A DNA stretch of 64,000 bases from Roseibium denhamense (GTDB lineage Bacteria; Pseudomonadota; Alphaproteobacteria; Rhizobiales; Stappiaceae): contig NZ_SMLZ01000103.1 of assembly GCF_009711415.1 (NCBI RefSeq), forward strand, positions 1-64,000, read 5' to 3'. This document shows positions 1-64,000 of this stretch, piece by piece. Position numbers and translations under genes: made by a program. A model generated the notes under the pieces. The model was not told the DNA's origin, ran no database searches, and saw only the letters and a list, made by a program, of their open reading frames with translations. Numbering within the stretch: position 1 is the first letter of the stretch; every line of letters starts with the position of its first letter.

Positions 1-362
1 GTCTCGGGGCATTGGATGGAGACAAGCGTTCGGAACTTGCCTCGCTGCTCGACTGTGAAGGGTTCGATGAGAAAGGAATGCTTTTGCTTGCAGCAAACGC
101 AGTAGATTTCTTCAAAGCTGCAGGGCACTTTGACTTCCTTGCGCCGCCGGGCATGGAATTCGTTCAGATCCTGACCGAGAAACAGGGTCTTTTGAGCCTC
201 AATGGCTTTCAATCCGTAGCGCATCCAGTTCCGGACGGTCTGTCTGGAAACCAGATAGAGTGCAATCACGTCTTCGATTGAATAGAGCCAGTGGGCGCGC
301 GCCAGCCGCGCGCTCTTGAGGGTCTGCCGCTTTGCCGGCTTTTCGATAACGGGCGCACTCAT
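1..362 (-). CDS. Partial HTH protein with Cys-pair motif, runs off left edge
   Basis: An open frame on the minus strand starts with ATG at 362 and stays open to the window edge (about 120 residues visible, C-terminus missing). Residues about 28-55 (WLYSIEDVIALYLVSRQTV) look like a helix-turn-helix of the kind that reads a DNA element, and a C-V-C-C cluster near residue 95 with a later QCPE suggests a zinc-binding knuckle. Its start overlaps the stop of the upstream gene by ATGA, so the two are translationally coupled. I do not recognise a named family. Small coupled HTH genes of this kind often precede a site-specific recombinase, which would lie outside the window; that is inference. Confidence 0.55.
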   Translation of the reverse strand, partial: MSAPVIEKPAKRQTLKSARLARAHWLYSIEDVIALYLVSRQTVRNWMRYGLKAIEAQKTLFLGQDLNEFHARRRKEVKVPCSFEEIYCVCCKQKHSFLIEPFTVEQRGKFRTLVSIQCPE

Positions 363-721
363 GAAGTCACACCCCGCAGCTTCAGGCAGTACTGTTCAAT
401 CTCAGCCCGATGCCACCGGGTCGTTCCGGGAGAGAGTACATAGCCCTTTGGGAACTCCGGATTGTTTCTGTTCCACCGCCAAATGGTGGGCACACTCACG
501 GCAAAAAAGGCGGCAACGTTGCCGACTGTCATCCAGGAAGAAAGGACTTCAGCCTTCTTCGGGCCAAGTCTCTGGGGGGCGCCGGACTGCTTTGATTTTG
601 TTTTCAGCCGAGCAAGCGCCGGCCGGGCCGGACGGGAAGCTCTGGGTGACTGTTCGGATGGCGCTTCCGAGATGGAAGGATCAATGGCGGGAAAGAGATC
701 AGTCTGCCGTGCCGCGCACAT
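359..721 (-). CDS. AlpA/MerR-like helix-turn-helix protein
   Basis: The 120-residue protein has a basic, proline- and serine-rich N-terminal half and a compact C-terminal winged-helix segment at about residues 63-112. That segment (WMTVGNVAAFF, SVPTIWRWNRN, FPKGYVL, TRWHRAEIEQY) follows the AlpA/excisionase-type DNA-binding pattern of helix, recognition helix, then an arginine-led wing that specifies a domain-ending helix. AlpA-like proteins regulate or assist integrases of prophages and islands. It overlaps the next gene by ATGA and lies just 3' of tRNA-Ser, a common integration site. Recombinase activity is not visible in this gene itself. Confidence 0.6.
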   Translation of the reverse strand: MCAARQTDLFPAIDPSISEAPSEQSPRASRPARPALARLKTKSKQSGAPQRLGPKKAEVLSSWMTVGNVAAFFAVSVPTIWRWNRNNPEFPKGYVLSPGTTRWHRAEIEQYCLKLRGVTS

Positions 722-989
722 GCAAGCCTCCTGAGTCGCGCTCGGGTAAACGAGCGGTTTCGGTTGGCGAGCACGTCCTGCGCAAGCTGGTGATGAACCC
801 GGATGAGATAAATGAACCGAGTTACATATTGGGTAGGCACTGCTGCGTTGTCGTGCAAGAGCCTGAGGCGAAAAAAAACGGATTGAACGCCAGGGCTGTG
901 AATAAACCTGTCAACTGATGGGCTGGATGATGGTCTGAGAATTCACGCCAAAAATTGGCGATTGAAAATCAATAACTTATCAAGAAAAA

Positions 990-1079
990 TGGCGGAGAGA
1001 GAGGGATTCGAACCCTCGGAACGCTTGCGCGCTCAACGGTTTTCGAGACCGCCCCGTTCGACCACTCCGGCACCTCTCC
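990..1079 (-). tRNA. tRNA-Ser (anticodon CGA)
   Basis: The minus strand folds into a 90-nt class II tRNA. The acceptor 5' strand GGAGAGG pairs with the 3' strand TCTCTCC, followed by discriminator G and an encoded CCA. The anticodon loop CTCGAAA gives anticodon CGA. A long variable arm follows, and the T-arm is GAGGG-TTCGAAT-CCCTC. Its 3' end faces the HTH gene pair at 1-721, an arrangement consistent with tRNA-targeted integration of an element. Confidence 0.95.
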
Positions 1080-1397
1080 GCGGCACTTAACGACAAACGG
1101 GCGTTAAAGTGGCGCGGACCATAACCAAGCCCGGCCCGGCCCGCAAGCCCTGATTTAGGGTGTGAAAAACCACTGTTTGTATGACCGCAGCGGACCGGAA
1201 AAACCGGGATTGCGACGGTTTTAATGCAGATTTTGCCGCAATCGCGCAATAATTGAAAAAATAGAAAAAACTACTTAAAATAGAGTTGTGTCGCGCCACT
1301 CTTATTAATAAGTTGGCAAAGTAGTAATTGCTCACAATGTATCCAAAAGCGTGTATCGGTGCGTGGAGAGATCTGCGGCCAATGAGCGGAGTACGTC
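1080..1397. other. Intergenic spacer, AT-rich, holds a promoter-like site
   Basis: This stretch between the divergent tRNA-Ser and the plus-strand gene at 1398 contains no convincing gene. Its second half is markedly AT-rich (about 1230-1330) and includes one good sigma-70-like site, listed separately. The open frames here lack plausible ribosome sites and protein-like composition. Confidence 0.6.
1254..1281 (+). promoter_or_regulatory. Candidate sigma-70 promoter for the gene at 1398
   Basis: TTGAAA (1254-1259) and TAAAAT (1276-1281) are separated by 16 bases in an AT-rich stretch, about 115 bases upstream of the start at 1398. No other promoter-like match as good is visible in the spacer. 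Assignment is by sequence resemblance only. Confidence 0.45.
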
Positions 1398-2450
1398 ATG
1401 TCACTGCAGACCCAAAGTCAGACCGATATCAACACGGTCGACATTCAAAAGCTTCTTGCAAGAACTGACGATAAGGCCTTGATGGAGGCGGACACGGGTT
1501 CCCACTACCAGACGGCCTATACATATTTTTATGTTCCAGGGGCCATCGGCAGTGCCCAGAATACCGCGGATGACGCGGGGCTTGGAACGCTCATCCGGCT
1601 GGGAGGCTATTCGGATCTCGAAGAAGCTGCCGAAACCGCCGGAACCCTTTCGGTCTATTATCCATCGAGGCACATCGACGATGAGGGCAGTTCCGCCGCG
1701 GCTCTTCAAAATGCGGCAAGCGGGAGCCAGGGCATCCTGTTTGCGTGCGACGGCCGCATCCTGTTGAAGACTGCCGAAAGGATGTATTTTGAAAGCGCGG
1801 CCTTTCACCACGATGTGGATGGTGATTACGTCGTTGAGGCGACCGGAAATATGTCCCTTTCAACCACAGGGGCCTCAGGGACTGTGGATCTTAAGTCGAT
1901 CAACGACACGGTTACGATCACCAGCGGCAACAACAAAAGCATTACCATCGACGCGGGTAACGGCACCGGCGATCTTGAGGAGAATGTGAAAACCGCAACC
2001 CGCAAAATCGGCGGGGATGAGTATACGGTGACAAAAGGCGCGGCACGCTCCTGGACCGAAGGAACGACCACCAGTTTTTATTGGGGGGCTACGTGCAGTA
2101 TCAGCGCGGGCGTCGGCTTTTATCTGTCCATGGGCGCTGATATCTTCATAAAGCCGGTGATGTCCTTGTCTTGGACGACGCTTGGCTTGGCCTTTACCGG
2201 GGTCAGTGTCAGCTGGACAGGCGTAACAGTTGACCTGGAGGAGGTGTCCATGAAGTTGCGCGGTGTTCAGACAGAATCGCAGATCGTCAATTCCAAGCTG
2301 CGCCAGATTAATCATGAACTGAACACCCTGCAGGTTGACATGTCGGATGTATCGGCAACGACGGAGATGCTGAGCGCCCGTGCTGGATACATTGACAGCC
2401 AGATCGGCAGCATCAAGGCTGATATTCAGGACATAAACTGCAAGATTTGA
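1398..2450 (+). CDS. Unrecognised beta-repeat protein with C-terminal coiled coil (paralogue 1)
   Basis: The protein has 350 residues, no signal peptide and no family I can name. Residues about 30-105 are acidic and contain FYVPG and YSDLEEAAE. Residues about 113-185 show short alternating strands (GILFACDGRILLKTAERMY, then NMSLSTTG, TVTITSG, SITIDAG) resembling the C-terminal beta-repeats of VgrG/gp5-type spike proteins. A hydrophobic, glycine-rich block (FYLSMGADIFIKPVMSLSW) follows at about 235-285. The last 65 residues have heptad-like spacing and probably form a coiled coil. The ATG has GGAG about 10 bases upstream. It is about half identical, by eye, to the next gene. A spike-like or surface-fibre role is only a guess. 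Confidence 0.6.
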   Translation: MSLQTQSQTDINTVDIQKLLARTDDKALMEADTGSHYQTAYTYFYVPGAIGSAQNTADDAGLGTLIRLGGYSDLEEAAETAGTLSVYYPSRHIDDEGSSAAALQNAASGSQGILFACDGRILLKTAERMYFESAAFHHDVDGDYVVEATGNMSLSTTGASGTVDLKSINDTVTITSGNNKSITIDAGNGTGDLEENVKTATRKIGGDEYTVTKGAARSWTEGTTTSFYWGATCSISAGVGFYLSMGADIFIKPVMSLSWTTLGLAFTGVSVSWTGVTVDLEEVSMKLRGVQTESQIVNSKLRQINHELNTLQVDMSDVSATTEMLSARAGYIDSQIGSIKADIQDINCKI

Positions 2451-2476
2451 TCTGGCGTCCCGCGGCACTTCGCCAG

Positions 2477-2502
2477 CGCCGCGGCTGCCGCGGCGTTTGT
2501 TG
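2477..2502 (+). terminator. Rho-independent-like terminator between the paralogues
   Basis: CGCCGCGG and CCGCGGCG form a perfect 8-bp GC stem around a CTG loop, followed by TTTGTTGT. A second small hairpin (TGTGCCG-CC-CGGCACA, 2501-2516) follows at once. The site would end transcription of the gene at 1398 and suggests the two paralogues are transcribed separately. Confidence 0.6.
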
Positions 2503-2584
2503 TGCCGCCCGGCACAGGTGTCTCCTTCCAAAAGAACACAGATTAGAGCCGTTAGCGCATAATCATGGGTAACGGAGCGAGACA

Positions 2585-3607
2585 ATGTATGCCGAAACGA
2601 TCACGGAGTTGCTGGCGCCAGAGAATGACAACGCGTCTCCAAATGAGGCCGTTGAGACGTCACGGGCCGCCAAAAACACATACATCTATGTTCCAGGCGA
2701 GACCGATGAGGAAACCGCAAGCGCAGATGATGTGAGGCTCGGGGCTGTTTTCAGGCTCGGCGAGTATTCGGATCTGGAGGAGTCAGCTCACGCCGCCGGG
2801 CAGCAGGCTGCTTATTACCCTGCACAGCATGTGGAAGACGCGGGAAGTACAGACCGGGCGCTCCATACCGCCGATGGTGGAAGCCAGGGTATTTTGCTGG
2901 CGTGTGACGGGCGGGTGCTGATCAAGTCGAATGAGAAGATGTATGTCGAAACAGAAGCTTTCCATCAAAGGGCAAACGGACCACTGTCCATCGAATCCGA
3001 AGGTCCGATGACGCTAGAGACGACGGGCGCAGGCGCGCCTGTCACCATTGCCTCGGCGCAGGACACCGTAACGGTTCAAAGCGGGCCGTCGAAGGACATC
3101 ATTCTGGATGCCGGAGACGGAACGGGCGATCTAATTGAAAACGTTGCGACAGCAACGCGCACCATCAACGGCAATGATTTCACGGTCACAAAGGGGGCGA
3201 CACGCACCTGGCGTGAGGGCTCGTCGACCAATTTTTTCTGGGGTGCAAACACGAATGTTTCGGCCGGGTCCGGATTTTTTCTGTCGATGGGAGCGGACAT
3301 CTTCATCAAGCCGCTGATGGCGCTGTCCATGACAACCTTGAATGTTGGCATAACGGGTGCAAGCTTTTCCATGACCGGAAAATCGGTCGATCTGAAGGAC
3401 ACGGTGTTAGAGATCCGCGGCATAGAAACCAAAAGCAAACTGGCCGAAAACCGTTTGAATGCAATAGAAAACAACATTACGGATCTTCAGACGGCATCCG
3501 TTGACATTCAGGCGAGGGCTACGGGCCTCGAAACCCTCACGACGGACATTGCAGCCTTGTCAACTGGGAATACCAGTATGTTGGCCAGGGTAGTAAATCT
3601 CCTCTAG
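2585..3607 (+). CDS. Unrecognised beta-repeat protein with C-terminal coiled coil (paralogue 2)
   Basis: The 340-residue paralogue of the preceding gene is co-linear with it over the whole length. It shares IYVPGE, FRLGEYSDLEE, YYPAQHVED, SQGILLACDGRVLIK, LDAGDGTGDLIENV, FTVTKGATRTW and FFLSMGADIFIKP. The C-terminal helical tail (about 275-340) is the least conserved part. No signal peptide or transmembrane helix with ordinary features is seen, although the GADIFIKP block is strongly hydrophobic. The start at 2585 has GGAG about 9 bases upstream. No toxin, immunity or secretion gene lies next to the pair, so function cannot be assigned from context. The tandem arrangement indicates local duplication. 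Confidence 0.6.
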   Translation: MYAETITELLAPENDNASPNEAVETSRAAKNTYIYVPGETDEETASADDVRLGAVFRLGEYSDLEESAHAAGQQAAYYPAQHVEDAGSTDRALHTADGGSQGILLACDGRVLIKSNEKMYVETEAFHQRANGPLSIESEGPMTLETTGAGAPVTIASAQDTVTVQSGPSKDIILDAGDGTGDLIENVATATRTINGNDFTVTKGATRTWREGSSTNFFWGANTNVSAGSGFFLSMGADIFIKPLMALSMTTLNVGITGASFSMTGKSVDLKDTVLEIRGIETKSKLAENRLNAIENNITDLQTASVDIQARATGLETLTTDIAALSTGNTSMLARVVNLL

Positions 3608-3697
3608 TGCAGGGGCCGCACGGGTGAGCCTGCCCGGACGCCAATGCATAAGGAAGGCCAGGGTGTGTCCGTTTCGGCCGCCTTGGCCACTTTCGCG

Positions 3698-3725
3698 TTG
3701 ACTCCAAAGGATTGCTGCGTATAGT
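3698..3725 (+). promoter_or_regulatory. Candidate sigma-70 promoter of rplU-rpmA
   Basis: TTGACT (3698-3703) and TATAGT (3720-3725) are 16 bases apart. Transcription from here would leave a leader of about 200 bases before rplU, which is long enough to hold a regulatory structure. No other gene lies between 3608 and 3929. Confidence 0.5.
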
Positions 3726-3732
3726 GCGGCTC

Positions 3733-3757
3733 GCTCGAAAAGGTCTGCTTTTCGGGC
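3733..3757 (+). promoter_or_regulatory. Hairpin in the rplU leader
   Basis: CGAAAAG (3736-3742) and CTTTTCG (3748-3754) pair around a GTCTG loop, and the stem extends outward by a T-G wobble and two further pairs. It sits just downstream of the predicted promoter. Ribosomal protein leaders often carry autoregulatory structures; whether this one does is unproven. Confidence 0.35.
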
Positions 3758-3929
3758 CTGGCTAGTCGTCCATGGCCTGCTGGGCTTTCATGCTTCACGC
3801 AAACCCCGCACAAAAGACCTTGTCCTCTTCAGGGAAATCTGACCGGACAGGCGCCTCAGGTCGACCCGAAAGACAGTTTGGGCACAACGCCCAAACGTGT
3901 TCAAAAACGAAAAGAAGGACGTGCGAGAC

Positions 3930-4553
3930 ATGTTCGCAGTGATCAAAACTGGTGGCAAGCAGTATAAAGTTGCCGCTGACGACCTCCTGAAGGTCGAAAA
4001 ACTTGACGCCGAAGCCGGCAGCACCGTGACCTTTGATGAAGTGCTGATGGTTGGCAACGACACGGACACCACTGTTGGTGCCCCGACCGTTGAAGGCGCA
4101 AGCGTCGTTGCAGAAGTGGTCGACCAAGGCCGCAACCGCAAAGTGATTATTTTCAAGAAGCGCCGGCGCCAGAATTCCCGCCGCCGCAACGGCCATCGTC
4201 AGGCATTCACCCTCGTCAAGGTGACCGATATCCTGACCGGTGGTGCAAAGCCGGCCAAGAAGGCAGCGCCGAAAGCGGCCGCGCCAAAGGCTGAGGAAAA
4301 TACCGAGGAGGCTGCTGTTGAAGAAGCCGCACCGCTCTTCACCGCCCCGGAAGGCAAGGATGATCTGAAGAAGATCTCCGGCGTAGGTCCGGTTCTTGAG
4401 AAGAAGTTGAACGCTCTTGGGATCACTACCTATGAGCAGATCATCAAGTTCTCTGCGGATGACATCGCCCGCGTTGACGAGGTCCTTAATTTCAAGGGCC
4501 GCATCGAGCGCGACAACTGGGTTGATCAGGCCAAGGAACTGGCAGGCAACTGA
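3930..4553 (+). CDS. rplU: 50S ribosomal protein L21 with helix-hairpin-helix extension
   Basis: Residues 1-102 are the complete L21 protein ([14 protein letters not shown] at the start, [17 protein letters not shown] near residue 80), which binds 23S rRNA in the large subunit. A lysine/alanine-rich linker (about 103-140) leads to a C-terminal helix-hairpin-helix module ([17 protein letters not shown], about 148-165) that is absent from the roughly 103-residue E. coli protein but common in Rhizobiales. The start at 3930 is chosen because it gives the family N-terminus and has GAAGGACG upstream; an in-frame ATG at 3897 would add 11 unrelated residues. It forms an operon with rpmA. Confidence 0.95.
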
Positions 4554-4612
4554 GCCGCTGTTCGAAAGTAACCAGATCTGATTGAGAATTCGAAGAACGA
4601 GGAGTTCTAACG

Positions 4613-4882
4613 ATGGCACATAAAAAGGCAGGCGGTTCATCCCGCAACGGCCGCGACTCAGCCGGCCGCCGTCTTGGTATCAAGAAGTTCGGTGGCGAAG
4701 CCGTTATTCCGGGCAACATCATTGCGCGCCAGCGTGGCACAACATGGCATCCGGGCACCGGCGTAGGCATGGGTAAAGACCATACCATTTTTGCGACCGT
4801 TGAAGGCAAAGTTGAGTTTCAGGCGAAAGCCAACAAACGAACTTTCATCAATGTGGTCCCAGTGGCGGAAGCTGCGGAGTAA
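4613..4882 (+). CDS. rpmA: 50S ribosomal protein L27
   Basis: The 89-residue protein matches L27 over its full length: [16 protein letters not shown] at the start, then [19 protein letters not shown] and [13 protein letters not shown]27 binds near the peptidyl-transferase centre, and its flexible N-terminal tail reaches towards the tRNA acceptor ends. Since the second residue is alanine after the initiator, no Firmicutes-type cleavable extension is present. AACGAGGAG lies upstream of the ATG. It follows rplU by 59 bases, the conserved arrangement. Confidence 0.97.
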
Positions 4883-5021
4883 AGCCGACGTGAAGTTTCG
4901 AAGCGCCGGCGTCCCATAAGACCCCGGCCATTCGAGACAGGTCAGCAACCAGACCAGTCGAAGATTTAAGGGGGAGATGGGACGCCATCTTTCCCTTGAT
5001 TTGTTTTGGCTGGAGGAAAAA

Positions 5022-5627
5022 ATGGTTGTTGAAAGCGATGGATTGTTAGACGAAAGCAGTCTGGCAGCGGCCCCGTTGCCGCAGGAAGCGGTTCGTGTCC
5101 GGCTCAATAAGCCCCGCACGGACGATTTGGCAGATCTGGTGTTTTTGGCCAACAACAAGACCGTGGCGTCCAATCTGTCCACAATGCCGCATCCATTCAC
5201 CGCCCTGGATGGCCGGGCGATGATTGAAAAGGCTTTGCGCAACCAGGAACTTAATGCCGGTTTCGCGATCCGCCTGAAAACCACCGGCCGGCTTATTGGA
5301 TTGATCCGTTATGCGAATGTTGAGCCGGGCGGTCCCCTTCACATTGGTTACTGGCTCGGCGAGCCGTTCTGGGGCAAGGGCTATGCAACAGAGGCGGTGC
5401 ATGCTCTGGTCGACCATGCGTTCACCTATACCGATGCGCAGGAACTGCAAGGATCTTGCAGGGTCACCAATCCGGCCTCACGCCGGGTCCTCATCAAGTC
5501 CGGTTTCCAGTACCGGGATCAGTCCATGATCCGGTCGATCGGGGCCGGCGGGTCTGTTCCGATCGAACGGTACACGCTGGAGCGGGCGGTCTGGAAGTCA
5601 TTGAAAGGATGGGGGCAGGGACTATGA
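5022..5627 (+). CDS. GNAT acetyltransferase, RimJ/RimL type (1 of 4 in tandem)
   Basis: A 201-residue acyl-CoA-dependent N-acetyltransferase. The fold markers are an N-terminal RVRLNKPRTDDLADLV, the central strand IGYWLGEPFWGKGYATEAV (acetyl-CoA pyrophosphate loop region, about residues 107-125) and a C-terminal NPASRRVLIKSGF helix. These are typical of the RimJ/RimL branch that acetylates protein N-termini or small amines; the substrate is unknown. ATG 5022 follows GGAGG with 5-base spacing. An upstream in-frame ATG at 4977 would add 15 residues but has a cramped ribosome site. The stop overlaps the next start by ATGA. Confidence 0.85.
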   Translation: MVVESDGLLDESSLAAAPLPQEAVRVRLNKPRTDDLADLVFLANNKTVASNLSTMPHPFTALDGRAMIEKALRNQELNAGFAIRLKTTGRLIGLIRYANVEPGGPLHIGYWLGEPFWGKGYATEAVHALVDHAFTYTDAQELQGSCRVTNPASRRVLIKSGFQYRDQSMIRSIGAGGSVPIERYTLERAVWKSLKGWGQGL

Positions 5628-6193
5628 CATTGTTGCCGGAGTTGAAAACCCGCCGCTTGGTCTTGCGCCCCTTGCGCGATGAAGATGCTGCGGTCATAGC
5701 CGAGTTGGGTGGCAAGGACTTTGAAATCGTACGCTGGCTGACTGGGGCTTCCTGGCCCTATGTCGAAGGAGAGGCCGAGACGTTCGTTTCAAAGATCATC
5801 GGATCAGATCCGATGCAAACCGAAGCAGTGTTCGCAATCACGCTGGGTGGGGTCTTCATCGGCGCGGTCGCCATCGAAGCGGCGGGTGATCTTGAAGACC
5901 TTCCCGATTTGCCCACGCTTGGCTATTGGGTCGGGCGCGCTTTCCAGGGGCACGGCTATGCCAGTGAGGCTGTGGAAGCCGTGCTCGCATGGGCGTTCGA
6001 AACGTATGGGACGGAGGCGATCGCAGCGCGCGTTTTTGAAGAGAACACCCGGTCCCGCGGCTTGTTGCGCAAGTTCGGGTTCAAGCCCTATGCGATGACG
6101 GAAAAGTATGCCAAAGCGCTCGACCGGAAGGTCGCCAATGTTGTGGTTTGTCTGCAGCGGTCTGACTTCGAAGCGCTGAGGGTCGGGGGATGA
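5624..6193 (+). CDS. GNAT acetyltransferase, RimJ/RimL type (2 of 4 in tandem)
   Basis: The 189-residue protein begins MTLLPELKTRRLVLRPLR, the usual RimJ/RimL N-terminal strand. It carries LGYWVGRAFQGHGYASEAV at about residues 100-118, where the Q/R-x-x-G-x-G/A acetyl-CoA loop lies, and ENTRSRGLLRKFGFK near residue 143. The start at 5624 overlaps the stop of the previous gene by ATGA, and its own stop overlaps the next start in the same way, so the four genes are probably translated as a coupled set. Its substrate cannot be told from sequence. Confidence 0.85.
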   Translation: MTLLPELKTRRLVLRPLRDEDAAVIAELGGKDFEIVRWLTGASWPYVEGEAETFVSKIIGSDPMQTEAVFAITLGGVFIGAVAIEAAGDLEDLPDLPTLGYWVGRAFQGHGYASEAVEAVLAWAFETYGTEAIAARVFEENTRSRGLLRKFGFKPYAMTEKYAKALDRKVANVVVCLQRSDFEALRVGG

Positions 6194-6728
6194 CAATGCC
6201 GAGCCTGCGCAGCGGCCGACTTTGGCTCCGGCCCGTAACCTCTGCAGATATGGGCCGCATTGTAAGTCTTGTTGGAAACTTCCAGGTCGTCCGCAACCTC
6301 GGACGTGTGCCGCATCCCTACACTATGGCGGATGCAAAGTGGTGGGTGAACCAAACCGCCGCTTTCCAGGAAGACGGCGAGCGTGCGGTCGCAATCGATG
6401 ATGGGACGGGGATGATTGGTGCGGTGTCGTTGGGCAGTCCCGGCGAACAGGCATCCTTGGGCTATTGGCTGGGTGAGCCTTATTGGGGAAGCGGTTACAT
6501 GTCGGAAGCGGTAGGAACGCTTGTTGACTGGTTCTTCAAGACCAGCGGCGAAACGGAAATATTGTCTTCGGCACTTGATGAAAATACAGGCTCGATCAAG
6601 GTCCTGACGAAGACCGGCTTCAAAGCGGCGGGTCCTAAACCCTTGTTCATCCCCTCCCGCGCGAAGACGCTGCCTGCAACAGCTTTCCGTCTTCAAAGAT
6701 CAGACTTCGAACGCCGGAAAACAGCAGC

Positions 6729-6732
<4 letters not shown>
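6190..6732 (+). CDS. GNAT acetyltransferase, RimJ/RimL type (3 of 4 in tandem)
   Basis: A 180-residue member of the same family with RSGRLWLRPVTSADMG at the start, LGYWLGEPYWGSGYMSEAV at about residues 93-111 and ENTGSIKVLTKTGFK near residue 137. The ATG at 6190 overlaps the preceding TGA; ATG 6196, two codons on, is a possible alternative. It differs enough from its neighbours that a recent duplication is unlikely. It probably works on a different substrate, but none is indicated. Confidence 0.85.
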
Positions 6733-8361
<1,629 letters not shown>

Positions 8362-8362
<1 letters not shown>

Positions 8363-9501
8363 TGTCATCTTCCCGCGTTCTTTCCGGCTACAAGCGTATT
8401 GTGGTCAAGATCGGTTCCGCGCTGCTCGTCGAAGAAGGCGAGTTGAAACGGACATGGCTGGAAGCCCTTATTTCCGACCTTGTCATGCTTGCCGAAGATG
8501 GTGCCGAGATGATGATTGTCTCGTCCGGGTCCATTGCGCTTGGCCGGGGTATTCTGGGTCTCTCGAAGGGGCCTTTGAAGCTAGAAGAAAGCCAGGCGGC
8601 CGCAGCTGCTGGGCAGATCGCCCTGGCGCAGGCCTATTCGGAAGCTCTTGGAAAACACGGGCGCAAAGCAGGGCAGATCCTCCTGACCCTTGGCGACACG
8701 GAAGAGCGGCGGCGCTACCTGAATGCACGCGCCACGATTGGAACGCTTCTGAAACTCGGCGCGGTTCCGATCATCAATGAAAACGATTCCGTTGCCACGT
8801 CCGAAATCCGGTATGGCGATAATGACCGGTTGGCAGCCCGGGTAGCCACGATGGCCAGCGCGGATTGCCTCGTCCTCCTGTCAGATATTGATGGCCTTTA
8901 CACCGCGCCGCCGCAGCAAGATCCGTCTGCGGTGTTCTTGCCCGAGGTGCCCAGAATTACACCGGAGATCGAGGCCATGGCAGGAAGTGCGGGCTCTGAG
9001 CTCTCGCGCGGCGGTATGAAAACAAAGATTGATGCCGGCAAAATCGCCACGCAATCCGGCACCGCCATGGTGATCACGTCCGGCAAGGAACTCAACCCGC
9101 TCAAGCGGTTGGCAGGCGGCGCCCGGTGCACCTGGTTTCCCGCCCTGGCAACGCCCGGCAATGCCAGAAAGGCCTGGATTGGCGGGACACTGGAGCCACG
9201 TGGCGAAATCATTTTGGACAATGGTGCGCTTGCTGCCCTCAAGAAGGGCAAAAGCCTTCTGCCGGCTGGGGTGACCCGGGTAGCTGGCGTCTTTACCCGC
9301 GGCGATGCTGTGCGCGTTCTGGCGCCGGACGGGAAGGTCATTGGTCGCGGGTTGATTGCTTATGATGCCGATGAAGCGCAGCTGATCACCGGCCGCAATA
9401 GCCGCGAGATCGAGGCAATCGTTGGATATCCGGGCCGGGCTGAAATGATCCACCGGGACGATCTTGTCCTGGAAGATGCGTTCTTGAACGGAACACGATA
9501 A
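8362..9501 (+). CDS. proB: Glutamate 5-kinase
   Basis: This cytosolic enzyme phosphorylates L-glutamate with ATP in the first step of proline synthesis. The 379-residue protein has an amino-acid-kinase domain (about 1-255), with [10 protein letters not shown] as the phosphate loop, VSSGSIALG and [11 protein letters not shown], and a C-terminal PUA domain (about 280-370, starting ARKAWIGG). Length and architecture match E. coli ProB. It overlaps obgE by one base and precedes proA, so both proline genes share the operon with the GTPase. Confidence 0.97.
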
Positions 9502-9542
9502 AAGGGCATCCGGGCCGACCGGTGCAGATGGAGTTTGAAGGC

Positions 9543-10823
9543 ATGCTGGAACGTGTTGAGGCAATGACAACCGAGGCGCTCATGGCCGATATCGGGCAGC
9601 GGGCCCGGGCCGCCGGACGGATCCTTGCAACAGCTCCAGGTGAGGTAAAAGACCGGGCCTTGCGTGCTATGGCGGCCGCAGTCCGCGAAGCGGCTCCGGA
9701 GATCTTGGATGGGAATGCGCGGGACGTAGACGCCATGAAGGCCAATGGCCAAACAGCGGCGTTTCTTGATCGTGGAACATTGACAGAAGAGCGGATTGAG
9801 GCAATCGCAGCCGCGCTGGAAGATATCGTTGCGCTCAAGGACCCGGTCGGAGATGTCATTGCGGCCTGGGAGCGTCCAAACGGATTAAAGATTGAACGCG
9901 TTCGCACGCCCTTGGGGGTGATCGGCGTGATTTACGAAAGCCGCCCGAACGTGACTGCGGATGCCGGGGCGCTTTGCCTCAAGGCCGGCAATGCCGTTGT
10001 TCTGCGCGGCGGCTCCGACACGATCCATTCCAACCGCGCCATTCATGCTTCCTTGCAGAAAGGTCTGGCTGTGGCAGGTCTTCCGGAAGACGCCATTCAG
10101 ATCGTCCCAGTCACAGACCGGGCGGCTGTCGGCGAGATGCTGAAAGGCCTTAACGGCAATTTGGATGTGATTGTCCCGCGCGGCGGGCGCAGCCTGGTGG
10201 AACGTGTTCAAACGGAAGCGCGCGTTCCCGTTTTTGCTCACCTGGAAGGCCTGGTTCATATATTTGTCGACAAGTCTGCGGATCTGGACAAGGCCGTTGC
10301 GATTGTCAAAAACTCAAAGCTGCGGCGGACGGGTATTTGCGGCGCCTTGGAAACCTTGCTGGTGCATAAGGATATTGCCGGAAGCCACCTCCCGGCCATC
10401 TTGGATGCCTTGAACCAGGAGGGATGTGAAATCCGCGGCGATGATGGCATCCGTGCCTTCGGTCCCGGAATTCTTGAGGCAACGGAAGAAGACTGGTCGA
10501 CCGAGTACCTGGATAAAATCCTGTCCGCGATGATCGTTCCGGATCTGGATACGGCGATTGCCCATATCGCGAAATACGGCTCCAATCACACGGATTGCAT
10601 CATCACGGAAGACCAGGCTGCCGCGGACCGCTTTCAGGCTGAAGTCGATTCGGCCATTGTCCTGCACAATGCGTCTACGCAGTTTGCAGATGGTGGTGAA
10701 TTCGGGATGGGGGCGGAAATCGGGATTGCCACAGGGCGGATGCATGCGCGCGGCCCGGTTGGTGTCGAGCAGCTCACCAGTTTCAAATACAAGGTACATG
10801 GGACAGGCCAGACGCGGCCATGA
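9543..10823 (+). CDS. proA: Glutamate-5-semialdehyde dehydrogenase (gamma-glutamyl phosphate reductase)
   Basis: It reduces gamma-glutamyl phosphate with NADPH in the second step of proline synthesis. The protein has about 426 residues and shows [25 protein letters not shown], the catalytic-cysteine segment [12 protein letters not shown] and [14 protein letters not shown]. Candidate starts are GTG 9522 and ATGs at 9528, 9543 and 9564. 9543 is preferred because GAAGG precedes it and it gives a normal family length, but the start is uncertain by up to 14 residues. The stop overlaps the nadD start by ATGA. Confidence 0.95.
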
Positions 10824-11452
10824 GTCCTTTGAATCTTGGCAGCGGACTGGATCGCGATTGGCTCAAACTGCCGCATTGTGAGCCCGGAAACCGGATTGGC
10901 ATTTTCGGCGGGTCATTCAATCCCCCGCATTCCGGTCACCGGCTGGTTGCCGCAACGGTTCTGAAGCGGCTCGGTCTGGATCAAGTCTGGTGGTTGGTGA
11001 CGCCGGGCAATCCACTGAAGAGCCACAGCGATCTAGCGCCGCTGGAAATGCGCCTGCACATGACCAGCGCACTTGCGGATCACCCGCGCATGAAGGTAAC
11101 CGCCTTTGAGACGGTTCTCGGCACGCCCTATACGGCCAAGACCTTGTTGGCCTTGCGGGCCATGCGTCCGGCAGTGCGATTCGTTTGGGTGATGGGCGCC
11201 GACAATCTTGCCAGCTTCCACAAGTGGCAGGACTGGCGCCAGATTGTCGGTTCTGTTCCGGTTGCTATCGTCGACCGTCCTGGGGCTTCGCTGTCCGTAT
11301 TGTCCTCACCCATGGCAAAAAGCTTTGAAAAATATAGGCTTCCTGAGGAGCGCGCGGCGCGCCTGCCGGACATGACTGCTCCAACCTGGACCTTTTTACA
11401 CACACCCTTGGACCAAAGCTCGTCCACGGACCTGCGGCAACGGCAGGCATAG
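10820..11452 (+). CDS. nadD: Nicotinate-nucleotide adenylyltransferase
   Basis: The 210-residue protein joins ATP and nicotinate mononucleotide to make deamido-NAD. It shows the nucleotidyltransferase signature [14 protein letters not shown] (near residue 31), [12 protein letters not shown] and the C-terminal SSTDLRQR (ISSTxIR-type) motif. About 28 residues precede the signature, a longer leader than in E. coli. It is translationally coupled to proA through ATGA. Confidence 0.95.
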
Positions 11453-11486
11453 TAAACACAGGGTTTTCCAAGAAATTTCCGATGTC

Positions 11487-11516
11487 TTGAAAATGCCAAA
11501 CGGGAAGCGGTATTAT
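11487..11516 (+). promoter_or_regulatory. Candidate sigma-70 promoter for rsfS-rlmH
   Basis: TTGAAA (11487-11492) and TATTAT (11511-11516) are 18 bases apart, just after nadD. A 7-bp hairpin (GGCCGTG-ATGGG-CACGGCC, 11523-11541) lies at the expected transcript start and has no T-run, so it is probably not a terminator. This promoter would separate rsfS-rlmH from the proBA-nadD unit. Confidence 0.5.
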
Positions 11517-11656
11517 AGGGGCGGCCGTGATGGGCACGGCCATGCATCGGTCAACCGGTTCCGTACCCAAAACGGGTGACGTGTGCAGTCGGACGTAACG
11601 GTTCGTGACGACGTTGGATACGGACGGATAAACGGCGAAAGGCAATACACCTGACC

Positions 11657-12067
11657 ATGACCCTTGATAGCGGGCGGGCACCAGTGTCCTCCCCTCTGCA
11701 GGCTTCCGTAGGCGCAGACCTTGCGGCAGACCTCCTCGATGCGGTCCTCTCCAGTCTCGAAGACTCCAAAGCTGAGGACCTTGTTACCCTCGACATCGCA
11801 GGCAAAAGTTCGCTGGCCGATCACATGGTGATCGTGTCCGGGCGCTCCCATCGGCATGTGGGTGCGATCGCGGATCATTTGTTGCGGGATCTGAAAACCG
11901 CTGGAGCCGGAACGGCGACGGTGGAAGGCCAGTCCACATGCGATTGGGTGCTGATCGATGCGGGAGACGTGATCATTCACATTTTCCGTCCGGAGGTTCG
12001 CGGTTTCTACAATCTTGAAAAGATGTGGGCGCCAGAGACGGACGAAGCACCGCAATATATCGGGTAA
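11657..12067 (+). CDS. rsfS: Ribosome silencing factor (Iojap/RsfS)
   Basis: The 136-residue protein matches RsfS from about residue 25: LLDAVLSSLEDSKAEDLVTLDI, then SSLADHMVIVSGRSHRHV and WVLIDAGDVIIHIFRPEVRGFYNLEKMW. RsfS binds L14 and blocks subunit joining when nutrients are short. The N-terminal 20 residues are extra and poorly conserved, so a later start is possible. It lies between nadD and rlmH, as in most bacteria. Confidence 0.95.
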   Translation: MTLDSGRAPVSSPLQASVGADLAADLLDAVLSSLEDSKAEDLVTLDIAGKSSLADHMVIVSGRSHRHVGAIADHLLRDLKTAGAGTATVEGQSTCDWVLIDAGDVIIHIFRPEVRGFYNLEKMWAPETDEAPQYIG

Positions 12068-12155
12068 AACGGAAGCGGCAGGCCCCGATGCGGGGCCAGC
12101 CTGTTCCGGTTCTAATACGCAGACAAAAACCGGAAAGCGTTCCGGCGGAGCTTTT

Positions 12156-12638
12156 ATGCGCTTTACCCTCGCATGCGTCGGCAAGATGAAGGCCGGCGCA
12201 GATAAAGACTTGTTTGACCGGTATATGGAACGCGCCCGGAAATCCGGAAAAGGCCTGGGCATCTCGGGTCTTGAGCTCAAGGAGTTTCCGGAAAGCCGCC
12301 AGCAAAGACCTCAGGACCGGAAAAGCGATGAAGCTTCATTGATTCTCCAGTCTTTACCGCCAGCGGCCAAGCTGGTTGTTCTTGATGAGAACGGTCAACA
12401 TCTGTCCAGCGATACCTTTTCAAAAAAGCTAGAGGCCTGGAAGGATCAGGGTGTTCCTGAGGTATTCTTCGCTATTGGGGGTGCCGATGGTCACGGCCGG
12501 GAGCTTTTGGAGCGGGCGGATTTAAAACTCGCCCTCGGTGCCATGACCTGGCCTCATCAAATTGCCCGGATCCTGCTGGCCGAACAGATTTACCGCGCCA
12601 TGACCATCCTCTCCGGGCATCCTTATCATCGGGTTTGA
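12156..12638 (+). CDS. rlmH: 23S rRNA pseudouridine-1915 N3-methyltransferase
   Basis: RlmH is a SPOUT-fold enzyme that methylates pseudouridine 1915 in helix 69 of 23S rRNA. The 160-residue protein has MRFTLACVGKMKAG at the start, LDENGQHLSSDTF, and the AdoMet-binding knot region FFAIGGADGHG followed by GAMTWPHQIARILLAEQIYRA. The ATG at 12156 gives the family start; an open frame extends upstream but is not protein-like. The helix-69 knot glycines are present, so it should be active. Confidence 0.95.
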   Translation: MRFTLACVGKMKAGADKDLFDRYMERARKSGKGLGISGLELKEFPESRQQRPQDRKSDEASLILQSLPPAAKLVVLDENGQHLSSDTFSKKLEAWKDQGVPEVFFAIGGADGHGRELLERADLKLALGAMTWPHQIARILLAEQIYRAMTILSGHPYHRV

Positions 12639-12682
12639 CACCGCTGGTCTAGCTGTAATTTGCCGCAATATGAGGTCGCGCT

Positions 12683-13180
12683 TTGTCGAATGCTCCTGTC
12701 CTGGAAACGGAACGCCTGCACTTGTGCCCGATGACGATGGAGCACTGGCCGGACTATTTTGACTTCATGACGTCAGACCGCTCTGCCGGGATGGGTGGGC
12801 CTTTCGATGCAAAAATGTCCTGGGCACTTTTTTGTCATGACACCGCGCAATGGTCCTTGATGGGGCACGGCGCTCTCATGATCACAGATAAGCAGTCCGG
12901 TATGTGTTTCGGGCAGGTTGGCATCAATCATGGGCCTTTGTTCCCGGAGCACGAGTTGGGCTGGTTGGTCTATCCGCAAGCCGAAGGCAAAGGTCTGGCG
13001 TTTGAAGCTGCCCGGCGCATGGCAACCTGGGCCCGCGACGAACGGCAGCTGCCCTCGCTCGTCAGTTATGTGGATCAGGACAACATTCGATCCCGAAAGC
13101 TGGCGGAGCGGCTGGGGGGAGTTCTGGATCCGAGAGCCGCCCGGCCAGAGCCGGAAGATCTTGTCTACCGGCATTATTGA
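12683..13180 (+). CDS. GNAT family N-acetyltransferase (isolated)
   Basis: A 165-residue acetyltransferase: LETERLHLCPMTMEHWPDY at the start, HELGWLVYPQAEGKGLAFEAA (about residues 91-111, acetyl-CoA loop), and VDQDNIRSRKLAERLGG. It begins with TTG at 12683 behind GAGG with seven-base spacing; no in-frame ATG is near. It is the fifth RimJ/RimL-like gene in the first 13 kb but is not part of the coupled array. The substrate is unknown. Confidence 0.8.
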   Translation: MSNAPVLETERLHLCPMTMEHWPDYFDFMTSDRSAGMGGPFDAKMSWALFCHDTAQWSLMGHGALMITDKQSGMCFGQVGINHGPLFPEHELGWLVYPQAEGKGLAFEAARRMATWARDERQLPSLVSYVDQDNIRSRKLAERLGGVLDPRAARPEPEDLVYRHY

Positions 13181-13263
13181 TTGATCGGAGAGATAAATTG
13201 GCTTCCGAATGGCCGGCTCCGCTTGAGCAACTCAACCTTGGGAATTCTGGGAAAGGCATCCGC

Positions 13264-13278
13264 GTGACATGATGTCAC
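13264..13278. promoter_or_regulatory. Perfect 15-base palindrome, possible operator
   Basis: GTGACATGATGTCAC is a perfect odd palindrome (7-bp arms, central G) in the 279-base spacer between the acetyltransferase and the EnvC-like gene. It has no T-run and is too small for a terminator. Such symmetry is typical of a dimeric repressor site, but no regulator gene adjoins it. Nothing else stands out in this spacer. Confidence 0.3.
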
Positions 13279-13459
13279 CAGCACCGCTGCCTGCGTGTCG
13301 CCGTATTCGGCACGTACCACGGCAAAGTGATCGCGGGTTGCGAAGGTTTCCGATGTCCGGAGGCATCATGGTAAACTCTTCGTTAACGGGCGCCGTATAA
13401 CGCTGTCACTTGATTTATTGGGAGCAGTGACCGGTTTGGTGGAGGATTGCAGCAAGGGC

Positions 13460-14827
13460 ATGCGGCCTGAACGTAGCGGTGTTGGGCGGAACGCCTGGCT
13501 TTTGCGCATCGGGATGGTATTCGCCCTGAGTTTCGCAGCGCCGGCGCTTGCCACAGACAGCGCATATGAGACGGAACAGGCTGCGCGCACCATATCTGCG
13601 GAAGTCGACGCTGCGCTGGAGCGCAAGTCTCTCCGGGAACAGGAACTGGCTGCGTTGACGCGCGATATTGATCTGTCCACAGATCGTCAGGCAGCCATCG
13701 CACGTGAAATCCGGTCGCTTGATCGTGACCGCGAAACACTGAATGCAAAGATCATCAACACGGCCGACACCATCAAAGGGCTTGAAACCGAATTGACGGA
13801 CACTGAACGGCGCCTACGTAGTCTTGGAGAAAATGAGGACGCCGTTCGCATGTCGTTAATCGCAAGGCGCGATATTTTGGCCGAAGTTCTTGCAGCCCTT
13901 CAACGTCTTGGGAAAAGACCTCCACCCGCCCTGGCGGTACGGCCCAGCGATGCTTTATCGGCGGTCCGCAGCGCGATTCTCTTGAATGCGGTGATGCCCG
14001 AACTCAAGGTGGAAACCGAGGCACTTGCTGCAGATCTTGCCGAGTTGAACAGGCTCAAATCGGTGATTGCAGACGAAAAGAAGCGCCTGCGCGGCGATGC
14101 GATGCGATTGGCTGAGGAAAAGTCGCGGCTGGAACTTCTCTTGAGTGCCAAAAGGCAGGAACATCAAAAATCAGTGCGGACGCTCGAGACGGAGCAGGCC
14201 CGCGCACAGGAATTGGCAGCGCAGGCTGGGTCCTTGAAAGAGCTTATTGCCACGCTGGAAGAAGAAATTGCCAGCGCCCGCGAGGCGGCGGAGAAGTCGC
14301 GGCAAGCGGCTTTGGAAAACGAGCAGACAGCCTCGCGCAAGTTTGACCCGTTTTCTGATCCTGCCAGACTTGCGCCAGCTGTGGCATTCGAAGAGGCTAA
14401 GGGCAAGCTGCCGCTTCCTGTTGCCGGGACCTTTTTAAAGGACTTCGGACAGGAAGATGAATTCGGCGGTGTGACGGAAGGTCAATCTATTGCCACAAGG
14501 CCAGGGTCTAATGTGACTTCACCGGCTGACGGATGGGTGGTTTATTCAGGACCGTTCAGGTCATTCGGCCAGCTCTTGATCCTGAACACCGGAGACGGGT
14601 ACCATGTGCTCCTGGCCGGAATGGACCGGATAGATGCAGAGTTGGGGCAATTCGTTCTCGCCGGCGAACCGGTCGGTGAGATGGGCGCAACCCGGTGGGC
14701 AAGTGCGTCAACGTTTGGCATGGGCTCGACCCAGCCAATATTGTATGTTGAATTTCGGAAGGACGGCCGTGCGATCGATCCCGCATCTTGGTGGGCTCGC
14801 ACAGAAGAAGAAAAGGCTCGCGGATGA
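13460..14827 (+). CDS. EnvC-like periplasmic murein hydrolase activator (degenerate M23)
   Basis: The protein of about 455 residues starts with a signal peptide (WLLRIGMVFALSFAAPALA). A long coiled coil (about 35-310) follows, then a C-terminal LytM/M23 domain (about 325-450). The M23 zinc ligands are not intact: the first H-x3-D is replaced by FGQEDEFGG and the final H-x-H by YVEFRKDG. That is the EnvC pattern, in which the domain activates amidases instead of cutting peptidoglycan. The ATG at 13460 is preferred over a TTG at 13418. The stop overlaps the ctpA start by ATGA. Confidence 0.85.
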   Translation: MRPERSGVGRNAWLLRIGMVFALSFAAPALATDSAYETEQAARTISAEVDAALERKSLREQELAALTRDIDLSTDRQAAIAREIRSLDRDRETLNAKIINTADTIKGLETELTDTERRLRSLGENEDAVRMSLIARRDILAEVLAALQRLGKRPPPALAVRPSDALSAVRSAILLNAVMPELKVETEALAADLAELNRLKSVIADEKKRLRGDAMRLAEEKSRLELLLSAKRQEHQKSVRTLETEQARAQELAAQAGSLKELIATLEEEIASAREAAEKSRQAALENEQTASRKFDPFSDPARLAPAVAFEEAKGKLPLPVAGTFLKDFGQEDEFGGVTEGQSIATRPGSNVTSPADGWVVYSGPFRSFGQLLILNTGDGYHVLLAGMDRIDAELGQFVLAGEPVGEMGATRWASASTFGMGSTQPILYVEFRKDGRAIDPASWWARTEEEKARG

Positions 14828-16152
14828 TACGGAAAGCTTCCCTGCTGCTGGTGGGTGCCCTCATGGGGGCGGCTGCAGTCACGACACTGTCCCAAATGCC
14901 GTTCAACGTTTCAGGAGCTGCCAATGCTGCTGCAACGGATACGTACCGGCAGCTCAATCTGTTTGGTGACGTTTTTGAACGGGTGCGGTCAGATTATGTT
15001 GAGGTCCCGGACGACGCACAACTGATCGAAAGCGCCATCAACGGGATGCTCACGTCCTTGGACCCGCATTCCAGCTACATGTCCCCCAAGAGCTTCCGGG
15101 ACATGCAGGTGCAGACTCGCGGCGAGTTCGGCGGTCTTGGCATTGAAGTGACCATGGAAGATGGTCTGGTGAAAGTCGTCTCTCCGATCGACGAGACTCC
15201 TGCAGCGAAAGCGGGTGTTCTTGCAGGAGACTTGATCACCTATATCGACGGCGAACAGGTTCAGGGCCTCACCCTCAACGAAGCCGTCGAGAAGATGCGC
15301 GGGCCGGTTAAGACCGATATCGTGGTCACCATCCGGCGCTCGGGCGTGAATGAACCGATCGATATCACGATTACCCGGGATATCATTCGCATCCGCTCGG
15401 TCCGCTGGCGTGAAGAAGACGACATCGGGTATGTGCGCGTCACACAGTTCAACGAACAGACCTTCGATGGCCTCAAGAAGGGCATTGAGGAAATGTCGGA
15501 AAGCATCGGGGATGACAAGCTGAAGGGCTTCGTGATCGATCTGCGCAACAATCCGGGCGGTCTGCTTGATCAGGCGATTGCCGTATCGGACGCCTTCCTC
15601 GACCGGGGCGAAATCGTCTCCACCCGCGGCCGGGAAGCGGACGAAACCCAGCGCTTCAACGCGCGCGCCGGTGACCTGACGAACGGCAAGCCGGTCATTG
15701 TTCTGGTGAATGGTGGTTCCGCTTCAGCGTCTGAAATTGTGGCGGGTGCACTGCAAGACCATCGCCGGGCAACCATCCTCGGGACGCGGTCTTTTGGTAA
15801 GGGCTCCGTGCAGACGATCATTCCGCTTGGCGCAAACGGCGCGATCCGGCTGACCACGGCCCGCTACTACACGCCGTCTGGAACCTCTATCCAGGCCAAG
15901 GGGATCAATCCGGACATTGAGGCTCTGCAGGAGCTGCCGGAGGATCTGGTTGGCCGCGTGGACACCAAGGGCGAAGCTGGCTTGCGGGGCCACCTTGAGG
16001 CTGATGGCGAAGAAGAGTCCGGCAGCCAGGCCTATGTTCCCTCCGACCCTGACGAAGACACACAGTTGAACCTGGCGTTTGATCTGCTCCGCGGCGTTCA
16101 GGTGAACAGTGCCTTCCCTCCGGTGTCAGACAGCGCCGCTGTCAAAAACTGA
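14824..16152 (+). CDS. ctpA: Carboxy-terminal processing protease, S41 family
   Basis: This 442-residue periplasmic serine protease has a signal sequence (residues 1-30), then a PDZ domain (about 95-175, with GGLGIEV and PAAKAGVLAGDLI). A catalytic S41 domain follows, with the serine in NGGSASASEIVAGAL (about residue 302) and the lysine in GTRSFGKGSVQT. It degrades or trims envelope proteins and peptidoglycan hydrolases. Coupling to the EnvC-like gene through ATGA fits joint control of cell-wall hydrolysis. A strong terminator follows. Confidence 0.95.
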   Translation: MIRKASLLLVGALMGAAAVTTLSQMPFNVSGAANAAATDTYRQLNLFGDVFERVRSDYVEVPDDAQLIESAINGMLTSLDPHSSYMSPKSFRDMQVQTRGEFGGLGIEVTMEDGLVKVVSPIDETPAAKAGVLAGDLITYIDGEQVQGLTLNEAVEKMRGPVKTDIVVTIRRSGVNEPIDITITRDIIRIRSVRWREEDDIGYVRVTQFNEQTFDGLKKGIEEMSESIGDDKLKGFVIDLRNNPGGLLDQAIAVSDAFLDRGEIVSTRGREADETQRFNARAGDLTNGKPVIVLVNGGSASASEIVAGALQDHRRATILGTRSFGKGSVQTIIPLGANGAIRLTTARYYTPSGTSIQAKGINPDIEALQELPEDLVGRVDTKGEAGLRGHLEADGEEESGSQAYVPSDPDEDTQLNLAFDLLRGVQVNSAFPPVSDSAAVKN

Positions 16153-16161
16153 CAAGAAAAC

Positions 16162-16190
16162 TGTGCGCCGCTTGGCGGCGCACATTTACC
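16162..16190 (+). terminator. Terminator after ctpA
   Basis: TGTGCGCCGC and GCGGCGCACA form a perfect 10-bp stem with a three-base TTG loop, ten bases after the ctpA stop, followed by TTTACCTTT. Confidence 0.75.
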
Positions 16191-16266
16191 TTTCCGCCTT
16201 GTTCTGCGTATCACAAAAACAATGAAGTGCAGCCGGTAGTCCATCGGCTCCAGGACCGTAGGCAAG

Positions 16267-17418
16267 ATGTCGAGCGAAGACCTTTCAGCTCCCTTAGGAA
16301 TGGGCAAGAGACGCCTGGTGCGTCTTCCCTTCGGCTTGATCGGTGCGGGCATCTTCAGCGTGATCGCGGCGACAACTCTCATCTGGATCATGGTGGTTGA
16401 CGATCCGCTGGGCGGTGAGCCGGTTGCCGTTCTCCCTCTGGACAACATCGTCGAAGGCGTCACCTCTCAGGATATCGAGGTGGTCGAAATCCGGCCGACC
16501 GTTGGTGGGGACCTTGGGCCGAACCTGCGTCCTCAAATCAGTGGCGATCTGCTTGGCCCGCGCTATCAGATGATCATCCGGCCGGATGGCCTCGGCCCCG
16601 ATGCGCCGCTCAACAGTCTCTCAATCAACCCGGACCCGCGTGTGAGCGAACGGTCTGACTACGGTTTCCTGCCGAAAGTCAGTGACGCGGGCGTGCGCCC
16701 GCTTGATGCCTATGCCCGGCCCATCGTCACCGAGTTTTCCTCCATTCCCAAGATTGCGGTCATCATCAACGGTTTGGGTCTAAGCGAAACCGGAACCCAA
16801 AATGCGATCGACAAGCTGCCGGCCGAGGTGACGTTCGGGCTTGCGCCCTATGGCGGGGACCTTGATCTTTGGATGCAGCAGGCGCGCACCAAGGGTCATG
16901 AGCTGGTTTTGCAATTGCCGCTGGAGCCGTTCGATTTTCCGGACAATGATCCCGGCCCGCACACGCTGCTGGTCAGTTTGCGGCCGGACGAGATGCTTGA
17001 CCGGCTTGCCTATCTGCTCACACGGGTCACGAACTACGTGGGTGTGATCCCGGAAATGGGCGCTCGGTTTACGTCCACTGACACGTCCATGCAATTCCTC
17101 CTTGAAAAGCTGGAGGAACGGGGTTTGGCGTTTTTTGACAACGGCACCTCGTCCCGCAGTGTCGCCGGCCAGGTGGCCGACAAGGTGCGTATTCCTTTTA
17201 GTGCTGTTGATGTGGTTCTGGATGAAGTGCCGCGCGAAAGCAGTATTGATGCAAAGCTGTTGCAGCTTGAGGGGGTCGCCCGCGCACGCGGCGTGGCTGT
17301 TGCGGCCGGATCGGCCTTGCCGGTCACCGTACGCCAACTGGAAGAGTGGAGCCGCAGTCTTGAACAGCGCGGATTGCTACTTGTACCCGTCAGTGCCACG
17401 ATCGACAGGGACGAGTAG
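16267..17418 (+). CDS. Divergent polysaccharide deacetylase family protein (YibQ-like)
   Basis: The 383-residue protein has a basic cytoplasmic N-terminus, one membrane helix (about residues 24-46, LIGAGIFSVIAATTLIWIMVV) and a periplasmic domain. From about residue 155 it follows the divergent deacetylase family: PKIAVIINGLGLSETGT, LPAEVTFGLAPYGG, GHELVLQLPLEP and GVIPEMGARFTS. The family often lacks the full metal-binding set of true deacetylases, so catalytic activity is uncertain. It lies between ctpA and rppH, the usual place in Rhizobiales. Confidence 0.85.
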   Translation: MSSEDLSAPLGMGKRRLVRLPFGLIGAGIFSVIAATTLIWIMVVDDPLGGEPVAVLPLDNIVEGVTSQDIEVVEIRPTVGGDLGPNLRPQISGDLLGPRYQMIIRPDGLGPDAPLNSLSINPDPRVSERSDYGFLPKVSDAGVRPLDAYARPIVTEFSSIPKIAVIINGLGLSETGTQNAIDKLPAEVTFGLAPYGGDLDLWMQQARTKGHELVLQLPLEPFDFPDNDPGPHTLLVSLRPDEMLDRLAYLLTRVTNYVGVIPEMGARFTSTDTSMQFLLEKLEERGLAFFDNGTSSRSVAGQVADKVRIPFSAVDVVLDEVPRESSIDAKLLQLEGVARARGVAVAAGSALPVTVRQLEEWSRSLEQRGLLLVPVSATIDRDE

Positions 17419-17441
17419 CACGTTTTTAAACAGGTGGATTT

Positions 17442-17975
17442 GTGACAAAAGTCGATTTCGGGTCCGGTTTTCCAACGCCGGCTGAGGGCCTTCCCTACCG
17501 GCCATGTGTCGGCGTTATGTTGATCAATTCAAGCGGTAAGGTATGGATCGGCAAACGGTCTGACGGGTCTTCCGACCGCAACGCCTACGAGTTTGCCTGG
17601 CAGATGCCGCAGGGCGGTATCGACAAGGGGGAGGCGGCCGAACCGGCTGCGCGCCGCGAGCTTTACGAGGAAACATCCGTTTCTTCGGTTTCGCTTCTTG
17701 AGGAAGCGCCCGATTGGTTCGCCTATGATTATCCGGACGAGGTCATCCGGACGACACGGAAGGGCAAGTATCGGGGGCAGGCCCAGAAATGGGTCGCCTA
17801 CCGTTTTGACGGGCGCGATGACGAGATCAACATCTTGACGCCGCCTGACGGGCATTCGCCGGAGTTCTGCGAGTGGCGCTGGGAGGAGGCCAGCCGACTT
17901 CCGGAGTTGATCGTTCCCTTCAAAAGGCCCGTTTACCAGAAAGTCATTGCCGCTTTCTCGCATCTGACGGTCTGA
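17442..17975 (+). CDS. rppH: RNA pyrophosphohydrolase (Nudix)
   Basis: RppH removes pyrophosphate from the 5' end of primary transcripts and so starts mRNA decay. The 177-residue protein has YRPCVGVMLIN, WQMPQGGIDKGE and the Nudix box completed by ARRELYEETSV (about residues 52-76). The usual glycine of EETG is replaced by serine, a mild departure. It starts with GTG at 17442 behind AGGTGG. Confidence 0.93.
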   Translation: MTKVDFGSGFPTPAEGLPYRPCVGVMLINSSGKVWIGKRSDGSSDRNAYEFAWQMPQGGIDKGEAAEPAARRELYEETSVSSVSLLEEAPDWFAYDYPDEVIRTTRKGKYRGQAQKWVAYRFDGRDDEINILTPPDGHSPEFCEWRWEEASRLPELIVPFKRPVYQKVIAAFSHLTV

Positions 17976-18098
17976 GTCCCGGCGCTTGCAGTTTTCCTAA
18001 ACCGGCAGGTTTTGAAAACCGGCTGTCGTTTTTCAAACAGACATCCCTCTGGTGCAGCGATAAACTCGTCCCAATGATATGATTTGGGAGGTACGCCA

Positions 18099-19775
18099 AT
18101 GTCTTTCGGCAAGGGGCTTTCACGGAAGCCGTCCCAGCCAAAAGGGCGTCAGCTTGATGATGGTGCGCATGGCGAGGTTTTGGCACTGCTTGGAGACGAG
18201 CCGCGCCGGCGTGATCTGCTGATCGAGCATCTGCACAAAATCCAGGATGCTTTCGGCTGCCTGGAAGCCAGGCACCTGCGGGCGCTTGCGGAAGAAATGC
18301 GGCTTTCCCAGGCTGAAGTCTATGAAGTCGCCAGCTTCTACCACCATTTCGACATTGTGCGGGAAGGTGGGCAAAAACCTGCGCCGCTTACGGTCCGGGT
18401 GTGCGACAGCGTCAGTTGTGCGCTCAAGGGCGCGGACGCGCTTGCTGCGGCGCTGGAAGGTGGCGTTGATCCTGCCCGCGTCCGGATCCAGAAAGTGCCG
18501 TGCATAGGCCGGTGCGCCCAGGCCCCTGCGGTGCAGGTGGGCAAGCGGGCTGTCGACACTGCATCCGAAATGTCAGTCCGGGCCGCCCTATTTGAAGGGG
18601 CGGTGGACGCGGCCATCCCAGATTATACCCGCTTGGCGGACTACCGCTCCAATGGCGGTTACCGGCTGCTTGAAAAGGTTCGCTCCGGCGAGTTCGGTGC
18701 TGAACAGATTGCAGAGCAGCTTCTGAGCGCCGGATTGCGTGGATTGGGCGGTGCGGGCTTTCCAACGGGCACTAAGTGGAAAATCGTCAATGATCTGCCC
18801 GGCCCGAAATACCTGACGATCAATGGCGACGAGGGAGAGCCCGGTACCTTCAAGGACCGTTTCCATCTGGAGCGGGATCCCCACCGGTTGCTGGAGGGTG
18901 CATTGATTGCAGCTCACGCGATCTCTGCGGACCGGATCTACCTATACATGCGGGACGAATACCCTGCGGTTCTGGATATCTTGAAAGCGGAGATTGCAGC
19001 CCTTCGGGAGGCTGGGATCATCACGTCAATCGATATCGAGCTGCGCCGGGGCGCGGGGGCCTATATCTGCGGTGAAGAAAGCGCGATGATCGAGTCGATT
19101 GAGGGCAAACGGGGACTGCCACGCCATCGCCCGCCCTTCATTGCGCAGGTTGGTCTCTTCGGCCGCCCGACCCTCAACCACAATGTCGAAACGCTGTTTT
19201 GGATCAGGGACATTGTTGAGAAGGGGCCTGAGTGGTTTGCCGCGCAAGGGCGCCGCGGGCACAAAGGGTTCCGGTCGTTCTCCGTGTCCGGGCGGGTCAA
19301 GGAACCGGGCGTGAAGCTGGCCCCGGCCGGCGTCACCATGAACGAGCTGCTCGGAGAGTTCTGCGGTGGCATGGAAGATGGTCACACCTTCAAGGCCTAT
19401 CTCCCGGGCGGCGCGTCGGGTGGCATTTTGCCCGCGTCCCTTGCAGATGAGCCGCTTGATTTCGGGACACTCGACAAGCACGGATGCTTCATCGGCAGCC
19501 ACGCAATTGTTGTATTCTCCGATCAGGACGACATGCGGGACGTGGCACTCAACCTCATGCGGTTCTTCAAACATGAAAGCTGCGGTCAATGCACTCCGTG
19601 CAGGTCTGGCACCGAGAAGATGGAGCATCTCCTCGCGCATGGTGACTGGGACAGGGAGAAGATCGCGGATCTGGATGCAGTGATGCGCTCGGCCTCGATT
19701 TGCGGGCTGGGCCAGGCCGCCAGTAATCCTATTGCCTCGGTTCTAAGGTTCTTCCCGGAGGAGTTTCAGCAATGA
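18099..19775 (+). CDS. NAD-dependent formate dehydrogenase, fused NuoE/NuoF-like subunit
   Basis: The 558-residue protein is the diaphorase part of a soluble formate dehydrogenase. Residues about 20-160 are NuoE-like, with [2Fe-2S] ligands in VCDSVSC and PCIGRC. Residues about 180-555 are NuoF-like: GLGGAGFPTGTKW (NAD site), NGDEGEPGTFKDR (FMN site), and ESCGQCTPC with a later SICGLG cysteine for a [4Fe-4S] cluster. It passes electrons from the molybdenum subunit to NAD. In Rhodobacter-type Fds these are two genes, FdsG and FdsB; here they are fused. ATG 18099 follows GGAGG with seven-base spacing. It overlaps the next gene by ATGA. Confidence 0.9.
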   Translation: MSFGKGLSRKPSQPKGRQLDDGAHGEVLALLGDEPRRRDLLIEHLHKIQDAFGCLEARHLRALAEEMRLSQAEVYEVASFYHHFDIVREGGQKPAPLTVRVCDSVSCALKGADALAAALEGGVDPARVRIQKVPCIGRCAQAPAVQVGKRAVDTASEMSVRAALFEGAVDAAIPDYTRLADYRSNGGYRLLEKVRSGEFGAEQIAEQLLSAGLRGLGGAGFPTGTKWKIVNDLPGPKYLTINGDEGEPGTFKDRFHLERDPHRLLEGALIAAHAISADRIYLYMRDEYPAVLDILKAEIAALREAGIITSIDIELRRGAGAYICGEESAMIESIEGKRGLPRHRPPFIAQVGLFGRPTLNHNVETLFWIRDIVEKGPEWFAAQGRRGHKGFRSFSVSGRVKEPGVKLAPAGVTMNELLGEFCGGMEDGHTFKAYLPGGASGGILPASLADEPLDFGTLDKHGCFIGSHAIVVFSDQDDMRDVALNLMRFFKHESCGQCTPCRSGTEKMEHLLAHGDWDREKIADLDAVMRSASICGLGQAASNPIASVLRFFPEEFQQ

Positions 19776-22540
19776 GTGCGATCACGTTCTCTCTGGATGG
19801 CCGGGATGTAACCGCAGAAGCCGGTGAAACAATCTGGCAAGTGGCTAAACGCGAAGGCGTCGCCATCCCGCATCTGTGCCACAAGGATGCGCCCGGATAC
19901 CGCTCCGACGGCAATTGCCGTGCCTGCATGGTGGACATTGAGGGAGAGCGGACCCTTGCGGCTTCCTGCATCCGGACCCCGGCGGAAGGCATGAAGGTTC
20001 ACACCGCGACCGAACGGGCCTCCAAGGCCCGCGAGATGGTTTTTGAATTGCTCGCCGCCGACCAACCAAGCCGTGATCAGCATCCCGATCCGGAGAGTGA
20101 TTTCTGGACATGGTCGGATGCCATCGGCGTTGCGGACAGCCGGTTCGCACCATGCGAAAAACCCGCGCAGGACGTGTCCCATCCGGCGATCGCGGTTAAT
20201 CTCGAGGCGTGTATCGCCTGCAATCTGTGTGAACGGGCGTGCCGCGAGGTTCAGGTTAATGACGTGATCGGCATGGCAGACCGTGGATCACATACAGTCC
20301 CTGTCTTCGATCTTGCTGATCCCATGGGGCTTTCGACATGTGTTGCCTGCGGGGAGTGCGTGGAGGCCTGTCCGACTGGCGCGCTGATGGAGAAAAGCCT
20401 TCTCGATGAGACGGCAAAGCGGCGCGAAGTGTATGCAGAGGAAACAGTCGACAGTGTCTGTCCCTTCTGTGGCGTCGGCTGCCTGACATCGGTCAACGTC
20501 AAGGATGGCAAGATCGTCAAGGTTGATGGCCGCAACGGGCCTGCCAATGAAAACCGCCTCTGCGTCAAAGGCCGTTTCGGGTTTGATTATGTCGCCAGCC
20601 CGCAACGTTTGACCAAGCCGCTGATCCGGCGGGAGGATGCTCCGAAGCGGGCAGATCTTTCGTTGACAGCTGACAACTACCTGGACGTGTTCCGGGAAGC
20701 TTCCTGGGACGAGGCTTTGGACCGCGCAGCTGATGGTCTGAGCAAGAGTTTCAAGGACAAAGGCGGTGCTGGCATCGCCGGCTTTGGTTCGGCCAAAGGA
20801 TCGAACGAGGAAGCCTACCTGTTTCAGAAACTGATCCGGCAGGGTTTTCAAACCAACAATGTCGATCATTGTACCCGCTTGTGCCACGCGTCATCGGTGG
20901 CGGCGCTGATGGAGGGCATTGGATCAGGTGCGGTCACGGCCCCGTTCACGGCCGCGGCCGAAGCGGATTGCATGATTGTGATCGGCGCACGTCCGGAACA
21001 AAACCACCCGGTGGCGGCCACCTATATCAAGCAGGCTGCAAAGAACGGAACCAAGCTGATTGTGATGGATCCGCGTGGCCAAGGCCTGATGCGTCATGCC
21101 GATTACGGCTTGAAATTCAAGCCGGGCACGGATGTTGCCATGCTGAACGCCATCCTCAACGTGATCATTTCCGAAGAGCTCTACGACGAACAGTATATTG
21201 CAGCTCATGCGGACGGCTTTGAAACGCTGAAGGCAAAGATCGTTGACTTCACGCCCGAGGCCATGGAGCCGGTTTGCGGGATTGCAGCAGAGACTTTGCG
21301 TGAGGTGGCCCGTCTTTATGCCACCAGTCAGAAATCGATCATTTTCTGGGGCATGGGCGTTTCCCAGCACGTACATGGAACCGACAATGTCCGGTGCCTG
21401 ATCGCCATGGCCCTGACCACCGGACAGATCGGCCGTCCCGGCACAGGGCTTCATCCGCTACGCGGCCAAAACAACGTGCAAGGGGCGTCGGACGCCGGTC
21501 TCATCCCCATGGTCTTCCCGGATTACCGTCCGGTGGAAAATGCGGATATCCGGTCGGAGTTTGAAGATGCCTGGGGGCGCACACTGGATCCCGTAAGGGG
21601 CCTCACCGTTGTTGAGATCATGGATGACATTCTCGCGGGCGGTATTGAGGCGATGTACATCCAGGGTGAAAACCCGGCTATGTCCGATCCGGACCAAAAC
21701 CACGCCCGCAAGGCGCTCACTACGCTCAAGCATCTGATCGTTCAAGATATTTTCCTGACCGAAACCGCGTGGCACGCCGATGTGATTTTGCCTGCCTCGG
21801 CCCATGCCGAAAAGCTCGGCACCTATACCAACACCAATCGCCAGGTGCAGATTGGCCGTCCATGTGTGCCCATGCCGGGAGACGCGCGCGCGGATTGGCA
21901 AATCCTCATCGATTTGGCAAACCGGCTCGGCCTCAACTGGACCTACGACGGCGTGCCTGCCATCTATGAGGAAATGCGCGCGTACATGGCCTCACTCGCT
22001 AATATCTCCTGGGACCGCCTTGAGCGCGATGGCACCGTCACCTACCCGGCGGACGGACCGGATGAACCGGGCAACGAGATCCTCTTTGGCCAGTCCTTCC
22101 CCACTGCCGATGGGCGCGGGAAGATCGTCCCGGCGGATCTGGTCCCGCCGAGCGAGCTGCCTGACGCCGATTTCCCGCTTGTTCTGACGACCGGCCGGAT
22201 GCTTGAGCATTGGCATACGGGTGCCATGACCCGGCGGGCAACGGTCCTCGATGCGATTGAGCCTGAGCCTGTCGTCTCCATGAACCCCCGCGATATCTCG
22301 GCACAGGGGCTGGAAACCGGTCAGGAAGTAACAGTGGAAACGCGCCGGGGCGCGATCACGCTCACGTTGCGCGCCGACCGGGATGTTTCCAAAGGCATGC
22401 TGTTTATTCCATTCTGCTTCTTTGAAGCCCCCGCCAATTTCCTGACCAACCCGCAGCTGGATCCGTTCGGGAAAATTCCGGAGTTCAAGTTCTGCGCCGC
22501 GCGGATCGCGCCGGCGCATCACAGGCAAGCTGCTGAATAG
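19772..22540 (+). CDS. fdsA: Formate dehydrogenase molybdenum subunit (alpha)
   Basis: The 922-residue catalytic subunit oxidises formate to CO2 at a bis-MGD molybdenum centre. A [2Fe-2S] ferredoxin domain lies at about 1-80 (PHLCHKDAPGYRSDGNCRAC), then a two-[4Fe-4S] region (CIACNLCERAC and CVACGECVEACPTGAL, about 147-210) and a further cluster (CPFCGVGC, about 229). The molybdopterin domains hold the likely metal ligand cysteine in HCTRLCHASS (about residue 370), so it is a cysteine enzyme and not a selenoprotein. A bidirectional terminator follows the stop. No fdhD or fdsD gene adjoins. Confidence 0.93.
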   Translation: MSAITFSLDGRDVTAEAGETIWQVAKREGVAIPHLCHKDAPGYRSDGNCRACMVDIEGERTLAASCIRTPAEGMKVHTATERASKAREMVFELLAADQPSRDQHPDPESDFWTWSDAIGVADSRFAPCEKPAQDVSHPAIAVNLEACIACNLCERACREVQVNDVIGMADRGSHTVPVFDLADPMGLSTCVACGECVEACPTGALMEKSLLDETAKRREVYAEETVDSVCPFCGVGCLTSVNVKDGKIVKVDGRNGPANENRLCVKGRFGFDYVASPQRLTKPLIRREDAPKRADLSLTADNYLDVFREASWDEALDRAADGLSKSFKDKGGAGIAGFGSAKGSNEEAYLFQKLIRQGFQTNNVDHCTRLCHASSVAALMEGIGSGAVTAPFTAAAEADCMIVIGARPEQNHPVAATYIKQAAKNGTKLIVMDPRGQGLMRHADYGLKFKPGTDVAMLNAILNVIISEELYDEQYIAAHADGFETLKAKIVDFTPEAMEPVCGIAAETLREVARLYATSQKSIIFWGMGVSQHVHGTDNVRCLIAMALTTGQIGRPGTGLHPLRGQNNVQGASDAGLIPMVFPDYRPVENADIRSEFEDAWGRTLDPVRGLTVVEIMDDILAGGIEAMYIQGENPAMSDPDQNHARKALTTLKHLIVQDIFLTETAWHADVILPASAHAEKLGTYTNTNRQVQIGRPCVPMPGDARADWQILIDLANRLGLNWTYDGVPAIYEEMRAYMASLANISWDRLERDGTVTYPADGPDEPGNEILFGQSFPTADGRGKIVPADLVPPSELPDADFPLVLTTGRMLEHWHTGAMTRRATVLDAIEPEPVVSMNPRDISAQGLETGQEVTVETRRGAITLTLRADRDVSKGMLFIPFCFFEAPANFLTNPQLDPFGKIPEFKFCAARIAPAHHRQAAE

Positions 22541-22583
22541 CGTTGCTTGAGTCGCGGTGCCCGGCACAACTGAACGATGCATG

Positions 22584-22613
22584 AAAAATGGGCCGCAAAC
22601 GCGGCCCATTTTT
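22584..22613. terminator. Bidirectional terminator between fdsA and the convergent gene
   Basis: A 13-bp perfect inverted repeat (A5-TGGGCCGC / GCGGCCCA-T5) around an AAAC loop has A-runs on the left and T-runs on the right, so it can stop transcription from either side. It lies between the fdsA stop and the stop of the minus-strand gene at 22615. Confidence 0.85.
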
Positions 22614-22614
22614 G

Positions 22615-24780
22615 TTACTCGGCGACAATGTCAATGTTGAGCAAATCGGGAAGGGTTTGCGGAGCTGCAAGGCTTCCCAATATCTGCGCCAGGGGAACTG
22701 GATTCTCCGGCGACAACGTCACAGTGAATGTGCCGGGGTTGTCCAGGAAGGTCTTCAATGCCGTTTCGAGCATATCCGCAAAGTCTGGATTGTTCAGCAT
22801 TTCAGTCGCTTTCAGGGCCTCATCGACAGCAACCGCCTTGATGACATCCTCGGACACACCCGCGTCTTTTGCGGCAAACTGCAGCGCTTTTCCGGTAAGA
22901 CCATCATCAATGAACTCGATCCGTGCGTCCACAAACTGCGCCAGGATCGCAGCCATCTGGCCCTGGCCTTGCGGGTCTTCAAAAAGCTCCTTGGGCACAT
23001 TCGCAAACCGGATGGACGCTTCCGCAGCGCCAAGGTCCTTGATCGTGACCATCAAACGGTCAAGCCGCAGGTCTTTGGTCGCTTCATCCCAGTAGAGCTG
23101 CGTTTCGTCCGACCAGACAATTTCATCAATGCCGAGATCGGTCAGGAAAGCCTGTGCTTCCGCATCATCCAGAGCGCTGACCGGAACCGTGATGTCCTCG
23201 TTTTTGGCATAGATGCTTGTGGGGATCGGTGGGACGGTGGTCGAAATGCGGAATTCCGACTTGCCGATTTGCGTCCGTCCGGTCTCTGGCAGGGAAAGGT
23301 CGAGCCCCTCAAGCTCATAGCCGAAGGATCTTGGCAGGAATGCCCGGGCAACTTCGATAGGGTTCTGCTCACCGTAATTGGGATCGGCCATCAAGGTGCT
23401 GATCATGGAGCGCATCGGTTCATATTCTGCGAATTCGATGTCACCAATTGCTGCCCAATCAAGTTTTACCGAAGCGTCATCGGGCAAATCCGGGGCATTC
23501 AGGCCGACGACCATCAATTCGCCGATGCCACCCGCATCAAGGCCGGTTGCGGCAATTTCCTCAATATCAATCTTGATCGTGGCCCCGGATTGCAGGTCAT
23601 CCAGGTTCGGAAACTCGATGCCGATACCGCTGGCCCGGGCATCGGCGACACCAAAGGAGCGGTAGACCTGAAAGATATCTGAAATCAGGTCTTCCGGTGC
23701 GGGCGTTTGGTCGGAGAGGATTTGGTCAAAAAGCGCAAGAACGGAGTTGTCCTTTTTGGTGACGGTTACGTCCTCCAGGCTGCTGTTGCCGACGGAAATC
23801 GTGAAGGCAACGCCCGGTGCTATTTCCTGGGTGCTCTCATATGGTCCTGTCGTGCCCGAGCCGATGAGTGTGCGCGGCTGATCGGTCTCTGGAACGTCCG
23901 GGTCAATCAGATCTAGAATGGCGGCGGCATCAATATCCTCGTAAACGGATCGCGCCTGCTTGGTCGATTGGGAGAGCATGCTGTCGGAGGCGGCGTCACG
24001 CGTCAAAAAAGACTGCGTGATTTCATCAATTTCATAAGATCCAATCTTGCCGTCTTTGGCACCGGAAATGCGGTACCCGTTCATCTGCAAAGTGCCGGAC
24101 ATGACAAGCAGCTCTTGTCCATCCTCCACCTCATAGGCTTCAAAAGTGGCGCCAGTCGAGGGGACAGTGGCGTCATCATAGGACGCCAGCAGGAGCGACC
24201 GCAGGAAGGGCAGCCAGCGGCTGACTTGACGCTCCGCATCCTCTTCAGGCAATTCGGGAATTGTAAAAGTGTAATTGCTGATCTCGGCCCCGGCGAGGCG
24301 CGTGTCCAGCTTCAGGTGGCCTTCGCCCTCCGCGGAGATTGAAATGTCAAACTGCGTGTCATCAGAGTAGATCCAGCGATCCGATGAAAACACATCATCT
24401 TCCGCGGCAAAGCCTTCAATCGTTTGGGTGCCGGCGGAAAAGGTCAAGCTGTAGCTGATGTCCGTGACCTCGGAGGGATCTGCTGAATCGGTTCCCGAGC
24501 CACCGGACACATCAGCGCCCTCCAAGGAGACGCCTTCAATTTCGCCCTCCAGTTCCATGACCATGTCCGAAACGGTCAGGGTGCCGGCATTGTAATCCAC
24601 GGTGCCGTTCGAGATCTTGATGCCAAGAGCCTCAAGACGCTCCACATAAGCGGAAAACGCATCTGCGCCAGTGCTTTGAGCAAACGCTGCAGTCGAGACC
24701 GCAAGGAACGCGGCGCTCAGTGTCAGAACACCAGCGCGGCTGCGCATCACCGTGCGCCGGGAAGGGGAGTAGGAAAACAA
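22615..24780 (-). CDS. Large secreted protein of unknown function
   Basis: The 721-residue protein begins with a signal peptide (MRSRAGVLTLSAAFLAVSTAAFA, split here by eye at AFA-QS) and has no membrane helix afterwards. The mature part is acidic, rich in short beta strands and helices, and contains no cysteine cluster or catalytic motif that I recognise. A repeated theme is lipid-transport-like or AsmA-like alternation (for example SYTFTIP-type strands), but the match is not convincing. Initiation could be TTG 24780 (GGAG upstream) or ATG 24747; both keep the signal peptide. It lies downstream of queG on the same strand. Function unknown. Confidence 0.6.
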   Translation of the reverse strand: MFSYSPSRRTVMRSRAGVLTLSAAFLAVSTAAFAQSTGADAFSAYVERLEALGIKISNGTVDYNAGTLTVSDMVMELEGEIEGVSLEGADVSGGSGTDSADPSEVTDISYSLTFSAGTQTIEGFAAEDDVFSSDRWIYSDDTQFDISISAEGEGHLKLDTRLAGAEISNYTFTIPELPEEDAERQVSRWLPFLRSLLLASYDDATVPSTGATFEAYEVEDGQELLVMSGTLQMNGYRISGAKDGKIGSYEIDEITQSFLTRDAASDSMLSQSTKQARSVYEDIDAAAILDLIDPDVPETDQPRTLIGSGTTGPYESTQEIAPGVAFTISVGNSSLEDVTVTKKDNSVLALFDQILSDQTPAPEDLISDIFQVYRSFGVADARASGIGIEFPNLDDLQSGATIKIDIEEIAATGLDAGGIGELMVVGLNAPDLPDDASVKLDWAAIGDIEFAEYEPMRSMISTLMADPNYGEQNPIEVARAFLPRSFGYELEGLDLSLPETGRTQIGKSEFRISTTVPPIPTSIYAKNEDITVPVSALDDAEAQAFLTDLGIDEIVWSDETQLYWDEATKDLRLDRLMVTIKDLGAAEASIRFANVPKELFEDPQGQGQMAAILAQFVDARIEFIDDGLTGKALQFAAKDAGVSEDVIKAVAVDEALKATEMLNNPDFADMLETALKTFLDNPGTFTVTLSPENPVPLAQILGSLAAPQTLPDLLNIDIVAE

Positions 24781-24957
24781 TATCTTGGCTCCAAATCAAA
24801 GACCTTGAAAAGCTGTCAGACGACAGCTTCGCTGATATGGGGACGATGTTTGTCCATTCCATGACTATGGCGCAAACTGAAAGCCAGATCGACTCTTGAT
24901 AGGCAGAACATCCGAAGTGGTTAAGGTGTATGGCCCCGCCTGAGACGCAAGAGGGCC

Positions 24958-26094
24958 TTAAACGGTCTTCCATTCTTCCCGGACAAGAGGGTCTGTTTCG
25001 GATTTGAGAGCTGCCTGCCGCCGCATTTCCATATCCGCCTGATCTGCCAGTTGGCCAAAGGCCCAAACCGCAGAAGACCGCACTGTCGGGTCTGGGTCTT
25101 GTAGCAGAGGCTCCACCTGCTCCAGGAGCGAGGGATCTTTCGAGTTTCCAGCCGCAATCAGAACGTTTCTGATAAAGCGGTTCCGTCCGATCCTTTTGAT
25201 TGGCGATCCTGAGAAGAACTTGCGGAATTCCTGATCCGCCAGGGTGAGTAGCTGCGTTAGACGGGGAGATTTCAGGTCATCGCGGGCAACGAGCTTTGCT
25301 TCATGCGCCGCACTGGCAAATTTGTTCCAGGGGCAGGCGGCCAAGCAGTCATCACACCCATAGATCCGGTTGCCCATCGCAGTCCGGAATTCGGCCGGGA
25401 TCGGGCCGGGATGTTCGATCGTCAGGTAGGAAATGCAGCGGCGGGCGTCCAGCTGGTAGGGCGCGGGAAAGGCATCGGTCGGGCAGCTGTCCAGGCACGC
25501 CCGGCAGGAGCCGCAGTGATCCCGTTCCGCCCCGCTTTCCGGCAAGTTAAGGCTGGTGAATATCGAGCCGAGAAAGAACCAGGAGCCAAGGTTGCGGGAA
25601 ACCAGATTGGTGTGTTTGCCTTGCCAGCCAAGGCCGGCAGCCTCCGCTATTGGCTTTTCCATGACCGGAGCGGTGTCGACGAAGACTTTCACATCACCGC
25701 CCGCACGCGACACCAGAAATGCAGCAATTTCCTTGAGCCGCCCCTTGATCACGTCGTGGTAGTCGCGGTTCCGCGCATAAACGGAGATCCCTGCCGATGA
25801 CTTGTCGTCCAGATGCCGCAGCGGATGATCCTCCGGCGCATCCCCCGGGCCGTAATTCATGGCCAGCATGATTACGGTTTGCACGTCCGGCCACAGGTTT
25901 TGGGGGGAGGACCGGCGCTCGGCGGTGTCCGCCATCCACGCCATGGTGCCGTGGTAGCCGAGGTCCACAAAGTGATGAAGCCGCTCGCCCGCATCCGGAA
26001 TGCTGTCGGCTCGGGCGAATTTGATGTCATCAAATCCGAGGGATCGTGCCTTGTCCCGCAAGGCCGTGATCAGTTTTGCGGTCTTCGTATCCAA
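24958..26094 (-). CDS. queG: Epoxyqueuosine reductase
   Basis: QueG reduces epoxyqueuosine to queuosine in tRNA with cobalamin and two [4Fe-4S] clusters. The 378-residue protein has MLAMNYGPGDAP, SVYARNRDYHDVIK, a first cluster motif CGSCRACLDSCPTDA (about residue 190), a second CDDCLAACPWNKFA (about 247), and a C-terminal HEAT-like tail (SAVWAFGQLA). It starts with TTG at 26094, because the in-frame TGA just upstream rules out longer forms. It follows the GST gene by 18 bases, so the two are probably co-transcribed. Confidence 0.94.
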   Translation of the reverse strand: MDTKTAKLITALRDKARSLGFDDIKFARADSIPDAGERLHHFVDLGYHGTMAWMADTAERRSSPQNLWPDVQTVIMLAMNYGPGDAPEDHPLRHLDDKSSAGISVYARNRDYHDVIKGRLKEIAAFLVSRAGGDVKVFVDTAPVMEKPIAEAAGLGWQGKHTNLVSRNLGSWFFLGSIFTSLNLPESGAERDHCGSCRACLDSCPTDAFPAPYQLDARRCISYLTIEHPGPIPAEFRTAMGNRIYGCDDCLAACPWNKFASAAHEAKLVARDDLKSPRLTQLLTLADQEFRKFFSGSPIKRIGRNRFIRNVLIAAGNSKDPSLLEQVEPLLQDPDPTVRSSAVWAFGQLADQADMEMRRQAALKSETDPLVREEWKTV

Positions 26095-26112
26095 AACAAT
26101 CGCATTCGCAAC

Positions 26113-26805
26113 TCAAAAGTCGAGGTCTGCGTAAGCTGGCGCAGGTGGCATGCCAAGGACCTTTTCTGCCAGAAGCGGGCGCATGCTCGGGCGCGATTTT
26201 ACCCTTGCATACCAGTTTTTGACATCCTCTTCCTGGGACCAGACAACCTCGCCGAGATAATCGGCACAGGACAGTTCACCGGCCAGGGCAAAATCCGCAA
26301 AAGACAAACGGTCGCCGCCAAGCCAACGGCGGGACGCCACGAGATAACCGAAGTACTTCAGGTGATGGTGGATGTTGGCGCGTGCGACCCTGAGAGCCGC
26401 GGAATCCGGTTCCCCGCCGCCACTCGATTTCGGCATGATCTGCTTGTAGATACGCTCGCGGACCAGATGCCCCACAACTTCCTGATCGAATTTCGAAAGG
26501 CACCAGTCAACAAGGCGCCGCGTTTCTGCGCGGGCTTCGGGATGATCAGGCATCAAACGCCTGTCGGCCACGGCATATCCGCGCGTTTCGTCTAGATACT
26601 CCATGATCGGACCCGCCCCGCAGATGGCCGGTCCTTCATTTTCCACCATGACAGGAACACTCCCGGCAGCGTTCAGTACCAGCAGTTCCTGCGGACGCTC
26701 CCAAGGGTTGACGTGACGCTCTTCGAACGTGGCGCCATATTCGCTCAAAATGAGCCGCACGAACCGGGACGACGGTGAGAACGGATGATGATAAAGCGTC
26801 AGCAT
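26113..26805 (-). CDS. Glutathione S-transferase family protein
   Basis: A 230-residue two-domain protein. The N-terminal thioredoxin fold (1-80) has LTLYHHPFSPSSRFVRLIL at the glutathione end, GSVPVMVENEG with the cis-proline and ICGAGPIMEYLDE. The C-terminal helical domain (90-230) has RRWLGGDRLSFADFALAGEL. Ser in PFSPSSR may activate glutathione; the substrate is unknown. The ATG at 26805 gives the usual start, although the frame is open to 26949. Confidence 0.88.
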   Translation of the reverse strand: MLTLYHHPFSPSSRFVRLILSEYGATFEERHVNPWERPQELLVLNAAGSVPVMVENEGPAICGAGPIMEYLDETRGYAVADRRLMPDHPEARAETRRLVDWCLSKFDQEVVGHLVRERIYKQIMPKSSGGGEPDSAALRVARANIHHHLKYFGYLVASRRWLGGDRLSFADFALAGELSCADYLGEVVWSQEEDVKNWYARVKSRPSMRPLLAEKVLGMPPAPAYADLDF

Positions 26806-26999
26806 GTAGGGGTTTAGAGCCTGAACTGTGGCAAGACTAAGCCGGATCAATGTGTCGTTAATCCGGAAGTGTGACTCACATATGGTTATCAAGGATTTGA
26901 CGGCGGAGCCGTGCTCCGGCAAATAAGCGGCGGCCTTGGACCGAGACACTTACCGGTCGAAACCGGATTTCAGCAAGTCATTTGGAGACGTGATACACA

Positions 27000-27806
27000 A
27001 TGGATGGCCAAACGATTGTAAATGCTCTGATTTTGGGGGTTGTTGAAGGCCTGACGGAGTTCATTCCCGTCTCCTCGACCGGGCATATCCTATTGCTGGG
27101 CCATTTTCTAGGGTTCGACAGCACCGGTAAAACCTTTGAAGTCCTCATTCAGCTCGGGGCGATTTTGGCTATTTTGTCTGTGTATTCGGCCCGCCTTTGG
27201 GCACTGGCCACGTCTTTGCCCAGCGATCCGGCAAGCCGCCGATTCGTCTTCGGTATTTTGATTGCGTTCCTGCCTGCGGCGGTTATTGGGGTCATGGCGC
27301 ATGGTTTCATCAAGGAGGTCTTGTTTGAAACACCGGCGCTGATTTGTACGACCCTTCTGGTCGGCGGCATTATCCTGCTTTGGATCGACCGTCTGCCTTT
27401 GACGCCGAAATACACAAACGTCATGGACTACCCCGTGTCTCTGTGCCTCAAGATCGGTTTCTGCCAGTGTCTGGCCATGGTGCCTGGCGTGTCACGCTCG
27501 GGCGCAACCATTGCAGGGTCCCTGCTGATGGGAACAGACAAGCGCTCTGCGGCGGAATTCTCATTCTTCCTGGCCATGCCCACGATGGCCGGTGCATTTG
27601 CCTACGATCTTTTCAAGAACCGCAACGTGCTGTCCACGGATGACATCATGATCATCTCCATTGGATTTGTTGCGTCTTTTGTGGCGGCAATTTTTGTCGT
27701 GAAAGGGCTGCTCAATTTCGTTTCCCGGCATGGGTTTGCCCCATTCGCCTGGTGGCGGATCTTCGTAGGGTTGGCGGGCTTCGCCGGTCTATACTTTTTC
27801 GGCTGA
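27000..27806 (+). CDS. uppP: Undecaprenyl-diphosphatase (BacA/UppP)
   Basis: The 268-residue integral membrane enzyme recycles the undecaprenyl carrier used for peptidoglycan and exopolysaccharide. Both signatures are present: [14 protein letters not shown] (about residue 15) and PGVSRSGAT (about residue 164), with multiple hydrophobic helices. It has bacitracin-resistance relevance by family knowledge. It converges on the WYL regulator, and the two coding ends overlap by 18 bases. Confidence 0.96.
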
Positions 27807-28841
27807 TTGTTTCGGCATCGCTGCTGCCTTTGCAGGGGCTTCCCGGTAAAGGGTTGAGAGGGCGTCCAATTCCTCTGCCAAGTCCTGGCGCAGGTCCATG
27901 GGTTCCAGCAGTTCGGCGCCCGGTCCGAGCCAGCGGACAAGCGGCAAAATCCGGCCTCGGTCCGTGGACGGGATACTAATCAGGATCTTGTCTTCACCGG
28001 CCGGTGTAAACACCGCATGGCGGTAGTACCAGTCGGCACTCAGCTTGCGGGCCTGTGCCGGCGTGATCAGGATCTTCGCAATCGCCTCCTCCTGTTCCCA
28101 GCGGCGCATCGCGTCGGAGAGCCAGGCGCCACCCAGCAGCGTCTGGACGGAAAACATCTTGTCGGGCCGGAAAAACAGTCCGCTGATCTCCAGTTGCCGG
28201 ACGCGGTCGGCGCGGTAGACTTTCAAAACACCCGTATCCACGCAGCGTCCGGCGAGATACCACAGATCCCGGTCAAACATGATCCCATAGGGTTCCACAT
28301 CATGGGCCTTTACCGTCTTGCGTGCGGGGTTGACGTGATCAAACCGCACACGTTTGCTCTCCAGGATACCGCACATGAAACCGTCAAGCGCAAGCTGCCA
28401 GGCGTCGCTGGGGTCGGCCTTGGTGCCGGAATGAAAGATGTCCGCGGGCAGTGGCTCAATGCCGACAATACGGTCTGCCTGTTTCAAGAGGCCATGAACG
28501 GCTTTTGGAAGAGAGGCCAGGAGTTTCTTTTCAGCTGACGCCAGATCATCTGCGAGCGGCACGGTGCGGCTGCTGCGGCTGAGCGCCATGGCTGACAAAA
28601 GGGCGGCGGTCTCGTTCCGGGTGAGCGCGACGGGCGGTTGAAGATAGCCGCTTGCAAGCCGGTATCCGCCTTCCGCCCCGCGCTCTGCGTCCACCGGGAC
28701 GCCAAGCGCAATCAATCGGTCAATATCCCGGTAGATGGTCCGCAAGGACACCTGAAAGCGCTCGGCCAGATAGGTGGCCGGGACAAGCTTGCCGCCCGTC
28801 ATCAGCAGCAAAATGCCGAGCGCGCGTTCGATCGGGTTCAT
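27789..28841 (-). CDS. YafY-type transcriptional regulator with HTH and WYL domains
   Basis: The 350-residue regulator has an N-terminal HTH_11 domain (about 1-60: [34 protein letters not shown]), the characteristic [12 protein letters not shown] bridge, and a WYL domain (about 140-215; here [11 protein letters not shown]). WYL domains bind nucleic acid or small ligands and often regulate DNA-repair or efflux genes. ATG 28841 is preferred over the upstream start at 28901. It is divergent from the DUF1127 gene, which is a plausible target, though no operator is visible. Confidence 0.88.
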
Positions 28842-28984
28842 GAGAATCGCTCTTTCAGGTTGATGCAAAAAAAATCTACTCCGGGAACATAACAAGATCA
28901 AACCTGACTCACAGCTGTCAGGTATGGGCTGTCATGGTCTCCTTGTTCCCGGCAAACGGGACATGTCCCCGATGGAGAAGAGAG

Positions 28985-29221
28985 ATGAGCCTTGAGATCA
29001 CAACCGTATTCCGCAGCCGCGCTCACAACCGCAGCCTACTCCTGTCTGCCCTTCATTCTCTGGCAGACCGATTTCGCCGCCATATGCAGCGCAGGGCAAC
29101 TTTTAAGGCTCTGGATGGCCTGAATGAGCATGAGCTGGAGGACATCGGCCTTATGCGAACCGGGTCTGGTTATCGCGAGCTGCGCCACGACCGATTTGGC
29201 GCGGCCTACTGGAAAAATTAA
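28985..29221 (+). CDS. DUF1127 small protein
   Basis: The 78-residue basic protein ends with the DUF1127 pattern LNEHELEDIGLMRTGSGYR (about residues 45-63). In other alphaproteobacteria small DUF1127 proteins have been linked to RNA binding and phosphate or stress responses. The ATG follows GGAGAAGAG. It is divergent from the WYL regulator, and a 9-bp GC hairpin at 29232-29252 overlaps the end of the following MFS gene. Confidence 0.8.
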   Translation: MSLEITTVFRSRAHNRSLLLSALHSLADRFRRHMQRRATFKALDGLNEHELEDIGLMRTGSGYRELRHDRFGAAYWKN

Positions 29222-29247
29222 GAGACTTGCGGCTGGGGCCTTGGGCC

Positions 29248-30510
29248 TCAGCTGCCCGGTTTGCGCGTCAGCGCCTTGAGCTCGGGCGTGTTCCAGGCAA
29301 GGAACATCACGATGAGACCGATGATTGCGGCCGCGATGACCCCAAAGAATGGAAGATCCAGATTGATGCCAATAAGTTCGCCGCCAAGCAAGGAGATGAT
29401 CCCGGCAACCAGTGTGAAAACGGCGATCGTCACACCCATCACCCATCCTTGTTCTTCGTCGCCCACCGCACCGGAATAGAGCCCGAGAAAGGTCGGGTAG
29501 GCGATCCCAAAGACGAAATAGAAACAGAAGATCGGAATGAATGTCAGGGCTGCAACGGGCAGGGCGACAAACACCGCCGATGATATCGCCCACACCGTAA
29601 ACGTCGTGCCCAGGATGGCTTCCTTGCTGAGACGTTTTTGCACCGGAACGACGAGAAAGGTGCTGGAGAAAGCAAGCGCGAACCCAATGGTCAGCATCAC
29701 CATGCTTCCCCCCAGGGTTCCGTACCCGAAACGGCTGGTGAGATAATTGTCGACAAAAATGTAAAACGACAGGTTCGAGATATGGAAGAACAGGAAGACG
29801 ACGGTCAGGCGCATGACAATCGGATAGCGTTTGATCCTCCACAGAAGTTCGAAGATCTCAGCCGGCCGGAAACGGAACGCTTCGGCTTCCTTGGCGGTGT
29901 CTTTCTGATCCTTAAAGAAGACCATCACGAAAACGATTGCGATTGCGACGAGCACGAAACAGGCAAAGAACGGCAGTTTTATGCTGGCGAGGCTGCCAAG
30001 CAGGATCGGATCCGATAAAAACCCGCCGATGACCGGACCACCGACAAGGCCGAAGCTGACCCCGGTGATGATGTAGCCCATGTTGCGGTTGCGGTCCTCG
30101 TCATCAACGCTGCCGTCAATCATGGCTGCCTGGGCAATCGGCTGGTTTCCGGCAGTCAGGCCCGTGATTGCCCGTCCCAGAATGAGCAAGATAAAACTGT
30201 TCATGTAAAGCGCGGCAATCGTGAGGCCGTAGCCTCCGAGCGCCCCGAAAAGGCAGATCAGAATCGCGTTTTTCCGGCCGATCACATCGGAGAGTTTCGA
30301 GATGTAGGGCGCGCCCAAAAACCAGCTGAGAAAGAAAACACCGATGATCAGGCCATAGTTGAAATGGCGCATCGCAACGGATGTGTCCTGCGGCAGAATG
30401 GATGTGCCCGGCTCCATGATCAGGCTGTTCAGGATCGGAAAGACCAGTCCTTGTCCCAAAAGGTCGACGAATACGACGAACAATAGCGTGATCTTGGCAA
30501 GTCGTGTCAT
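29248..30510 (-). CDS. MFS transporter, TCR/Tet type
   Basis: The 420-residue protein has about 12 membrane helices. The loop-2/3 motif is KLSDVIGRKNAIL (motif A, about residue 75), and LGRAITGLTAGNQPIAQA and GPVIGGFLSDP (motif C-like) are typical of drug:proton antiporters. It should export small molecules across the inner membrane; the substrate is not indicated. It lies alone, convergent with the DUF1127 gene. Confidence 0.85.
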   Translation of the reverse strand: MTRLAKITLLFVVFVDLLGQGLVFPILNSLIMEPGTSILPQDTSVAMRHFNYGLIIGVFFLSWFLGAPYISKLSDVIGRKNAILICLFGALGGYGLTIAALYMNSFILLILGRAITGLTAGNQPIAQAAMIDGSVDDEDRNRNMGYIITGVSFGLVGGPVIGGFLSDPILLGSLASIKLPFFACFVLVAIAIVFVMVFFKDQKDTAKEAEAFRFRPAEIFELLWRIKRYPIVMRLTVVFLFFHISNLSFYIFVDNYLTSRFGYGTLGGSMVMLTIGFALAFSSTFLVVPVQKRLSKEAILGTTFTVWAISSAVFVALPVAALTFIPIFCFYFVFGIAYPTFLGLYSGAVGDEEQGWVMGVTIAVFTLVAGIISLLGGELIGINLDLPFFGVIAAAIIGLIVMFLAWNTPELKALTRKPGS

Positions 30511-30572
30511 GAGCCCCCCGCAGTCGGCCTACGGTAGGTGAAGCAGACGCAGTCAGCAATCACATGCGCACT

Positions 30573-30596
30573 AAAAAGGCGGGGCCAGCCCGCCTT
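30573..30596 (-). terminator. Terminator after the NDUFA9-like gene
   Basis: AAGGCGGG and CCCGCCTT pair around a five-base loop. Read on the minus strand the stem is followed by TTTTT, so it ends transcription of the gene at 30624-31598. Confidence 0.7.
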
Positions 30597-30623
30597 CTCA
30601 TTTGTTTAGCGCCTCCAGACCGA

Positions 30624-31598
30624 TCAGGCAGGCCGGTGGGCGTCGTACTGGCCGTGTTCGCGGAACCGGTCCAGGTAGGTCGGAAGAATGGCGGCAAGGG
30701 TTGCAGGCTCTATGCCCATGCCTTCCAGCGTTCTGTTATCCGCTTTGGCGTCCTGCAAAACCACGTTGTCCGTTTTCAGCAGTTCGACCTGATCAGCAGT
30801 GAGGGGCGCGCCCGGAAAAAGCTGGAAGACTTTGCCCATGGCGGATGCGATCGGGAACGGGATCGTGAGCAGCGCCCGCTTGCGGCGGGTGACTTCCAGC
30901 ATGTCCTCCATACAGTCCTTGAAGGTCTTGATTTCTGGCCCGCCCAGTTCGTAGACCGCGCCGGGTGTCAGGTCCCCGTCAACCGACCGTGCAACCGCCT
31001 CGGCCACATCGCACACATAAACCGGCTGGAATTTCGTCATGCCGCCGCCGATCAGCGGCAGGGCCGGTGCGAAGCGGGCCATGTCAGCAAACTGGTTGAA
31101 AAAGTTGTCTTCCGGGCCGAAAACGATGGAGGGACGCAGCACCACACTGTCGGGCAGGGTTTCAAACACACCGGCTTCGCCTGCGGCCTTGGTGCGGGCA
31201 TAGGCTGAGCGGCTTTCGGCATCCGCGCCAATCGCCGAGATATGCGTCATGGCATTCAGGCCTGCGCCCCGTGCAGCTTCCGCAATCGCACGTGGACCAA
31301 AGGCCTGAACGGCATCGAAGGTTTGTTTTCCGGTTGGCGCCAGAATACCGATGGCATTGACGACGGCGTCGGCCCCATCCACGGCCCGTTCCACCGACCA
31401 GCGGTACCGTAGGTTTGCCTGGATCGGCATGATCTGGCCCGGCGCTCCCAAAGGCTGAAGGTGAGCGGCAAGATCGGGCCGCCGGACGGCCGCACGTACC
31501 CGGTATCCCCGCTTGGCCAGCGCCTGAACGATATGCCGTCCCAAAAAACCGGAACCGCCGAAAACCGTTACGAGTTTTCCATTGAGTGGTGTGGACAT
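30624..31598 (-). CDS. NDUFA9-like NAD(P)-binding complex I accessory protein
   Basis: The 324-residue extended short-chain dehydrogenase-like protein has a Rossmann site VTVFGGSGFLGRHIVQAL (about residue 10) and VNAIGILAP. It lacks the usual Y-x3-K catalytic pair in a clear form, since the expected position reads SAYARTKAAGE. That sequence keeps a tyrosine and lysine, so activity cannot be excluded. Alphaproteobacterial members are the closest bacterial relatives of the mitochondrial complex I subunit NDUFA9. It is monocistronic. Confidence 0.85.
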   Translation of the reverse strand: MSTPLNGKLVTVFGGSGFLGRHIVQALAKRGYRVRAAVRRPDLAAHLQPLGAPGQIMPIQANLRYRWSVERAVDGADAVVNAIGILAPTGKQTFDAVQAFGPRAIAEAARGAGLNAMTHISAIGADAESRSAYARTKAAGEAGVFETLPDSVVLRPSIVFGPEDNFFNQFADMARFAPALPLIGGGMTKFQPVYVCDVAEAVARSVDGDLTPGAVYELGGPEIKTFKDCMEDMLEVTRRKRALLTIPFPIASAMGKVFQLFPGAPLTADQVELLKTDNVVLQDAKADNRTLEGMGIEPATLAAILPTYLDRFREHGQYDAHRPA

Positions 31599-31732
31599 CC
31601 TGTAATGCCTTCTGTCGCGTCGTAAAGGAGCACTGACCTTATATATAGGCCGGGCTGTAGCCAGTCTCTAGCCTGAAGCCTCGGGCGTGTGAAGGGCTCG
31701 TGAAGAAAGATCAAAAAAACCGGCCAGCATGA

Positions 31733-31761
31733 TTGACAAGGTCAGGCCCGCCGCTTAAAAG
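31733..31761 (+). promoter_or_regulatory. Promoter of tRNA-Leu
   Basis: TTGACA (31733-31738) and TAAAAG (31756-31761) are 17 bases apart, ending 11 bases before the mature tRNA. Confidence 0.65.
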
Positions 31762-31772
31762 CCGCCCTCACA

Positions 31773-31859
31773 GCCCAGGTGGCGGAACTGGTAGACGCGC
31801 TAGCTTCAGGTGCTAGTGCCCTTACGGGCGTGGAGGTTCGAGTCCTCTCCTGGGCACCA
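31773..31859 (+). tRNA. tRNA-Leu (anticodon CAG)
   Basis: The 87-nt class II tRNA has acceptor GCCCAGG pairing with CCTGGGC, an encoded CCA, and the anticodon stem CTAGC/GCTAG around loop TTCAGGT giving CAG. It also has a long variable arm (TGCCCTTACGGGCG) and a T-arm GAGGTTCGAGTCCTC. The open frame across it is an artefact. Confidence 0.95.
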
Positions 31860-31897
31860 AATTTACGTTTCAGATTATCCAGTTCGATCCGAAACAA

Positions 31898-31934
31898 ACG
31901 AAAAAAGCTCCGGTTCTCCGGGGCTTTTTTCGTT
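31898..31934 (+). terminator. Terminator after tRNA-Leu
   Basis: CGAAAAAAGCTCCGG and CCGGGGCTTTTTTCG form a 15-bp stem (one G-T pair) with a four-base loop and a T6 run, about 40 bases after the tRNA. Confidence 0.75.
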
Positions 31935-32051
31935 TTGCAGCGGTTTTCGCGCGGCGAGATGATACCGGCCTCACATAGGCTTTCGTTTGGGCACCAAAAG
32001 GTGCAAACATGCGGCTCTGACTGATGCCCGATCCCAACCAGCCGTGGTCAC

Positions 32052-32825
32052 ATGCTTCCTCAATCTGCCCCGCAAATTGTCTCGTTCTCGGATATCACCA
32101 AAACCTTTGAAAACGGCACGGTGGCGCTTCAAGACTTGTCCCTTGAGATCCGGCAGGGCGAGTTCGTCTCATTGCTGGGGCCGTCAGGCTGCGGAAAGTC
32201 CACGGCGCTTCGGCTTCTGGCCGGTCTGAGTGAACCCAATTCCGGACGTCTCAACTGGGCAGACGACACCATGTCCGTGCCGGACCACGATCTGAGCTTT
32301 GTTTTTCAAGAGCCGACCTTGATGCCTTGGGCAACCGTCTTTGAGAATGTGAGGCTGCCGCTCAAGGTGCGCGGCATCGGCAAGGTGGAAGCCCGCGGCC
32401 GGGTTATGTCCGCTCTGGAGCTTGTCGGGTTGGAGCGGTTCGAAAAGAGCTATCCGAGAGAGTTGTCCGGCGGCATGAAGATGCGCGTGTCCATTGCGCG
32501 TGCGCTTGTCACGGAGCCGAAGGTTTTGCTCATGGACGAGCCGTTTGCCGCCCTCGATGAAATCACCCGTTTCAAGTTGAATAACGAGCTTTTGGAATTC
32601 TGGTCAAAGTTCGGGTTGACGGTGGTGTTTGTGACCCACTCTGTCTTTGAGTCTGTCTATTTATCCAGCCGGATCCTTATCATGACGAGCGGACCGGGCC
32701 GGATCGTTGCGGATCTGCCGATGACCGCGCCTTATCCAAGGGACGATGATTTCCGCACGTCGGCGGAATATGCCGATACGTGCCGCCGCGTGTCACATGC
32801 TCTCAAGGACGCAATGGCTGCATGA
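32052..32825 (+). CDS. ABC transporter ATP-binding protein, NitT/TauT type (orphan)
   Basis: The 257-residue ATPase has Walker A GPSGCGKST, Q-loop FVFQEPTLMPWATV, signature LSGGMKMRVSIARAL and Walker B VLLMDEPFAALDE. The MPWATVFENV and D-E-I-T-R features are typical of nitrate/sulfonate/taurine importers. Such systems need a permease and a periplasmic binding protein, but the next gene is a convergent amidase after 63 bases and neither partner is in the window. The partners may be elsewhere or lost. Confidence 0.85.
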   Translation: MLPQSAPQIVSFSDITKTFENGTVALQDLSLEIRQGEFVSLLGPSGCGKSTALRLLAGLSEPNSGRLNWADDTMSVPDHDLSFVFQEPTLMPWATVFENVRLPLKVRGIGKVEARGRVMSALELVGLERFEKSYPRELSGGMKMRVSIARALVTEPKVLLMDEPFAALDEITRFKLNNELLEFWSKFGLTVVFVTHSVFESVYLSSRILIMTSGPGRIVADLPMTAPYPRDDDFRTSAEYADTCRRVSHALKDAMAA

Positions 32826-32888
32826 CCCCGGTAGCCTGCCTGACTCCCATAGCCGGTTGACCCCAGTGGCCGCCAGCCCGGTCTTGGG

Positions 32889-34295
32889 TCAGGACGGTTT
32901 GGCAATGGGAGCGCTGACGGCTTTTTGCTGTTCCAACTGATGGGCGACCCTGAGTGCCAGGTCCTCCCGCCAGGCCGGTGCGATGATCTGGACGCCGATG
33001 GGCAGCGTTGCCCCGTCCAGCCAGACGGGCACGGAGACGGCTGGCAAGCCAATGAAGGAAATGGGCTGGGTAAACAGTCCGATATTCGGCCGTGCCAGCA
33101 TGGTTTCCCCATCGACCGTGATCGTCTTTGTCCCCGTTTCCAGGGCCGGAAACGGCGTGGCGGGCGCCAGGATGATGTCGATATGCTCAAAAATCCCCTG
33201 CATCAATTTGCGGAACCAACTGCGGAAGCGCTGGGCCTGTTGAACCCAAACCGATGGCACCATGGTGCCGGCCAAAAACCGGTCCCGCGTTTCTGAATCA
33301 AAGTCGCCGGGCTGGGTCCTGATGCGGGTATAGTGGAGGTTCGACCCTTCCGAGGCCGTAATGACATAGGCGGCGGCCCGCGCCCGTGCGGCTTCGGGAA
33401 TATCGATCTCAACCGTGTTGCCAAGGGCCCGCGCCACCTTGTCGACAGCGTTGAGGGCAGCAGGTTCTGCTTTTTGCCGGAAGTAACCGGAGGCGACCGC
33501 GATACGCAATCCGTCACTGCCTTTGGCAAGTAGGTCCGTTGTCTCTAGAGGGGCGCGGTCTGCCTGGGCAGGGTCGAGCGGATCCGGCCCCTGCAGAATA
33601 TCAAAGATCATGGCCAGATCATCCGCGGAACGCGCCAGCGGGCCGACATGATCCAGGCTGCCGACAAACGGATAGGCACCATGGCGTGACAAACGCCCAT
33701 AGGTCGGTTTCAATCCGAACAATCCGCAAAAGGACGCCGGGACCCGGATAGAGCCGTTGGTGTCCGAGCCCAATGCCAGAGGAACCATGCCGGATGCACA
33801 GGCCGCAGCCGACCCGGAAGACGATCCGCCAGTCATGCGGCCAAGGTCATGAGGGTTCTTGCAGATGCCATCATGGGCGCTTTCGCCGGTAAAATCATAG
33901 GCGTATTCGCCCATGTGAACACAGCCCATCAAAGTGGCACCAGCAGCCGACAGTTTCCGCACAAGCGTTGCATCGGCACGGGCGACCCGGTTGGAGCGGT
34001 TGATTTTGGAACCGGCGCGTGTCGTGACGCCCTCAACGTCAAACAGGTTTTTGACGGCAAAGGGAAGGCCCGCAAGCGGCAGCTGCGCACCCTTGTCCAG
34101 CGCCTTGTCGGTTGCCGCTGCCTGCCGCGTTGCCCGGTCCGCAAGCACGTCGGTAAAGGCGTTCACCCGGGGGTTGAGGTTTTCGATCCTCTGCAGGGAG
34201 GCCTGTGCGACTTCAAGCGCGCTGATGGAGCCGGAGCTGACGGCATCGATAATTTCGCGGCTGTTTCCAGTCAGAAGGCTTTCGGCGGAACTCAT
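32889..34295 (-). CDS. AtzE-like amidase (amidase signature family)
   Basis: The 468-residue amidase-signature hydrolase has the Ser-cisSer-Lys set: the lysine in PFAVKNLFDVEG (about residue 81), and the serines in MTGGSSSGSAAACASG (about 155-160) with GSDTNGSIRVPASFCG. The resemblance is to AtzE (1-carboxybiuret hydrolase) and related Gat-like amidases. Its start overlaps the stop of a small AtzG-like gene, the known partner arrangement. The substrate is a guess: a biuret-like or ureide amide. AtzD or AtzF homologues are not nearby. Confidence 0.85.
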   Translation of the reverse strand: MSSAESLLTGNSREIIDAVSSGSISALEVAQASLQRIENLNPRVNAFTDVLADRATRQAAATDKALDKGAQLPLAGLPFAVKNLFDVEGVTTRAGSKINRSNRVARADATLVRKLSAAGATLMGCVHMGEYAYDFTGESAHDGICKNPHDLGRMTGGSSSGSAAACASGMVPLALGSDTNGSIRVPASFCGLFGLKPTYGRLSRHGAYPFVGSLDHVGPLARSADDLAMIFDILQGPDPLDPAQADRAPLETTDLLAKGSDGLRIAVASGYFRQKAEPAALNAVDKVARALGNTVEIDIPEAARARAAAYVITASEGSNLHYTRIRTQPGDFDSETRDRFLAGTMVPSVWVQQAQRFRSWFRKLMQGIFEHIDIILAPATPFPALETGTKTITVDGETMLARPNIGLFTQPISFIGLPAVSVPVWLDGATLPIGVQIIAPAWREDLALRVAHQLEQQKAVSAPIAKPS

Positions 34296-34477
34296 GCGGT
34301 AAAGACCGGCGCAGCTTCAATATCGTCCTCAAGCGGGAACGCCATCACGGTCTCGGCTGCGGCCTGAATGGCCGTCATATGCTGAATGACCACCGGCCGC
34401 CAGGCCTCTTCGATTTCAAGGCCCATAAGTGTTTCCATCTGTTCGACATGGACCTTGGCATCGAATGCTTCACTCAT
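34292..34477 (-). CDS. AtzG-like small subunit (DUF4089)
   Basis: A 61-residue helical protein with GLEIEEAWRPVVIQHM and FPLEDDIEAAPVF at the end, the pattern of AtzG/DUF4089 proteins that pair with AtzE like the GatC-GatA pair. It overlaps the amidase start by ATGA. ATG 34477 is preferred to the upstream frame start at 34540. Divergent from copA, so the two promoters share the 34478-34693 spacer. Confidence 0.75.
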   Translation of the reverse strand: MSEAFDAKVHVEQMETLMGLEIEEAWRPVVIQHMTAIQAAAETVMAFPLEDDIEAAPVFTA

Positions 34478-34627
34478 TTCGCCCACCCGTTTCGCTGCAT
34501 TGGTGCTGTCATAATTGCAGAGCGGTGCGGCTCGCGGCAAGTCCCCCGGTGTTTTCAGCAGGTGTCAAGAACACCGGGCGGTCGCCCGCTTCCGGTAACG
34601 CCCGCTGATCTAAGCAATTCTCCGTGC

Positions 34628-34658
34628 TTGACCTTCCCGTGACTGGAAGCTTTACCAG
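34628..34658 (+). promoter_or_regulatory. CueR-type promoter/operator of copA
   Basis: TTGACC (34628-34633) and TACCAG (34653-34658) are separated by a 19-base spacer holding the dyad CTTCC...GGAAG (34633-34637 and 34645-34649). The overlong spacer with this dyad is the MerR-family layout, and the bases are close to the E. coli copA promoter. The cueR gene lies at the end of the operon, which predicts copper-induced autoregulation. Confidence 0.8.
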
Positions 34659-34693
34659 GGGCAACAGGATCGTTTTTCAAAAGGTAAATCCGC

Positions 34694-37051
34694 ATGACTG
34701 ATGCACAAGCTGCAATCGATGGAACGATTGCTGACGAAAAGGCCATCGACCCGGTATGCGGAATGTCCGTGACGCTCGGAAAGGAAAAGCCCTCCCTGAC
34801 CTACAAGGGGACAGATTATCATTTTTGCAATCCGAAGTGTCATGACCGCTTTGATGCGGACCCCTATTTTTACGTGTCCGGCAATTCAAGGCGCAAGAAG
34901 GAAGAGGATGCGCAAAAGCCCCAGGCGGGAGCGCAGTTCACGTGCCCGATGGACCCGGAAGTCATTCAGGACGGACCAGGGACGTGCCCCATTTGCGGGA
35001 TGGCGCTTGAGCCGATGGGCGGTCTTTCCGATGAGCCAAACCATGAGCTGATCGACTTTACAAAGCGGCTTTGGGTTAGCTGTCTTGCGGCTGTCCCGCT
35101 CCTGATCCTGACCATGGGGCCGATGATCGGTCTTCCGATCCGGTCCTGGATCGGCGAGGGCACTGCGATCTTGATCGAGGCCGTATTGGCAACACCCGTC
35201 GTGCTTTGGGCGGCCTTGCCGTTTTTCCAGCGTGGCTGGACGTCACTCAAGACGCGCCACTTCAACATGTGGACGCTGATCATGATTGGGGTCGGGGCAG
35301 CTTATCTCTATTCGATGGTGGCAACCTTCCTGCCCGGCGTGTTCCCGAACAGCTTCAAAATGGCGGGCGGTCATATGCCGGTCTATTTCGAGGCGGCCGT
35401 TGTGATCGTGGCCCTTGTGTTTGTCGGGCAGGTTCTGGAACTGAGGGCGCGGGAGCAAACCGGCGATGCAATCCGTGCGTTGATGGACCTGGCGCCCAAG
35501 ACCGCACGCCGCGTCACGCCCGATGGCGACGAATATGACGCACCGCTGGAAAACATCATGTCCGGCGATGTTGTCAGGGTCCGGCCTGGTGAGGCCGTTC
35601 CTGTCGACGGCATCATGACCGAGGGCGGCTCGTCAATTGACGAGAGCCTGGTGACGGGTGAACCGCTGCCGGTTCAAAAGACCGCTGGTGATCACGTGAC
35701 CGGTGCCACCTTGAACAAGTCCGGCACATTCTTGATGCGGGCGGAAAAGGTCGGGGCCGACACGATGCTTGCCAAAATCATCGACATGGTTTCTGCGGCA
35801 CAAAGATCCCGCGCACCAATCCAGGGTCTTGCGGACCGTGTTGCGGGCTACTTCGTACCAGCCGTTCTGGCCGTGGCGGTTCTGGCCTTTGCGGTTTGGT
35901 GGTTGGTGGGGCCATCACCGTCCTTCGTCCATGCAATTGTCGCAGCCGTCTCTGTGCTGATCATCGCCTGCCCCTGTGCGCTTGGGCTTGCAACACCGAT
36001 GTCTATCATGACCGCAACTGGCCGGGGTGCGCGGGCAGGCGTGCTTGTAAAAGACGCCGAAAGCTTGGAGCGGCTGGCGTCGGTGGACACGATTGTGGTC
36101 GACAAGACAGGAACACTGACCGAGGGCCGGCCTGTCGTTACTGATGTCGTGCCGGCCGGAGAGCCGTCCGGCGACCGAATTCTCTCCGTGGCGGCCAGCC
36201 TTGAAAAAGGGTCCGAGCATCCGCTTGCAGAGGCCATCTTGCGCGCTGCGGAAGAGCGGAATTTGCAGGTAGCATCGGCCGGGGACTTTGCCGCTGTGAC
36301 GGGCAAGGGCGTTCGGGCAATTGTTGAAGGTCATGATTTTGCCCTTGGAAACGCGACATTTGCAGAGGATCTTGGCGCTGATCTAACGGCTGCCCGGGAC
36401 CGGGCGGAAGAGCTGGCCGAACTCGGCAAGACGGTCATGTTCCTGGTGAAAGCACAGCCGGGGTCCGCCGACCTGCTCGGGCTTGTCGCGGTTGCCGACC
36501 CGATCAAGCCAAATGCAAGAGCGGCCATCGATGGTCTTCACGCAGAGGGCGTTGCGATCATCATGGCGACCGGGGATGCCGAGCGAACCGCACAGGCGGT
36601 CGCCAATGCTCTGGGTATCGACGACGTGAAGGCGGGGGTCTTGCCGGAGGGCAAACAGCATTTGATCGAGACCTTGAAAGCGGCCGGCCGCAAGGTCGGG
36701 ATGGCAGGCGACGGGATCAATGACGCGCCTGCGCTGGTGGCCGCAGATGTCGGACTGGCCATGGGGACGGGGGCGGATGTGGCTGTAGAAAGCGCCGGCC
36801 TGACCTTGTTGAAGGGAGATCTTGAAGGGATTTTGCGGGCGCGCAGACTGGCCCGCGCGACCGTTGGAAACATCAAGCAGAACCTCTTCTTCGCGTTTCT
36901 TTACAATTCGGCCGGTGTCCCGATTGCAGCTGGCGTTCTTTATCCCGTGTTCGGGCTCATGCTCTCCCCGATGCTCGCCGCCGCGGCGATGAGCCTGTCG
37001 TCGGTTTCGGTCATCAGTAATGCCTTGCGGCTCCGCAATGTGAAACTGTGA
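34694..37051 (+). CDS. copA: Copper-exporting P1B-type ATPase
   Basis: The 785-residue inner-membrane pump has an N-terminal YHS-like metal domain ([21 protein letters not shown], residues 18-55). A second domain follows ([22 protein letters not shown], about 76-97, shown in two halves). The usual ferredoxin-like HMA domain is absent. The core has the CPC metal motif [12 protein letters not shown], phosphorylation site [18 protein letters not shown] and [13 protein letters not shown] plus CueR control indicates Cu(I), possibly Ag(I). It is co-transcribed with cueR. Confidence 0.93.
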
Positions 37052-37061
37052 GGATGGGGTC

Positions 37062-37454
37062 ATGAATATCGGCAAGGCTTCAAAAAACTGCGGGCTCCCG
37101 AGCAAAACCATCCGGTATTATGAGGAAATCGGTCTTGTGCAGCCCCTGCGTGGGGCCAACGGATACCGGGACTACAGCGAGACGGATGTTCACCAGCTGA
37201 AATTTCTTCAGCGTGCGCGCAGGCTCGGGTTCTCGATCGAGGAATGCCGTGACCTTTTATCCTTGTACCAGGACACTGGCCGGGCCAGCGCGGATGTAAA
37301 GGCGCTGACAGAGGCAAAGCTGAGCGAGGTCGATAAAAAGATCGCCGAGCTGCAGGCGCTGAAAACAACGCTGTCGCGCCTTGCCGAGGCGTGCCAGGGC
37401 AATGAGCGGCCGGACTGCCCGATCATCGATGATCTTGCCGGTGGACCGCGCTAA
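37062..37454 (+). CDS. cueR: Copper-responsive MerR-family regulator CueR
   Basis: The 130-residue regulator has an N-terminal MerR domain (MNIGKASKNCGLPSKTIRYYE, RDYSETDVHQLKFLQRARRLGF). A dimerisation helix follows, and the metal-binding cysteine pair is near the C-terminus (ACQGNERPDCPI, about residues 111-119), the CueR spacing. It starts ten bases after copA and would act on the site at 34628-34658. Confidence 0.92.
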   Translation: MNIGKASKNCGLPSKTIRYYEEIGLVQPLRGANGYRDYSETDVHQLKFLQRARRLGFSIEECRDLLSLYQDTGRASADVKALTEAKLSEVDKKIAELQALKTTLSRLAEACQGNERPDCPIIDDLAGGPR

Positions 37455-37627
37455 ACTGGCAATCCATCCAGGATCCGGTAACTTTATGTGCGCAGCAGGC
37501 AGCTCTGGAATGGCCGCGCCGCTTGCGTCGGCTGCCTGCATGTTCTACCTGACGGTCAAACAGTCTGGTTTTTTGCGGAATGCCCCTACATATGGATCGG
37601 ATTGCCGCCATTGGAGATGAACGACAC

Positions 37628-38248
37628 ATGACCATCCGATACCACAAGGGCGATCTTCCAGATCTGAGCGCTTATGAAAATGCAAAGGCCGTCGCGGTAG
37701 ACTCAGAGACCCTTGGCCTCAATCCGCATCGGGACAGGTTGTGTGTGGTTCAGCTGTCGCCCGGAGACGGATCAGCGGATGTGGTCCAGATCGCGCGGGG
37801 CCAGACGGCAGCGCCCAATCTTCAAACGCTGCTGACAGATGCTTCCAAACCGAAGATTTTTCACTTCGCACGGTTTGATGTTGCTGTGCTGCGGCACTAT
37901 CTCGGGATTAAGGTTGACCCTGTCTGGTGCACCAAAATTGCTTCGAAACTGGTGCGCACCTACACGGACCGTCACGGGCTGAAAGACATTACCCGCGAGC
38001 TCCTGGGCGTTGAATTGTCGAAGCAGCAGCAGAGCTCGGACTGGGCTGCCGACACGCTTTCCGATGCGCAGCTCTCCTATGCGGCATCGGACGTGTTGCA
38101 CCTTCATGCCTTGAAAGAGAGGCTGGAGGCTATGCTTGATCGCGAAGAGCGGGCCGGAATTGCCAAGGCCTGTTTTGAGTTTCTACCGGTTCGCGCCGAA
38201 CTGGATCTTGCGGGCTGGGAAGAGACCGACATATTTGCACATTCATGA
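37628..38248 (+). CDS. RNase D-like 3'-5' exonuclease (no HRDC domain)
   Basis: The 206-residue DEDDy nuclease has DSETLGL (DxE), FHFARFDVAVL (Asp) and YAASDVLHL (YxxxD) in order. The HRDC domains of E. coli RNase D (about 375 residues) are missing, as is common for the short form in Rhizobiales. It probably trims tRNA or other RNA ends. ATG 37628 is chosen because earlier in-frame starts add non-conserved residues. Confidence 0.88.
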   Translation: MTIRYHKGDLPDLSAYENAKAVAVDSETLGLNPHRDRLCVVQLSPGDGSADVVQIARGQTAAPNLQTLLTDASKPKIFHFARFDVAVLRHYLGIKVDPVWCTKIASKLVRTYTDRHGLKDITRELLGVELSKQQQSSDWAADTLSDAQLSYAASDVLHLHALKERLEAMLDREERAGIAKACFEFLPVRAELDLAGWEETDIFAHS

Positions 38249-38305
38249 GGCTGACGGCGATGCGGCCAAGCCCGCGCCAGACCCAAGCCTGATCGGAGAT
38301 CCACG

Positions 38306-38956
38306 TTGAGCATATCGAGTGCGGAACAAGCCGGCATGGCCACGGGCTACGCTGAGACCCGGGCGCAGAAATCGGCCCGGCGTCACAGCCTTCTCGTGAA
38401 AGTGCTCCGCTGGATGCTGCCGGGTCTCGGTTTGTTGATCCTGGCCGGAATGACCGGCCTTGTGGTCCTGTTTAACGTTTTGAGCGGTTTTGGAGCGTCC
38501 AATGTGATCCTGACCAGCGAGGGTCTGGTGATGGATCACCCGGAATTGTCCGGACATGACGGTGACCGGTCTTACAAAGTAACCGCGCGCCGTGCCATAC
38601 AGCGCCTCAGTGACCCGCGTATCATAGATCTCGACACGATCCGCGCCGAAATCGTGCTCAGTGCGGACCAGAGTGCGGACATTATTGCCCTTAAGGGCAC
38701 TTACAACAATGCAGCCGAGCGGCTGCGGCTATTTGACGGTATTCAGCTTGAGTGGAGCGAAGGCTACACCATTGATCTTGCCGAAGTGTCGATTGATCTG
38801 CGCAACGGTGCCCTGTCTACGGATGAACCAATTTCAATCCGTTCGGATCAAGGCCATGTTGTTGCCGGGAAACTCTCCTACGATCAAGACAAAGGCTTGG
38901 TCCGGTTCACGGACGGAATTAAGATGACGCTGAACCCGGCGGCAGAAGGGCAATAG
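38306..38956 (+). CDS. lptC: LPS export protein LptC
   Basis: The 216-residue bitopic protein has a membrane helix at about residues 33-56 (WMLPGLGLLILAGMTGLVVL) and a periplasmic beta-jellyroll that hands LPS from LptB2FG to LptA. It begins with TTG at 38306 behind CGGAG; ATG 38336 is an alternative. lptA starts three bases after the stop, matching the conserved lptCAB order. Confidence 0.88.
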   Translation: MSISSAEQAGMATGYAETRAQKSARRHSLLVKVLRWMLPGLGLLILAGMTGLVVLFNVLSGFGASNVILTSEGLVMDHPELSGHDGDRSYKVTARRAIQRLSDPRIIDLDTIRAEIVLSADQSADIIALKGTYNNAAERLRLFDGIQLEWSEGYTIDLAEVSIDLRNGALSTDEPISIRSDQGHVVAGKLSYDQDKGLVRFTDGIKMTLNPAAEGQ

Positions 38957-38959
38957 ACA

Positions 38960-39520
38960 ATGGCTTCGCATATTTTCAAAAACGTCATGGCTGCGGCTGC
39001 AGTCATGTTCGGCCTCGCGACTGCTGCTCACGGGCAGACATTCTCCGATGCCTTTGCAGGCTTCGGCGCCAATGACGGGGCGCCGATCGAAATCGAGGCC
39101 AGCGAACTGCGCGTGGAAGACCAGAACAGTACCGCGACGTTTGTCGGCGATGTCCTGGTAACCCAGGGCGACACCAGCCTGAAAACGCAGCGGCTGAAAG
39201 TCTTCTACGCCGGATCTGGCACAGATGATGGCGGTCAGGCGGTGCAGCAGAAGATTTCGCGGCTAGAGGCGGCCGGCGGGGTTTACATTTCGTCCAAGGA
39301 TCAGACAGCAACCGGTAATGCCGCCAGTTTTGACATGACCCGTGAAATCATGATCATGACCGGCCAGGAAGTCGTGCTCAGCCAGGGGCCGAACGTCGTT
39401 GTCGGAAACCGGCTTACCGTCAATTTGAAAACGGGCAAGGCCGATCTGCAGGCGGCGCCGTCAAATGGCGGAACCGGCCGTGTCAAAGTGCGCATCCAAC
39501 CCAACAGCGTGCAAAACTGA
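38960..39520 (+). CDS. lptA: LPS transport periplasmic protein LptA
   Basis: A 186-residue secreted protein: signal peptide about 1-25 (AAAVMFGLATAAHG), then an OstA-type beta-jellyroll with IEIEASELRVEDQNSTATF, GDVLVTQGDTSLKTQRLKV and a final NLKTGKADLQAAP. It forms the bridge that carries LPS to LptD/E in the outer membrane. Confidence 0.92.
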   Translation: MASHIFKNVMAAAAVMFGLATAAHGQTFSDAFAGFGANDGAPIEIEASELRVEDQNSTATFVGDVLVTQGDTSLKTQRLKVFYAGSGTDDGGQAVQQKISRLEAAGGVYISSKDQTATGNAASFDMTREIMIMTGQEVVLSQGPNVVVGNRLTVNLKTGKADLQAAPSNGGTGRVKVRIQPNSVQN

Positions 39521-39589
39521 CAATGGCTCCATAGGTCTGACTCGACAGCGCTGCGGTCAGACCTTATGTGAGGCGCTCAAGATCACGGC

Positions 39590-40402
39590 ATGGATGGCAC
39601 ATTTGTGAAGAGCTTTTCTTCTGACCTAGATGGACTCCCGGGCGCGGATCCGGCGCGGGATATGGCCCGGACGGATCTTTCGCGGGCCTTGGTCGTTGAG
39701 GGGATCGGAAAGACCTATGGGCGCCGCCAAGTCGTCAAATATGTAAGCCTTTCAGTCAAACCGGGCGAGGCCGTTGGTCTTCTTGGCCCCAATGGCGCGG
39801 GCAAAACGACAACCTTCTACATGATCACCGGGTTGATCCGTCCCGATCAGGGCCAGATCTCGCTTGAGGGATTTGATATTACCAAAATGCCGATGTACCG
39901 GCGGGCTCGTCTGGGGATCGGATATCTGCCTCAGGAAGCATCGATCTTTCGCGGGTTGACCGTCGAAGAGAACATCCGGGCGGTTTTGGAAGTCATTGAA
40001 CCCAACAGGAAGAAACGGCGGGAGGAACTGGATTCGCTGCTGGCTGAGTTCGGTCTGACGCATCTTCGCAAATCGCCGAGCATCGCCTTGTCCGGGGGTG
40101 AACGCCGCCGTGTAGAGATTGCGCGCGCCCTGGCAAGCCGACCTTCCTTCATGCTGCTGGACGAGCCCTTCGCGGGCATTGACCCGATTGCCGTAGGAGA
40201 CATCCAGCAGCTTGTCCGCCATCTCACTCAGCGCGGCATCGGCGTCTTGATTACGGACCACAATGTGCGCGAGACGCTGGGCCTTATTGATCGCGCCTAT
40301 ATTATTGCGGCCGGTGAGGTGCTGACCGAGGGACTGCCTCAGGACATTGTCACCAATCCGGACGTCCGCAGGCTTTATCTGGGCGAACAATTTACGCTTT
40401 GA
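39590..40402 (+). CDS. lptB: LPS export ABC ATPase LptB
   Basis: The 270-residue ATPase has Walker [29 protein letters not shown], signature [15 protein letters not shown] and Walker [14 protein letters not shown]. About 30 poorly conserved residues precede the conserved [11 protein letters not shown], so the true start may be ATG 39665. It powers LPS extraction with LptF/G, whose genes are not in the window. Confidence 0.95.
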
Positions 40403-40488
40403 TGACATAGCTCAGGCTACGGTGTAAGCTCACTTGCAATGAACAAGCAAGAAGCAGACCAAAAGACCTAAAAGGCGCCTGGGACTCA

Positions 40489-42018
40489 ATGGCAATTTCG
40501 ACCAAGCTAGAGATGCGGCAAAGCCAGTCGCTGGTTATGACGCCGCAATTGATGCAGGCGATCAAGCTGCTGCAAATGTCGAATCTGGACCTCGTTGCCT
40601 ATGTTGAAGCCGAACTTGAGCGGAATCCGCTGCTCGAAAAGGGTGAGACCGACTCAGCTCCCGATGGCGGAGAAGATACATCCGGACAGGATCAGGGGTC
40701 GGGCGATTCCAACGGCCAGACGGATCCGAATGACTGGATGCAGAGCGATCTCGAAACGGGGTCAGAAGCCATTGCCTCACGGATGGATACCGATCTGAGC
40801 AATGTGTTTCCGGATGAACCGGGTGTCCCGGCATCACCGGACCCGGCTTTGCTGAAGGCGGGGGACAGCTACAAGAACGCGACATCGGGTGCAGCCTCCG
40901 AGGACTATAATCTGGAGGCGTTTGTCGCCGAAGAAACCTCCCTTGGCGCCTCGCTGGAAGAGCAGATGCATCTTGCCTTGTCGGACGAAGCCGACAAGCT
41001 CATTGCCGGTCATCTAATCAACTCGCTCGATGAAAACGGCTACCTGTTCACCGACCTTCAGGAAGCCGCCGATATGCTCGGGGTTGATCTGGAAAGGGTC
41101 GAAAGCGTCTTGTCCGTGGTGCAGACTTTTGAGCCCGCAGGTGTTTTTGCGCGCAATCTTGCAGAGTGCCTCAAGCTTCAGCTGGTGGACAAAAACCGTT
41201 TTGATCCGGCCATGGAAGCGCTGATCGAAAACATCGAACTGCTTGCCAAACGGGACTTGCAGGCCCTTCGAAAGATATGCGGGGTCGATGACGAGGATCT
41301 GATGGACATGGTGGCCGAGATTCGGGCGCTGGATCCGAAACCCGGCAGCGTGTTCGGGGCCTCGCTCGTGCAACCCGTTGTTCCGGATGTGTTTGTGCGT
41401 CCGGCAAATGACGGCACCTGGGCGGTCGAACTGAACTCCGACAACCTGCCCAAAGTCCTTGTCAACCAGACCTATTATGCCCGGGTGATCAAGACGGCCC
41501 GCAATGCAACCGAAAAGGAATACCTGATCGATTCGCTGCAAACGGCAAACTGGCTGGCGAAAAGCCTTGATCAGCGGGCCCGCACGATTCTGAAGGTATC
41601 TTCGGAGATCGTCCGGCAGCAGGATGGCTTTCTGACCTACGGCATATCGCATCTGCGTCCGCTCAATCTGAAAACGGTGGCTGACGCAATCAGCATGCAT
41701 GAATCAACCGTCAGCCGCGTGACGTCGAACAAATTCATGGCGACACCGCGTGGAATTTATGAACTGAAGTATTTCTTTTCCTCAGCCATATCCGCCACCG
41801 TTGGTGGTGATGCGCACTCGGCAGAATCGGTCCGCCACCGGATCAAGCAGATGATTGATGCCGAGGATCCGAAGGCAATTCTGTCCGACGATACCATTGT
41901 CAAGATTCTGAAGGATGACGGCGTCGATATCGCCCGGCGCACCGTCGCAAAATATCGTGAAGCCATGAAAATCGGGTCGTCCGTCCAACGGCGGCGGGAA
42001 AAAAATTCACGTGTTTAG
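40489..42018 (+). CDS. rpoN: RNA polymerase sigma-54 factor
   Basis: The 509-residue protein has region I (MRQSQSLVMTPQLMQAIKLL, residues 9-28), an acidic region II (about 50-130), the core-binding region III and the C-terminal RpoN box ARRTVAKYREAMKIG (about 484-498). It directs transcription of nitrogen and other enhancer-dependent genes. The lptB-rpoN-hpf-ptsN order is conserved. Confidence 0.97.
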   Translation: MAISTKLEMRQSQSLVMTPQLMQAIKLLQMSNLDLVAYVEAELERNPLLEKGETDSAPDGGEDTSGQDQGSGDSNGQTDPNDWMQSDLETGSEAIASRMDTDLSNVFPDEPGVPASPDPALLKAGDSYKNATSGAASEDYNLEAFVAEETSLGASLEEQMHLALSDEADKLIAGHLINSLDENGYLFTDLQEAADMLGVDLERVESVLSVVQTFEPAGVFARNLAECLKLQLVDKNRFDPAMEALIENIELLAKRDLQALRKICGVDDEDLMDMVAEIRALDPKPGSVFGASLVQPVVPDVFVRPANDGTWAVELNSDNLPKVLVNQTYYARVIKTARNATEKEYLIDSLQTANWLAKSLDQRARTILKVSSEIVRQQDGFLTYGISHLRPLNLKTVADAISMHESTVSRVTSNKFMATPRGIYELKYFFSSAISATVGGDAHSAESVRHRIKQMIDAEDPKAILSDDTIVKILKDDGVDIARRTVAKYREAMKIGSSVQRRREKNSRV

Positions 42019-42145
42019 CCGAATTCCGGCCTGTTCCGGATGATTAATCCTTCAGTCTTCCGTAAGTGGAGAAAAATTTCTGCTGAAGCAATTCCGGTAA
42101 ATATTGGGGGGATCCAGTAACCGGATGAGGCAGTTTTATAAACAT

Positions 42146-42174
42146 TTGACTCTCCCGGCAAGCACCAGTATAGC
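42146..42174 (+). promoter_or_regulatory. Candidate sigma-70 promoter of hpf-ptsN
   Basis: TTGACT (42146-42151) and TATAGC (42169-42174) are 17 bases apart in the rpoN-hpf spacer. It would allow hibernation factor expression independently of rpoN. Confidence 0.55.
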
Positions 42175-42307
42175 ACCGCCCTCGTGATGAAAGAGGGGAT
42201 GGCGCTTCGGCGCTGACTGGTCCATTCTGTGATCTTGGGGCGTATCGCGTCCCAACGTCGATGGTAACATCGATGATTATCGGTCAATAGAAGAAGAAGA
42301 GGTCCCC

Positions 42308-42895
42308 ATGGCTTTGCGGATTTCGGGTAAAAATGTTGATGTTGGCGAGGCTTTGCGCACGCACATCACCGACCGAATCGAAGACGCTGTATCGAAGTAT
42401 TTCGCCGGCGGTTTCACAGGCCACGTTACGCTAAGCAGGGAGGGTACAGGCTTTAAGTCTGAATGCAGTCTGCATCTCGACACCGGTGTTGTGCTCCAGG
42501 TGTCGGCACAGGATCAGGATCCGCGCAACAGTTTCGATCTCGCATCGGACAAGATTGAAAAACGGTTGCGACGGTACAAGCGTAAACTGAAGGACCATCA
42601 CAGCCACAACGGCTCCGGCCGCGAGGCGATCGAGGCGGCGTCGTACGTGCTGGCCTCACCGGATGAGGAAGAGGAAGTCCCCGTCGACTTCAATCCTCTG
42701 GTGATTGCCGAAACCTCGGCAAAGGTAAAGACAATGACTGTCGGCATGGCCGTTATGGAACTGGACCTAACCGAAGCACCGGTTGTCCTGTTCAAAAATG
42801 CGGCAAACGGTGGTGTCAACGTTGTCTATCGCCGCTCAGATGGCAATATAGGCTGGATAGACCCAGCATTGGTAGCAAACCAGGCTGCCGAATAG
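42308..42895 (+). CDS. hpf: Ribosome hibernation promoting factor, long form
   Basis: The 195-residue protein has an N-terminal HPF/YfiA domain (about 1-110: MALRISGKNVDVGEALRTHI, SDKIEKRLRRYKRKLKDHH) and the C-terminal dimerisation domain of the long form (about 140-190: MTVGMAVMELDLTEAPVVLF, NVVYRRSDGNIGWIDP). Long HPF makes 100S ribosome dimers on its own. AGAGG precedes the ATG. It is followed by ptsN. Confidence 0.94.
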   Translation: MALRISGKNVDVGEALRTHITDRIEDAVSKYFAGGFTGHVTLSREGTGFKSECSLHLDTGVVLQVSAQDQDPRNSFDLASDKIEKRLRRYKRKLKDHHSHNGSGREAIEAASYVLASPDEEEEVPVDFNPLVIAETSAKVKTMTVGMAVMELDLTEAPVVLFKNAANGGVNVVYRRSDGNIGWIDPALVANQAAE

Positions 42896-42956
42896 TGATA
42901 CAGATGGTGCCGGCTTCCCCTTGGAAGCCGGACGCCGGAAATATGTAGGCAAAAGA

Positions 42957-43424
42957 ATGGATCTTAGTGATCTTCTGGGTAAAGATGCGGTCATTGCTTG
43001 CCTGAAGGCAAAGAGCAAGAAGCAGGCGATTCAGGAACTTTCTGGAAAAGCTGCTGAACTGACCGGTCTCTCCGAACGGGAAATTTTCGACACGCTGCTC
43101 CAGCGTGAGCGTCTTGGGTCAACTGGGGTCGGTCATGGGATCGCGATCCCGCATGGAAAGCTGACCCGGCTCGACAAGTTGGTCGGAGTGTTCGCTAAGC
43201 TGGACAAGCCGGTGGACTTTGATTCCCTGGATGATCAACCGGTCGATGTGGTGTTTCTGCTGCTCGCGCCGGAAGGCGCAGGTGCGGATCATCTTAAGGC
43301 TTTGGCGAGAATTGCCCGCCAATTGCGTGATAACACCGTCATCAATGGCCTGCGCAGTGCAGGAGATGCCGAAGCGATTTACGAGCTTTTGACGCATCCG
43401 CTGGCGTCGTCCAACGCCGCTTGA
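42957..43424 (+). CDS. ptsN: PTS IIA-like nitrogen regulatory protein
   Basis: The 155-residue EIIA-Ntr domain has the phosphorylated histidine in GVGHGIAIPHGK (about residue 66), preceded by LLQRERLGSTG. It belongs to the regulatory PTS (EI-Ntr, NPr) that senses nitrogen and carbon state. The ATG at 42957 gives the family N-terminus MDLSDLL. A bidirectional terminator follows. Confidence 0.95.
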   Translation: MDLSDLLGKDAVIACLKAKSKKQAIQELSGKAAELTGLSEREIFDTLLQRERLGSTGVGHGIAIPHGKLTRLDKLVGVFAKLDKPVDFDSLDDQPVDVVFLLLAPEGAGADHLKALARIARQLRDNTVINGLRSAGDAEAIYELLTHPLASSNAA

Positions 43425-43445
43425 CCGCCTGCATATACCAACAAT

Positions 43446-43487
43446 CAAAAAACCGGTCCTGAAGTCATTCAGGACCGGTTTCTTGTT
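43446..43487. terminator. Bidirectional terminator between ptsN and opgH
   Basis: A 14-bp perfect stem (AAACCGGTCCTGAA / TTCAGGACCGGTTT) with a GTCA loop has an A-run before and T-rich bases after, serving both convergent genes. Confidence 0.8.
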
Positions 43488-43519
43488 TAAGCTAAATCAC
43501 GCAAGCTTCAGAGGCAGTG

Positions 43520-45349
43520 TCAGGCGGCTTTTGCCGGTTCGGGTTCTCCCTGTGCCGGATCGGCTGGCGCGGGTTGCGCCACAGCCCGGCTGCGTGCCAA
43601 GGCCGGTAGCGCGAGCTCTGACAGCTCAAGCGGCGGGTTTGTTTCTTCGGGAATGCGCCAAAGGCTCGACTTTGCCGCCAAAAGTCCCAGCACCTGTGTG
43701 GAGGTGCTGATTGCAATCAAGACAGCGAGAAGAGGCCCAATGGCGATCGGGACGATTGGCCAGGTCAGCGACAGCGGCTGCGTTGTAAGCCAGGCCAAGG
43801 CGAGCAGGCCGAACACCGTTTGAGGCCACAGTTTGCGGATGCTGAGGCCAACTGGAAGGCGGGTGACACCGCGGGCCTGGGCGCCCCAGCCGATGGTTTT
43901 TCCAAACACCAGCCCGCCCATGAAAATCGTATGCGCCACCGCCATGATGGGAGCAAGCATTGCTGCAAAAACGATTTCAGCGGCTACGCTCGCGACAATC
44001 CGGATGGGCCCGCCAAACGCCCGCCGGAGATCGCGGCGGACGATAATATCCGCGACAGTGGCAAGCTTCGGTGCAAACACCATGGTCAGCACCGTGAAAA
44101 ACAGTACGGCGCCGGTGTCCGCGCGGTAAGGAGATATATCGCTTGTCATTCCCAGAAGGGCTGCGGAGACCATAAAGCCGATCCAGGCAGGAGAGCCGAG
44201 GAACATCAGCATGGCCAGCACGAGTTGTGCGCGGCTCACCGGCAGCAATCCCTTCATACGAAGCAGGTGCTTGTACTGCAGGTTGCCCTGGCACCAGCGC
44301 AGGTCCCGCCGGATGAACTCAAGAAGATGCGGCGGGTTGACCTCGTAACTTCCAGTTTCCTGAGGCATTACGCGCACTTCATACCCGGCGCGCCGCATCA
44401 GTACGGCTTCAACCTGGTCATGCGACAGGATTGGACCGGAGAGCGGGCCTTTGCCGGGCAGGAGCGGCAACCGGCACTGCTCCATGAAGGGCTTTAACCG
44501 GATAAGCGCATTGTGACCCCAATACGGTCCGCAATCACCTTGCCACCAGGCACTGCCGATTGTGTAGGAGCGCATGCCAAGGCGCATGCCAAACTGAAAT
44601 ATGCGGGCGAAGGCGCTTTCGGCCGGCAATCCAACAACAAGGCTCTGAAGAATACCGACTTGAGGATTGGCTTCCATATGCCGGACAAGCTCAAGGATGG
44701 CATCGGCAGACATATAGCTGTCGGCATCAAGCGTCAGGGCGTAATCGTGTTGTGATCCCCAGCGGTCGCAGAAGTCTTCGATGTTTCCGGCTTTGAAGCC
44801 GGTGTTGTCGTCCCGGTGGCGGTACACCACGGTCAATTGTCCGCTGTACCGGTCGCGGAGCCGGTTGGCCATATCACGCTCTTCACGGGCGATTGCGTCC
44901 TGCGAACTGTCGCTGAGCACATATAGGCTGAAATGGTTTTGGAAGCCGGACCGGACCAGGTTGGCCGCCATGGCGTTCAACTTGATTTCGAGTTCACCGA
45001 CATCCTCGTCGCGAACACAGGACAACAACGCGGTCGAGCTGGTGACGGGCGCTTTGGGGTCTGCCTTTGTGATCGGACAGGCCGCTGCGGCCGGGTCTGA
45101 TGCGAGGCGCATGACCAGGAGCCCGATGACCGCATTCCAGAAGCCGATAATCGTCCATGGCAGGGTCACCATGAAACATCCGAGTACCATCAGATCAAGG
45201 ACCGAATAGCCGCCCGGAGAGAGTGTGAAGGCCATAAGCCCGGCAAGAGCAAGAAAACTTGTGGCCACGAGAGCGGCGAAAATCATGCGCCTGGCCGTGA
45301 TGGGGGATGTTCGAGACCCCGAGACTTGCGCGTCAGTGGCTTGAAACAT
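43520..45349 (-). CDS. opgH: Glucans biosynthesis glucosyltransferase OpgH/MdoH
   Basis: The protein of about 609 residues is a GT2 membrane enzyme that makes the beta-1,2-glucan backbone of osmoregulated periplasmic glucans. It has N-terminal membrane helices (about 20-90), a cytosolic domain with CVRDEDVGELE, LSDSSQDAIA, LTLDADSYM (DxD-like), and GPYWGHNALIR and RRDLRWCQGNLQ. Several C-terminal helices follow. ATG 45349 follows GGAAG; an upstream TTG at 45364 is possible. The usual partner opgG is not adjacent. Confidence 0.92.
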   Translation of the reverse strand: MFQATDAQVSGSRTSPITARRMIFAALVATSFLALAGLMAFTLSPGGYSVLDLMVLGCFMVTLPWTIIGFWNAVIGLLVMRLASDPAAAACPITKADPKAPVTSSTALLSCVRDEDVGELEIKLNAMAANLVRSGFQNHFSLYVLSDSSQDAIAREERDMANRLRDRYSGQLTVVYRHRDDNTGFKAGNIEDFCDRWGSQHDYALTLDADSYMSADAILELVRHMEANPQVGILQSLVVGLPAESAFARIFQFGMRLGMRSYTIGSAWWQGDCGPYWGHNALIRLKPFMEQCRLPLLPGKGPLSGPILSHDQVEAVLMRRAGYEVRVMPQETGSYEVNPPHLLEFIRRDLRWCQGNLQYKHLLRMKGLLPVSRAQLVLAMLMFLGSPAWIGFMVSAALLGMTSDISPYRADTGAVLFFTVLTMVFAPKLATVADIIVRRDLRRAFGGPIRIVASVAAEIVFAAMLAPIMAVAHTIFMGGLVFGKTIGWGAQARGVTRLPVGLSIRKLWPQTVFGLLALAWLTTQPLSLTWPIVPIAIGPLLAVLIAISTSTQVLGLLAAKSSLWRIPEETNPPLELSELALPALARSRAVAQPAPADPAQGEPEPAKAA

Positions 45350-45450
45350 TTTTGTGACTTCCAATCTGGCTGATCATCGCAATAGTGCGCATGTCAAAAT
45401 GTCCAATTGTTGACCGATGCTGTCGGCATCGAGCGAAAGATAAGATTCTG

Positions 45451-46461
45451 ATGGAGATCTGGCCGGTGACCCACGGCACACGGGAAATGCAAGCGCTTTG
45501 GTACACTGGTCCGCAATGCTGTGAGATGCGGATGGCGACGATGGCTGGACATGAAACAGGTGAGGTCTTGGTCGACACCCTGTACACCTGTGTCAGCCGT
45601 GGCACGGAAGGCCTCGTCTATCGTGGTGAGGTGCCCGAAACCGAATGGGAGCGCATGAGGGCGCCGTTTCAGGAAGGGGCTTTCCCCTTTCCGGTCAAAT
45701 ATGGATACGCCAATGTCGGTGTGGTCAGCGATGGGGCGCCCGACCTTTTGGCAAAAACCGTCTTTTCGCTCTTTCCTCACCAAAATGTCTTTTCCCTCGC
45801 AATGCAACATTTGGTGCCCGTGCCGGATCAAGTCTCTGCAAAACGGGCAGTTTTAGCGGCCAATATGGAAACGGCAATTAACGCTTTATGGGACGGAAAA
45901 CCATCACCTGGGGATCACATCTGCGTGGTTGGCGGTGGGGTTGTCGGCCTGCTAACTGCATACGTGGCCGCGCGTATTGCCGGATCAGCGGTTACGGTCG
46001 TGGACACAAACTCCGCACGGCGCTCCATCGCGGAAAAGCTGGGCGCGCGTTTTGCACTCCCGGAAGAAGCGCCAATTAATCAGGACCTTGTCTTCCACAC
46101 TTCAGCCTCGTCAGCCGGGTTGGAGACCGCCTTGAAGGCGGCCGGGAATGATGCCAGCGTCATCGAGATGAGCTGGTATGGGGCGGGCGGCGTTCTCGCG
46201 CCGCTGGGGGGCGATTTCCATTGCCGCCGTTTGAGGCTCGTTTCCAGTCAGGTCGGAACAATTCCGGCTGAACGGCAGGCCCGCTGGACATTCCGCCGCC
46301 GCCTTGAACTCGCGCTCAACCTGTTGGCGGATCCGGTGCTGGACAGTCTCATCACGCACGAGATCCGTTTCCTGGATCTCCCGGAGCACCTTCCCACCAT
46401 ACTGAACAAAAACGCAGATGTGCTGGCCGCCGTCGTGGTTTATGACCAGCCCACGCAATAA
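45451..46461 (+). CDS. Zinc-type alcohol dehydrogenase-like protein (first gene of PTPS operon)
   Basis: A medium-chain dehydrogenase-like protein of about 336 residues with an N-terminal GroES-like half and a Rossmann half (CVVGGGVVGLLTAYVAA, about residue 155, then VVDTNSARR). The catalytic-zinc signature GHE plus cysteine of ordinary alcohol dehydrogenases is not seen at its usual place, where CVSRGTEGLVYRGEVP stands. The closest picture is the BchC-like branch. It leads a run of four tightly spaced plus-strand genes and is divergent from opgH. The substrate is unknown; oxidation or reduction of a pterin side chain or sugar is only inferred. Confidence 0.7.
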   Translation: MEIWPVTHGTREMQALWYTGPQCCEMRMATMAGHETGEVLVDTLYTCVSRGTEGLVYRGEVPETEWERMRAPFQEGAFPFPVKYGYANVGVVSDGAPDLLAKTVFSLFPHQNVFSLAMQHLVPVPDQVSAKRAVLAANMETAINALWDGKPSPGDHICVVGGGVVGLLTAYVAARIAGSAVTVVDTNSARRSIAEKLGARFALPEEAPINQDLVFHTSASSAGLETALKAAGNDASVIEMSWYGAGGVLAPLGGDFHCRRLRLVSSQVGTIPAERQARWTFRRRLELALNLLADPVLDSLITHEIRFLDLPEHLPTILNKNADVLAAVVVYDQPTQ

Positions 46462-46497
46462 GTCCTTCCCTCCCATCCCCAATTTCAGGAACCCGTT

Positions 46498-46896
46498 ATG
46501 TTTGCAGTTGAAGTCCGTGACCATGTCATGATCGCCCATTCCTTCAAGGGAGACCTCTTTGGCCCAGCTCAGGCCCTTCACGGGGCGACCTTCGTGATCG
46601 ATGCAGCCTTTCTCGCCGAGACCCTTGATGAAAACGGTGTTGTTATTGATATCGGGCGGGCGCATGAGGCACTGAAAGAGGTTCTTGGTCCGCTCAATTA
46701 CAAGAATTTGGATGAGGTGCCGGAGTTCAAAGGCGTCAATACGACAACCGAATTCCTGACCAAGCATGTGCATGATCACCTGTCTCAGGCCGCGCGCGAT
46801 GACCGGCTGGGCCGTCCGGGTGGTGAATTACATGCGATCCGGGTCACCATTTCCGAATCCCATGTCGCCCGTGCCTGGTATGAGGCAAAGATCTGA
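46498..46896 (+). CDS. PTPS/QueD-fold protein lacking the catalytic residues
   Basis: The 132-residue protein has the length and outline of 6-pyruvoyl-tetrahydropterin synthase/QueD: IAHSF for the first zinc histidine, ALHGATF for the usual C-x3-HGH, VIDIGRAHEALKEVL, and a final ISESHVARAWYEA. Compared with QueD, the catalytic cysteine before HGH is missing, the third zinc histidine of HGH is alanine, and the catalytic LDHH is LNYK. It is therefore unlikely to do the QueD or PTPS reaction. The binding fold and pterin glutamate region may persist. It lies between the dehydrogenase and a glycosyltransferase. Confidence 0.75.
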   Translation: MFAVEVRDHVMIAHSFKGDLFGPAQALHGATFVIDAAFLAETLDENGVVIDIGRAHEALKEVLGPLNYKNLDEVPEFKGVNTTTEFLTKHVHDHLSQAARDDRLGRPGGELHAIRVTISESHVARAWYEAKI

Positions 46897-46900
46897 TTTG

Positions 46901-47953
46901 ATGCCGATCACAGCCTTCGCCTATCCGGGCGATCTCAATACGCCAACCGGCGGGTATGGATATGACCGGCGTATCATAGCGGAGCTGGAAGCGCTTGGAT
47001 GGCCTTTGCAGCCCGTGCCCCTTGGCGAAGGGTTCCCATTTCCTGCGCCGGGGACGCTGGATGAAGCAAAAGAGACCCTCTTAAGCCTTCCGGCGAACAG
47101 CACCATAATCGTCGATGGGCTTGCCTTCGGCACCATGGGGGATGTCGCCGAAGCGATTTCAGAACGGCACCGGATTGTCGCTTTGGTGCACCATCCCCTG
47201 TGCATGGAAAACGGTCTTCCGGTGGATCAGGCAAGAGGTCTTGAACACACGGAAGCCAAGGCACTTTCCTTTGCGGATCATGTCATTGTGACGAGCCCAG
47301 GCACGGCAGAGCAGCTCGGCGACCTCTTCAACATTCCCAAATCCCGGATAACCATTGCCCTTCCCGGGACCGACATTCCGGACGTCAGAGCTGGCCGCCC
47401 AGGTGATATGGTCAGGCTCTTGAGTGTTGGAACGGTCGTGCCGCGAAAAGGCTATGATCTTCTGTTCGATGCACTTGCAGACCTGAAAGAATATGCCTGG
47501 CATCTCGATGTCGTGGGCGGTGTCGAAGCTGCCCCCCATTGCTATGAAGCGCTCAAGAGCCAGCTCCATGCAGCCGCTCTCACAGATCGTGTGACATTCC
47601 ACGGAAGTGTCGTGCAAGAACAGCTCGACGCGTATTACCGGAGTGCGCATGTCTTTGTACTGGCGAGCCAATATGAAGGCTACGGCATGGCTTTCACCGA
47701 GGCGATTGCATATGGCCTGCCGGTGATTGGCAGTGGGGAAGGGGCTGTTCGCGGGACCCTGCCCAAGGGTGCGGCAATCTATTGTGAAACCGGCAACGTG
47801 CCCGCGATGAAATCAGCCCTTGAGAGCTTGATTGTAGACCGGTCTCAATGGCATAGGCTCGCCGACGCAGCCCGGAAAGCATCGGCTGATTTCCCGGCCT
47901 GGGCGGATACGGCAAAACAGTTTGAGAGCGTTTTGAAAGGGTATGCAGTGTGA
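46901..47953 (+). CDS. Glycosyltransferase, GT4-like
   Basis: A GT-B-fold transferase of about 350 residues. Its C-terminal domain has VGTVVPRKGYDLLFDAL (about residue 175), VTFHGSVVQEQLDAYYRSA and the donor-binding EGYGMAFTEAIAYGLPVIGS (E-x7-E, about 263-282). It starts four bases after the PTPS-like gene; ATG 46880 inside that gene is an alternative. The gene immediately downstream is a methyltransferase whose start overlaps its stop (GTGA). The acceptor is unknown; a pterin-derived molecule fits the neighbours but is inference. Confidence 0.85.
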   Translation: MPITAFAYPGDLNTPTGGYGYDRRIIAELEALGWPLQPVPLGEGFPFPAPGTLDEAKETLLSLPANSTIIVDGLAFGTMGDVAEAISERHRIVALVHHPLCMENGLPVDQARGLEHTEAKALSFADHVIVTSPGTAEQLGDLFNIPKSRITIALPGTDIPDVRAGRPGDMVRLLSVGTVVPRKGYDLLFDALADLKEYAWHLDVVGGVEAAPHCYEALKSQLHAAALTDRVTFHGSVVQEQLDAYYRSAHVFVLASQYEGYGMAFTEAIAYGLPVIGSGEGAVRGTLPKGAAIYCETGNVPAMKSALESLIVDRSQWHRLADAARKASADFPAWADTAKQFESVLKGYAV

Positions 47954-48750
47954 GCGGATTTTCGAGCGATTGGCTGGCCTTGCGGGAGCCATTGGATTTG
48001 GCTGCACGGAACAGCACCGTGGAGCACGGCTTCTTCGATTGTCTGCCAAAAAGCGATGTTCGTATCCTCGATCTGGCAAGCGGTGCCGGGTCGACCATGG
48101 CGGCTTTGTCGCGCGCGCTGCCTGGCACGATTGAATGGGTCTTGTCTGACTATGATCCAGCACTGTTGCAACGGTCGCGGGAACGCTGCTCGGAATTTCC
48201 GAACGCCAAGGTGGAAACGCTACAGCTGGATTTGAATGCCGGTCTGCAGACGTTGCCATGGGGCAAGGTTGACGCCGTCACCACGAGTGCGTTTCTGGAC
48301 CTGGTTTCCGTGGAATTCGTGGATCGGCTCGTCGAGATTGTCATGGCGTGCGGCGTGCCGTTTCTCGCAAGCCTGACATATGACGGGCGTGTTCAGTTTT
48401 CGCCAGAGCATCCAGCTGATCCGGCTGTGCATGAGGCGCATGACCAGCACCAGATTACGGACAAGGGATTTGGGGCCGCTCTGGGGCCCGGCGCGGCAGA
48501 TTACGCCATTGCAGCATTCAAAGCTGCCGGTGCAAATGTTGTGTCCGGCCGGTCCGATTGGCGGGCAGGGCCGGATGATGTGGACTTTCTTCTGATGCTG
48601 CTGGACGGCTGGCGGTCCCTTGCCGAAAGTTGCGGAGGCGCGGAAAATGAGATCGCAGACTGGTGGGCCGACCGTCATCAAAGGATTCTGAGTGGAACGT
48701 TAGAGTTGTGTGTCGGGCACTTGGATTTCGTAGTTCTCCCGAAGCGGTAA
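47950..48750 (+). CDS. Class I SAM-dependent methyltransferase
   Basis: The 266-residue enzyme has AdoMet motif I RILDLASGAGST (about residue 40), acidic motif VLSDYDP and TLQLDLNAGL, and a TTSAFLDLVS post-motif. It starts at GTG 47950 inside the stop of the glycosyltransferase. The C-terminal half (HEAHDQHQITDKGFGAALG) is not a standard small-molecule type I can name. It ends the operon; no further gene follows for 250 bases. Confidence 0.8.
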   Translation: MSGFSSDWLALREPLDLAARNSTVEHGFFDCLPKSDVRILDLASGAGSTMAALSRALPGTIEWVLSDYDPALLQRSRERCSEFPNAKVETLQLDLNAGLQTLPWGKVDAVTTSAFLDLVSVEFVDRLVEIVMACGVPFLASLTYDGRVQFSPEHPADPAVHEAHDQHQITDKGFGAALGPGAADYAIAAFKAAGANVVSGRSDWRAGPDDVDFLLMLLDGWRSLAESCGGAENEIADWWADRHQRILSGTLELCVGHLDFVVLPKR

Positions 48751-48840
48751 TCCAGCGGATTTTTTACAAGCACAGCTGCGATGGATTTCCAGATGAGAAG
48801 GCCATAAGATGTCTATCAAAAGGGCTGTAAGTGAATAAAA

Positions 48841-48864
48841 GTTAATGTCTATTTCTGCATTAAC
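48841..48864. promoter_or_regulatory. Inverted repeat in AT-rich spacer before the carrier-protein operon
   Basis: GTTAATG and CATTAAC (7-bp perfect arms, 10-base gap) lie in a markedly AT-rich spacer (48751-49000). A near-palindromic TGACTTAAGTGTCA follows near 48907. Such symmetry suggests a repressor or activator site for the operon at 49001; no regulator gene adjoins it. Confidence 0.35.
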
Positions 48865-49000
48865 GTAAACAAAAAATTTATGCGGAACTTCGTTATTATT
48901 TACTATGTGACTTAAGTGTCATTTATGACTTTTTGCTCTACAACACGTTGCGAGTTCCGGACCCAAGCGATAGGGCCGCAGAGTTTGAAAGGACATAAAA

Positions 49001-49249
49001 ATGAATGACACTATCCGCGGTCTCCTGGCTAAACACGGCAATCTTCCTGTTGCGGTCACCGACGTCGCCGATGCAGCCGACCTTTATGATGCTGGACTAT
49101 CGTCCTTTGCTTCGGTGCAGGTCATGCTGGCGCTCGAGGAAGAATTCGACATCGAGTTTCCTGAACATCTTTTGAACCGCAAATCCTTCTCTTCGATCGA
49201 GGCGATTGAAGGGGCTGTATCCGAGATCCTTGAAGAACAGGCGGCCTGA
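49001..49249 (+). CDS. Carrier protein (acyl carrier protein fold)
   Basis: The 82-residue protein has the helix-II attachment region DAGLSSFASVQVMLALEEEF (about residues 30-49), where the second serine of LSS is the likely phosphopantetheine site in place of the usual DSL. Acidic helix II and DIEFPEHLLNRKSFSSIEAI follow. This is a discrete carrier like those charged by SerRS-like amino acid:carrier-protein ligases in rhizobia. No such ligase is in the window. The next gene starts two bases after the stop. Confidence 0.85.
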   Translation: MNDTIRGLLAKHGNLPVAVTDVADAADLYDAGLSSFASVQVMLALEEEFDIEFPEHLLNRKSFSSIEAIEGAVSEILEEQAA

Positions 49250-49251
49250 TC

Positions 49252-50433
49252 ATGAACGTTGCCGGTAAAATCTCCCCCATGGCGCTCGCCGACCGGGCTA
49301 AACGGGCTGCGAAAGTCGCTGCCGAATTTGCCGATCAGGTCGACAAAGAGGGCCGGTTTCCTGCCGAAGGTATGGAAGCCCTCAAGCAAGAGCGCCTTTT
49401 GGGTGTGATGATTGCACCGGAAAACGGCGGTGAGGGCGCCAGCCTGATCGAGGTCGCTGATATTTGTACCATCCTTGGCCAGGCCTGTTCCGCGACAGCC
49501 ATGACCTATGCGATGCACCAGATCCAGATCGCGAGCTTGGCTGATCATGCAATCGGAAGCGAGTGGCATGCGAATTTCCAGCGCCGGATCTGCGACGAGC
49601 AATTGTTGATCGCCTCGGCGACCAGTGAGGCGGGCATCGGCGGCAACTTGAGAAACTCGTTGTGCGCGATTGAAGAGGAAGGCGGCATTGCCCGGTTGGA
49701 GAAGGATGCAACAGTCATCTCCTACGGCGCCAATTCGGATGCGATCATGGTCACGTCCCGGCGTCATCCAGACGCAGCCCATTCCGATCAAGTCGCGACC
49801 GTGTTCCTCAAAGACCAATTCACCCTTGAAAGAACGACGGTCTGGGACACGCTCGGCATGCGCGGCACATGTTCTGATGGGTTTATTTTCAAGGCTGAAG
49901 CCCCAGCGGAACAGATCCTGCCGAGACCATTTGCGGAGATCGCGGCTCAGAGCATGCTCGCCGTCTCGCACCTTCTTTGGGGCGCGCTTTGGTACGGCAT
50001 TGCCGCTGACGCATTTGCACGCGCTCAGAGTTTCGTGAAAGCGGCTGCCCGCAAGACACCGGGCCAGGTGCCTCCGGGCGCCTTGCGCCTGTCTGAGGCT
50101 TCCAGTCTGTTGCAGCTGGTCAAAGCCAATGTGGTTGCAGGCTTGAAGCAGTTCGACGAGTGCAAGGGGAACGAAGACGCGTTGAATGCCATGAGCTTCT
50201 CTGTTGCCATGAACAACGTGAAAATCGGCACGTCGCAAACGATCCTGACCATCATCAATCACTGCATGCTGATCTGCGGGATTGCAGGCTACAAGAACGG
50301 AACGCCGTTCAGCCTCGGCCGGCATCTTCGTGATGCGCATTCCGCGCAGCTCATGATCTCCAATGATCGTATTCTCGGCAACACATCAACGATGCTGCTG
50401 GTGAACAAGCAGGACACCAGCCTGCTGGGGTGA
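49252..50433 (+). CDS. Acyl-CoA dehydrogenase-like flavoprotein
   Basis: The 393-residue protein has the acyl-CoA dehydrogenase architecture: N-terminal helices, a middle beta domain (TSEAGIGGN, VWDTLGMRGTCSDGF) and C-terminal helices with ICGIAGYKNG and RDAHSAQLM. The catalytic base expected in the YEGT-type motif after RDA is replaced by ISND, and no other obvious glutamate takes its place. It probably binds FAD, perhaps acting on a carrier-bound substrate through another base. It is in one operon with the carrier protein. Confidence 0.85.
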   Translation: MNVAGKISPMALADRAKRAAKVAAEFADQVDKEGRFPAEGMEALKQERLLGVMIAPENGGEGASLIEVADICTILGQACSATAMTYAMHQIQIASLADHAIGSEWHANFQRRICDEQLLIASATSEAGIGGNLRNSLCAIEEEGGIARLEKDATVISYGANSDAIMVTSRRHPDAAHSDQVATVFLKDQFTLERTTVWDTLGMRGTCSDGFIFKAEAPAEQILPRPFAEIAAQSMLAVSHLLWGALWYGIAADAFARAQSFVKAAARKTPGQVPPGALRLSEASSLLQLVKANVVAGLKQFDECKGNEDALNAMSFSVAMNNVKIGTSQTILTIINHCMLICGIAGYKNGTPFSLGRHLRDAHSAQLMISNDRILGNTSTMLLVNKQDTSLLG

Positions 50434-50499
50434 ATGTGGTTTGAACTTGACGATTTGGCCGAAGTGTCTCTGACCGGAGAGCTGAGGCGAAAGGCAACT

Positions 50500-51498
50500 A
50501 TGACGAACAAGATCTTCCCGGATCTCGACCCTACGAGCTACCAAAGGCATGCCCTGCATGCGCAGGACCGGGATTGGCCGGAAACCAATTGCTACCTCGA
50601 TGTCTGGATCGAGGTGTTGCCAGCTCTTGGATACGCGCCCGAGGCCTGCTTGGGGTATTCGATCACCCAGGATTTTGAAGGAGATCAGTTCACTTTCTTC
50701 AAGGTGCCGCTGGAAGATCTTGAACGGCTGTACGGGCTGCGGGTCACCGAACTTGCGATTTATGATCGTGTCGAGACCCACGTTGCCGAGCAGATCGCAC
50801 GCGGACGCCTGTCGCTGGTCGAAGTCGATAGCTACTATTTGCCGGACACACACGGTATTGGCTACCGCCAGGCTCACGGCAAGACAACGGTTGCCATCAA
50901 CCGCATCGACTTTGAGCAGCGGTCGATGGACTACTTCCATGGTCTTGGTCTGCACCGGCTGGAAGGCGAGGATTTCGATGGTATTTTCTGGAGAAACGCT
51001 CCAGAAGGCGCGTTGCCCTTCCTGCCCTACACCGAATTCGTGAAGTTTCCCGAGGTCCGCCGGACTGAAGACCATGTGCGCGCAACGGCCTTGTTTCTCT
51101 TGAAGCAGCATTTGGAGCGGCGCCCGGCCAGCAACCCCGTCAAGGCATTCGCTGAAGTCTTTCCAGCCCAAGTTGAAGCTGTTGCGGAAAGGCCATTTGA
51201 GTATTTCCATCTCTATGCCTTCAATACACTGCGCCAGATGGGCGCCAACTACGAACTGTTCGCGGCCCATCTCGATTGGCTGAGCGGCAACCAGATTGAC
51301 GGATTGGCGGAAGCGTCAGCGCAGGCCCGGAAAATCTCTACAACGTCAAAAGCCGTGCAATTCCAACTGGCGCGTGCCGTCATGCGCAAGAAGTTCGATA
51401 AGCTTGTGCCCGCCCTGCAGCCTTGTGTTGACGCCTGGGATGCGATGGTAGAAAGCCTTGACAAGAACATCGCTATTTCGTCGGCTCTTGCCGCCTGA
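50500..51498 (+). CDS. DUF1839 family protein
   Basis: A protein of about 332 residues with FPDLDPTSYQRHALHAQDR, WPETNCYLDVWIEVLPALG (residues about 8-45), HGIGYRQAHGKTTVAI and HGLGLHRLEGEDFDGIF. This is the DUF1839 pattern, whose function is not established. Conserved histidine and cysteine in ETNCYLD and HGIGY suggest a cysteine- or transfer-type active site, but that is speculation. ATG 50500 has AAAGG at a good distance; the ATG at 50434 directly abuts the dehydrogenase stop and would add 22 residues. Confidence 0.78.
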   Translation: MTNKIFPDLDPTSYQRHALHAQDRDWPETNCYLDVWIEVLPALGYAPEACLGYSITQDFEGDQFTFFKVPLEDLERLYGLRVTELAIYDRVETHVAEQIARGRLSLVEVDSYYLPDTHGIGYRQAHGKTTVAINRIDFEQRSMDYFHGLGLHRLEGEDFDGIFWRNAPEGALPFLPYTEFVKFPEVRRTEDHVRATALFLLKQHLERRPASNPVKAFAEVFPAQVEAVAERPFEYFHLYAFNTLRQMGANYELFAAHLDWLSGNQIDGLAEASAQARKISTTSKAVQFQLARAVMRKKFDKLVPALQPCVDAWDAMVESLDKNIAISSALAA

Positions 51499-51530
51499 CG
51501 ATCTCATCATTTCCCTGACAAGAGGCCGCT

Positions 51531-54020
51531 ATGTCTCAAGGATCCGCGCTGGAAGAGAGACAGCTCACTGACGGCTGGCAATTGATGGTGACCGAGCCGG
51601 GGGCATATGAAACGGCCTTCGCGATCGAGCACGGTTGGGACTGGGTTGATGCCAAGGTTCCCGGCACAGCCGCACAGGCACTCCGTGACGCTGGCCGTTT
51701 TGATCGTGAGAACCCGGTCCCGCTGCATTCCAAAGATGTTTGGTACAAATGCTGGTTTACTGCCAATCCGGGCACTTATGTGATCGATTTTTCCGGTCTG
51801 GCCACTGTTGCGGAAATCTATGTGAATGATGAGCGTGTCCTTGAGACCGCCAACATGTTCCGCAGCTACACCATCATGACAGAGCTGACGCAAGAAGCTC
51901 CCGCTGCCAATACAATTTCCATCTGTTTCCGGGCACTTGAGCCCCTTTTGGCCAAGAAGGGCCCGCGTGCCCGCTGGAAACCGCAGCTTGCAAACTCGCA
52001 AGGCCTGCGCCTTTTCCGGACAACATTGCTCGGCCGCATGCCCGGCTGGTGCCCGGAAATCCATCCGGTTGGTCCTTATCGTCCGATAGTGCTGAGGCCG
52101 GTCGGTGCAAAGAGCTGCAAGCTGTTGAGCCTGCAGAGCACGGTCGGTGCCGATGGCAGCGGGGTGCTGTCCGTTGCCGTCGACATGCCGGGCCTGAGCG
52201 GCGAAGCACATCTTGTTTGCGGCACCGAAAGATCAGAGTTCACACGCCGAAGCGATGGGAAGCTTGAAGCCGGCCTCAAACTTGGATCCGTTCAGCCCTG
52301 GATGCCGCATACCCATGGCACACCGGCACTTTACGACGTTGTAGTAGAGGCAGACGGCGATGTTTTTTCCCTTGGGAAAACCGGGTTCCGGTCCCTTCAA
52401 ATTGACCGCGGTCCCAACGGAGATGCCTTCGGCCTTGTCGTCAACGATGTTCCGGTATTTGCCCGCGGGGCGGTTTGGACAAATGCAGACATCATCGGCC
52501 TGAGGTCGGACCGGGACGTGTATCGCCCGCTTCTGGAAGCGGCGCGCGATGCGGGAATGAACATGCTGCGGATCGGCGGCACGATGCTGTACGAGAGCCG
52601 GGCGTTCTTTGAGCTTTGCGATGAACTCGGGATCCTCGTCTGGCAGGATTTTCAGTTCGCCAACTATGATTATCCGGTGAAGGACGAGCAGTTCGTCGCC
52701 GAGGTTTCGGCCGAAGTCGCAGACCAGCTGTCTCACGTGCAAGGCTGCCCTTCGCTTGGCGTGCTGTGTGGCGGCAGTGAAATCTATCAGCAGGGCGCGA
52801 TGATGGGGCTGCCGGAAGCTAGGTGGAAGGGGCCACTGTGTGAAGACATATTGCCGCCGTTGGCCGCAACTCATCGCCCGGATGTTCCCTATGTTGCCAA
52901 CTCGCCAATGCGCGGCGTGCTGCCATTTTCTCCGAATGAGGGTGTTGCCCATTACTACGGTGTCGGGGCCTATTTGAAGCCGCTCGACGATGCCCGCAGG
53001 GCGGACGTCAAATTCGCGTCCGAATGCCTGGCCTTCTCAAATATTCCAGACCAGGCGACGCTCGACCGCGATTTGCCGGTCGCGCCGAGCCATGATCCGC
53101 GCTGGAAGCAGCGTGTACCGCGTGACCGGGGCGCGGGCTGGGATTTTGAAGATGTCCGCGATCACTATCTGAAGACCCTCTACGGGGTCGATCCGCTTCA
53201 ACTCCGCTATGGTGATCCTGCGGCCTATCTGGATTTGGGCCGCGCGGTTGTTTGCGATGTCATGGAACAGACCTTTGCGGAATGGCGGCGCGCCGGATCA
53301 AATTGCCGGGGCGGCCTGGTCTGGACGTATCAGGATCTTCTGCCGGGCGCCGGCTGGGGCGTGGTGGATCCGGACGGAGCCCCCAAACCGGTCTATTTCG
53401 CCTTGAAACGGGCTTTCCGTCCGCTTCAGCTGGCGGTCACGGATGAGGGGACGAACGGGCTCGCCATTCATCTGATCAACGAGTTGCCCGAAGACCGGCC
53501 CGTCACCATCGAGCTGCAGTGCTATCGCGAGGGGAAAACCCCTGTCGTCTCAGGCAGCCTGAACGCCGATTTGGAAGCCCGGAGCGCACAAACCCTTAAT
53601 GCCGCCGAACTGATTGGCGCGTTTTTTGACGTAACATATGCCTATCGTTTCGGTCCTCCATCGCACGATGTGGCTTCTGTGCGGATACTGAACCCTGAGA
53701 CGGGCCTCTGTCTCGCCGAAACGTTTCACTTCACGAGTGCGTTTTCACGATCCAGCCGGATCGATGCCGCTATTGAGGCTGAGGTGCTTGAGGAAAGTGG
53801 TGGCACAACAAAACTGGCGATCACGTCTGACCGGTTCTTGTGGTTTGCCCATTTTGAGTGTCCCGGACTGCGCCCGAGCGACAACTGGACCCATATCGCC
53901 CCGGGCAAGCGGGTCGAGTTTGCCTTCGAGCCTGGTCTTTCCAGAACGCATCAAGAGCCGCCCGGCTCAATCCGGTTGAAGGCGCTGAACCTCTCGAGAC
54001 CTGCGCATATCAGCCTTTGA
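51531..54020 (+). CDS. Glycoside hydrolase family 2, beta-mannosidase-like
   Basis: The 829-residue protein has an N-terminal galactose-binding-like beta domain (about 20-180: WYKCWFTANPGTYVIDFSGL), an immunoglobulin-like domain and a TIM-barrel (about 300-650: GMNMLRIGGTMLYES, DELGILVWQDFQFANYDYP). The likely acid/base glutamate sits in LCGGSEIYQQ and the nucleophile in FASECLAF, so both catalytic residues are kept. No signal peptide is visible, so it should act in the cytosol, unlike most polysaccharide-degrading GH2 enzymes. It follows the DUF1839 gene closely. Confidence 0.85.
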   Translation: MSQGSALEERQLTDGWQLMVTEPGAYETAFAIEHGWDWVDAKVPGTAAQALRDAGRFDRENPVPLHSKDVWYKCWFTANPGTYVIDFSGLATVAEIYVNDERVLETANMFRSYTIMTELTQEAPAANTISICFRALEPLLAKKGPRARWKPQLANSQGLRLFRTTLLGRMPGWCPEIHPVGPYRPIVLRPVGAKSCKLLSLQSTVGADGSGVLSVAVDMPGLSGEAHLVCGTERSEFTRRSDGKLEAGLKLGSVQPWMPHTHGTPALYDVVVEADGDVFSLGKTGFRSLQIDRGPNGDAFGLVVNDVPVFARGAVWTNADIIGLRSDRDVYRPLLEAARDAGMNMLRIGGTMLYESRAFFELCDELGILVWQDFQFANYDYPVKDEQFVAEVSAEVADQLSHVQGCPSLGVLCGGSEIYQQGAMMGLPEARWKGPLCEDILPPLAATHRPDVPYVANSPMRGVLPFSPNEGVAHYYGVGAYLKPLDDARRADVKFASECLAFSNIPDQATLDRDLPVAPSHDPRWKQRVPRDRGAGWDFEDVRDHYLKTLYGVDPLQLRYGDPAAYLDLGRAVVCDVMEQTFAEWRRAGSNCRGGLVWTYQDLLPGAGWGVVDPDGAPKPVYFALKRAFRPLQLAVTDEGTNGLAIHLINELPEDRPVTIELQCYREGKTPVVSGSLNADLEARSAQTLNAAELIGAFFDVTYAYRFGPPSHDVASVRILNPETGLCLAETFHFTSAFSRSSRIDAAIEAEVLEESGGTTKLAITSDRFLWFAHFECPGLRPSDNWTHIAPGKRVEFAFEPGLSRTHQEPPGSIRLKALNLSRPAHISL

Positions 54021-54049
54021 TGACCAGGTCTTGCTTATTGAGTTTGGTA

Positions 54050-55813
54050 TTAGGCAGCGTCCGTCAGGTCCTTCGGTGCGCTTGATTGCGCTAGGGTGCT
54101 CAGATAGGTGCCGATTTCCTGCCTGGCCTTGTCCGGCAGGAAGTTATGATCGGAGTCTGGGATCATCATGACCGTCACATTCGGGAACTTGTGCAGCCCT
54201 TTTAGATCCGCGCCGAAATACGCCTTGAGCTGATCAACGCTCTCGTCATCAACGGTACATAGAATATGGACCTTTGTACCGCGCTGCCTCAGGGTTTCGA
54301 AGATGCCAAGTACTTCCTCCCGCATGCGCCCGAACTTGGAAGCACCGGGCAGAACAGCTGCGGAATACTGGGAGATTTTTTCCCGGAAGATTTTCCCGAA
54401 GGCGATTGCGACGGCCTTCAGCCGGATCTCGCCTTTGAACAATCGGACGAAGGTCTGCTTGTTCTTTAGCCGGTTCTTGTACTGAGCTATGGAGCGGTGC
54501 CCCATATTCTTCGGGTCGACAGGCTCGTCAGGGTCCCAAAGATACTTGAGCTGATTGATCAAAACGAGTTGGGTCACCCGCTCATCGCGCGCGGCGGCAT
54601 GGAAGGCCGAATAGGCACTGCTGCAGCGGCCGACAAGTGTCACCGGACCTTTGAACTGTTGCTCTGTTGTGTTCAAAATGTCGATAAAATCTTGCGTTGC
54701 GACGTCGGAATAAAGGACCACGCCGGAAAAGCCTGCTTTCGGGTCACTGTCCCCGGTATCAGCTCCGTCGAACCGCACAGCGGCAGTCCCATGAGACGCA
54801 AGATTCCTGGAACACAGGACATTCTCGCGCGCCCGGCCGCCATGATGATCGAACCCGCCGGTGTTTCCGATGATGAAGACGGGGGTGTCCTCACCGGCGT
54901 CCTTCGGTGCGCAGGTAATGCTGAAAAGCTGCTTTGTTTCTGTTTGTGTGAACTCGGCGAACTCATTGAAAGAAGGCCCGGATAAGGCGCACTTCCCGGC
55001 CATTGCAGGCAATGACTTTTCAGACTGAAGTGGTGCAGTTGCAGCGATCCACGCAATCACGTCCGAAATGAATTCTTCAGGTACGCGCGAAAGCAGGGGA
55101 TCGGCCATCAGCGCGTCATATCCATCAAACGGCCTGTATGTGAATTGTGCGCAGATACTTTGCAGGGCGTCGCGAAACTTCACCTCACCTGGCGTATCCC
55201 GGAAAATCGCTAGAACTGGCAAGTCCGCGCGGACAGGAAGCATGTCCGCTTTGAGTGCATCAATACCCTCAACAACGCCGCTCGGCAGGACCGTTCCATT
55301 TGCCTGCACGGCGTCCTGGTTTAAGAGCGATAGAGAAAGCCCTTCGGATTCGAATATGATTTTGGCGCGGAGTTTGATCTCACGGATGAAACGCCGGCCG
55401 TTTGTTACAGGCGCAGCCGATATCAAACCGGCAATCGTTGGCAGCTCATGCGCCAGCGTCTGCGCCACAAGTGCGCCAATGCCCAGTCCCAGGACAATAA
55501 CCCGCTTGCAACCTGTTCTGTCGCGGAGTTCCTGCTCAGCCTGCTTTGCAGCAAAGACCCAATCATCAAAAGTTTCGCCGCTGGGTGTGTCCAGAGAATC
55601 CACGGTTCCTGGATAGTCGAAGCGCAAAACCGGATAACCGCGCTCCGACAATTCACTGGCAAGAATACGGTACAATTTACGTGCACAGTGTTCGTCCGTT
55701 CCCCAGGTTCTGCAAAGAAGGACACCAGTCTCACCGGCCGTTCCGGAATCGGGGAGAGAGAGAAGTGCCGAAATTCCTTGGAAGCACAGAGGGGCAGTTT
55801 GGGAGCGGCGCAA
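54050..55813 (-). CDS. Double alpha/beta-hydrolase protein
   Basis: The 587-residue protein carries two alpha/beta-hydrolase folds in tandem. The first (about 25-260) has FDYPGT and an elbow reading VLGLGIGALVA, where the nucleophile position is isoleucine, so it is probably inactive. The second (about 300-580) has LVGRCSSAYSAF with an intact serine elbow and DSDHNFLPDKA supplying the histidine. Single-fold relatives occur in polysaccharide loci. It is convergent with the GH2 gene, with a 29-base gap. Confidence 0.72.
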   Translation of the reverse strand: MRRSQTAPLCFQGISALLSLPDSGTAGETGVLLCRTWGTDEHCARKLYRILASELSERGYPVLRFDYPGTVDSLDTPSGETFDDWVFAAKQAEQELRDRTGCKRVIVLGLGIGALVAQTLAHELPTIAGLISAAPVTNGRRFIREIKLRAKIIFESEGLSLSLLNQDAVQANGTVLPSGVVEGIDALKADMLPVRADLPVLAIFRDTPGEVKFRDALQSICAQFTYRPFDGYDALMADPLLSRVPEEFISDVIAWIAATAPLQSEKSLPAMAGKCALSGPSFNEFAEFTQTETKQLFSITCAPKDAGEDTPVFIIGNTGGFDHHGGRARENVLCSRNLASHGTAAVRFDGADTGDSDPKAGFSGVVLYSDVATQDFIDILNTTEQQFKGPVTLVGRCSSAYSAFHAAARDERVTQLVLINQLKYLWDPDEPVDPKNMGHRSIAQYKNRLKNKQTFVRLFKGEIRLKAVAIAFGKIFREKISQYSAAVLPGASKFGRMREEVLGIFETLRQRGTKVHILCTVDDESVDQLKAYFGADLKGLHKFPNVTVMMIPDSDHNFLPDKARQEIGTYLSTLAQSSAPKDLTDAA

Positions 55814-55895
55814 ATTCAGCCTCTTTAGGGTAAGGTTTTGGTCAAGGATATCGCAGACCCGTGAGCGGGAGCTTAATCAACGGGCATTTCGACAG

Positions 55896-57416
55896 TTACT
55901 GCGTATCGCCCGCGTCCTGTTGATTGCGAACGACCAGATATGACAGAAAGAGATCCAGCATTGCATGGGTTTTCGCTGGAGCGATTTTCTTAAGGCCGCC
56001 GCTTACCACATCCAGGTCGTCTGCCGGAATTGCCCGGGTCAGGCGCAGCATCACGCCATACACCAAGGCACCGGCGGGAATTGCAACGGCCAAGCCTGCG
56101 AGCCCTCCGAGCGCAGACACAATCGCATAAGCGACGAACCCGCACATGGCAGCAGAGGCAACGATAGCGCCGAGTGCGCCTAACGAGCTTTGCAAGCCGA
56201 GCCTGACTTGGCAATGATGGAGCAGGTATACAAACAAGACCAATCCGACACCACCCTTGATCAATGCTGCGCCCGGCCCTCCAAAAAAGGGTGTGATTGC
56301 CAAGTTTAGGGCAACAAGCGCCACCGCGGCCAGGCAGTTAAGAACGAGAAGCCGTTGATCTTGTTCCCAAGCAAGCATGATCGACAATGGTACCGCGGAT
56401 AGCGATTGCGGCAACGTGAATGCGATCAAGAGTACGGACGTCAGCACCGCCGGGCCAAATTCATGCCCAAACACCATTGGTATCAGTTCCGGAACAACGG
56501 CTGCGCCGCCAAAACTGATGGGAGCCAGCAACAAGGCCAGCCCCCGCAAGGCCCGTTCGTAAGATAGTTGAAGTTTTTCGAGAGCTTCACTGTCTTTCAG
56601 ACTACCGTATGTGGGCGTTAATCCTGCGGATAGATAGTCGGACATCTGTGCAATGAGGCTTGGAAACGCCATTGCGACTGCAAAGTATCCAACCTCTGTC
56701 ACTGAAAAGAACACGCCGATAAAAAGCAGTTCAACACGGGTGCGCAAAAAAATGTTCAACAGCGAGGAGAGCCAGTTGTTGAAGCCGTAGCGCTTCATCT
56801 GTGGTGTGACCGCTGTGCTGTCCCATTGCCCGTTTGACAACGCCGTGACCAGTCCAGCGCAGAGCGGAACCTGACGCACAAGGTAACCCACCATTGCCCC
56901 AGGAGCGCCAAAGAAATAGGCGCCCAACGCTGTCGCAGGCAGTTGAAACAAACACCCCAGTGCCGTGGTTTTTGTTGTTTGCGAGTATCGGCCAATACTG
57001 TGATTAATGGAAATCATGAAATGGCCGTGTGCGTAAAACAAGAACACGAACGCGGTTATGAGCCAGACAAGCGAGGTTGTTTGAGATCCGCTGACCGGAT
57101 CGAGGAAGCTGTAGAGAAGAAGTCCGGCAGCGAACAAAATGACCGGCAGCAGGAAGAAGGGATAAACGGTTTTTGAAAAGTTGTATCCTGGTGTGCCATT
57201 GGCATGGTGGCGGCCATTGTAACGCAGAACAATTGCCGGGATGCCTAGGCCGGCAATTGCGTAGCCGCTCATTGCCAGCCAAAAAGCAAAAGCGGTCAGG
57301 CCGGTCCCCTCCGGCCCCAACATCCTCGCTATGATGACTGAACTTGCAAAACCCGCAACAAGCGAGAGGGAGCCTGCCGCACTGACAAACAGGCTGGCGC
57401 TTAAAATCGAGTGCAT
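55896..57416 (-). CDS. Polysaccharide flippase (Wzx/MATE-like)
   Basis: The 506-residue membrane protein has about 12-14 hydrophobic helices and no soluble domain. Its N-terminus, LSLVAGFASSVIIARMLGPEGTG, is the typical start of Wzx/PST flippases that move lipid-linked oligosaccharide across the inner membrane. It lies between the double hydrolase and a GumK-like transferase on the same strand, supporting an exopolysaccharide role. Confidence 0.85.
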   Translation of the reverse strand: MHSILSASLFVSAAGSLSLVAGFASSVIIARMLGPEGTGLTAFAFWLAMSGYAIAGLGIPAIVLRYNGRHHANGTPGYNFSKTVYPFFLLPVILFAAGLLLYSFLDPVSGSQTTSLVWLITAFVFLFYAHGHFMISINHSIGRYSQTTKTTALGCLFQLPATALGAYFFGAPGAMVGYLVRQVPLCAGLVTALSNGQWDSTAVTPQMKRYGFNNWLSSLLNIFLRTRVELLFIGVFFSVTEVGYFAVAMAFPSLIAQMSDYLSAGLTPTYGSLKDSEALEKLQLSYERALRGLALLLAPISFGGAAVVPELIPMVFGHEFGPAVLTSVLLIAFTLPQSLSAVPLSIMLAWEQDQRLLVLNCLAAVALVALNLAITPFFGGPGAALIKGGVGLVLFVYLLHHCQVRLGLQSSLGALGAIVASAAMCGFVAYAIVSALGGLAGLAVAIPAGALVYGVMLRLTRAIPADDLDVVSGGLKKIAPAKTHAMLDLFLSYLVVRNQQDAGDTQ

Positions 57417-57580
57417 TGCAGCGATACCGTTCAGTAAAGTTCAGCGTGAGGCAGCATCTCTGCTAAATCTCTTTATATCCGGAAGATTACAACACGGCAT
57501 TCCGCCGGTTACCTGCCGCAGAGGCAGTCCCGCTAATGGCAATACAGGATTATGTCGGTGTTGGCCACAGGCCTGGAACA

Positions 57581-58684
57581 TCAAGTCCGCTGCCGAGCCA
57601 TCTCGATCACTCTTGCTCCAACGTCACACCAGTCAAGCACGTCGGATTCGCCGTCTTCAAATGGAGTGGACAGAGCGTTTTGGAGTGCGCCAACAATTGA
57701 AGGCGCATCGCCAGGGGTGTATCCGTGCCGTGACGGCCTACCGCCCACCGCAAAATGGGGACATACCGCCGGCAACTTCAAAAACTCGTACTGAGCAAGT
57801 TTAAGGCTCGAATCCGCGAGGTATTCGGTGTTGTCACTGTCGAGATAGGGAGCAATCCCGGCATTTGCGTGTTTCAGATACGGCAGTGTCTCTTCAAATG
57901 GAAGGCGGCCATAAAAGACTATGTTCTTGTGATCAGTTTCGAACTCAGGCGTTCCGATATGATGGAAAACGATGTCCGGGAACGCTGGCGCCGCGGCCTT
58001 GAAAAACGCTTCGTCAAACAACATCGAGCCGACTGTCACGATGTTCCGTTCAGCTGTGAATGGGGACGGCGTGGTGTGTTTGAACCTGGATTTTAGGATG
58101 CCCTGAGGAAGATAGACGATAGGACGCTCCAGATACTCAAGATGTGGAGCCATGGGTCGCGAAATGACGGCCACAGTATCGAGTTTCTTGCGGTCCTTGA
58201 AAAGCTGCCGTGCGATGTAGGGATGGGCATCGATTGTCTCCAGAAGATCAGATGCCAGGTACACGATTGTTGCCTTCGGGGCATGCCGGCGCGCCCGGCC
58301 GGCAAGTGTCGCACTCACCCCGGATTGGACAACAATCAAATCAGCTTCCCGGCAGGCTTGGTCGAGCGCTTTGCATGGAGACCTGATCCACCACCGGAAG
58401 AGAAAATTCGTAAGCCGCTTGTATCTGCCCAAACCCTTGCCAAAAGGATGGATGGGAGATTGCCACAAGTAACAGTCGATATTGTCCACGGTCTCCCAGC
58501 GGTTTGCCTTGCCATAAAGAGGTTTTCGATGATCTTCGGCGATCATGGACAAGGGGCTGAAACCGACAGAAACGAAACGCACCTTATGCCCGAGATTACG
58601 AACGGCATCCGCGATAAAATGGATCCCCGCTTTCCATCCCGTTCTGTAGTCGTGGCGGCTAATGAAAACGATGTTAAGGGTCAT
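57581..58684 (-). CDS. GumK-like glucuronosyltransferase (GT70)
   Basis: The 367-residue GT-B protein begins NIVFISRHDYRTGWKAGIHFI, close to the GumK start, and has IVVQSGVSATLAGR, VYLASDLLETI, VTVGSMLFDEAFF and FYGRLPFEETLPYLKHANAGI. GumK adds glucuronic acid from UDP-GlcA to a mannose in xanthan. Glucuronic acid transfer here is inferred from the family. It is the first gene of a minus-strand unit ahead of the flippase. Confidence 0.85.
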   Translation of the reverse strand: MTLNIVFISRHDYRTGWKAGIHFIADAVRNLGHKVRFVSVGFSPLSMIAEDHRKPLYGKANRWETVDNIDCYLWQSPIHPFGKGLGRYKRLTNFLFRWWIRSPCKALDQACREADLIVVQSGVSATLAGRARRHAPKATIVYLASDLLETIDAHPYIARQLFKDRKKLDTVAVISRPMAPHLEYLERPIVYLPQGILKSRFKHTTPSPFTAERNIVTVGSMLFDEAFFKAAAPAFPDIVFHHIGTPEFETDHKNIVFYGRLPFEETLPYLKHANAGIAPYLDSDNTEYLADSSLKLAQYEFLKLPAVCPHFAVGGRPSRHGYTPGDAPSIVGALQNALSTPFEDGESDVLDWCDVGARVIEMARQRT

Positions 58685-59138
58685 TGGTAATGTTTTTTGA
58701 TCTGGTCAAATTGGGACGTGAAAGTTAAACGGCTTAAAGACAGAGCTATAAAGCAATGAAAAAACACCTGAAAGAATGCGCTCTTGCGTTTTGCGGAGTG
58801 GTATCACTGTTGAAAGGCAATCTTGATCAAAGGTGGGTAGTCTTGGTTGAACTTATACACTAAAACATCTTTGAGTTAAGAGCGATCTAAATCAAACCCA
58901 AAAAGGGTGCCCGGCCGATTGAGAAAGCCTCGTGCGTACCGGACAGCTTCGGCTTGGCGCCAAGACCCGTTGTAGGAGTTCACCGGACAGAGAGCGCGGT
59001 GTTTAAAACACTGTCGAAACAGGTTCAGGTTAATGAAGGCGGGCTAATACGCCGGTAACGAAGTCTAACCGAATATAAGAGCAGATAGTTTGCCCGGATG
59101 CCGGGACAGCTCGCCGGATAGAAGGACACCGGAACGAC
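58685..59138. other. Long divergent spacer of the polysaccharide locus
   Basis: This 454-base region between divergent genes contains no supported gene. The left half is AT-rich. A small palindrome GTGTTT-A-AAACAC lies at 58999-59011 and may be a regulator site. I see no confident sigma-70 pair. The promoters for both the GumK-like unit and the cupin unit must lie here. Confidence 0.5.
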
Positions 59139-59576
59139 ATGAATGACGGTTCACAAGCTCAACGGGGACTGCTGACCGTTGGACACCTCGACAAGGAGGC
59201 GTTGCAGCCCTCACCGATCCAGAAAGAGTGGATCCTGGAAGGCGCACCGGAAGCTAGAAGCCGGAATCTGTCCAGGATCGGTGATGACTGGACGGTCGTC
59301 GATCATTGGTCTTGCACTGCCGGCAAATTCCGCTGGCACTACTTCTTCGATGAAACTGTCATGTTCCTGGAAGGGGAGGCGTTCATTACGGATGAAAACG
59401 GTGTGGAGTACCACGCGGTGCCGGGAACGACCTTGTCCTTCAAGGATGGCAGCAGCGCTGTTTGGGTGGTTCCGGAATACATCCGGAAAGTCGCGTTCAA
59501 CCAAAAATCGGTCCCAACCTACCTGCATTTGATGTGCCGGGCGGCAAACAAGTTGCATCGTATGGTGTTCCGGTAG
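59139..59576 (+). CDS. Cupin-domain protein
   Basis: The 145-residue protein has one cupin barrel (about 35-125): WTVVDHWSCTAGKFRWHYFFDE, FLEGEAFITDENG and VPGTTLSFKDGSSAVWVVPEYIRKVAF. It resembles the EutQ/DUF861-like branch, and histidines at WHYFFDE could hold metal. In a polysaccharide locus it may modify or bind a sugar, but nothing shows this directly. It is the first gene of the plus-strand unit. Confidence 0.75.
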   Translation: MNDGSQAQRGLLTVGHLDKEALQPSPIQKEWILEGAPEARSRNLSRIGDDWTVVDHWSCTAGKFRWHYFFDETVMFLEGEAFITDENGVEYHAVPGTTLSFKDGSSAVWVVPEYIRKVAFNQKSVPTYLHLMCRAANKLHRMVFR

Positions 59577-59594
59577 TCAGTCATCACATGCCGA

Positions 59595-60809
59595 ATGGAG
59601 ACGATCGGCGCGAGTAAGTTCAGGAAGCCACTCGATTTTATGCCCCTATCTTCAGCCTCACGGCCAGTACCTGATGGATCAATGGACTTGACCAAGTGTC
59701 ACCTGGTTCACGTTGTGCGCCAGTACGCGCCCGGCGTCGGCGGACTGGAAGACTTTGTCCGCAATCTGACAGAGGCCCAGAAGGGGCGTTTCAAGAGCGT
59801 ATCAGTCGTGACGCTCGACCGCGTGTTCTCCGATTGGGAAAATCAGTTGCCCGCCAGCGAAGTTATTGACGGGACATCGGTTTACCGTCTGCCTTTTCAT
59901 GGCAGCCGTCGTTATCCGATCGCGCCACGTATTCTCAAAGCGATTGGTTCTGCGGATCTGGTGCATGTACATGCAATTGATTTCTTTTATGATTTTCTGT
60001 CTTTGTCGCGCCTTTGGCACCGCAAGCCTCTGGTTGCAACGACCCATGGCGGCTTCTTCCATACGGATAAGTACCGCCTGTTGAAGAAGGTCTGGTTCAA
60101 ATCCTTGACGAGGCTCTCAGCGGCCGGATACCGCCGGATTGCGTGTTGCAGCCAGAGTGATCTGGCCCTTTTTCAGGAAATCGCCCCTCTGAAAGCCACA
60201 TTGATTGAAAACGGGGTTGATCTGCAAAAGTTTGCGGAAGCCAGCTCTCAAGATCCGCGCAAGCACATCGTCACAATCGGCCGGTTCTCAAACAATAAGC
60301 GGCTCGGCCGTCTACTTGATGCGGTCAAGGTCCTGGTCGAACGCGATCCGGACTGGAAACTCGATGTGATCGGGGTGGCTTCGGATTGGAGTGTCCAAAC
60401 GGTTTTGGACGAAGTGTCATCCCGAGGTCTCACGGATCATGTGTCGGTGCTTGCCGGGCTTGAGAACGCGGAAATCAAGACAAGGCTTTCCAGATCGAGC
60501 TTGTTTGCAAGTGCATCGGATTACGAGGGCTTTGGACTGGTTCTCATCGAGGCTCTGAGCGCGGGGCTCTTGCCGGTCGTCCACCCGAATGAGGCGTACA
60601 AGTCCTTGGCAGCCGAGCATCAGATGGTCCGGCTGGCGGATTATGCCTCCGCGCAAGATGCAGCAGATGCATTTGAGGAAACGCTGGCAAAGCTTCAGCA
60701 GGAGCCGTCTTTACGGGAAAATGCGATGGCGTCCGCCCAGATACATGGCTGGGACCGGTGCCGGGACCTCTATGACCAGATGTACCGGGACGCGTTGTCT
60801 GTTACGTGA
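59595..60809 (+). CDS. Glycosyltransferase family 4
   Basis: The protein of about 404 residues has VVRQYAPGVGGLEDFVRNL (acceptor domain, residues about 36-54), TIGRFSNNKRLGRLLDAV (about 224) and the donor motif SDYEGFGLVLIEALSAGL (E-x7-E, about 310). ATGs at 59640 and 59682 are possible later starts; the conserved part begins at about residue 32. It should extend or start a lipid-linked repeat unit with the GumK-like enzyme. Confidence 0.85.
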   Translation: METIGASKFRKPLDFMPLSSASRPVPDGSMDLTKCHLVHVVRQYAPGVGGLEDFVRNLTEAQKGRFKSVSVVTLDRVFSDWENQLPASEVIDGTSVYRLPFHGSRRYPIAPRILKAIGSADLVHVHAIDFFYDFLSLSRLWHRKPLVATTHGGFFHTDKYRLLKKVWFKSLTRLSAAGYRRIACCSQSDLALFQEIAPLKATLIENGVDLQKFAEASSQDPRKHIVTIGRFSNNKRLGRLLDAVKVLVERDPDWKLDVIGVASDWSVQTVLDEVSSRGLTDHVSVLAGLENAEIKTRLSRSSLFASASDYEGFGLVLIEALSAGLLPVVHPNEAYKSLAAEHQMVRLADYASAQDAADAFEETLAKLQQEPSLRENAMASAQIHGWDRCRDLYDQMYRDALSVT

Positions 60810-61012
60810 AGTTTGCCGCGCTGGCTGCAGCTTTTTTGCCTTGGCGCTTTTGCCCCGGATCGTACAATTGATGAGCACGGCCAAATCCGTTGAAATCTTA
60901 AATTCCGGACAGGGTTTGGTGATTATTCATGTCCTGAAACCCTATAGGATGTCGATACTGAAGGTTACATGCACCAGGCATGGCCTTTTGACGATCTGAA
61001 GGATGGCAGCAG

Positions 61013-62299
61013 GTGCATCCAATGCACATGGAAAATCAGGCGGGACAGCCTCGCGGAATGGATCGCAGGGGCGATGTCGGCTGGCCGGTGCTTGCGCTGG
61101 TACTGGCTGCGATCACGTTCAATGGCTTTCTCGCGATCATCAACGCCCATGTGACCACGTTGGGGTTTTGGGACGTCGCGGCAGCAGAGATTTTTATTCT
61201 CTTTCTGGGTCTTCTGGTGATCTTGGTAAAAGGCATCCGCGCCGGACAGGTCGCAGTCTTCTTGTTCTTGATCTTCACCCTGGGCATGGCAGCCTATGTG
61301 ACCCTAATCAACAAGCAGCTTTATATCGATTACTTCCGTAACATACTGATCCTGAGCATTTTTTGCATGCTTGGCTATTACGTCAATGCAGCAACCTTGA
61401 AGAAGGTTGTCCTTTGGAGCGTGTCGATTGTGTTTGGGGTGTTGATGTTGGAGGTCTTCTACCTCAATCAATATGGCGACTTGTTCTATCCGGCAAAATA
61501 CTTTGAAGACACGCGCGGGCTAGAGCAGATTTCTCTGGATGGTACCAAACTGTTTCAGAATGCGCAGCGGGTGCCTGGACGCTTCACATTCGGCATCATC
61601 AATCACCGGTCCTCTTCCATTTTTCTGGAGCAGGTGTCGAATGCAAATTTCTCCGGCGTTCTGATGATCTATCTCATCGCCTTGTGGAAACGCTTCTCGG
61701 CTATGCAGCTCGGTTTCATCCTGGCGACCATCATTCTGATCATTCTCACGAATGATACGCGGACGATGATCCTGTTCTCGGTGATTTGCCTTACCGGCTA
61801 CTTTGTATTTCCCAAGCTGCCAAGGCTGTTCGCCCTGATGGTCATGCCGCTGGTCTTGATCGCCGGTGGAATGATTTACCTGCTGATGCCTGACGCTGTC
61901 GGGGACAACATCCCGGGACGGATTGTTCTTACGATTACCAAGTTCGGCGAATTGAGCCTTCCGGATGTGCTCGGCTTTGCTGCAGAGACTGCCCCCGCGC
62001 AGGCGGATAGCGGCTACATCTATGTTATCGTGATTGGCACGATCTTCAGTCTGATCCTCCTGTGGTTGTTCGTGAGCTTTTATCCAAGGTGCGGATCGGC
62101 GGCCGAGCGGCGGTATGCGCATGCCTTGTCCATTTTTATCTTTATGAACTTGCTCATTGGCGGTACCGCAATCTTCTCGATCAAGATTGCAGCGTTGCTT
62201 TGGCTGCTTGCAGGTCATCTTGCCCGGGGCGAAACCGTGTCTGAAAATGCCGAAACAGAAGAAATGCGGCACCTGAACCACCCTATTCCAGCCCGCTAG
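61013..62299 (+). CDS. O-antigen ligase/polymerase-like membrane protein (Wzy candidate)
   Basis: The 428-residue protein has about 10-11 membrane helices (from VLALVLAAITFNGFLAII) and one long external loop (about 145-215) rich in charged residues, the pattern of Wzy polymerases and WaaL ligases. No sequence signature separates the two. Location beside a Wzx-like flippase and glycosyltransferases favours polymerase. The start at 61013 is followed by other ATGs (61025 and 61058), so the exact N-terminus is uncertain. Confidence 0.75.
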   Translation: MHPMHMENQAGQPRGMDRRGDVGWPVLALVLAAITFNGFLAIINAHVTTLGFWDVAAAEIFILFLGLLVILVKGIRAGQVAVFLFLIFTLGMAAYVTLINKQLYIDYFRNILILSIFCMLGYYVNAATLKKVVLWSVSIVFGVLMLEVFYLNQYGDLFYPAKYFEDTRGLEQISLDGTKLFQNAQRVPGRFTFGIINHRSSSIFLEQVSNANFSGVLMIYLIALWKRFSAMQLGFILATIILIILTNDTRTMILFSVICLTGYFVFPKLPRLFALMVMPLVLIAGGMIYLLMPDAVGDNIPGRIVLTITKFGELSLPDVLGFAAETAPAQADSGYIYVIVIGTIFSLILLWLFVSFYPRCGSAAERRYAHALSIFIFMNLLIGGTAIFSIKIAALLWLLAGHLARGETVSENAETEEMRHLNHPIPAR

Positions 62300-62303
62300 G
62301 CGA

Positions 62304-63350
62304 ATGATGCTCATCCAACTTCAATACGCCCGTGCCATTGCTGCCCTGCTCGTTGTGTACTTCCACAGCGTCTTGCAAATGACCAATATCGACCCCGAAC
62401 TGGACATCTCCGGGATGCTTTTCGGAGAAGCCGGCGTCGATCTGTTTTTCGTCATCAGCGGGTTTGTCATGTGGTACACGACGGCCGGGCGTCCTTCAGA
62501 CCCGCGGACGTTCCTGCGCCGCCGCGTCGAACGCATTGTGCCGCTCTACTGGTTTTTTACCTTGGCAGCTGCTGCGGTCGCGTTTGCAGCGCCCAGTTTG
62601 CTGAAATCCACCCAGTTCGATCTGCAGCATCTTGTTGCATCGCTTCTGTTCTTGCCATGGCCAAATCCTTCATTGACCAGCGGTGAGATCTTGCGGCCAG
62701 TTGTTATTCCCGGATGGACCCTCAACTTCGAAATGTATTTCTACCTCTTGTTTGCCGTGACATTGTTCATGGCGGAACGATACCGGATTGCTGCGCTTGC
62801 AGGGCTCATGACTCTTGCCGTGATAGTGGTCCATACCGCCGCACCGGAGGGATCACCGGTCCGCTTTTACGGCGACCTCATTGTGTATGAGTTTTTGGCG
62901 GGCGTTTGCCTGGCACATCTTTATTTGCGCGGCCGGCTGATGAGCCAAGGTATTAGTGTTGCCATAGGTCTGGCTGCCGCGCTGCTGCTCATCATCATGG
63001 ACAATGCATCGCCGGATCTGCCGCACGTTCTGGTGATCGGTGTTCCGGCCATGATCGTGATTTACGCCTTGATATCAATTGATTTCAGCAAATTGCCGGA
63101 GTGGCGGTTTCTGCATCTTCTCGGAGATGCCTCCTATAGCCTTTACCTGTCTCATGTCTTCGTTCTGGCCGCGCTCAGGACTGTTGTTGTCAAAGTGGTT
63201 CCAGAACCCATGCAAGACCCATTCGTTTTTCTTGGGCTTTGCATTGTGGCATCTGTTGTCGTGGCCATTTTCATGTACCACTTGTTCGAGAAACCAGTGG
63301 CTGAGTTCTTCCGGCGGCGGCGCAGCGCATGGTTTGAAGCGCAGTCCTGA
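62304..63350 (+). CDS. Acyltransferase family 3 protein
   Basis: The 348-residue membrane acyltransferase has QYARAIAALLVVYFHS (catalytic histidine, about residue 21), GEAGVDLFFVISGFVM, RRRVERIVPLYW (R-x-R signature) and a C-terminal LLGDASYSLYLSHVF. The family acetylates or succinylates polysaccharide sugars. It begins five bases after the polymerase-like gene. Confidence 0.9.
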   Translation: MMLIQLQYARAIAALLVVYFHSVLQMTNIDPELDISGMLFGEAGVDLFFVISGFVMWYTTAGRPSDPRTFLRRRVERIVPLYWFFTLAAAAVAFAAPSLLKSTQFDLQHLVASLLFLPWPNPSLTSGEILRPVVIPGWTLNFEMYFYLLFAVTLFMAERYRIAALAGLMTLAVIVVHTAAPEGSPVRFYGDLIVYEFLAGVCLAHLYLRGRLMSQGISVAIGLAAALLLIIMDNASPDLPHVLVIGVPAMIVIYALISIDFSKLPEWRFLHLLGDASYSLYLSHVFVLAALRTVVVKVVPEPMQDPFVFLGLCIVASVVVAIFMYHLFEKPVAEFFRRRRSAWFEAQS

Positions 63351-63380
63351 CCCTTCACGCGGACACGGTAGGAGACCGAT

Positions 63381-64000
63381 ATGGTCGTTCGGCTGGCGAT
63401 TAAAAATCCGAGACTTTTGACGACGGGCATTGCCAAAGCCCTGGTGATTTCAGCCTGTGCCTTTGCCGTTCCCTATCAAGCGGCCGCATCGGTTTGCCTG
63501 AAGGGAGTTAACTTGTCCGGCGCTGAATATGGTGACAGGGACGGTGTATACGGCACCAACTACAGGTATCCGAGCGAAGCGACCATAAGGTATTTCGCGG
63601 ATCAAGGCATGAATGTAGTCCGGCTTCCGTTCCGCTGGGCGCGGCTTCAACGTGTTCCGGGTATGCCCTTGGATGAGCAGGAACTGGCCCGGTTGAAAGC
63701 ATCTGTCGACCTGATCCGCGCCAACGGTATGTCCATTGTTCTGGACCCCCATGACTTCGGTTACTATGAGGACCGGCAGATCGGCAGTCAGGATTTTCCC
63801 GCCCGGTTTTTCGCGGACTTCTGGGTCCGGCTAGCCATTGAGTTTTCCGATCAGGACGATGTTGCATTCGGATTAATGAACGAGCCGTATGACATCCAGA
63901 ATTCCGTTTGGCTGGCAGCGGCCAATCAAGCAATCGCGGGGATCAGGGCAACCGGGGCAGAGAACCTCATACTTGTTCCTGGAACCAACTGGAGCGGTAT
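63381..64000 (+). CDS. Glycoside hydrolase family 5 (endoglucanase-like), partial
   Basis: The open frame starts at ATG 63381 behind GGAG and runs off the right edge (about 206 residues visible). A signal peptide (ITGIAKALVISACAFAVPYQAAA-type, about 1-35) is followed by CLKGVNLSGAEYG, DQGMNVVRLPFRWARLQ, IVLDPHDFGY and the acid/base glutamate in FGLMNEPYDI (about residue 170). The nucleophile lies beyond the edge. Polysaccharide loci commonly encode such a secreted glycanase that trims the product. Confidence 0.85.
   Translation, partial: MVVRLAIKNPRLLTTGIAKALVISACAFAVPYQAAASVCLKGVNLSGAEYGDRDGVYGTNYRYPSEATIRYFADQGMNVVRLPFRWARLQRVPGMPLDEQELARLKASVDLIRANGMSIVLDPHDFGYYEDRQIGSQDFPARFFADFWVRLAIEFSDQDDVAFGLMNEPYDIQNSVWLAAANQAIAGIRATGAENLILVPGTNWSG

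Follow-up and report, generated by a model that had tools for sequence, protein, structure and literature searches.

The window analysed here is a stretch of 64,000 nt from the forward strand of the Roseibium denhamense genome (GCF_009711415.1, contig NZ_SMLZ01000103.1, positions 1-64,000), labelled G000 below. Four genes lie head to tail on its + strand at 49001-54020, and profile matches confirm the run of carrier protein, dehydrogenase-like, DUF1839 and GH2 genes recognised in a preliminary description of this DNA. The first gene (49001..49249, +) encodes an 82-aa aminoacyl carrier protein (CP) of the Atu2571 family, as seen from its scores with NF005480 (113.5 bits, cut-off 72), a match to PF00550, and its alignments with PDB 4h2w and 2jq4 (both E 1.3e-27). 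The second (49252..50433, +) encodes a 393-aa flavoenzyme of the acyl-CoA dehydrogenase (ACAD) fold (PF02771). Its best PDB matches are 3m9v, 4kcf, 3mxl and 4zxv, and its closest solved relatives by sequence are the amino-sugar N-oxygenases KijD3, ORF36 and DnmZ, all flavin enzymes, at a weak similarity (E 1e-12 to 1e-9). The segment AQLMISNDRI is invariant across the aligned rows; judged by its sequence position, it may correspond to the region in which acyl-CoA dehydrogenases have the catalytic Glu of a YEG-type motif. A junction of 66 nt (50434..50499, +) follows, where relatives carry the gene for a SerRS-like ligase. The DUF1839 gene (50500..51498, +; PF08893, 438 bits) encodes a papain-like protein, predicted to be a carrier-protein-dependent, amide-forming transferase; we chose 50500 and not 50434 as its likely start. 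The last gene (51531..54020, +) encodes an 829-aa GH2 enzyme (PF22666; PDB 5n6u, E 1.1e-44). It is predicted to be beta-mannosidase-like: with GH2 beta-mannosidases it shares the sequence match and two invariant residues, Glu417 and Glu498 (51 of 51 genomes), which by motif are presumably the acid/base and the nucleophile. No signal peptide was seen by eye in this protein.

Upstream on the + strand are genes for a zinc-type alcohol dehydrogenase-like protein (45385..46461; PF00107, below its cut-off), a PTPS/QueD-like pterin enzyme (46498..46896; PF01242, 76 bits), a GT4 glycosyltransferase (46901..47953; the open frame is listed from 46766 and the start at 46901 is our reading) and a class I methyltransferase (47950..48750). 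A PTPS/QueD-like gene precedes the cassette in 42 of 51 family genomes, where "family" here and below means the 51 genomes of the taxonomic family of R. denhamense that have DUF1839. Downstream, a double alpha/beta hydrolase on the opposite strand (54050..55813, -; PF12697, and TIGR03100 at 86 bits, below cut-off) stands at the head of the polysaccharide genes that had already been pointed out there.

The gene order CP-ACAD-ligase-DUF1839-GH2 is nearly invariant across the loci compared. The ligase is present in 47 of the 51 family genomes and in all 38 cassette loci sampled outside the family, and the GL[ST]S attachment motif of CP is kept in 51 of 51. It had been asked whether the four genes co-occur elsewhere, and the GH2 gene had been taken as added where the ligase is absent. 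The genes do co-occur: the same set is found in the 51 family genomes, mostly with the ligase. Since GH2 follows DUF1839 in every one of them, it is not an addition; it is a core member of the cassette. The same neighbourhood, including a glycosidase and a conserved ORF, was sketched by Iyer et al. 2010.

Absence of the SerRS-like ligase in four Roseibium lineages

In CP family, and in a gene order that is identical but for the ligase, the locus resembles known loci of SerRS-like amino acid:CP ligases (Bll0957, with the Atu2571 carrier), which supports the original view of it as such a system without its ligase. Bll0957-type loci have the ligase; none lies inside the 64-kb window. The absence extends to the whole genome (4.8 Mb, 100% complete), where the NF005479 profile of these ligases has no match. 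The broader PF00587 profile has five hits, including one at E 0.38, and in our reading the sizes of their open frames fit ordinary synthetases. On these two genome-wide searches, a ligase relocated elsewhere in the genome was rejected.

By NF005479, the ligase was not found in four of the DUF1839-bearing Roseibium genomes, namely G000, G031, G051 and G059. Their ACAD-DUF1839 gaps differ (66, 120, 85 and 15 nt, respectively), and gaps of 15-120 nt rule out a sizeable ligase remnant at this place. A quick tree of the locus gives four separate losses: branches supported at SH-aLRT of at least 95 make four changes necessary. In this count a change could be either a gain or a loss, and a regain may have taken place elsewhere; the place of G000 is less sure because of its long end branch.

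One explanation would be that the cassette is decaying in these genomes, with the ligase gone first and the rest to follow. The loss of a single gene in four lineages would fit, as would the dN/dS of CP, which is about 0.10 in a ligase-less pair versus about 0.05 with the ligase (one pair with moderate dS). However, the reading frames of the other cassette genes are open and normal in length, the ligase-less lineages have diverged to dS near or above 1, and the CP attachment motif and both GH2 glutamates are intact throughout the family. For ACAD, the ligase-less G051 and the ligase-bearing G046 differ by dN 0.022 and dS 0.66, whereas the two ligase-bearing genomes G046 and G062 differ by dN 0.021 and dS 0.62; as judged from these rates, ACAD stays constrained without the ligase. 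The dN/dS of DUF1839 in the ligase-less comparison is likewise similar to that of the ligase-bearing sister pair. Decay is therefore very improbable. A search for parallel residue changes in the four lineages found no residue that separates ligase-less from ligase-bearing rows in CP, ACAD or GH2. DUF1839 has one such column, compared with a mean of 0.04 and a maximum of 2 for random quadruples.

An orphan adenylation gene in the ligase-less genomes

Outside the window, on contig C105 (24332-26536), the R. denhamense genome carries an orphan gene for an NRPS-type adenylation (A) domain. The protein has the AMP-binding core and a C-terminal domain and no fused carrier domain, as in a stand-alone A enzyme. 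Its N-terminal stretch of about 200 aa has no Pfam condensation domain and no HHxxxDG motif, and may be a condensation-domain remnant. In all six orthologues, the motif residues read as D-V-W-H-F-S-L-V-D-K, using a position map that we assume to apply to these motif windows. The serine domain of EntF has the same code (PMC3795760), and by our reading of the windows the A domain carries a serine specificity code. The orphan protein shares this code with EntF-type serine NRPSs but differs from them in lacking HHxxxDG and a carrier domain, and in the PDB it matches linear gramicidin synthase A best, rather than EntF.

The A gene (E<=1e-100) is found in all four ligase-less genomes and in none of the 47 ligase-bearing family genomes, and its orthologues are 68-72% identical. 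Fisher's test gives 4e-6 over 51 genomes and 5.5e-4 within a subclade of 16 rows. With only four loss events, p is 0.125 in an independent-pairs sign test, for which 0.05 is out of reach. Moreover, the A domain was chosen post hoc, after viewing 18 AMP-binding places, for which 5.5e-4 x 18 is about 0.01. Ten of these places were classified with NCBIfam, and two were followed across genomes: the A domain and the acyl-CoA ligase L188. The latter was rejected as a substitute, its presence not tracking ligase loss (4/4 ligase-less, 5/6 ligase-bearing and 1/2 DUF1839-free genomes, at 65-100% identity). Between ligase-less pairs, the dS of the A core (1.1-2.1) resembles that of ACAD and PTPS (0.8-2.5), all values being near saturation. 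EntF-like A domains often require MbtH. An MbtH gene is found in 4 of 12 genomes, of which three have the ligase, and does not track the A domain; none was found in G000.

It is possible that this co-occurrence is accidental, that CP is charged by another enzyme or by acyl-phosphopantetheine transfer from CoA, and that the A domain serves another carrier. Several observations are consistent with this. First, the loss events number only four, and the cross-genome comparison covered 2 of the 18 AMP-binding places. Second, the A gene is also present in two genomes without DUF1839 (G065 and G067), where it lies near an MBOAT-like gene and an 85-aa ACP belonging to those genomes, and therefore can serve another carrier. 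Third, the A domain could serve the large NRPS frames present in G031 and G051, and the A genes of the four ligase-less genomes share no syntenic neighbours. On the other hand, the A gene separates the ligase-less from the ligase-bearing genomes completely, and the control ligase L188 does not. Furthermore, G000 and G059 each have three PP-binding places at E<=1e-3, namely the cassette CP, an ACP of 78 aa and a protein of about 2540-2550 aa that ligase-bearing relatives have too, which leaves no other unpaired carrier at this threshold. An accidental association thus appears unlikely, with a chance still well worth keeping in mind.

The DUF1839 protein and a proposed pathway

A C(T/S)H triad has been described for DUF1839 (PMC10318531). 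In our alignments Cys31 is invariant, in 18 and in 55 rows, and in the structural model (pLDDT 89) it begins a helix at 31-42. While the sequence profile found no convincing relative in the PDB, fold comparison did: Foldseek gives 19 matches at E<=1e-3, and every one is a chain from the AziU2-U3 complex, CtaG or CcbD. The CcbD chains match at E 2.3e-5 to 2.4e-4, and the model superimposes on CcbD with a Z of 20.6 over 283 aligned residues at about 12% identity. CcbD couples proline carried on a CP to an amino sugar (PMC12945683), and lincosamide synthetase has a stand-alone A domain with an unfused carrier (PMC4351081). The lincosamide system (LmbC/CcbC, LmbD/CcbD) thus shares the stand-alone A domain, the unfused carrier and the CcbD-like fold with the Roseibium set, and its logic, the coupling of an amino sugar with an amino acid, is that proposed here. 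It differs in its code, which is for Pro/propylproline, whereas the Roseibium A domain has a Ser code and its gene lies outside the cluster. An amino-acid-modified sugar had been suggested as a sensible product; the fold of DUF1839 and the prediction of Iyer et al. 2010, an amide bond to an amino sugar at the cell surface, agree with it and make it a plausible one. The cassette thus appears to couple an amino acid to an amine, which is probably part of a sugar.

The following steps may be proposed. The serine in the GLSS motif of CP would receive the phosphopantetheine group. An amino acid would then be activated and loaded on CP, presumably by the adjacent SerRS-like ligase in nearly all relatives and, in the four ligase-less Roseibium, by the stand-alone A protein, which would load serine in trans. 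The role of the A protein is inferred from the distribution of its gene, its specificity code and the lack of another partner in two genomes (G000 and G059). Oxidation, either of the aminoacyl group on CP or of the acceptor, may be the task of the ACAD-fold flavoenzyme. Cys31 of DUF1839 would accept the aminoacyl group and pass it to an amine, probably of an amino sugar, in the manner of CcbD, as the CcbD-like fold and the invariant cysteine suggest. Finally, the cytosolic GH2 enzyme could conceivably trim or hydrolyse a glycoside of the same pathway. The ligase would thus have been replaced by an unrelated enzyme, with the carrier, redox, transfer and GH2 steps retained.

Alternatively, CP in the four lineages might carry an acyl group other than an amino acid, the ACAD-like protein being an ordinary acyl-thioester dehydrogenase. 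Its ACAD-family domains and the absence of a SerRS-like ligase from the genome would suit such a role. However, its closest solved relatives are the amino-sugar N-oxygenases, CP and ACAD are nearly unchanged relative to their ligase-bearing sisters, and it is an amino-acid A domain that tracks ligase loss. We consider this alternative improbable.

On balance, we think it somewhat probable that a seryl A domain has displaced the SerRS-like ligase and that DUF1839 forms an amide, a displacement that is read from no more than four events, with the A domain chosen post hoc. A fuller scenario has about an even chance: the A domain was cut from a serine NRPS, the ancestor had both enzymes and each lineage kept one, and a perhaps N-oxidised aminoacyl group is transferred to an amino sugar in a CcbD-like reaction. 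Known SerRS-like ligases load Gly or Ala (PMC5370406), with Ser also listed for such ligases in a table (PMC9437257); loading of serine may therefore mean a change of substrate. In a full-text literature search, with subscription papers largely outside its range, displacement of a SerRS-like ligase was not described.

If true, the charging step would be swappable between a class-II synthetase-like ligase and an ANL-family NRPS A domain, and such a swap, made on a single carrier, would directly bridge two charging systems in evolution. The code of the A domain would suggest the amino acid used by the pathway, and the CcbD-like fold of the tightly linked DUF1839 protein would provide a concrete reaction to test.

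A five-gene cassette and its ligase-less form

Four genes lie head to tail on the forward strand of the window, encoding an aminoacyl carrier protein (CP, 49001-49249), an acyl-CoA-dehydrogenase-like fold protein (ACAD, 49252-50433), DUF1839 (50500-51498) and a GH2 protein (51531-54020). Gene calls and domain matches agree with the interval 49001-54020 assigned to them in the preliminary description. The window lies on contig C22 of a genome of 4,806,378 bases in 116 contigs that is 100% complete. The SerRS-like amino acid:[carrier protein] ligase, already reported missing from the window, is undetectable in the whole genome (0 matches to its family, NF005479). PF00587 is found at five places there, with open frames that, in our judgement, fit ordinary synthetases.

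DUF1839 is present in 51 of 87 Stappiaceae genomes, and CP, ACAD, DUF1839 and GH2 co-occur in all 51. NF005479 is also matched in 51 genomes, 47 of them above the cut-off; the other four matches reach only 19-21 bits, in genomes without DUF1839. The 47 genomes with a strong match are exactly the DUF1839 genomes minus that of the window (G000) and three relatives (G031, G051 and G059). In all 47, the ligase lies between ACAD and DUF1839, and it is 302-303 aa long except for two contig-edge pieces in G061, where the cassette is split across two contigs. At least 526 stretches in a wider named collection encode a DUF1839 relative. Among the best 80, the ligase occurs in 79 (one truncated by a contig end) and GH2 in 80; the sole ligase-less locus, L110, is G059 itself. 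Several of these records are family genomes too, and the two sets overlap. In a sample of 297 genomes from the order, DUF1839 was found in 49. The 38 of these outside the family all carry CP, ACAD and the ligase, and 37 carry GH2; the one that lacks it has DUF1839 at a contig end. The cassette is thus a five-gene unit, CP-ACAD-ligase-DUF1839-GH2. The expected co-occurrence of the four genes, together with a ligase, holds in other genomes, while the view of GH2 as an added gene has to be given up, since its presence across the family, the named loci and the order makes it a core member.

Some loci deviate in detail. The DUF1839 match in L282 (G290) consists of two overlapping pieces in different frames. 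In L252 (G283) the best GH2 piece covers 57% of the query only and begins at +3600 from DUF1839 instead of the usual about +1000, which may reflect an insertion or rearrangement. Among the matches listed, Stappiaceae ligases (L044-L094) separate into two subtypes with about 62-66% identity between them, and ACAD identity to the window mostly follows the same division. The two subtypes may use different amino acids.

Upstream of CP, a block at 45385-48750 encodes a QueD-like pterin enzyme (PTPS), ADH, GT4 and methyltransferase, and perhaps makes a glycosylated pterin. PTPS precedes CP in 42 of the 51 family genomes and in 12 of the best 80 (of at least 526) named loci, which belong to Roseibium/Labrenzia, Pannonibacter, Stappia and one record labelled Rhodobacterales. 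The block adjoins an MdoH/OpgH-like glucan glucosyltransferase gene (43520-45364, reverse strand; above cut-off for NF003958 and NF003962). On the other side, a 587-aa protein (54050-55813, reverse strand) with two alpha/beta hydrolase regions, both of low similarity to exosortase-A-associated hydrolases, heads flippase, GumK-like and GT genes.

Four separate changes and continued constraint

In a quick tree of CP, ACAD, DUF1839 and GH2 from 50 genomes (no bootstrap; the split G061 was omitted), the ligase-less genomes do not group together, and the window's genome has a long terminal branch. The branches supported at SH-aLRT 95 or higher require four changes, which all fall within one 16-row subclade. 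The tree counts changes, and their direction is not set by the count; we read them as four separate losses of the ligase because, wherever present, it occupies the same place. The leftover stretches between ACAD and DUF1839 are unlike in sequence and length (66, 120, 85 and 15 nt).

The other genes of these cassettes appear intact and continue to be constrained. For ACAD, the pair G051 (without ligase) and G046 (with ligase) has dN 0.022 and dS 0.66, and the ligase-bearing pair G046 and G062 has 0.021 and 0.62. DUF1839 dN/dS is equal in these two pairs, and that of CP is higher without the ligase (about 0.10 versus 0.05). The GL[ST]S motif of CP is kept in 51/51 genomes.

A stand-alone adenylation gene as candidate replacement

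One of 18 AMP-binding places in the window's genome encodes a 735-aa amino-acid adenylation protein (A protein; TIGR01733, 444 bits) in which no carrier domain was found. Its N-terminal 200 residues look like a condensation-domain remnant; Pfam detects no condensation domain there and the HHxxxDG motif is absent. Orthologues with 68-72% identity occur in five more family genomes. At this level (E<=1e-100), the A gene is present in 6 of 87 family genomes, namely the four ligase-less genomes and two (G065 and G067) with neither DUF1839 nor the ligase, and in 0/47 ligase-bearing genomes. Four other family genomes match at only 40-47%, and there in larger frames (1305-11849 aa). In a sample of 297 genomes of the order, just 12 of them from the family, the gene is found at E<=1e-180 in the window's genome alone.

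Fisher tests of the A gene against ligase loss give 4e-6 (51 genomes), 9.4e-5 (24-row clade) and 5.5e-4 (16-row subclade), the last rising to about 0.01 when multiplied by 18, the gene having been picked after viewing the list of 18. Independent pairs agree in 4/4 cases, for which the sign test gives only 0.125. A control acyl-CoA ligase (L188, 65-100% identity) occurs in 4/4 ligase-less, 5/6 ligase-bearing and 1/2 DUF1839-free genomes. Between ligase-less genomes, dS of the A core is 1.1-2.1, and that of ACAD and PTPS in the same pairs 0.8-2.5, values near saturation. Divergence of this size argues against recent spread and fits an old gene that was lost reciprocally.

The A genes of the four ligase-less genomes share no syntenic neighbour; one frame pair (G051 versus G059) is 37% identical but differs in distance and strand. 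In the two neighbourhoods inspected, neither an NRPS gene nor a carrier gene was seen next to the A gene. In the window's genome the orphan A gene is followed (L216:11490-14229) by frames that by eye resemble a DNA cytosine methylase and a transposase, which could hint at mobility. In G065 and G067 it lies within a shared stretch that also encodes an MBOAT-like protein, TRAP-like transporters and an 85-aa ACP (names by eye); a large protein with a possible SGNH-type end is also near (L220 and L221). By eye, these surroundings form a Dlt-like set, and both genomes lack DUF1839.

Predicted loading and transfer

With the usual position map, which we assume to apply, the motif windows of all six orthologues give the serine-type code D-V-W-H-F-S-L-V-D-K. 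The same code is given for the serine-activating domain of enterobactin synthetase in PMC3795760. PP-binding places (E<=1e-3) in G000 and G059 are limited to a 78-aa ACP, a protein of about 2540-2550 aa that occurs in ligase-bearing relatives too, and CP; G031 and G051 have large NRPS frames besides. From sequence, the A domain would charge CP, and serine would be the amino acid loaded. Counting against this are the few events, the post hoc choice, the A genes in two DUF1839-free genomes, the lack of compensating residue changes in CP of ligase-less genomes (none found), and the substrates of known ligases, Gly or Ala in the account of PMC5370406; a table in PMC9437257 lists Ser too.

GH2 resembles beta-mannosidases, with Glu417 and Glu498 kept in 51/51 genomes; where it would act in the pathway is conjecture. 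The nearest PDB relatives of the ACAD-fold protein are amino-sugar N-oxygenases, among them KijD3, ORF36 and DnmZ, so a possible role is oxidation at nitrogen.

The AlphaFold model of DUF1839 (pLDDT 89, pTM 0.90) has a CcbD-like fold: every one of the 19 Foldseek matches with E<=1e-3 is a chain of the AziU2-U3 complex, CtaG or CcbD, and CcbD is the top VIA-align match (Z 20.6, rmsd 3.2 over 283 residues). The invariant Cys31 opens helix 31-42. DUF1839 was earlier classed as papain-like, with a guessed role, as worded in PMC10318531, in glycan processing in an acyl-CoA-dependent manner. CcbD, as described in PMC12945683, takes carrier-bound proline onto a cysteine and passes it to a thiooctose amino group. 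By its modelled fold, DUF1839 would likewise form an amide, probably with an amino sugar as acceptor. Lincosamide synthetase, in the description of PMC4351081, likewise pairs a stand-alone A domain with a separate, unfused carrier; the predicted ligase-less Roseibium arrangement thus follows the same logic.
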